A stretch of 25,901 nt of DNA from Bacteroidales bacterium (GTDB lineage: Bacteria > Bacteroidota > Bacteroidia > Bacteroidales > UBA932): NCBI GenBank assembly GCA_017551215.1, contig JAFZMA010000109.1, positions 1-25,901 on the forward strand, given 5' to 3'. Under the pieces are notes generated by a model. It was not told the origin of the DNA and did not search any database. It was given only the letters and a program-made list of their open reading frames with translations. Shown here in pieces: positions 1 to 25,901 of the stretch. A program made the position numbers and the translations under genes. The first letter of the stretch is position 1. Each line of letters begins with the position of its first letter.

Positions 1-165
1 ATCGAAGCCGAAAGAGGCGCTTGCGAAGGCAAGAAGAAGATTGCCACCAAGGCAAAGCAGCTCAACTACGATGCTATCCACGACACCGTTCACGAGATGT
101 GCAAAGACGAGGCACGTCACGGACAAGGCTTCGAGGGCATCTACAACCGCCTTTTCAAGAAGTAA
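1..165 (+). CDS. Rubrerythrin / NADH peroxidase family protein, C-terminal fragment
   Basis: Frame 1 is open from the window edge to a TAA at 163-165, giving the last 54 residues of a protein that starts outside the window. The tail carries a helix with spaced acidic and histidine residues ([20 protein letters not shown]). This is the last iron-ligand helix of ferritin-like diiron proteins of the rubrerythrin type. The spacing and the short basic ending resemble the Bacteroidales proteins annotated as NADH peroxidase or reverse rubrerythrin, which reduce hydrogen peroxide in the cytoplasm of anaerobes. The N-terminal rubredoxin part cannot be seen, so the exact subtype is inferred. A hairpin terminator follows about 40 nt after the stop, so this is the last gene of its transcript. 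Confidence 0.8.
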
Positions 166-206
166 CCCAGCCGTTTAAAACACTGGTTAAAGGCTACTAT
201 GCAAAC

Positions 207-240
207 ATACCCCCGGCAGAAGCACGGGGGTATATTTATT
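207..240 (+). terminator. Rho-independent terminator of the rubrerythrin gene
   Basis: A 9-bp perfect stem, ATACCCCCG (207-215) with CGGGGGTAT (225-233), closes a 9-nt loop and is followed by a T-rich run (TTTATT). It sits between the rubrerythrin stop and the 3' end of the opposing C11 protease gene. The T-tract is on the + side only, so it mainly serves the left gene. Confidence 0.8.
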
Positions 241-267
241 TATACTGCTCAATATTAAATCCAAACG

Positions 268-1611
268 CTATTCGGCAGATGTTGCCGGAACTATCATCTT
301 AACCTTCTCGTTCCAGGCGTACTTCTGATAGTATGTCGTAAGGGTTGGCTCCTCTGGGTTGTTGATGTAGCAGCTCAGGCCGCTGAACTTTGCCGGATCT
401 ATCTCCAGAGTTATCATAAGGCCGGTGGTGTACTTTGCTATCACGGCCCTGTTCAATGCCGTTCCAAGGGCGGTTGTCTCAGAGGCACCGCAAAGATTGT
501 CCAAGTAGTCCTTGAAATCATAGAACCAGTGGTCGTTGAACCTGAAATATCTCTGAACCGAAGTTACATCCAATGTCGGAATGCCGCTGCGGTATTTCTC
601 GAACAGTTTTGCCGCCTCGGCTGCAACTGACTCCAGCTCAGAACATTTTATGGTTGCTATAGTCGCGGAACGGTATTCTCCGCTCTGGGCGTTGTAGTAA
701 TCGTAGAAATCTTTCGCCACACCGGCATAATCCGCATTGAACATTCTCTCAATGACTTTATCGTAAGGGAAACTGTCCGTAAGGATTTCTGCAGGAGAGG
801 CGATAAAGTAATCGCAGCAATCTTTTAGCTGATAGGCAATCTCAATTCCGCCCATCAGGCATGCGTCAATGGCGATAAAGTCAAAGTGCAAGTCCCCTAT
901 AGCTTCCTGTATGTCGAAAATGGACATTTCCGTTCCCAGCTCACTGCCGAAAGATTTCACCAAGTGGGCATAAGGATCAATTCCACCCGCCGGTTCCGGG
1001 AACAACGTTTTCCAGCTTCCGGAAGAGGAACGCCTGAATGCTGCACCGGATGACACACCCGTCTGAACCCTTCCGGATGCGCCAGTGAATGAAGGAGCGT
1101 AAGCGGCCATCCGCATACCTTCATCTGAAGAAGCGGATGGGTCCAGTCTGTAGTAACCTGCCGGAAGCCAGCCTGTTCCGTGGGACCAAAGCACAAGTCC
1201 ATATTCCTTTGCCGGGCACATGGTCTTGACTATGTTTATCACGGACTTCATGGAATTCTTTGTACAGGAATTCATATACGAAAACCTGTAGAAAGTATCT
1301 ATCTGCGTGTTTCCTTTCTTGTCTTTATAAACGTTGACCAGCAGCGTAAGGGTATCCTTCATCTGCTTGGTGGAAAGATCGAAATTGTTGCAATACAGCA
1401 CAATGTTGCCGTTAGACGGAACATATCCACTTATGATTTTGTTGATATTGGCTGCCGCATCTGTAGAAAGATTGTTGTGCGACGCAAAATACAGAAGTAT
1501 TGTCTTGTCCTTTTCCTCGAACACTACATCCTTGGGTTCCACCTTTGAACAGGCACCCATTATCACAGCCGTCAGAGCAAGTGCACTGAAAAACCTTCCG
1601 AATATCTTCAT
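268..1611 (-). CDS. Clostripain family (C11) cysteine protease, lipoprotein
   Basis: A 447-residue protein from the ATG at 1611. This start is preferred to one 6 codons upstream because it gives a clean lipoprotein signal: a short basic start, a hydrophobic stretch and a lipobox ending MGAC, with the lipidated Cys at residue 21. The peptidase C11 dyad is visible: His144 in LWSHGTGW and Cys251 in FIAIDACLMGG. C11 enzymes cut after basic residues and usually mature by self-cleavage in a loop between His and Cys. Here about 106 residues separate the two, including a Ser/Gly/Arg-rich insert (about 160-205) that could hold the processing site. It probably acts at the cell surface or in the periplasm in protein digestion. 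It is transcribed alone, divergent from the holin-like gene. Confidence 0.88.
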   Translation of the reverse strand: MKIFGRFFSALALTAVIMGACSKVEPKDVVFEEKDKTILLYFASHNNLSTDAAANINKIISGYVPSNGNIVLYCNNFDLSTKQMKDTLTLLVNVYKDKKGNTQIDTFYRFSYMNSCTKNSMKSVINIVKTMCPAKEYGLVLWSHGTGWLPAGYYRLDPSASSDEGMRMAAYAPSFTGASGRVQTGVSSGAAFRRSSSGSWKTLFPEPAGGIDPYAHLVKSFGSELGTEMSIFDIQEAIGDLHFDFIAIDACLMGGIEIAYQLKDCCDYFIASPAEILTDSFPYDKVIERMFNADYAGVAKDFYDYYNAQSGEYRSATIATIKCSELESVAAEAAKLFEKYRSGIPTLDVTSVQRYFRFNDHWFYDFKDYLDNLCGASETTALGTALNRAVIAKYTTGLMITLEIDPAKFSGLSCYINNPEEPTLTTYYQKYAWNEKVKMIVPATSAE

Positions 1612-1618
1612 AACGGGG

Positions 1619-1626
1619 CAAAAATA
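1619..1626 (-). promoter_or_regulatory. Bacteroidetes -7 promoter box of the C11 protease gene
   Basis: TATTTTTG on the minus strand matches TAnnTTTG exactly and ends 7 nt before the ATG at 1611. No TTTG is found at the expected -33 spacing. If the box is used, the transcript would have almost no 5' leader. Confidence 0.35.
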
Positions 1627-1687
1627 CACATTTTTCCTTTAAACAGCATATTCCATACCAAGTGGGGTACATCACGGACTTTCTTGC

Positions 1688-1695
1688 TATCTTTA
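1688..1695 (+). promoter_or_regulatory. Possible -7 box of the holin-like gene
   Basis: TATCTTTA differs from TAnnTTTG at the last base and lies 31 nt before the ATG at 1727. No upstream TTTG is seen, so this is weak. Confidence 0.25.
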
Positions 1696-1726
1696 CGGAT
1701 GATATCCGCTTAGAATTACTTGAAAT

Positions 1727-2356
1727 ATGGAAAAGAGCAAATTTTCTAGACCGCTGGACGAGAATCTCGGATCCTCAATCCGCAAGTACCTGAACATGCA
1801 GGTGGACAGAGCCGCCCTCAAAGGCGCGGAAAAAATGTCCGTAGTCTCCAACAGAATCATAGTGACCGCCGTGCTGCTTCTGGCCGGAACCATTGTCCTT
1901 ATGATGCTCTGCCTTGCCGCCGGCTTTTTCCTCGGCGATGTCTTTGGCAGCAACGCCCTGGGCTTCCTTTGCGCCGCCGCCCTGGTACTCGTGTTGGGCC
2001 TGATAGTGTGGCTCTTGCGCAAGAGACTGTTTGCCAACCAGATGGCCAAGTTCTACACCGGCATGCTCCTCGGCGATGACAAGATGTCCAACATGAAGGA
2101 GCTCAATCTCCGCCAGCAGTTCGTGGAGACAGAAATCCAGAACAAGGAAGAAGATATTGCAGCTGAGTACCAGATGCTGAAGAACATGCTCAATCCGCTC
2201 CACTACGTAGGCCTTGTGGTAGACAAGATCCGTGAAATCTTCCGCAACCGCGACAGTTCCAACGCCACTCAATCGGAAACCCAACAAACGGGCATCCATC
2301 CGGAAGACACTGGCGCCACCCCTCCGGACGATAACTACCAGGCTAACCAATTCTAG
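1727..2356 (+). CDS. Two-helix membrane protein, phage-holin-superfamily-like (PF07332 type)
   Basis: A 209-residue protein with a soluble N-terminus (about 1-42), two adjacent hydrophobic helices (about 43-70 and 76-97) split by a short Gly/Asn turn, then a basic cap and a long, charged, probably coiled-coil tail (about 115-170). It ends in a polar Ser/Thr/Pro/Gln-rich low-complexity stretch. This layout matches chromosomal proteins of Bacteroidetes annotated as phage holin family or putative holin-X. These are not linked to a prophage here and their role is unknown. The family assignment rests on architecture only. Copy 1 of the structured intergenic repeat begins about 30 nt after its stop. 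Confidence 0.65.
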   Translation: MEKSKFSRPLDENLGSSIRKYLNMQVDRAALKGAEKMSVVSNRIIVTAVLLLAGTIVLMMLCLAAGFFLGDVFGSNALGFLCAAALVLVLGLIVWLLRKRLFANQMAKFYTGMLLGDDKMSNMKELNLRQQFVETEIQNKEEDIAAEYQMLKNMLNPLHYVGLVVDKIREIFRNRDSSNATQSETQQTGIHPEDTGATPPDDNYQANQF

Positions 2357-2385
2357 GCGGAAGAGCAGAAGACTTTGCAAGAGCC

Positions 2386-2440
2386 TGTGGCCGCCCGTGG
2401 CCACATGAACGGGAGGGGCCCACGAGCATAGCGTAGCGGG
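2386..2440 (+). repeat. Structured intergenic repeat, copy 1 (candidate RNA element or REP-like sequence)
   Basis: Lies between the holin-like gene and the DPP III gene. TGTGGCC (2386-2392) pairs perfectly with GGCCACA (2399-2405). The loop between them contains CCCGT (2394-2398), which can instead pair with ACGGG (2409-2413), so the two stems interlock. A GC-rich tail containing GAGCATAGCGTAGCGG follows. A second copy with the same layout lies at 14188-14265, and paired positions differ in a compensatory way. Whether it works as RNA (attenuator, pseudoknot, 3' end protection) or as a DNA palindrome is not known. Confidence 0.6.
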
Positions 2441-2478
2441 GGGGATGTTTTTGAATGTAATAGGTTAAATGATTAAAT

Positions 2479-4503
2479 ATGAAAAGGATTACAATTATGC
2501 TGACAGTATTGTCGATGGCAGTGGCTGCTGGCTGCAGCAACAGGGTAAAGGCAGACGCTGACAAGCCTTTCACCTACATAGTGGATGAATTCGCAGACCT
2601 TCAGATTCTGCGGTACCAGATTCCGGACTGGGATTCGCTGAGCTTTGAAAACAAGGCCTTCCTGTACTATATGTCGGAAGCCACAAAGTGCGGCCGTGAC
2701 ATTGTATTCGACCAGATGGGAAAGTACAACCTCCGCATCCGCAAGGTCATTGAAAAGATTATCTCATCGGCGAACAATAAAGAAATTGTTGTTGACACTG
2801 AAAGTCCTGAGTATAAAGAGTTCCTGGTTTATGCCAAGAGGGTTTTCTTCTCCAACGGAATCTACCATCACTATGCGGAAGACAAGTTCTATCCGGCTTG
2901 CCCGCCAGAGTATTTCAGGAGCCTGATGGAAGCAACCGGCCAGGGCGAACTCTGCGAAGAGCTTCTGCCTGTAATCTACGAGACATGGATTCTTCCTATG
3001 AGACGCTGCAACGACACCAAGGTAGATATGGTTGCAAACTCCGCCGTGAACTTCTATGAGGGAGACCTCACCCAGAAGGAAGTAAACGATTTCTACGACA
3101 AGATGGAAGACCGCAAGGATCCGCACCCTATCTCCTACGGCCTGAATTCCAAGCTGGTAAAGCACGCGGATGGAACAATCACGGAAGAAGTCTGGAAACT
3201 CGGAGGCCTCTACTCCAAGTCCATTGAAAAGATAATCGAGAACCTCAACAAGGCAAAGGAATATGCGGAGACAGACGGCCAGAAAAAGACCGTTGAACTT
3301 CTTGTAAAGTACTACACCACAGGAGATCTCCGCGATTGGGACGCATTCAACATCCAGTGGGTGGATGACGGCGCAAAGGTTGTGGACTTTACCAACGGAT
3401 TCATAGAGGACTACGACGACCCTCTTGGAAGGAAAGCTACTTGGGAAGGCATCGCCAATTTCAAGGATCTGGGTGCCAGCCGCAGGACAGAAGCCATCAG
3501 TTCCCAGGCCCAGTGGTTCGAGGACAATTCCCCTGTAGACAAGCGTTTCAAGAAGGAGAACGTGAAAGGCGTCAGCGCAAAAGTCATCAATGTAACCGCC
3601 TTGGGCGGAGCATGTTACCCGTCTACCCCTATTGGAATCAATCTCCCGAACGCCAACTGGATACGCAAGGAGTACGGATCCAAATCGGTGACAATTAACA
3701 ACATTACCGAGGCCTACAACAAGGCGGCAGACGAAATGCCTAAAAGCATCCTGACAGAATTTGCATGGGATCAGGCGGAAATAGATATGTGCAAGAAGTA
3801 CGGCATAGAGACAGATAATCTTGAGACGGATCTCCACGAGTGCCTGGGCCATGCGTCCGGACAACTTCTGCCTAACGTTCAGGAGAATGCTCTCAAGGAA
3901 TTCAACTCCGCGCTGGAAGAGGCACGCGCAGACCTGTTCGCGCTCTACTATCTGGCTGATCCTAAGCTGGTTGAAATGGGACTTCTCCCGGATGGCGAGG
4001 CTTACAAGGCAGAATACATGAGCTATATCCGCAATGGTCTTTTCACGCAGTTCACCCGCATAGAGCTGGGCAAGAAGAACACTGAGGCCCACATGCAGAA
4101 CCGCAAGCTGATAGCCGAGTGGGCTTACGAGCATGGTGCTGCAGACAATGTGATAGAGAAGAAGACCAGAGACGGCAAGACTTATTTTGTAATCAACGAC
4201 TTTGAGAAACTCAGAGGCCTGTTCGGAGAACTGCTGGCAGAAGTCCAGAGAATCAAGTCAGAGGGAGATTACAAGGCCGGGAAGAAACTCATAGAAACTT
4301 ACGCCGTAGACATTGACCCTACCCTCCACAAGGAAGTTCTGGAGCGCTATGCGGCACTCAACCTCAAACCGTACAAAGGCTTCATCAATCCGGATATCGT
4401 ACCGGTTGAGAAGAACGGTAAAGTTGTTGACTACAAGATAGTTTACAACGACGACTACCTGAAGCAGATGATGGAATACGGCAAGAAATACTCCTTCGAG
4501 TAA
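2479..4503 (+). CDS. Dipeptidyl-peptidase III (M49 zinc metallopeptidase), lipoprotein
   Basis: A 674-residue protein, close to the length of bacterial DPP III enzymes. The N-terminus is a lipoprotein signal with lipobox VAAGC (Cys19). The M49 zinc signature HECLGH is at residues 453-458, with Glu454 as the catalytic base. The second motif EEARAD at 480-485 supplies the third zinc ligand. The family removes dipeptides from the N-termini of short peptides. The signal implies action at the outer membrane or in the periplasm on peptides released by proteases such as the nearby C11 and S41 enzymes. It ends 24 nt from the stop of an opposing gene. The region just upstream holds the structured repeat rather than a recognisable TAnnTTTG promoter. 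Confidence 0.93.
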   Translation: MKRITIMLTVLSMAVAAGCSNRVKADADKPFTYIVDEFADLQILRYQIPDWDSLSFENKAFLYYMSEATKCGRDIVFDQMGKYNLRIRKVIEKIISSANNKEIVVDTESPEYKEFLVYAKRVFFSNGIYHHYAEDKFYPACPPEYFRSLMEATGQGELCEELLPVIYETWILPMRRCNDTKVDMVANSAVNFYEGDLTQKEVNDFYDKMEDRKDPHPISYGLNSKLVKHADGTITEEVWKLGGLYSKSIEKIIENLNKAKEYAETDGQKKTVELLVKYYTTGDLRDWDAFNIQWVDDGAKVVDFTNGFIEDYDDPLGRKATWEGIANFKDLGASRRTEAISSQAQWFEDNSPVDKRFKKENVKGVSAKVINVTALGGACYPSTPIGINLPNANWIRKEYGSKSVTINNITEAYNKAADEMPKSILTEFAWDQAEIDMCKKYGIETDNLETDLHECLGHASGQLLPNVQENALKEFNSALEEARADLFALYYLADPKLVEMGLLPDGEAYKAEYMSYIRNGLFTQFTRIELGKKNTEAHMQNRKLIAEWAYEHGAADNVIEKKTRDGKTYFVINDFEKLRGLFGELLAEVQRIKSEGDYKAGKKLIETYAVDIDPTLHKEVLERYAALNLKPYKGFINPDIVPVEKNGKVVDYKIVYNDDYLKQMMEYGKKYSFE

Positions 4504-4527
4504 CTGAGGGAATTCTTTTTGGGGGGC

Positions 4528-5580
4528 TTATTCGTCCAGATAAATGAGTTTGAATTTTCTTAAATCATTAAGCGAGGACAGTTCCTTGATAGAGGCCTTT
4601 TTGTGAGATATACCGTAATTGTGAACCTGGAAAAAGGTGTAGAAAGAAGGATCTGAAACTTCCATAAACACTTCTTTCAGCTTTATCCGCTTGTCCTTGT
4701 ATTCCGGGAATATGATTACCGAATGTTCAAGTCTGTTGTCTGCAACCAAGCCTTTTCCTTCGCCGATGAAAAGACGCGTTACCCTTTCTATCTTTTTACC
4801 ATCCTTTTCCAGCGTGATGACAGTCTGGTTCTCCCTGTTTTTCCCTTCAAAGAAGATGTAAGACACCGTGCCATTTTCAGATATCGCCTTGTGTATCAGC
4901 AAATCCCTTTTCTTCACCGATGTAGCCAGATACTTCCTGTCTGTTATGCGGAAAAGGATATCGCTTGAGTATGCTATGCTGAAAGCGTTTATGGACAGGG
5001 CTTTCATTATGCCTGTGGTGTCTTTAGGGTATTCAAGCTTAAAGTAGTTCTTGTCGAAGAAGCCCACTACCCGCTTGAACGGGCCGTGGTAAGCCTTATA
5101 AGCATACACCATAGAGTCTGACATGGATATGGAGTCTCCAAGATATGGATTCACATAGTACAGGTCATAAGATACCCTGAACTTGTGCAGGTCTGTCTCA
5201 TATCTGTACCTGTACTGTTTGAAGAGTTCAAGATATTCCTTGAGTCTACGCAGATTGTCTCCTTCCACGGAAATGGAAATCAGCGAGGCTTCTTTGATTA
5301 TGAGCCGGACACTGTCGCCCTTTCCCTTCCATACGAATGGAGCAGAATTAAGAGACGAGTATCCGGCTTCCAGCTTGTCTCCATATTTGAGAGAATCTAC
5401 CGGTATCATATAAATGCCGAGAGAATCGGCAACACCTACTATCTTTCCATTGATGCGGATATGAGCAAAAACGGCAGGGTCCTCTCCTATAGTCACAATC
5501 ACCTTAACATGTTGGCTATAGGCAGAAGACGCACAGCAGACGAGGAAAAATACAGCCAGGTATCTCTTGAAGGTTCCCAT
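4528..5580 (-). CDS. Secreted protein of unknown function, carboxypeptidase-regulatory-like N-terminus
   Basis: A 350-residue protein with a signal peptide (MGTFKRYLAVFFLVCCASS, likely cut near AYSQ). Residues about 25-95 look like a carboxypeptidase-regulatory-like beta-sandwich, with INGKIVGVADSLGIYMIP and a GDKLEAGY strand. The family is common in Bacteroidetes surface proteins, but here it is not followed by a TonB receptor. The rest (about 110-350) is rich in Tyr, Lys and Asp with no catalytic motif that I recognise. The ATG at 5580 lies 8 nt after the symporter stop, so the two genes almost certainly share a transcript. The function is unknown. Confidence 0.8.
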   Translation of the reverse strand: MGTFKRYLAVFFLVCCASSAYSQHVKVIVTIGEDPAVFAHIRINGKIVGVADSLGIYMIPVDSLKYGDKLEAGYSSLNSAPFVWKGKGDSVRLIIKEASLISISVEGDNLRRLKEYLELFKQYRYRYETDLHKFRVSYDLYYVNPYLGDSISMSDSMVYAYKAYHGPFKRVVGFFDKNYFKLEYPKDTTGIMKALSINAFSIAYSSDILFRITDRKYLATSVKKRDLLIHKAISENGTVSYIFFEGKNRENQTVITLEKDGKKIERVTRLFIGEGKGLVADNRLEHSVIIFPEYKDKRIKLKEVFMEVSDPSFYTFFQVHNYGISHKKASIKELSSLNDLRKFKLIYLDE

Positions 5581-5588
5581 AACAACTA

Positions 5589-7022
5589 CTATGGTTCCTT
5601 TGTCAGGTCAGCGTCTTCTGCCCTGCGGCCGGTAATCGTAGGGATTGGCTCATCTGATTCCTTGTCTAGCTGGTTGTTCCAGAGGTATTTCCTTGTCTCG
5701 GCCACTATTACACCGCTAAGCACAAGGAGGGAGATTATATTCGGGATTGCCATGAGGGCGTTCAGGATATCTGCAAAGTTCCAGACTACAGACAGGTTGA
5801 CAACGGCTCCCACATACACAAGCACAACCCAGATTATGCGGTAAAAGAACACCGTCCGCCTGCCGGCAAGATATTCTACGCTGCGCTCCGCATAGTAACT
5901 CCATCCCAAGATTGTTGAGAAGGCGAATGTTGCCAGGCTGACTGTCAGCACAATGGAACCTACGTAAGGAATCTGGCCGAATGCCAGCTGCGTGAGCTTT
6001 GCGCCGTCTTTGTAATCTATGCCGGGATTGGATATGATGCTGGATACGAGCACCAGACCGGTGAGAGCACATACGATAACCGTATCCCAGAAGGTTCCGG
6101 TAGATGAAACCAGAGCCTGGCGTACCGGATTCTTGGTCTGTGCGGCTGCGGCGGCTATCGGCGCGCTACCCATACCGGACTCGTTGGAGAACAGTCCCCT
6201 GGCGATTCCGTATCTGCAGGCCATCATCACCGTAGCTCCGGCAAGGCCGCCAAGACCAGCTTTGGCAGAAAAGGCAGACTGGCAGATCAGAGATATCGCA
6301 TCGCCGAGTACATTCCAGTTCATTCCCAGAATGATAAAGCAGCCCACAACATAAAATACGGCCATAAACGGTACAAGAAGGCCACAGACTCTGGCGATTC
6401 CCTTAATGCCGAAGAAGGTTACAAGCATCACCAGAAAAGCCACGGCAAGGCCGGTATATTCCTTTGGGATGCCGGTGAAAGACGGGCCGAAAAGCCCCTC
6501 CTGGTCCAGAAGGGTGGAAATTGCGTTAGCCTGAACAGTGTCACCGATGCCGAATGCAGCCAAGGCAGCAAACACGCAGAAAAGTATTGCCAGGAACTTG
6601 CTGCCCACTCCCCTTTCCAGAGCGTACATAGGTCCTCCTAGCATGGTGCCTTTAGCTGTCTTTACCCTGTACTTTATGGCCAAAAGACCTTCCCCGTATT
6701 TTGTAGCTATACCTAAAAGTCCTGTAATCCAGCACCATAGAACGGCGCCCGGGCCTCCCAGAGACACGGCCGTTGCAACTCCTATAATATTGCCTGTTCC
6801 GATGGTGGCGGCAAGAGAAGTTGTGAGCGCCCCGAACTGGCTAACGTCTCCAGCCGCGTTCTTGTCTTTCCTGAACGAGATTCCGATTGCCTTGAAAATG
6901 GACTTCTGAGGGAATCTGAGACGAATGGTCAGAAAAATATGGGTTCCAAGAAGGAGAATAATCATGGGCCAACCCCAGATGAATGAACTGACGTCTGAAA
7001 AGATTTTGTCTAACACTTCCAT
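5589..7022 (-). CDS. Sodium:alanine/glycine symporter family protein (AGCS, AlsT-like)
   Basis: A 477-residue integral membrane protein from the ATG at 7022. The 16-codon upstream extension adds nothing family-like. About ten or eleven hydrophobic helices are visible. The AGCS family block is present around residues 88-115 (GGPGAVLWCWITGLLGIATK, followed by YGEG), and SNESGMGSAPIAAAAAQT matches the conserved loop of the family. AGCS proteins import alanine or glycine with sodium across the inner membrane. The substrate is inferred from the family. A consensus promoter lies upstream, and the downstream secreted protein is in the same operon. Confidence 0.92.
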   Translation of the reverse strand: MEVLDKIFSDVSSFIWGWPMIILLLGTHIFLTIRLRFPQKSIFKAIGISFRKDKNAAGDVSQFGALTTSLAATIGTGNIIGVATAVSLGGPGAVLWCWITGLLGIATKYGEGLLAIKYRVKTAKGTMLGGPMYALERGVGSKFLAILFCVFAALAAFGIGDTVQANAISTLLDQEGLFGPSFTGIPKEYTGLAVAFLVMLVTFFGIKGIARVCGLLVPFMAVFYVVGCFIILGMNWNVLGDAISLICQSAFSAKAGLGGLAGATVMMACRYGIARGLFSNESGMGSAPIAAAAAQTKNPVRQALVSSTGTFWDTVIVCALTGLVLVSSIISNPGIDYKDGAKLTQLAFGQIPYVGSIVLTVSLATFAFSTILGWSYYAERSVEYLAGRRTVFFYRIIWVVLVYVGAVVNLSVVWNFADILNALMAIPNIISLLVLSGVIVAETRKYLWNNQLDKESDEPIPTITGRRAEDADLTKEP

Positions 7023-7058
7023 ATATGCTCGTTTTACAGGCGATGCGCCCGAGGGAAA

Positions 7059-7089
7059 CAAATTTAACAAATTTTAATACTTTTGCAAA
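7059..7089 (-). promoter_or_regulatory. Consensus Bacteroidetes promoter of the symporter operon
   Basis: On the minus strand TTTG (7089-7086) is followed after exactly 19 nt by TAAATTTG (7066-7059), a full match to the TTTG-N19-TAnnTTTG consensus of the Bacteroidetes primary sigma factor. This predicts a leader of roughly 30 nt before the ATG at 7022. Confidence 0.7.
7078..7085 (+). promoter_or_regulatory. -7 promoter box of the S41 protease gene
   Basis: TACTTTTG matches TAnnTTTG and is followed by C, 64 nt before the ATG at 7149. No TTTG lies 19-20 nt upstream. It overlaps the divergent symporter promoter: the TTTGCAAA palindrome at 7082-7089 serves as -7 end on one strand and -33 box on the other. 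Confidence 0.4.
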
Positions 7090-7148
7090 GGGATACGCTG
7101 GCTCCATAATTGCAGTGTATCTGTAAGGCGGATAATAAAAATATTGTT

Positions 7149-8504
7149 ATGAAGAATATTTTCAGAAGTTCAGGCTTTGTGCTTATAGCTGTTTTGGCGG
7201 GTCTTTCCTTTTGCTTAAACTCCTGCTTTCTGCATGATGAGAAAAGCAGTACAAGCGGCAAGGATTCCACGGAGGTCAAAGACTATGTGGACCTTTTCAT
7301 GAAGCAGTACTACTATTGGGCAGACCAGATGCCCAACTCTACAAAGAAAGACAAGAGCGTGGCAGATTACTTTGAATCCCGTCTGGTTTCCAAAGACAGG
7401 TGGAGCTGGATGATGAACGGAGAGTCCTACATCAATATGGAAACAGGTACCTCAACCGGTTCATACGGTTTCCATTTAAGCCAGCCGATAGAATACTTCA
7501 AGGACTACGATGTTTACATCACATACGTAGACAAGAACTCTCCGCTTGCAAAAGCCGGAGTTACAAGAGGTTGGCAACTGACGGACATTGCCGGTACAGA
7601 TGTGAACACTCTTATCAAGAACGACAGGTTCTACGATGAAATAGGCAAATCTTCCAACAATTTCACGTTCAAGGATACCAAAGGCAACAGCGTTAACCTG
7701 GATCTCAAGCAGACTACTTTCCAGAGCAACTCCGTAACGTACAGCAAGATTTTCACAGCTGCGGACTACGACAAACTTTCAAAGAGCGCCAAAGTAGGAT
7801 ATATTCTCTACACAACCTTCAATTCCAACATGCAGAACGAGATAACCAGTACCCTTAACCAGATGAAGAATCAGGGGATTACAGACCTGATTCTTGACCT
7901 CAGGTACAACGGCGGTGGAGATATTGGCGTATGTACAGAAGTGGCAAGCCTCCTGGCCCCTGCCTCCGCAGACGGCAAGACATTCCTGACTCTGGCTCAC
8001 AATATTGCAAACAAGAGCGAGGACAAGACATATTCCATCAAGAGAACCAGCAACTCGCTGAATTTGGACAGGCTTTTCATCATCACTGGCAGCGGTACAG
8101 CATCGGCTTCCGAGAGCATGATCAACTGCCTGTCTCCATATATGGATGTTCAGACGGTCGGCGGCCAGACATACGGCAAGCCAAACGGAATGTATGTGTT
8201 CCTCTATCCACAGAAGGCAAAGGGAAGCAACATAAAATACGCCTTCCTGCCTATCAGCTTCTACTGCAAAAACTCTGAAGGCAAAGCAGATTACGACAAC
8301 GGCATAATTCCAAAGCAAAAGAGATATGATGACCTTTATCATGATTTCTCCGCCCAGGAAGATCTGATTGGGGCCTGCCTCACCTACATAGGCACCGGTT
8401 CCTACCCTGTATTGCCTGTGGCCCATACAACCAAGTCCACCACCACTTTCGGCAAGCAGATTTTCCTCAGCGATGGATTTAAAGGCGCTTACATAAAGAA
8501 ATAG
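7149..8504 (+). CDS. S41 family C-terminal-processing-type serine protease, lipoprotein
   Basis: A 451-residue protein from the ATG at 7149. That start gives a signal peptide and a lipobox LNSC (Cys26); an upstream start would spoil the signal. Residues about 95-165 form a PDZ-like domain (YVDKNSPLAKAGVTRGWQL). The S41 core follows: DLILDLRYNGGGD, then GSGTASASES with nucleophile Ser319, and TYGKPNG with Lys344. The Ser-Lys distance of 25 equals that of E. coli Tsp (S430/K455), which supports an active Ser/Lys dyad. It probably acts on periplasmic or outer-membrane proteins, and the substrate is unknown. It stands alone, divergent from the symporter operon. Confidence 0.92.
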   Translation: MKNIFRSSGFVLIAVLAGLSFCLNSCFLHDEKSSTSGKDSTEVKDYVDLFMKQYYYWADQMPNSTKKDKSVADYFESRLVSKDRWSWMMNGESYINMETGTSTGSYGFHLSQPIEYFKDYDVYITYVDKNSPLAKAGVTRGWQLTDIAGTDVNTLIKNDRFYDEIGKSSNNFTFKDTKGNSVNLDLKQTTFQSNSVTYSKIFTAADYDKLSKSAKVGYILYTTFNSNMQNEITSTLNQMKNQGITDLILDLRYNGGGDIGVCTEVASLLAPASADGKTFLTLAHNIANKSEDKTYSIKRTSNSLNLDRLFIITGSGTASASESMINCLSPYMDVQTVGGQTYGKPNGMYVFLYPQKAKGSNIKYAFLPISFYCKNSEGKADYDNGIIPKQKRYDDLYHDFSAQEDLIGACLTYIGTGSYPVLPVAHTTKSTTTFGKQIFLSDGFKGAYIKK

Positions 8505-8531
8505 CATTAAGAGCAAAAAGTTGCGTTTAAT

Positions 8532-8562
8532 TTTGCCATTGTAATATTTATTGCTATTTTTA
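8532..8562 (+). promoter_or_regulatory. Promoter of the histone-like Hc1 gene
   Basis: TTTG (8532-8535), 19 nt, then TATTTTTA (8555-8562). It fits the Bacteroidetes consensus except for the last base of the -7 box. The predicted leader is about 45-50 nt, very AT-rich and without a Shine-Dalgarno sequence, a form common at strongly expressed Bacteroidetes genes. Confidence 0.6.
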
Positions 8563-8615
8563 TGATTGAATTTGATGACTATTTAACACAATAATTAATT
8601 TTTAACATTTTTATT

Positions 8616-8792
8616 ATGGAAAAATTATTCAAGAACATTCAGGCTCAGTTTGAGGCTTTCAACAAGGACGCTGAGGCACAGATCGTAAAGGGTAACAAGG
8701 CTGCCGGAACTCGCGCAAGAAAGGCTGCTTTGGAAATCAGCAAGCTGATGAAGGACTTCAGAAAGGCTTCCGTTGAGGCTGCAAAGAAGTAA
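8616..8792 (+). CDS. Histone H1-like nucleoid protein (Hc1 family)
   Basis: A small gene encoding 58 residues: it begins MEKLFKNIQAQFEAFNKDAE and ends FRKASVEAAKK. It is rich in Lys and Ala, with a GTRARKAALEISKLMKDFRK block typical of the Hc1-like proteins of Bacteroidetes (PF07432 type). These bind DNA non-specifically and shape the nucleoid. It is a single-gene transcript with its own promoter and a strong terminator, as expected for an abundant small protein. The gene is too short for many ORF filters. The length and composition fit the family well. Confidence 0.85.
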   Translation: MEKLFKNIQAQFEAFNKDAEAQIVKGNKAAGTRARKAALEISKLMKDFRKASVEAAKK

Positions 8793-8812
8793 TCAACTGA
8801 ACTGAAAATCAG

Positions 8813-8848
8813 GAAGGATGGCTATCTTAGTCATCCTTCTTTTTTTTG
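8813..8848 (+). terminator. Rho-independent terminator of the Hc1 gene
   Basis: GAAGGATGGCTA (8813-8824) pairs with TAGTCATCCTTC (8828-8839), a 12-bp stem with one G-U pair and a TCT loop. A run of eight T follows directly at 8840-8847. This is the strongest terminator in the window. Confidence 0.92.
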
Positions 8849-8877
8849 ATGGCAGGTGTCGATTTAAATAGATTGAT

Positions 8878-8885
8878 TATATTTG
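8878..8885 (+). promoter_or_regulatory. -7 promoter box of the glycosyltransferase operon
   Basis: TATATTTG is an exact TAnnTTTG match, ending 6 nt before the ATG at 8892. The matching -33 position reads GGTG, a partial match to TTTG. It implies a near-leaderless mRNA for the five-gene operon. Confidence 0.45.
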
Positions 8886-8891
8886 TGAGTT

Positions 8892-9626
8892 ATGAACAAG
8901 ACGGCAAACTACAGATTTACCATTATTTCTCCCGTGTTCAACGAGGAAGGGAACATTGCACGGCTGGCGGAGACTCTGGACAAGTACATCAATTCTGCGG
9001 AGGACAAAAGCGCGTGCGTGCTGTTCGTCAATGATGGCAGCGCAGACAAATCCCTGGAAATGATACGGAACGAATGTTCAAGAAGGAAGAACTTTTACTA
9101 CCTGTCACTGGAGAAGCGTACCGGACTAAGCGGAGCTATCAAGGCAGGGTTTGACAACACCTTCTCCCCGCTAGTCGGATACATAGACGCAGACCTTCAG
9201 ACAACACCGGAGGACTTTGATCTCCTGCTGCCATACGCCGATGAATATCCTCTGGTTATGGGAATCAGGGCCAACCGCAAAGACTCCGCCTGGAAGAATT
9301 TCCAGAGCAAGTTTGCAAACGGATTCCGCAAGATGTTCACTCACGACGGTGCAACTGACACCGGCTGCCCGCTCAAGATACTTCACACGGACTACGCCAA
9401 GAGAGTTCCTATGTTTACTGGCATGCACCGCTTCTTTCCTGCGCTCATCCAGCTGCAGGAAGGCGGCAAGATGAAGCAGGTGCCCGTAAGGCACTTCCCG
9501 AGAGTGGCCGGCGTAAGCAAATACAACGTCTGGAACAGGCTCATAGGCCCTATGAAAGACTGCTTCGCCTACCGCTGGATGAAAAAGAGATACATCAACT
9601 ACTCCTTCAAGGACAACAACCTGTAA
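8892..9626 (+). CDS. GT2 polyprenyl-phosphate glycosyltransferase (DPM1/ArnC/RgtE-like)
   Basis: A 244-residue soluble GT-A enzyme without C-terminal membrane helices. Visible motifs are the start IISPVFNEEGNIARL (nucleotide-sugar binding), FVNDGSADKSL, and YIDADLQTTPEDF with the metal-binding DAD. The ending CFAYRWMKKRYINY is typical of the DPM1-like branch. Such enzymes move a sugar from UDP or GDP to undecaprenyl or dolichyl phosphate at the cytoplasmic membrane face. The gene is first in the operon, and 9 nt separate it from the LAB_N gene. With a UDP-glucuronate epimerase-like enzyme three genes on, the sugar may be a uronic acid, as for rhizobial RgtE; this is inference. Confidence 0.88.
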   Translation: MNKTANYRFTIISPVFNEEGNIARLAETLDKYINSAEDKSACVLFVNDGSADKSLEMIRNECSRRKNFYYLSLEKRTGLSGAIKAGFDNTFSPLVGYIDADLQTTPEDFDLLLPYADEYPLVMGIRANRKDSAWKNFQSKFANGFRKMFTHDGATDTGCPLKILHTDYAKRVPMFTGMHRFFPALIQLQEGGKMKQVPVRHFPRVAGVSKYNVWNRLIGPMKDCFAYRWMKKRYINYSFKDNNL

Positions 9627-9635
9627 CCCCCTCAA

Positions 9636-10349
9636 ATGGAACGGACTATCAGCCAGTGGATCATATTCGGCATCGGCTTTCTGGCACAGGGACTCTTCTC
9701 CGCCAGAATCCTGGTCCAGTGGATAATGTCCGAGAGGAAGAAGAAGGTGGTTTCACCTACCATCTTCTGGGTTCTGAGCCTTGTAGCCTCTTACCTGTTC
9801 TTTATCTACGGATGGCTCCGTAACGACTTTGCCATAATGTTCGGCCAGGTGATTTCCTACTACATCTACATGTGGAACCTGAAAATCAAGGGAGTCTGGA
9901 GCATATCCAAGGACGGCCAGATAGAAGGTTCAAAGGGCAATATATGGTGGAAGGCACCGCTGCTGACCATCCTCCTGATAACCCCAGTTGTAGGAATCGG
10001 TTACATTCTCACAGACCTTGAAGGATTCAAGCAGCAGGTATTCCAGAACAGCAGCATACCTATGTGGCTTGTTATATTCGGCTCTCTGGGGCAGATAATT
10101 TTTACTCTGCGATTTGTTTACCAGTTCTTCTATTCAAGGAAGAGGAACGAGAGCCACCTCCCTGCCGGATTCTGGATTATAAGCCTGGTGGGAAGCGCCT
10201 GCATAGTATCATACGCAATTATAAGGAAAGACCCAGTGCTGGCTCTTGGGCAGAGCACCGGATTTGTCTCATACACAAGGAATCTGATGATTCTGCAGAA
10301 ACAGAAAAAACGGGAAGCGGCACAGGCTGAAAAGGAGGTGGAGCAATGA
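9636..10349 (+). CDS. Tandem LAB_N (lipid-A-disaccharide synthase N-terminal-like) membrane protein, candidate lipid-linked sugar flippase
   Basis: A 237-residue membrane protein with two copies of the three-helix LAB_N domain. The first copy (about 5-88) has FLAQGLFSARILVQWIMSER and ISYYIYMWNLK. The second (about 145-225) has LGQIIFTLRFVYQFFYSRKR and TGFVSYTRNLM. Each copy ends with the matching GQ(V/S)-x-(Y/F)-xY-xRN/WN pattern, so the gene arose by internal duplication. LAB_N occurs alone or at the N-terminus of some LpxB proteins and has no settled function. It is structurally akin to PQ-loop/SWEET-type 3-helix repeats (from memory). Its place between a polyprenyl-P glycosyltransferase and an ArnT-like enzyme is that held by ArnE/F flippases in enterobacteria. 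The stop overlaps the next start (ATGA). Confidence 0.85.
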   Translation: MERTISQWIIFGIGFLAQGLFSARILVQWIMSERKKKVVSPTIFWVLSLVASYLFFIYGWLRNDFAIMFGQVISYYIYMWNLKIKGVWSISKDGQIEGSKGNIWWKAPLLTILLITPVVGIGYILTDLEGFKQQVFQNSSIPMWLVIFGSLGQIIFTLRFVYQFFYSRKRNESHLPAGFWIISLVGSACIVSYAIIRKDPVLALGQSTGFVSYTRNLMILQKQKKREAAQAEKEVEQ

Positions 10350-12019
10350 CAAGAAGAACTGTCATATTCCTTTTCATCTTTGCAATGCTGCTCCCCCTTC
10401 TCCTGATGAGGGAGTACACTCCAAGCAACGAGCTGCGTTACCTCAACATTGTGGACGATGCCATTGAAAGCGGCAACTTCTTTACCTTCTACGATCACGG
10501 AGAGCCATACGCAGACAAGCCGCCTCTGTATTTCTGGGTAATGATGCTGCTCAAGAAAATCGCGGGAAGCCACTCGCTTTTCCTGCTCTGCACTATCCTG
10601 GGACTTGCTCCGGCTTTTGTAATTGGCTGGGTTATGGACCGTTGGACAGAGAACAAACTGAACGCCTCCGAGAGCACCGCCGCCCTGATGATGCTTTTCA
10701 GCGGAGTGCTTTTCATATCATCGGCCCTTGTGATGAGAATGGACATGCTCATGTGCATGTTCATCATACTTGCACTGTACACTTTCGGCAAGATGTACGC
10801 CAACAAGTCGGGTGCAAGAGACGCCAAGATGAAAGTCCTCTCGCACGAAGCCAGAAGGTTCAAGACAGACCGGATATTGCTGCCGATATACGTTTTCCTT
10901 GCCATTTTCTCCAAGGGAGCCGTGGGATTCCTGGCACCGGTACTGTGCATTATTGTTTTCCTTATAAGCGACCGGGACCTGAGAATAGGAAAATATCTTG
11001 GCTGGAGATTCTGGCTCATACTGATAGTCCTTTGCAGCCTCTGGTGGACTTGCGTTTATATGGAAGGCGGCAAAGAGTATCTGAACAACCTGGTTTTCCA
11101 CCAGACTATAGACCGCGGAGTCAACTCCTTTCGCCACAAGGAACCGTTCTGGTTCTATCTGGCAGGCTACTGGTGGATGGCTGCAGTATGGAGCGTTCTG
11201 ATTGTAATTCTCCTGATTAAAGGATGGAGAAAGAGACTGCTTGGCGGAATCAGGATTCATCTCATGGTAGTATCTGCACTTACGATACTTGTTATGCTGT
11301 CTGCCGTAAGTTCCAAGCTTGCAATTTATTTTCTTCCGGCCATTCCGCTGTTCGTATATGAGGCGGCCCTCATGCTGCCATATTTCAAGGACGACCGCCT
11401 GATTAAGGTTATTGTGGCAGCCGTAGCCTGGATATTCATCATTCTGGGCATTGCAACAATATTCAAGAAATTCATCGTCCCCGAAAATCTTTCGGCCGAA
11501 CTGCCAAAGCTTTGGGCGCCATATTGGGTAATCTTCCTCCCTTTGACTCTCGGCGGCCTGCTCGCCCTTAAGTTTCTGAAAGACAAGAGCACCTGCATAG
11601 CAATTAGCGTTATTTCCGCATCCATATTGGTTGTGACTTTCCTGGGAGGACTGTCAACCCCAAGCATCAACAAGACCATCGGAGTAAAGGACGGATGTCT
11701 GGAGGCGGCACGCATCGCCGAGAAAGAAAACCTTCCTCTTTACTATTGCTGTTTCAGGGCTGGCAACAACATGGATTACTATTTCAGGCAGAGTGGACGG
11801 CAGATAGAAAAAATTGATACAGTGGGGCTTGCAGGGTTCAAGGAGGGAATCGTCTTCTTTAAGGAGAAGTGGATAAAAAAAGACGTGAGCCGCAGGAAAG
11901 AACTGGAAGCCAGAGAGAGCCCTTATCTTAAAAATATCCTCGGCGATGGGGAATATGTGAAACTGGGTAATGACATCTGCTATGCAGTAATTCCGGCTAA
12001 GGCAGATACAGAACAATAG
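10346..12019 (+). CDS. ArnT-like GT39/GT83 membrane glycosyltransferase
   Basis: A 557-residue protein with about 11-12 hydrophobic helices and a soluble C-terminal part (about 455-557). The first periplasmic loop carries SNELRYLNIVDDAIESGNFF and DKPPLYFW. These match the acidic pair and the (D/E)KPP element found in ArnT and related lipid A or protein glycosyltransferases that use polyprenyl-phosphate sugars on the periplasmic side. The start overlaps the LAB_N stop by 4 nt and the stop is 7 nt from the epimerase gene, so translation is probably coupled. The likely acceptor is lipid A or core, which is inferred from family and context. Confidence 0.88.
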   Translation: MTRRTVIFLFIFAMLLPLLLMREYTPSNELRYLNIVDDAIESGNFFTFYDHGEPYADKPPLYFWVMMLLKKIAGSHSLFLLCTILGLAPAFVIGWVMDRWTENKLNASESTAALMMLFSGVLFISSALVMRMDMLMCMFIILALYTFGKMYANKSGARDAKMKVLSHEARRFKTDRILLPIYVFLAIFSKGAVGFLAPVLCIIVFLISDRDLRIGKYLGWRFWLILIVLCSLWWTCVYMEGGKEYLNNLVFHQTIDRGVNSFRHKEPFWFYLAGYWWMAAVWSVLIVILLIKGWRKRLLGGIRIHLMVVSALTILVMLSAVSSKLAIYFLPAIPLFVYEAALMLPYFKDDRLIKVIVAAVAWIFIILGIATIFKKFIVPENLSAELPKLWAPYWVIFLPLTLGGLLALKFLKDKSTCIAISVISASILVVTFLGGLSTPSINKTIGVKDGCLEAARIAEKENLPLYYCCFRAGNNMDYYFRQSGRQIEKIDTVGLAGFKEGIVFFKEKWIKKDVSRRKELEARESPYLKNILGDGEYVKLGNDICYAVIPAKADTEQ

Positions 12020-12026
12020 TATTGAG

Positions 12027-13007
12027 ATGAAGATATTACTGACAGGAGCAGCGGGTTTCATCGGCGCGCATACTGCGGTGGAACTTCTGAAAAGGGGCCA
12101 CAAGGTTGTGGGGTTGGACAACATGAACAGCTACTATGATCCATCGCTGAAGAAGGCAAGGCTCTCATACATAAGGAAATGTGCAAAGGCTATGGGCAAG
12201 GGGCAGAACTTTTCCTTTACGCAGAAAGACATTTCAGACCTTGCGACTATGGAAAAGGTCTTCTGTGCAGGCAAGTTCCATAAGGTACTCAACCTGGCAG
12301 CCCAGGCCGGCGTGAGATATTCCTTTGAGAATCCGGCAAGTTACATCCACAGCAACATCCTGGGATTTTTCAACATTCTGGAACTCTGCACAAAACACAA
12401 GGTTAAACATCTTGTATATGCAAGTTCCTCAAGCGTTTACGGCAACAACGCCAAGGTCCCTTTCAGCGAGGATGACCGCACGGATGATCCTCAGAGCCTT
12501 TACGCCGCCACCAAGAAATCCAACGAGCTGATGGCCTACGTTTACTCCCATCAGAGGGGTCTCAGCTGCACCGGACTCCGCTTCTTCACCGTTTACGGCC
12601 CTTGGGGCAGGCCGGATATGGCTCCTTTCAAGTTCATGAAGAAAATCCTGGACGGGGAGCCTATAGAGGTCTACAACCGCGGCAAACTCAGCAGAGATTT
12701 CAGCTATATCGATGACATAGTAAAAGGCATCGCCGAGATAATAGATGGACCCAATAAATCTCCGAGGCCCGTTTACAACATAGGAAACAGCCGCCCAGTC
12801 CAGCTTATGGACTTCATTTCCACCATAGAGAAAACTACGGGCAAAAAGGCGAAAAAAGTCTTGAAAGGGATGCAACGAGGCGATGTTTACACTACATTTG
12901 CTTCCACTTTGCATCTGGAAGAAGATTACGCTTTCCGCCCCGACACTCCTCTTGAAAAGGGTATCGCCGAGTTCTACAACTGGTACAAAGCTTTTTACAG
13001 GATTTAA
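12027..13007 (+). CDS. NAD-dependent epimerase, UDP-glucuronate 4-epimerase-like
   Basis: A 326-residue extended SDR. The Rossmann motif GAAGFIG is at residues 7-13, the SSS region at about 133-136 (YASSSSVYG), and the catalytic YxxxK at Tyr159/Lys163. The blocks GLDNMNSYYDPSLKKARL and FFTVYGPWGRPDMAPFKF, with the following RDFSYIDDIV, are the signature of the CapI/LpsL-type UDP-glucuronate 4-epimerases that make UDP-galacturonate. They are less like GalE. In the operon it would supply the nucleotide sugar used by the GT2 enzyme. The exact substrate needs an assay. Confidence 0.87.
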   Translation: MKILLTGAAGFIGAHTAVELLKRGHKVVGLDNMNSYYDPSLKKARLSYIRKCAKAMGKGQNFSFTQKDISDLATMEKVFCAGKFHKVLNLAAQAGVRYSFENPASYIHSNILGFFNILELCTKHKVKHLVYASSSSVYGNNAKVPFSEDDRTDDPQSLYAATKKSNELMAYVYSHQRGLSCTGLRFFTVYGPWGRPDMAPFKFMKKILDGEPIEVYNRGKLSRDFSYIDDIVKGIAEIIDGPNKSPRPVYNIGNSRPVQLMDFISTIEKTTGKKAKKVLKGMQRGDVYTTFASTLHLEEDYAFRPDTPLEKGIAEFYNWYKAFYRI

Positions 13008-13017
13008 TTTTCGGAAA

Positions 13018-14124
13018 ATGGAAAAAGAGACTTTTGCACAGATGGAGATAAGCACTAAGGCTGCTCTCCATAATTTCAAGTATTTCAGGAGCTACCTCAA
13101 GAAGGAAACCAAACTTCTGATTCTCATCAAGGCCAACTCCTACGGACACGGAGCCGTGGATTTCGCAAAGTTGATGGAAAAGGCCGGTGCGGATTACTTT
13201 GCTGTTGCCCATCCGATTGAGGGAATTGAACTCCGAGAGGGCGGAATCAACACCCCTATCATAGTTCTTACCACCGGAACGGATTACTACAAGGAAATCA
13301 TAGAGAATGGCCTGGAGCCGGGTATTCCAAACCTTTACTCCCTGAAGAAGTTCGATGCAATGGTCAAGAAACTTGGCGTAGACACCTATCCTGTTCACAT
13401 CAAGCTGGATACAGGAATGCACCGTCTGGGATTCATGGAAAAGGAACTTCCTGAACTCATCAAATTCCTCAAGACTCACAAGGAGATTAAAGTTCAGAGC
13501 ATCTACTCACATCTTGCCGCATCAGATGAGAAAAAGTGGGACAAATTCACTCTCGGTCAGATTGCTCTCTACGACAAGATGGCTCCGCAGATAGACGAGG
13601 CAATCGGATACCATCCTATCCATCACATCCTCAACTCAGCCGGCATAGAGCGCTTCTCCAAATTCCAGAAGGATATGGTTAGGCTGGGCATCGGCATCTA
13701 TGGCGTAAGCGCTGTAAACCAGAAGAATGTGATGCCAGTTGCAAGCCTCAAGTGCCGCATCCTCCAGATCAAGGAACTCACTCCGGAAGACGGAACTGTG
13801 GGTTACGGCCGCCACGGAAAAATCAACCGCCCGTCCAAGATTGCAACACTTCCTCTTGGCTATGCAGACGGCATCAACCGCCACCTTGGCAGAGGTGCAA
13901 CCAAGTTCTGCGTCAACGGCAGACTGGTTCCAACTATCGGCAACATCTGCATGGATATGTGCATGATAGACGTAACAAGCGTAAAGGACGTAAAGGTCGG
14001 AGACATAGTAACCGTATTCGGAGACAAGCCAACCGCCATAGACCAGGCCAAGGTCCTGCAGACCATCCCTTACGAGGTTTACACCTCCATCGCCCGCCGC
14101 GTAAAGCGCGTAGTCGTGAAATAA
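13018..14124 (+). CDS. alr: Alanine racemase
   Basis: A 368-residue stand-alone PLP enzyme that interconverts L- and D-alanine for peptidoglycan. The PLP lysine is Lys38 (ILIKANSYGHG), and the second catalytic residue Tyr263 is in VGYGRHG. MDMCMIDVT matches the C-terminal active-site motif. The ATG at 13018 is used; the longer open frame runs back inside the epimerase gene and has no family similarity. The gene begins 10 nt after the epimerase stop, so it closes the surface-sugar operon. Many Bacteroidales carry Alr fused to MurF, so a separate copy in this setting is worth noting. Confidence 0.95.
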   Translation: MEKETFAQMEISTKAALHNFKYFRSYLKKETKLLILIKANSYGHGAVDFAKLMEKAGADYFAVAHPIEGIELREGGINTPIIVLTTGTDYYKEIIENGLEPGIPNLYSLKKFDAMVKKLGVDTYPVHIKLDTGMHRLGFMEKELPELIKFLKTHKEIKVQSIYSHLAASDEKKWDKFTLGQIALYDKMAPQIDEAIGYHPIHHILNSAGIERFSKFQKDMVRLGIGIYGVSAVNQKNVMPVASLKCRILQIKELTPEDGTVGYGRHGKINRPSKIATLPLGYADGINRHLGRGATKFCVNGRLVPTIGNICMDMCMIDVTSVKDVKVGDIVTVFGDKPTAIDQAKVLQTIPYEVYTSIARRVKRVVVK

Positions 14125-14157
14125 CCGCGTAATCGTAACGTAATGGTGTATTGCTCC

Positions 14158-14297
14158 TTTTCTGCAATCCGCCTTCTCAACAGAACCTGTAGACGCCCAT
14201 GTCAACATGAATGGGTGGCAAGCCGCTAGGCTTGACGGGATGGAGCAAAGCACAGCGTGCTTTGCGGAAGGTTCTGGAGAAGACGGATTGCAGAAAA
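14158..14297. repeat. Intergenic inverted-repeat element with internal hairpins (structured repeat, copy 2)
   Basis: The 140-nt segment is bounded by 29-31-nt inverted arms (14158-14188 and 14269-14297) that match except for one base and a 2-nt gap. Inside are three pairings. TGTAGAC (14188-14194)/GTCAACA (14201-14207) has a loop that can pair with ATGGG at 14211-14215. CAAGCC (14219-14224)/GGCTTG (14229-14234) has a 4-nt loop. GCAAAGCAC (14245-14253)/GTGCTTTGC (14257-14265) is a perfect 9-bp stem. The first pairing and its flank are the second copy of the element at 2386-2440. No ORF lies inside. It may be a MITE-like or REP-like sequence, or a structured RNA at the end of the alr operon. 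Confidence 0.75.
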
Positions 14298-14312
14298 AGG
14301 GGGATTGCCCTT
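14297..14312 (-). terminator. Possible weak terminator of holA
   Basis: Read on the minus strand, AAGGG and CCCTT (14312-14308 with 14301-14297) form a short stem that runs into a T5 stretch, 28 nt after the holA stop. The stem has only 5 bp, so this is tentative. Confidence 0.35.
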
Positions 14313-14355
14313 AAACGAATAGTTTGAAGGGTAATAATCTTAAACGAAGAGTTTG
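14310..14355. repeat. Short direct duplication of the holA 3' end
   Basis: CTTAAACGAATAGTTTG (14310-14326) and CTTAAACGAAGAGTTTG (14339-14355) differ at one base and lie 29 nt apart. The second copy contains the holA stop and last codons, and the first is non-coding downstream sequence. Confidence 0.7.
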
Positions 14356-15380
14356 GTCAGGAGGGCGTTCAGGAGGGCTCCGTCCGTGGCATTGCCGCCA
14401 TAGTTGCTCTTTGATTTGAGATCCGTGTCCTTGATCAGGGAAATTATTCCCATGGTTTTCTTGATTGGGAAGTTTCTGGCTGCCGTCTGGTACTCCCTGA
14501 CTCTCATGGTGCCGAACACACCGGCTCTCTGGCAGGCCTGGAAGAAATCCCTCTCTCCCGCCGTAATCTCCGCCTCAACCGTAAGAAGCTGGTTAAAGTA
14601 GAAGAACATGGCGCCGAGCGTAGCCTGCACAGGGTATTTCTTTGGATTTGAAGCAAATACCTCAGCGATGGAGAATGCCCTCATTATGTTCCTTTCCCCT
14701 ATTGCCTTGCACAGCTCAAACGGATTATAGTCTCTTGAAACACCGATATTTACCTCCACATCCCTAACCTTGATTGCCGTGCCGTCCGTACCCTTCATCA
14801 GTTTGTCTATCTCCAACACTATTTTCCTCAGCGATGTCCCGGCACTCTGGGCCAGAAGTTGGGCAGCATCCTGGTCTATGGAGTAGCCCTTCTCCCGCAC
14901 GTAATCTGTAATCCACTGCGGAACTTTCCACTCGTCCAGAGGATAGGATTCCAGCACCTCCGCCTTGTCTTTCAGCTTCTTGTAGAAACCGGTACGCTTG
15001 TCCAGAGGCTTTCCGGTAAAGCTAAGCACCAGAATTGTATCCGGAGCCGGAGACGCCAGATAATACTCAAAAGGCTGAAGGCTGGAAAGTTGCTGGGCTT
15101 CCTTTACTATAATCAGCTGATAAGGACTGGCCACAGGATATCTTCTGCACAGGCAGACAATCTGCCCCGCATCGGACTCATTGCCATAGACTATGCTAAG
15201 GTTGAAGTCTTTCTGGCTCTCGTCCAGAACAGTGGAATTCAAGGCATCTATAATCACATCCGAGTAATACGGCTCCTCACCCGCCAAAACATATATACGG
15301 GAGAAATTCCGGTTGCGGATATTGTCCAGAATCTCGGAGAATTTCCTTACAGACGCTTCCTTGTCTACCTTCTGTGCCAT
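14340..15380 (-). CDS. holA: DNA polymerase III delta subunit
   Basis: A 346-residue clamp-loader subunit. The N-terminal region reads FSRIYVLAGEEPYYSDVIID, the HolA equivalent of the LxGxExYLxx motif. It is followed by the Rossmann-like region with YQLIIVKEAQQL and the middle domain (GYSIDQDAAQLLAQSAGTSLRKIVLEIDKL in shortened form), which resembles the AAA+ lid helices. HolA opens the sliding clamp together with the gamma/tau and delta' subunits in the replisome. It is divergent from the HsdR-CCA fusion gene with only 83 nt between starts. It is a single gene with a near-consensus promoter directly before the ATG. Confidence 0.92.
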   Translation of the reverse strand: MAQKVDKEASVRKFSEILDNIRNRNFSRIYVLAGEEPYYSDVIIDALNSTVLDESQKDFNLSIVYGNESDAGQIVCLCRRYPVASPYQLIIVKEAQQLSSLQPFEYYLASPAPDTILVLSFTGKPLDKRTGFYKKLKDKAEVLESYPLDEWKVPQWITDYVREKGYSIDQDAAQLLAQSAGTSLRKIVLEIDKLMKGTDGTAIKVRDVEVNIGVSRDYNPFELCKAIGERNIMRAFSIAEVFASNPKKYPVQATLGAMFFYFNQLLTVEAEITAGERDFFQACQRAGVFGTMRVREYQTAARNFPIKKTMGIISLIKDTDLKSKSNYGGNATDGALLNALLTKLFV

Positions 15381-15384
15381 ACTT

Positions 15385-15416
15385 CAAAATTAACCCCTTT
15401 TATCCAATCTTCCAAA
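15385..15416 (-). promoter_or_regulatory. Promoter of holA
   Basis: On the minus strand TTTG (15416-15413), 20 nt, then TAATTTTG (15392-15385), an exact TAnnTTTG. Only 4 nt (AAGT) separate the box from the ATG at 15380, so the mRNA should start at or next to the start codon. Confidence 0.6.
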
Positions 15417-15451
15417 AGAAAAACATCACTCCATTTTACATACAGATTCGT

Positions 15452-15459
15452 TATATTTG
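15452..15459 (+). promoter_or_regulatory. -7 promoter box of the nuclease-CCA fusion gene
   Basis: TATATTTG, an exact TAnnTTTG, ends 4 nt (TAGT) before the ATG at 15464. No clear -33 TTTG is seen. It mirrors the holA promoter geometry on the other strand and supports the ATG at 15464 over the in-frame ATG 90 nt upstream. Confidence 0.5.
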
Positions 15460-15463
15460 TAGT

Positions 15464-17311
15464 ATGGAAGAGGTTTTTGACCCGCTGAGGAAAAAATACG
15501 TGGCCCTGACTCCGGAGGAGAATGTCCGCCAGCAGTTTATCCGCTACCTGAACGAGAAGCGGGGATGGCCACTGCACATGATGGTCAGCGAGACGGAAAT
15601 CTCCATCGGCGATGTCAAGCTGCGCTGCGATATTGTCTGCTACGGAAAAGACCTTTCTCCAAAGGTGATTGTGGAATGCAAGAGGCCTACGGTAAAAATT
15701 TCTTCCAAGACCTTTGAGCAAATCTGGAATTACGCCCTCATACTCAAGGTGGAATACATTATAGCCACAAACGGCAACCATACTTTTGCCTGCCGCTATG
15801 ATGCTGACAAAAAGCAATATGTTTTCATCAGCGATATACCATCGTACGAGAGTAACAGTAACGTCGAGGAGACTGATAAAGAAAAAGAAGACTTGAAAGA
15901 GCCCGGAAACGACATATTCCTGAAAGACAAGATATTCAAGGTGATATCAGAAACTGCCGCGGAACACGGGGTGAGAGCCTTTGTAATCGGCGGCTTTGTC
16001 CGTGACTGCTTCCTCCAGAGGCCGAGGAACGATATAGACATAGTTGTGGAAGGCAGCGGAATAGAGATAGCCCAGGCCGTGGGAGAGAAAGTCCACAGCA
16101 AGGTGAGCGTGTTCAAGAACTTCGGTACCGCAATGCTTAGGCACGGCGGAAATGAGATAGAGTTCGTGGGAGCAAGGAAGGAATCCTACAACCGCAATTC
16201 CCGCAAGCCGATTGTGGAAAACGGTACACTGGAGGATGACCAGAAGCGCAGGGACTTTACTGTCAACGCCCTTGCATTCTCCTTGCAGAAAGAGGATTAC
16301 GGCAATCTTGTAGACCCGTTCGGCGGAGTTGCGGACCTTCAGAAAGGCCTGCTTCGCACACCTCTGGATCCGGACATTACCTACTCGGACGACCCTCTGA
16401 GGATGATTCGCGCCATAAGGTTTGCCACGCAGCTGAACTTTACCATTGTGCCGGAATCTATCCAGAGCATAAAGAGAAATAAAGGAAGGCTGGAGATATT
16501 GAGCAGGGAAAGAATCGCTGAGGAAATGCACAAGATTCTTCTTGCAGACAAGCCTTCAATTGGGCTGAACCTGCTTCAGCAGACAGGCCTTCTGGAAGAG
16601 TTCCTACCTCAGTTAGCTGCCCTTCAGGGAGTTGAGACAATGGAGGGCCGGGGCCACAAGGAGAACTTTGCCCACACTCTTCAGGTTCTGGACAACGTGG
16701 CCAGCAAATCGGATAACCTTTGGCTAAGATGGGCCGCCCTCCTGCATGATATAGGCAAGCCTGCCACAAAGAAGTATGAACCGGGTACCGGATGGACTTT
16801 CCACGGACACGAATTCATTGGTTCCAAGATGGTTCCGGCCATTTTCAAGCAACTGAAGATGCCACTGAACGAGAAAATGAAATACGTGCAGAAACTTGTG
16901 GCACTACATTTGAGACCAATAGCCCTTGTGGAAGACACTGTAACGGATTCCGCCGTGAGGAGACTGCTATTTGACGCGGGAGACGACATAGACGACCTGA
17001 TGACTCTCTGCGAGGCGGACATAACCTCCAAGAACGAGTCTAAAGTCAGGCGGCTGAAATCCAACTTCCAGCTTGTAAGACAGAAACTTGTGGAGGTGGA
17101 GGCCAAAGACGCCATACGTAATTTCAAGAACCCTATTACCGGGGAACTTGTAATGGAATACTACGGCATAGAGCCATGCAACCTGATTGGCCAGATTAAG
17201 GAATACGTGAAGGAAGCCATACTGGACGGAAAGATAGAAAACAACTTTGACCAGGCCTTTGAACTGATGAAAAAGAAAGGAGAAGAACTGGGCCTTATAC
17301 ACAAGGAATAA
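15464..17311 (+). CDS. Fusion of HsdR-N-type PD-(D/E)XK nuclease domain with CCA tRNA nucleotidyltransferase
   Basis: One uninterrupted 615-residue frame holds two proteins that are normally separate. Residues about 1-128 form an HSDR_N_2-type restriction-endonuclease fold with Asp56 (LRCDIV), Glu71/Lys73 (VIVECKRP) and the QxxxY motif Gln86/Tyr90 (FEQIWNY), so the nuclease core looks intact. A charged linker (about 130-150) follows. Residues about 152-615 are a complete CCA-adding enzyme: GGFVRD at 176-181, metal-binding DID at 190-192, RRDFTVNALAF, then an HD domain with LLHDIGK (His428/Asp429). The enzyme adds or repairs the 3' CCA of tRNAs in the cytoplasm. A separate HSDR_N_2 protein next to holA is familiar in Bacteroidetes; its joining to the CCA enzyme is unusual. 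The ATG at 15464 directly follows a -7 box. Two envelope genes follow at 18-19 nt spacing. Confidence 0.9.
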   Translation: MEEVFDPLRKKYVALTPEENVRQQFIRYLNEKRGWPLHMMVSETEISIGDVKLRCDIVCYGKDLSPKVIVECKRPTVKISSKTFEQIWNYALILKVEYIIATNGNHTFACRYDADKKQYVFISDIPSYESNSNVEETDKEKEDLKEPGNDIFLKDKIFKVISETAAEHGVRAFVIGGFVRDCFLQRPRNDIDIVVEGSGIEIAQAVGEKVHSKVSVFKNFGTAMLRHGGNEIEFVGARKESYNRNSRKPIVENGTLEDDQKRRDFTVNALAFSLQKEDYGNLVDPFGGVADLQKGLLRTPLDPDITYSDDPLRMIRAIRFATQLNFTIVPESIQSIKRNKGRLEILSRERIAEEMHKILLADKPSIGLNLLQQTGLLEEFLPQLAALQGVETMEGRGHKENFAHTLQVLDNVASKSDNLWLRWAALLHDIGKPATKKYEPGTGWTFHGHEFIGSKMVPAIFKQLKMPLNEKMKYVQKLVALHLRPIALVEDTVTDSAVRRLLFDAGDDIDDLMTLCEADITSKNESKVRRLKSNFQLVRQKLVEVEAKDAIRNFKNPITGELVMEYYGIEPCNLIGQIKEYVKEAILDGKIENNFDQAFELMKKKGEELGLIHKE

Positions 17312-17329
17312 CATTTAAACATAAAGGAT

Positions 17330-17878
17330 ATGAAAAAGATCTTATTGGTTGCTGCGGCTGTATTTATGTCTATCTCAGCGATGACAGCCCAGGACAGGCC
17401 TCAAGGACCTGGCGGAGAGCGCCCTAAACAAACCACTCCAAAAGAAAGGGCCCAGATGCAGGCAGACAGGCTTAACAAAGAGCTCAATCTCACGGAAAAA
17501 CAGTACAAGAAAGTTTACAAGGCCATCCTCAACAGGGAAAAAGAGGTGGCTAACCTCATGCCTCAGGGAAGGCCAGGAGGAATGCGTCCTGGCGGAATGA
17601 GACCTGGCGGAATGGGCTCCGGCGGAGTTAGACCTCCTGAGGGAATGAACGGTCAGAGGCCAAGAAATACGGAAATGAACAGCACACAGGAACAGGTTAA
17701 GGCCTCCAGGGAAAGATGCGACAAGAAAATCAAGAAGGTTCTTTCGGATGAACAGTATGCAAAGTACGAGGAACTGGAAGCTCAGAGGCAGAAAGAGATG
17801 ATGGACCGCATGAGGAAAATGAGAGGCGGCCAGAACCGCGGCCCTCAGGGACAACGTCCTCAGCAACCTCAGAACTAA
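17330..17878 (+). CDS. DUF4890-like periplasmic protein with GGMRP repeats
   Basis: A 182-residue secreted protein with signal peptide MKKILLVAAAVFMSISAMTA cut before QDRP. Residues about 38-80 (RLNKELNLTEKQYKKVYKAI) and 120-165 (CDKKIKKVLSDEQYAKYEEL) are two helical blocks. They resemble the LTxxQ/Spy-like helices of DUF4890 proteins of Bacteroidetes, which are thought to be envelope stress or chaperone-like proteins. The two helical blocks are separated by a Gly/Met/Arg/Pro stretch encoded by a 15-bp tandem repeat. The C-terminus is rich in Gln, Arg, Gly and Pro. The gene begins 18 nt after the fusion gene and precedes an L,D-transpeptidase. The exact function is unknown. Confidence 0.75.
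   Translation: MKKILLVAAAVFMSISAMTAQDRPQGPGGERPKQTTPKERAQMQADRLNKELNLTEKQYKKVYKAILNREKEVANLMPQGRPGGMRPGGMRPGGMGSGGVRPPEGMNGQRPRNTEMNSTQEQVKASRERCDKKIKKVLSDEQYAKYEELEAQRQKEMMDRMRKMRGGQNRGPQGQRPQQPQN
17576..17635 (+). repeat. Four 15-bp tandem repeats (GGMRP coding)
   Basis: Four in-frame 15-bp units (17576, 17591, 17606, 17621), each a variant of GGCGGAATGAGACCT, encode GGMRP, GGMRP, GGMGS and GGVRP. Units 3 and 4 have diverged. The repeat can change copy number without shifting the frame. Confidence 0.85.
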
Positions 17879-17897
17879 AGCAAAACACCAGGAATAC

Positions 17898-18473
17898 ATG
17901 AAATTCTTTACAAACGCATTCGTTATGGCTGCAGTGGTTTTATGCTGCGGCCTTAACGCTTTTTCCCAAGGAAAAACTCCGGCAGACAGCAAAAAGGCGG
18001 AAAGAAAGGTTCACTACAGCGGAACTTTCCCAAAAAGCACATCGTACATAGTAATCTCCAAAAAGGAGCTTACTCTGTATGTGTATGCAAAGGTCAAGGG
18101 AGAGAAAACCCTAATCGCCGAGTATCCGGTATGCGTTGGAAAGAACAAAGGCAACAAGCAGAAAAAGGGAGATATGAGGACCCCAGAATCTCCTGAGGGA
18201 AAGCCGTTTAAAGTGTCACAGATCCAGCCTTCCGGATACTGGAAACACGACTTTGGAGACGGGAGGGGAAGCATCCTCTCATACGGGAAATGGTTCATAA
18301 GGCTAAACACTTACAAATGGAGCGGCATAGGAATCCACGGCAGCACCAACAACGAGGAGAGCGTGCCTGGACGTGGCAGTGAGGGTTGTGTCCGCCTCCG
18401 CGATGAAGACATCATCCACCTCAAGGAGCATTATGTCTGGGTGGGTATGCCTGTAACCATCCTCCCCGACTGA
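17898..18473 (+). CDS. L,D-transpeptidase (YkuD family), secreted
   Basis: A 191-residue protein with a signal peptide (cut near NAFSQ). The YkuD domain covers about 48-190. The catalytic motif is complete: His147 in GIGIHGS, then Ser-Glu-Gly-Cys164-Val-Arg (SEGCVRLRDEDI). These enzymes form 3-3 peptidoglycan crosslinks or attach proteins to peptidoglycan in the periplasm, or act in related amide exchange. The segment PVCVGKNKGNKQKKGDMRTPES matches the substrate-binding loop of the family. It starts 19 nt after the DUF4890-like gene, so it is in the same transcript as the fusion gene and this neighbour. Confidence 0.92.
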   Translation: MKFFTNAFVMAAVVLCCGLNAFSQGKTPADSKKAERKVHYSGTFPKSTSYIVISKKELTLYVYAKVKGEKTLIAEYPVCVGKNKGNKQKKGDMRTPESPEGKPFKVSQIQPSGYWKHDFGDGRGSILSYGKWFIRLNTYKWSGIGIHGSTNNEESVPGRGSEGCVRLRDEDIIHLKEHYVWVGMPVTILPD

Positions 18474-18487
18474 TGCCGGGAAGGCGA

Positions 18488-18518
18488 TTTGCGAATCATG
18501 CCCGTTTTTCATACCTTG
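18488..18518 (+). promoter_or_regulatory. Likely promoter of the aldo/keto reductase gene
   Basis: TTTG (18488-18491), 20 nt, then TACCTTG (18512-18518), which lacks one T of TAnnTTTG. The predicted start lies about 40 nt before the ATG at 18564. It sits in the 90-nt gap after the transpeptidase gene. Confidence 0.4.
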
Positions 18519-18563
18519 CTAAACGAATCATATCAATAATACCTTCAACACGCCCCGCGTATT

Positions 18564-19886
18564 ATGAAAGACAACAAAGACATCAGCAGAAGAAAAGCCC
18601 TGAAACTTATGGGATTGGGAGCTGCGGCAATGGCTGCCAGCACCTTTTCTTTCAAGAACAACCCGTTTCTGAACAACCTGCAGGCCAAGGCCCTGGACGG
18701 AGACATCAAACCAGTTGACAAGAAGCTCAACTACAAGAACGGAGAGATGGTTTCCATGCTTGGATTCGGATGCATGAGATTCCCTACTATCGGAAAAGGC
18801 AGAACCGCACCTATAGATGTTGCCAAGGCGGAAGAACTGGTGGACTATGCCTACGCCCACGGCATCAACTACTACGATACCGCGTATATCTATCACGGAG
18901 GAAAGAGTGAAGGTGTCATAGGCAACGCCCTCAAGAAGTATCCTAGAAACACCTGGCTGCTTGCAGATAAGATGCCTACGTTTGCCATCAACAGCAAAGA
19001 CGATATTCCGAGAATCTTTGAGGAGCAGCTTCAGAGATGCGGAGTGGAATACTTTGACTATTATCTTCTGCATTCCATATCCAAACAGAGCAGCTACGAA
19101 AAAGTATACGAGGAGTTTGGCGGATACGAGTATCTGGCTGAACAGAAGCGTAAAGGAAGGATCAAGAGTCTTGGATTCTCTTTCCACTCGGACCGCGCCT
19201 GCTGGGACTATGTGATTGACAAGCATCCGTGGGATTTTGTCCAGATCCAGCTCAACTACATAGACTGGAAAGAGGACGGAGAGTATCTTTACAATTCCCT
19301 GGCGGAAAGGAAGATTCCGGCAATAATCATGGAACCTCTCCTGGGCGGAAGACTTGCCAGCCTGTCCGACAGCGCAAACAAGATCCTCAAGGACAAGAAT
19401 CCGGACCGCAGCATCGCATCCTGGGCTTTCAGATATCTGGGAAGCCTTCCAAACGTGCTCGTAAGCCTGAGCGGAATGACCTATATGGAGCATCTTGTGG
19501 ATAACCTCAAGAGCTACACGGATTTCAAGCCTTTGACCCTGGATGAGCAGACCACTCTCCAGAAAGCCATCCTGGAATATCAGAGCTACAAGAGAATCAA
19601 CTGCACCGCATGCCGTTACTGCATGCCTTGCCCGTTTGAGGTTGAAATTCCGTCTGTATTTGCAACTTACAACAAGCTGGTTATGGACGGAAATGTTCCG
19701 GACAAGGAAAACCAGAGCGAGAGCGAATACGCAAAGAAGAAGGCTGCATTTGCAAATGCCTTCCGCAAGGAATTTGCCAAGGGCGGAGGCCCTGAAACCT
19801 GCACAGGCTGCCAGGAATGCCTTGCAAAATGCCCTCAGCACCTCCCTATCCCGGACCTGATGGAAAGAATTTCAAAAGAATTTTAA
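18564..19886 (+). CDS. Aldo/keto reductase with C-terminal 4Fe-4S clusters and Tat signal (COG1453 type)
   Basis: A 440-residue protein. The N-terminus has a twin-arginine signal, SRRKALKLMGLGAAAMAAS, which suggests export of a folded cofactor-bearing protein. Residues about 55-345 form an AKR barrel with the usual tetrad in YYDTAYIYHG (Asp, Tyr), LLADKMP (Lys) and YYLLHS (His). The C-terminus has two cysteine clusters: CTACRYCMPCP and CTGCQECLAKCPQHLPIP, the second a ferredoxin-type 4Fe-4S site. Such proteins are widespread in anaerobes, with unknown substrates and an inferred redox role. The small lipoprotein begins 20 nt downstream. Confidence 0.9.
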   Translation: MKDNKDISRRKALKLMGLGAAAMAASTFSFKNNPFLNNLQAKALDGDIKPVDKKLNYKNGEMVSMLGFGCMRFPTIGKGRTAPIDVAKAEELVDYAYAHGINYYDTAYIYHGGKSEGVIGNALKKYPRNTWLLADKMPTFAINSKDDIPRIFEEQLQRCGVEYFDYYLLHSISKQSSYEKVYEEFGGYEYLAEQKRKGRIKSLGFSFHSDRACWDYVIDKHPWDFVQIQLNYIDWKEDGEYLYNSLAERKIPAIIMEPLLGGRLASLSDSANKILKDKNPDRSIASWAFRYLGSLPNVLVSLSGMTYMEHLVDNLKSYTDFKPLTLDEQTTLQKAILEYQSYKRINCTACRYCMPCPFEVEIPSVFATYNKLVMDGNVPDKENQSESEYAKKKAAFANAFRKEFAKGGGPETCTGCQECLAKCPQHLPIPDLMERISKEF

Positions 19887-19906
19887 TTAACCCTAAAAAA
19901 ACTATT

Positions 19907-20281
19907 ATGAAAAAGACTTTTTTAATGCTGGTTTGCACAGCTCTTATTGGTGCATTCGTGGTTTCCTGTGGTAACAAAAAGGCTGGAGACAACAATAACG
20001 AGGTAGCTACCGAACAGGTGGTTGAAGAGGGTTCTGCAGAAGCCAATGCCGCCATAGCAGAAGCAGAGGCTATTTTCAACGAAGTGCTAGAGGTTTCAAA
20101 GAAAGCCGAGGCCAAAGAAATAACTTCAGAACAAGCATTGGGTGCCATATTGGAGCTGGCATCAAAGGATGCTAAATGGGACAAGAAATACAAGAAACTG
20201 ACAGAATCCGACTATACTCCAGCTCAATGGCAGCACTTGCAGGAGATGAAGGCAAAGGTAAAGGAGCTGATGTCAAAGTAA
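19907..20281 (+). CDS. Small lipoprotein of unknown function
   Basis: A 124-residue protein from the ATG at 19907. The longer open frame overlaps the reductase and has no signal peptide. The signal peptide ends in lipobox VVSC with Cys21. After a short Asn/Glu-rich tether comes an acidic, Ala/Glu-rich helical region (about 42-100) and a Lys-rich end that looks like one more helix. I recognise no family. It probably shares the reductase transcript, since the gap is 20 nt and a terminator follows 38 nt after its stop. Confidence 0.82.
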   Translation: MKKTFLMLVCTALIGAFVVSCGNKKAGDNNNEVATEQVVEEGSAEANAAIAEAEAIFNEVLEVSKKAEAKEITSEQALGAILELASKDAKWDKKYKKLTESDYTPAQWQHLQEMKAKVKELMSK

Positions 20282-20318
20282 CCCATAGAAAGAACACACG
20301 GCAACTAATTATAACAAG

Positions 20319-20352
20319 AGAAACACGGACGATTCCGCCCGTGTTTCTTTAT
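20319..20352 (+). terminator. Rho-independent terminator after the small lipoprotein gene
   Basis: AGAAACACGG (20319-20328) pairs perfectly with CCGTGTTTCT (20339-20348) around a 10-nt loop. It is followed by T-rich sequence (TTATTTC). Confidence 0.88.
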
Positions 20353-20387
20353 TTCGCAGAAATATATAAGATATTACATACTCTAAG

Positions 20388-20412
20388 TAGTATATACATA
20401 TATGATATACTA
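20388..20412. promoter_or_regulatory. Palindromic AT-rich site upstream of the Bro-N gene (operator-like)
   Basis: TAGTATAT (20388-20395) and ATATACTA (20405-20412) are exact inverted repeats with a 9-nt spacer. They lie in the AT-rich gap 126 nt before the Bro-N start. The symmetry fits a dimeric regulator site, but AT-rich DNA produces such palindromes by chance, so this is weak. The remaining gap up to 20538 shows no convincing TAnnTTTG box. Confidence 0.3.
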
Positions 20413-20537
20413 TGAATATTTTGTATATAGCAGAATTTTAGCTGATTGCGTTCTTTGACATATGGCAAGAAAATGTTAAAAATATTCGTTTTTTAGGATG
20501 ATTGTTCATACCTTTACTTCTGTAAAGACATGTGCGT

Positions 20538-21380
20538 ATGAGCAAGAAAGAAGCATTGCAGTTGTTCGGTGACAGAAAGATCCGCACTGCGTGGAATGAA
20601 GAAGAGGAGAGATGGTATTTCTCTGTGGTTGATGTTGTGGCTGTTCTGACAGATAGCAGTAATCCGTCGGATTATCTTAAAAAATTACGTTCCAGGGATC
20701 CCGAATTGTCAAAAGGATGGGGACAAATTGTCACCCCCCTTCCTATGAAGACTCCTGGAGGCACTCAAAATGTTAATTGCTCAGATCAAGAGGGCATTTT
20801 TAGGATTATTCAGTCTATTCCATCTCCCAAGGCGGAACCATTCAAGTTATGGATGGCCAAAGTGGCTAGCGAAAGAGTTGATGAAATCCAAGATCCTGAA
20901 CTGGCGATAGACCGAGGATATGAGTATTATCGCCGGCTGGGATATTCAGAAGCCTGGATAAATGAGAGAATGAAGGGAAAGGAGGCCAGAAAAGCCCTTA
21001 CGGATGAATGGCAAAGGACGGGAGTGTCTGGGCAGCAATATGCATCCCTGACTGATATCATAACCAAAGAATGGTCTGGGATGACAACCAAGCAGTATAA
21101 GAATTATAAGGGACTCAAGAAAGAGAATCTTAGAGACCACATGACACGAACTGAAAGTGTTTTGAATACACTTGCTGAGGTTGCTACAACAGAATTATCC
21201 CAAAAAGAAGATCCTAATGGATATAAAGAGCAGACTGTTGTCGCCAAGAAGGGAGGAAATGTCGCGGCTACAGCGCGAAAGGCACTAGAAAAGCAATTAG
21301 GAAGAAGTGTGATTACAAAGCAGAACGCAAAATCCCTAAAGAGCCGGAAAGCCCCGAAGGAGTTGGGCAATGTAAATTAA
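20538..21380 (+). CDS. Bro-N domain protein, DinD-like
   Basis: A 280-residue protein from the ATG at 20538 (MSKKEALQLF); a GTG 2 codons upstream is less likely. The Bro-N domain (about 1-105) shows RKIRTAWNEEEERWYFSVVD and the block FRIIQSIPSPKAEPFKLWMA, both typical of the chromosomal Bro-N/DinD-like family. The C-terminal half has AILTDEI-like and GMTTKQYKNYKGLKKENLRD segments. E. coli DinD is damage-inducible and antagonises RecA; transfer of that role here is uncertain. The gene and its leader are visibly AT-richer than neighbours and use more A/T-ending codons, which suggests lateral acquisition. It stands alone between two terminator/promoter boundaries. Confidence 0.85.
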   Translation: MSKKEALQLFGDRKIRTAWNEEEERWYFSVVDVVAVLTDSSNPSDYLKKLRSRDPELSKGWGQIVTPLPMKTPGGTQNVNCSDQEGIFRIIQSIPSPKAEPFKLWMAKVASERVDEIQDPELAIDRGYEYYRRLGYSEAWINERMKGKEARKALTDEWQRTGVSGQQYASLTDIITKEWSGMTTKQYKNYKGLKKENLRDHMTRTESVLNTLAEVATTELSQKEDPNGYKEQTVVAKKGGNVAATARKALEKQLGRSVITKQNAKSLKSRKAPKELGNVN

Positions 21381-21391
21381 AAATAGATTAG

Positions 21392-21399
21392 TATCTTTG
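21392..21399 (+). promoter_or_regulatory. -7 promoter box of the copper gene
   Basis: TATCTTTG is an exact TAnnTTTG match, 18 nt before the ATG at 21418. The -33 position reads AATG, a partial match. No CueR- or CsoR-type operator could be recognised. Confidence 0.5.
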
Positions 21400-21417
21400 G
21401 ATTGGGAATCCTAAAAA

Positions 21418-21705
21418 ATGGTAAAGCAGAGTTTTGCGGTTAAGAATATGATGTGCGCCATGTGCGTTGCGCACGTAAGGAAGGCCATTGAAGGGCTGGA
21501 TGGGGTTAAGGACGTGAACGTTAACCTTGCATCCAACAGCGTTCTCATAGAATACGACGAGGGCAAGATTAACCCGCAGAAGATTAAGGAAGCCGTAGTT
21601 GCTGCCGGATATGATATGGATGTAACTCCGCTTTCAGGAGCCGCAGACGACACAGACGAAAAAAAAAAGTCAAAGGGCTTCTTAGGAAAACTGTTGGGGC
21701 GATAA
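21418..21705 (+). CDS. Copper-binding HMA domain; zero-frame product of copA (CopZ-like chaperone)
   Basis: A 95-residue protein with one heavy-metal-associated domain (about 3-70). The metal site is MMCAMC (Cys13 and Cys16, CxxC), followed by the usual beta-alpha-beta-beta-alpha-beta pattern ([20 protein letters not shown]). After a short acidic linker it passes through three Lys codons in an A10 run, then ends 11 codons later at TAA 21703-21705. The region 3' of the run makes no sense as HMA sequence. The -1 frame continues directly into CopA. This product alone would be a soluble copper chaperone, as the truncated CopA(Z) of E. coli is. A simple indel in the A run is the alternative. Confidence 0.85.
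21659..21669 (+). promoter_or_regulatory. Slippery site for -1 frameshifting in copA
   Basis: Ten A (21659-21668) and a G give zero-frame codons GAA AAA AAA AAG. This places the heptamer A AAA AAG (21663-21669) in the correct frame, the same heptamer as E. coli dnaX. A -1 slip continues with GTC at 21669 and opens the CopA frame. Downstream, TGGG-GCGA (21695-21702) can pair with TCGC (21709-21712) and CCCA (21717-21720), with the zero-frame stop in or beside the loop. The 25-nt spacing is longer than usual for a stimulator. A10 could also allow transcriptional slippage. Confidence 0.6.
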
Positions 21706-23654
21706 TCGTCGCCATACCCATAGTTATCATCGGGATGTCTTCAATGGGGCATTCCGGTGATTTCTTTTTGCCGCAAAACACCGCCAATATCATAATGTGG
21801 GCTCTGGCCACAATCTCCATTGTCTTCTTCGGACGGAATTTCTATGTAAACGCCTGGAAGCAAGCCCGCCACGGCCATGCCAATATGGATACGCTGATAG
21901 CCCTGTCTACCGGGGTTGCATATCTTTTCAGCGTTTTCAACACCCTTTTCCCTTCCGTTTGGACAAACCGGGGACTGGAAAGCCACGTTTACTTTGAGTC
22001 CGCCGCAGTAATCATTGCATTCATCCTTCTTGGCCGGCTCCTGGAAGAAAGGGCAAAGTATTCCACTTCCTCAGCGATAAAAAAGCTTGCAGGCCTCCAG
22101 CCTAAAACGGTAACTATTCTCAAACGCAAACACTGCAATTCCGGATATACAGTAATTAACATTGAGGATGTGGCAGTTGGAGACATCGTTATTGTTAAGC
22201 CTGGAGAAAAGATTGCTGTGGACGGTACCGTTGTGGAGGGAGAGAGTTTTGTGGATGAGAGCATGCTTTCCGGTGAGAGCATGCCTGTGGAGAAAAAGAC
22301 AGGATGCAGAGTATTTGCGGGCACCATCAACCAGACTGGAAGCTTCATGTTCAAGGCTGAAAAGGTCGGAGCCCAGACTGCACTTTCCCAGATTATTGAT
22401 CTTGTACGCCAGGCTCAGGGAAGCCGGGCCCCTAGCCAGAAGCTTGCAGACAAGATTGCGTCCGTATTTGTTCCGGCTGTAATGTGCATTGCCGTTATCT
22501 CCCTCATAATCTGGAACATCTGCGGCGCAGCTTCACATACTAACTATCTGGTTTATTCAATTCTAGCGCTGGTAACGGTGCTGGTTATCGCCTGCCCTTG
22601 CGCACTGGGACTTGCCACCCCTACCGCCATTATGGTGGGCATTGGGAAGGGTGCTCAGAACGGCATTCTCATCAAGGATGCGGAGGCAATGGAAAATGCC
22701 CGCAAGATTAACGTTGTAGCCCTTGACAAGACTGGAACAATTACTACAGGCCATCCGGAAGTAACGGACGAGTTCTGGGAACATGAACCGCACCACAAGC
22801 AACTGCTCAGAAGCATACTCGGAGGTATGGAATCCATGTCCGGTCATCCGATAGCGGAAGCCATTGCAAAGCACTTCCCCAAAGGCAATGTGTCCAATGT
22901 GGAAAACATTCCGGGAATGGGCGCTATCTGCTCTGAATCAGGAGCAAGATTCCTTGCCGGAAACTCATCGCTGATGAAAAGGGAAGGGATAGAGATACCG
23001 GATATCATCGCTGAGAAAGCAAAGGGATTTGAGGCACAGGCAAAGAGCGTGGTCTTCTTCAGCGACAGCCACAGGGTGATGGCGGTGATTGCAGTGGCAG
23101 ACAAGGTTAAGGAAACTTCAAGGCAAGCTATTGCCGATCTGAAAAGGCAGGGGGTTGAGGTTGTTATGCTTTCCGGAGACAATCACCTTACAGCTCAGGC
23201 AATTGCGAGGGAATGCGGCATAGATGAGGTAAAGAGCGGCATGCTTCCGTCAGACAAGGAGGAGTTTGTGCGCACTCTCCAGGCACAGGGTAAAGTTGTG
23301 GCTATGGTGGGAGACGGCATCAACGATTCGGCGGCTCTTGCCAGGGCAGATGTAAGCGTTGCCATGGGAGGCGGAAGCGATATCGCCATGGATGCCGCAA
23401 AAATAACTCTCACGGGCTCTGATTTGAGAAAACTCTCCTCGGCGATAAGACTATCCCGCCAAACGGTGAAGACCGTTAAAATGAACCTGTTCTGGGCGTT
23501 TATCTATAATGTGATTGCCATTCCCATAGCAGCCGGGGTTCTTTATCCGGTGAACGGCTTCCTGTTGAATCCTATGATTGCAGGTGCGGCGATGGCGGCC
23601 TCCAGCGTGTGCGTAGTGAGCAACTCGCTGTTGTTGAACTTCAGAAAGATTTAA
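21669..23654 (+). CDS. copA: Copper-exporting P1B-type ATPase CopA, membrane and catalytic part (reached by -1 frameshift)
   Basis: The frame is open from 21615 but has no ATG until 21735. Starting there would drop the first membrane helix ([16 protein letters not shown]), which lies just upstream in this frame. Joined to the HMA frame, the product is about 745 residues, the normal length. Motifs in order: A-domain SGESMPVE, copper-specific CPC in [12 protein letters not shown], phosphorylation DKTGT, SGHP of the N-domain, [12 protein letters not shown] in FIYNVIAIP and MAASS in the last helix. Together these are diagnostic for the Cu(I) P1B-1 class, which pumps Cu(I) out of the cytoplasm. 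The 3' end overlaps the opposing MORN gene by 4 nt. Confidence 0.93.
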
Positions 23655-24859
23655 TCGTCTATCTTCTTAAGATGGGTCACGTCTACCGGGAACTGGTAAA
23701 TCTTTCCGTTGATAGGAAGGTTCACCATTATCATCTTTGCGTTAGGATTGTACTTGGCGTAAGCAAAGCCGGTTATGGATGAATGAGGAGTTATCTTGTA
23801 GTTCTTTAGATAACCTATGTTCTCGTTTCTGACCTTCATGTTCTCTTCGTTGAAAAGGCCTGCAGCCAAGACACTTCCAACAACCGCGCTCTGGCGGATA
23901 AGGAACGTGGACATGTCGTGCGCAAAGTCTCTTCCGAACGTGCGGTGATGCCTTCTGTTCTGGCGGTAGAAAGCCTCGTCCGTTATGGCTTCCAAAGTTA
24001 CTGCCGTAGCAAAGCTTGCAGCGGACAAACCGAACTGGGCCCAGCCCTGACGGCTGTTCATACGCCTCTCGAAATCACTCTTTGAGAAGAATCTGATCTT
24101 TCCTTGAGGGCTGTCTATAGATACGTCATCAAATGTAAAGTATGCGTCTTCCGGAGAGTTGTTCTGTATATAGAGCTGAAGCACGTAATAGCGGCCGAAA
24201 TAATGCCTGTAAGCAACATCCAGAGACACATATAATCCGTTGATTGCGTATGCCTGGATAGTATTTCCTTTCTTGTCTTTGATGACATTGAGGTCTGATG
24301 TAGACACATCTCTCCACTTTGGCTCATTGGTTTTGGAGTCATAGTCCACAGAATAGCCTCCACCGCTCTGGGTGTAGTAATCGTTTACGAGCTGGCCGTC
24401 TTTGTATTCCCATTGCTTGCAGGTTTTTCCGTCTTCTTCAAAAACGGTCTTCACTCCGTCCAGGACACCGTTCTTGTAGAACTCGTGCTGTTTCATGAGC
24501 CCGTTATCGAAATACTCTGTGTATTCTCCGTCGTTAACGCCATCCTTGAAGAACTGCTTGATCCATACCTTTCCGTTAGGATAATATGCTATGAAAGCCC
24601 CGTCGAAACGGCTGTTGTTGTCATCATTGGCATCTATGAATGTTGCCGTTCCGCTGGCTCTTAGTACATTGTCCTTGGCATAGTAATCGTTGAAGGTGTT
24701 GTTGTTTTCAACAACCCTGTAGTAGTCTGCAGAATCCCTGTACATCACCCCGTAGGAAGATGAGTTATAATAATAGATTCCGGCAAAAGAAGTCTTGTCC
24801 TGGGCAAAAGAGAAGACGCAAGACAAAACCATCGCTGAGAAAAATAACAACCTCTTCAT
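23651..24859 (-). CDS. Secreted MORN-2-type repeat protein
   Basis: A 402-residue protein with signal peptide [19 protein letters not shown] cut before QDKT. Residues about 85-165 contain three toxin-antitoxin-system YwqK/MORN-2-like repeats, recognisable by YYPNGK, YFDNGL and FEEDGK with preceding FKDG, YKNG and YKDG turns. The C-terminal half (about 170-402) is a separate domain with a hydrophobic segment (about 285-345) and no motif I know. MORN-2 repeats are common in Bacteroidetes extracytoplasmic proteins of unknown role. It converges on copA with a 4-nt overlap of stop codons, and its own promoter is not obvious. Confidence 0.82.
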
Positions 24860-24911
24860 AACTGTACGTTTTGAAAAAACAAGTGCAAAAATTATGCTAA
24901 ACCCTGTTGTT

Positions 24912-25379
24912 TCAGCCGTTCTTTGGAGGGAATCGGTATTGAGTCAGATTTCCGTCTTTCTCAACGATGTAAAAGACCTGGTTTGTGGAGGGGCTTCTGA
25001 GACCGCCTTTCTCCTCCACATAAGGCCCTATTTTTATGTAGTCGAAGTTGGAGATGGAGATGTCTTTGTGGATTGTGTCAAAGCCTGAATACCAGGCTGT
25101 TTTCAAGTGCGGAAATTTACGCTTCACATACTCTGCCAAGGCGTTTACCTGACTGGGCGCCTGGTCTCCTCCCATAAAGCAGATGCAGGTGATTCCGCTG
25201 GAATACTTTTCTATGAGCAGAGAGAGGAAATGCTCGTCCAGAGGTACACCCTCGTCTTTCCATAGCCAGGGGCTGTGACAGCCGTGGCAATGGTTAGGAC
25301 AACCCGATATGTTGAGCGCAAGGGTTATCTGGTCAGGAATTTCCTGACATACAATATCAAAATTATAGCACTTGATCAC
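24912..25379 (-). CDS. nrdG: Anaerobic ribonucleoside-triphosphate reductase activating protein (radical SAM)
   Basis: A 155-residue radical SAM enzyme that makes the glycyl radical on NrdD. The cluster motif CPNHCHGC (Cys27, Cys31, Cys34, CX3CX2C) is followed by CFMGGD (the GGE-like SAM motif) and a short C-terminal half, typical of Bacteroidales NrdG. The start codon is GTG at 25379. It begins 9 nt after the nrdD stop, so the two are one operon. It acts in the cytoplasm and requires anaerobiosis, which agrees with the rubrerythrin-type gene at the other window end. Confidence 0.92.
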   Translation of the reverse strand: MIKCYNFDIVCQEIPDQITLALNISGCPNHCHGCHSPWLWKDEGVPLDEHFLSLLIEKYSSGITCICFMGGDQAPSQVNALAEYVKRKFPHLKTAWYSGFDTIHKDISISNFDYIKIGPYVEEKGGLRSPSTNQVFYIVEKDGNLTQYRFPPKNG

Positions 25380-25388
25380 TGCGGTAAA

Positions 25389-25901
25389 CTATACCTCCAC
25401 GTGGGCCTTCTCTTCCTGGGCCACCTGCTCTGCCTTTGCGGTCTGCTCCATCTTTTCCACATCGGCCATAGTGAGCGCGGAAGCTATCTCTCCGTGGTCT
25501 TTTGCATAGTAGCGGCGGGCTGCCTCTTTCTGCCTAGGAGCGGAGAAGTTGCTGACTCTCTTCATGTAGCCGATGATACGGGTCATATAGTCCACGTTAG
25601 TGCTGTGGCAATGAGGGCACTCCTTCAGGTAGCGCTTGTCTATATGTCCGCAATCGTTGCAGATAGTGTTAGGAATGTTGAAGGTGAAATAGTTGCATCC
25701 TTCCTTGGCTGCAACCTTCAGAAGCTGGCGGTACTGAGCCTGTGAAAGATGCTCTTCCAGATTCATGTGAAGGGCGCTGCCTCCGGTAAGATGCTCTATG
25801 TATTTCTTTCCGTGGAGCTTGAACTTGTCCACGATATTGAGTGTCTTGTCCTCTACAATGTAGAAGTAGCTGTTGTAGCAGTCTCTCGGCACAAAGTATC
25901 C
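25389..25901 (-). CDS. nrdD: Anaerobic ribonucleoside-triphosphate reductase, C-terminal part
   Basis: The frame is open to the window edge, so only the last 170 residues are seen. They hold both end motifs of class III reductases: the zinc site CNDC...CPHC (NTICNDCGHIDKRYLKECPH and following) and the glycyl-radical loop RIIGYMKRVSNFS, whose Gly carries the radical. A long acidic/Ala/Gln-rich tail of about 45 residues follows. NrdD reduces ribonucleoside triphosphates to make DNA precursors without oxygen, with nrdG directly downstream. Confidence 0.94.
   Translation of the reverse strand, partial: GYFVPRDCYNSYFYIVEDKTLNIVDKFKLHGKKYIEHLTGGSALHMNLEEHLSQAQYRQLLKVAAKEGCNYFTFNIPNTICNDCGHIDKRYLKECPHCHSTNVDYMTRIIGYMKRVSNFSAPRQKEAARRYYAKDHGEIASALTMADVEKMEQTAKAEQVAQEEKAHVEV

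Follow-up and report, generated by a model that had tools for sequence, protein, structure and literature searches.

Does the open reading frame at 15464–17311 of a 25,901-nt Bacteroidales contig, analysed in full and called the window here, truly join a restriction-endonuclease-like domain to a CCA-adding tRNA nucleotidyltransferase, and what might such a protein do? Translation of the frame gives 615 residues (P0001), and its sole stop is the terminal one. Pfam places four domains above their curated cut-offs: HSDR_N_2 at residues 17–126 (E 4.4e-31, 107.6 bits against a cut-off of 25), PolyA_pol (PF01743) at 172–298 (E 3.7e-27), PolyA_pol_RNAbd (PF12627) at 325–386 (E 1.3e-17), and HD (PF01966) at 402–487 (E 1.4e-11); HSDR_N and tRNA_NucTran2_2 fall below their own cut-offs in the same protein. 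An earlier interpretation of this DNA (the sequence-only reading) had described one stop-free frame joining nuclease and CCA domains, which translation and Pfam bear out, and the residues it assigned to the nuclease site, D56, E71, K73, and QxxxY at 86–90, all lie at the positions claimed. The start at 15464 agrees with the N-terminus MEE(V/I)FDPL common to the 14 of 14 fused loci examined, including the window; a longer GTG frame, from 15374, is also present and is unneeded for the fusion gene. The gene is divergent from holA, with 83 bp between holA and the fusion start codon.

Features of the fusion locus, in window coordinates
Feature	Position	Strand	Basis or detail
HSDR_N_2::CCA tRNA nucleotidyltransferase fusion gene, P0001	15464..17311	+	open frame, Pfam, fused homologues
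HsdR-N-like PD-(D/E)XK nuclease-fold domain, residues 1–126	15464..15841	+	
Nuclease catalytic signature	15629..15682	+	D56 15629–15631, E71 15674–15676, K73 15680–15682
QxxxY signature, Q86 to Y90	15719..15733	+	
Linker, residues 127–151	15842..15916	+	pLDDT, codon scan, dN/dS
Class II CCA-adding enzyme with HD domain, residues 152–615	15917..17308	+	Pfam, motifs, Foldseek
holA (DNA polymerase III delta subunit), context only	14340..15380	-	PF06144 E 1.1e-13

The fusion of two neighbouring genes is confirmed as real, and its carriers are a group of uncultured gut Bacteroidales. A protein search recovered at least 30 fused clusters besides the window (P0002–P0030 and P0035; 67 to 99% identical), a lower bound drawn from the top 120 among 8000 proteins scored. 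P0002, 99% identical to the window protein, is also 615 aa long, and P0030 is shorter than the other fused clusters (481 aa). A query of residues 1–132 alone returned 29 proteins, every one fused to PolyA_pol; P0035 is missing from this search, which thus overlooks distant cases. Within the genus of a close relative, the fusion is present and stop-free in 13 of 39 genomes, and the 26 others comprise 23 with adjacent but split genes, one with the genes apart, one with only a cca fragment, and one with no match. The prediction that a clade would share the fusion at full length has therefore held. The junction is likewise open in the independent P0002 and in the 13 fused genomes, and assembly or sequencing error is excluded by the 30 other fused clusters together with those 13 genomes. 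One apparent case, G034, was rejected and counted as split: its tabulated frame is stop-free over 683 aa, but the DNA has three stops before the cca ATG. The split HSDR_N_2 of this genome (L122, reverse strand) has extra sequence inserted in the D56–E71 interval, and its tail has three near-identical 17-residue repeats ahead of the stops.

The sequence-only reading held that the two genes are separate elsewhere in Bacteroidota, which is true phylum-wide. In a sample of 109 genomes from the phylum, a single PolyA_pol protein is present in 108, and HSDR_N_2 exceeds its cut-off in 70 (no match at E 0.001 in 35 of the 109). Taking the best HSDR_N_2 match per genome, only the fused G001 has both genes adjacent, and the next nearest pair lies 2.6 kb apart, start to start; this comparison of two tables was made by eye, with the 21 same-contig pairs re-checked by script. 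Several Bacteroidota carry HSDR_N_2 in frames of ~300–340 aa, a different arrangement.

Within the family, however, a tight pair already exists, which that reading had missed. Both genes occur in 89 of 99 family genomes, and HSDR_N_2 immediately precedes cca, in the same orientation, in 53 of the 89, three of them fused. In the other 36 it is ~1.1–1.3 kb upstream (10), downstream (1), far away or on the opposite strand (2), or on another contig (23). These counts use the best HSDR_N_2 match per genome (two for G104), with further matches excluded, and cover 92 of the 94 genomes over the cut-off, G062 and G073 being left aside for weak best matches (E 1.1e-8 in a 355-aa frame and E 1.1e-5 in a 786-aa frame, respectively). 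The tight pairing of HSDR_N_2 and cca in the family explains the origin of the fusion. At 75 split adjacent loci, chosen by similarity and not as a random sample (duplicates L100, L105, L108, L122, and L123 excluded), the median gap is −1 nt, with 42 overlaps, 29 gaps of 0–30 nt, and four of 31–100 nt; 12 of the 75 pairs lie in one frame. Genes this close make fusion via stop loss an easy step.

Around 88 nuclease-domain loci, holA lies within 1.5 kb in 37 and further off in 24, and was not found in 27. Its position around the pair varies (divergent, upstream on the same strand, or downstream), which suggests that the HSDR_N_2–cca pair remains joined as holA relocates. Other arrangements were also seen. 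At L022 (7332–7757) the order is reversed, with the HSDR_N_2 frame directly downstream of cca and overlapping the cca frame, and at L048 (4918–5829) a 303-aa frame, by look presumably a PD-(D/E)XK transposase-like (Rpn) protein, stands between the two genes. Seven of the ten family genomes with a 1.1–1.3 kb gap (L185, L186, L189, L190, L192, L193, L194) have a lipoprotein-like frame of 332–349 codons, which we take to be GldB-like, tightly between HSDR_N_2 and cca, and at L188 a frame that looks holA-like occupies the gap on the other strand.

How often the join occurred was addressed with a tree of 74 CCA rows, in which the fused label changes three times (three to four across bootstraps); 0 of 500 shuffles gave a number as low, and the branches starred in the tree force two changes. 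The tree contains three fused groups, namely the main clade, to which the window belongs, a second group (L090–L093, P0029), and P0035. The AU test does not reject a single origin for the first two (p 0.076), and support is weak on the branches needed to hold the fused groups apart (92/40; 63/55). For this tree P0031–P0034 and P0036–P0045 were labelled split by protein length, with upstream DNA read for those labels only via same-lineage loci (L094, L096, L097). Read in this way, the tree suggests that the fusion arose in at least one lineage, and probably in two or three.

Both domains carry the marks of selected function. Across 14 fused loci, and for pairs with dS between 0.2 and 2, median dN/dS is 0.050 in the nuclease (46 pairs), 0.139 in the linker (39 pairs), and 0.052 in the CCA half (51 pairs). 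No substitution occurs at D56, E71, K73, Q86, or Y90 in any of 88 HSDR_N_2 rows, all of them found through similarity to the window's domain (30 from the phylum sample; one gene present twice, as L001 and L143), or in any of the 31 fused proteins. Judged by invariance and dN/dS, the nuclease active site and both halves are under purifying selection, in agreement with the earlier claim that the catalytic residues of both halves are kept. That the nuclease might be inactive in all relatives, which the sequence-only reading had named as part of a result that would refute it, looks unlikely because the active site is invariant.

Assignment of the N-terminal half to the PD-(D/E)XK family HSDR_N_2 is based on the Pfam score over cut-off, the D...ExK...QxxxY pattern, and a restriction-endonuclease-like fold; a sequence search for solved structures returned no significant match for this half (best E 0.099). 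The half is predicted by structure modelling to fold independently and, judging from its residues, has most likely retained the free protein's function as a metal-dependent nuclease. No helicase or translocase Pfam domain of a type I restriction–modification system occurs within the 615-aa fusion protein, and HsdM, HsdS, and other restriction-system domains are absent from the Pfam results for 23 window proteins, a set with some small frames outside it. PADLOC gave partial matches only, to type I models over their N-terminal stretch and to Cas models over their HD parts, and an assignment as a defence system was dropped for that reason. Three fused relatives (P0004, P0011, P0012) are publicly named ‘type I restriction enzyme HsdR N-terminal domain-containing protein’, a warning for annotation in that a fused CCA enzyme carries the name of a restriction enzyme in public records.

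The sequence-only reading also described the nucleotidyltransferase and HD motifs of the C-terminal half as intact. In an alignment of 121 proteins (the window's and the best 120 of 8000 scored), G176, G177, R180, D181, D190, D192, R262, R263, and D264 are identical in all, as are D309, D310, R313, R316, E349, and R350, and the HD residues are nearly so (H428 in 120, H447 in 119). Membership of the class II CCA enzymes follows from the GGxxRD, DxD, and RRD motifs in its PolyA_pol head domain, and Foldseek matches to the CCA half include solved CCA-adding and tRNA-processing enzymes. None of the curated CCA models of NCBIfam reached its cut-off for P0001; the closest, TIGR02692, named for actinobacteria, scored 358.4 bits against 438.8. 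Since an equivalog model is not a defining biological feature, the CCA family call rests on the motifs. P0001 was checked for the PAP I signature that marks poly(A) polymerases in PMC8208693, and lacks it.

Each of the 13 fused genomes has one PolyA_pol match, and no partner of a CC-adding/A-adding pair was seen; these are draft relatives of unstated completeness, with the window's own genome outside the set, so that a single match is short of proof for only one enzyme. An encoded CCA is absent in 62 of 67 tRNA rows (30 loci from four fused genomes; the loci overlap, and certain genes are counted more than once), and the remaining five end in CCA or have CCA directly after. Taken together, the single PolyA_pol match, the tRNAs mostly without CCA, and the lack of a PAP I signature suggest that CCA addition in the fused genomes should be supplied by the fusion gene.

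Whether the CCA enzyme could also be made alone was examined at the junction. Structure prediction gives two folded parts with a disordered linker between them, its core at residues 132–150 (pLDDT < 50). A codon scan of the window junction found no ATG and left only TTG 15893, GTG 15941, and GTG 15971. Among 31 fused proteins (the window's and the 30 listed), 28 retain a Met at the very position of the ancestral start of cca, and a separate CCA product is possible in most fused relatives. The ancestral Met is gone from the window and P0002, where the linker is longer, and also from P0029 and the second fused group. In the second group, 4 of 4 loci have no in-frame ATG, GTG, or TTG from the end of the nuclease domain to the CCA GG motif, the nearest start in the scanned stretch being one GTG inside the nuclease domain (3 of 4 loci); a separate CCA enzyme there would thus need a rarer start codon. 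At nine fused loci with the ancestral ATG, the base at −3 is A in seven and G and C in the other two; Bacteroidota are described in PMC6847099 as being without Shine-Dalgarno sequences, with A at −3 favouring initiation. The sequence-only reading had named an internal start producing the CCA enzyme alone, together with a nuclease inactive in all relatives, as a finding that would count against it: the Met kept in most relatives would allow such a start, but the second group has no ATG, GTG, or TTG for one.

We consider it probable that the gene is an operon fusion in which the CCA half matures tRNAs and the tethered nuclease keeps the job of the free protein. In the ancestral pair, a small PD-(D/E)XK nuclease gene would have stood immediately ahead of cca, with an overlap or a gap of a few bases, and loss of the stop between them would have made a single chain of the two. 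No other CCA-adding enzyme was found in these genomes; the C-terminal half would mature their tRNAs, and the N-terminal half would cut metal-dependently like the free protein, on a flexible tether and in a fixed 1:1 amount. The main gain would lie in co-production or co-localisation, with no new chemistry; both halves would be active and CCA addition by the fusion essential. Against this account, the Met at the ancestral start in most fused proteins leaves room for a separate CCA product, and adjacency may reflect plain inheritance in one family, the genes lying on different contigs in 23 of 89 family genomes and being adjacent only in G001 across the phylum sample. The competing explanations overlap with it and with one another, and the likelihoods expressed here do not sum to one. 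We give real though lesser credence to a nearly neutral join, a single stop lost in an overlapping pair, harmless and with no gain beyond co-translation: split pairs already in one frame, a linker that varies in length and sequence, and patchy presence in the genus (13 of 39) all fit, but fused genes are seen at identities to the window of 67–99%, dN/dS is near 0.05 for either half at the loci analysed, and loss of the internal Met in two lineages makes separation harder.

It is more doubtful that an internal start yields most of the CCA enzyme alone, leaving the fusion a minor product. The Met is kept despite a variable linker before it and the A at −3 is favourable, but the window has only its three non-ATG codons and the second fused group lacks any of the usual three. 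A nuclease half that is catalytically dead and acts as a nucleic-acid-binding module is very improbable in view of the five residues invariant in every row and every fused protein; in its favour, PD-(D/E)XK domains can become binding modules, and activity of this half is a prediction. Coupled work on tRNA ends, with the nuclease trimming 3′ trailers or ends that are aberrant, over-extended, or damaged while the CCA half rebuilds the same tRNA, seems unlikely to us. The sequence-only reading had proposed such a coupling, alongside a nucleic-acid-binding role for the first domain and cleavage of foreign nucleic acid linked to tRNA state, and all three are still hypothetical functions. Improbable, too, is a bifunctional 3′-end quality control in which the nuclease would remove wrong, damaged, or foreign ends before the CCA half rebuilds them on that tRNA, perhaps sharing RNase Z work in G023, G025, and G028. 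Those three genomes, without an internal start, are also without the middle segment of RNase Z, which fits shared maturation; split-pair G038 and G043 have lost the segment as well, however, and the main fused clade keeps it.

This segment came to light in a survey of RNase Z. An RNase_Z match is present in 13 of 13 fused genomes, which speaks against replacement of RNase Z by the fusion; the curated cut-off is exceeded in none of the 13, with a 90-aa fragment only in G042 and two-piece matches in G023, G025, and G028. Relative to L199–L201, RNase Z at L195–L198 (G025, G028, G038, G043) lacks ~35–45 residues between ETYGY(L/I)F and PRxFAYC.DT, the expected place of the tRNA-binding arm (exosite). 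Across the 39 genomes of the genus, 31 have full-length RNase Z, five have two-piece matches of the missing-segment kind (fused G023, G025, and G028; split-pair G038 and G043), G009 and G019 have two pieces with extra sequence, and G042 has a fragment. This distribution shows no consistent tie between segment loss and fusion.

The operon-fusion account can be set beside known enzymes. The CCA enzyme of the bacterium Thermotoga maritima, like the fusion, carries accessory domains on its own polypeptide; we take its Nrn and CBS domains to be N-terminal and Nrn to be a DHH phosphoesterase. Here, in contrast, the accessory domain is a PD-(D/E)XK fold of the HSDR_N_2 family. In T. maritima, the Nrn and CBS domains belong to the native protein and are dispensable for CCA addition, according to PMC8208693. 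The N-terminal half shares family, invariant residues, and, in the window, a divergent holA next door with stand-alone Bacteroidota HSDR_N_2, but the latter is a free protein, with strong matches in frames of ~140–210 aa neither joined nor adjacent to cca. Also near in kind are the N-terminal nuclease domains of type I HsdR, BsaXI, and BpuSI, but the 615-aa fusion has no helicase, methyltransferase, or specificity part. Domain order and motifs of the CCA half match those of stand-alone Bacteroidota class II CCA enzymes, from which the fusion differs by ~150 extra residues of N-terminal domain and linker; relatives without the nuclease domain (90 of the best 120) are 75–89% identical and 461–512 aa long (median 466). 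The nucleases of contact-dependent inhibition, which cleave tRNA at its acceptor end, were dropped as a precedent because they are not PD-(D/E)XK, PMC9071432 giving their fold as BECR.

No description of a nuclease–CCA fusion was found among the matches listed in open-licence literature, and a search of the literature by its names found no role for the HSDR_N_2 protein in Bacteroidota. The fusion offers a handle on this small nuclease-fold protein, conserved beside holA in many Bacteroidota, by joining it to an enzyme of known job. Elsewhere in the window, ~3 kb downstream at 20532–21380, lies a gene for a BRO family N-terminal domain protein (PF02498, E 1.1e-10), a domain typical of phages and mobile elements.
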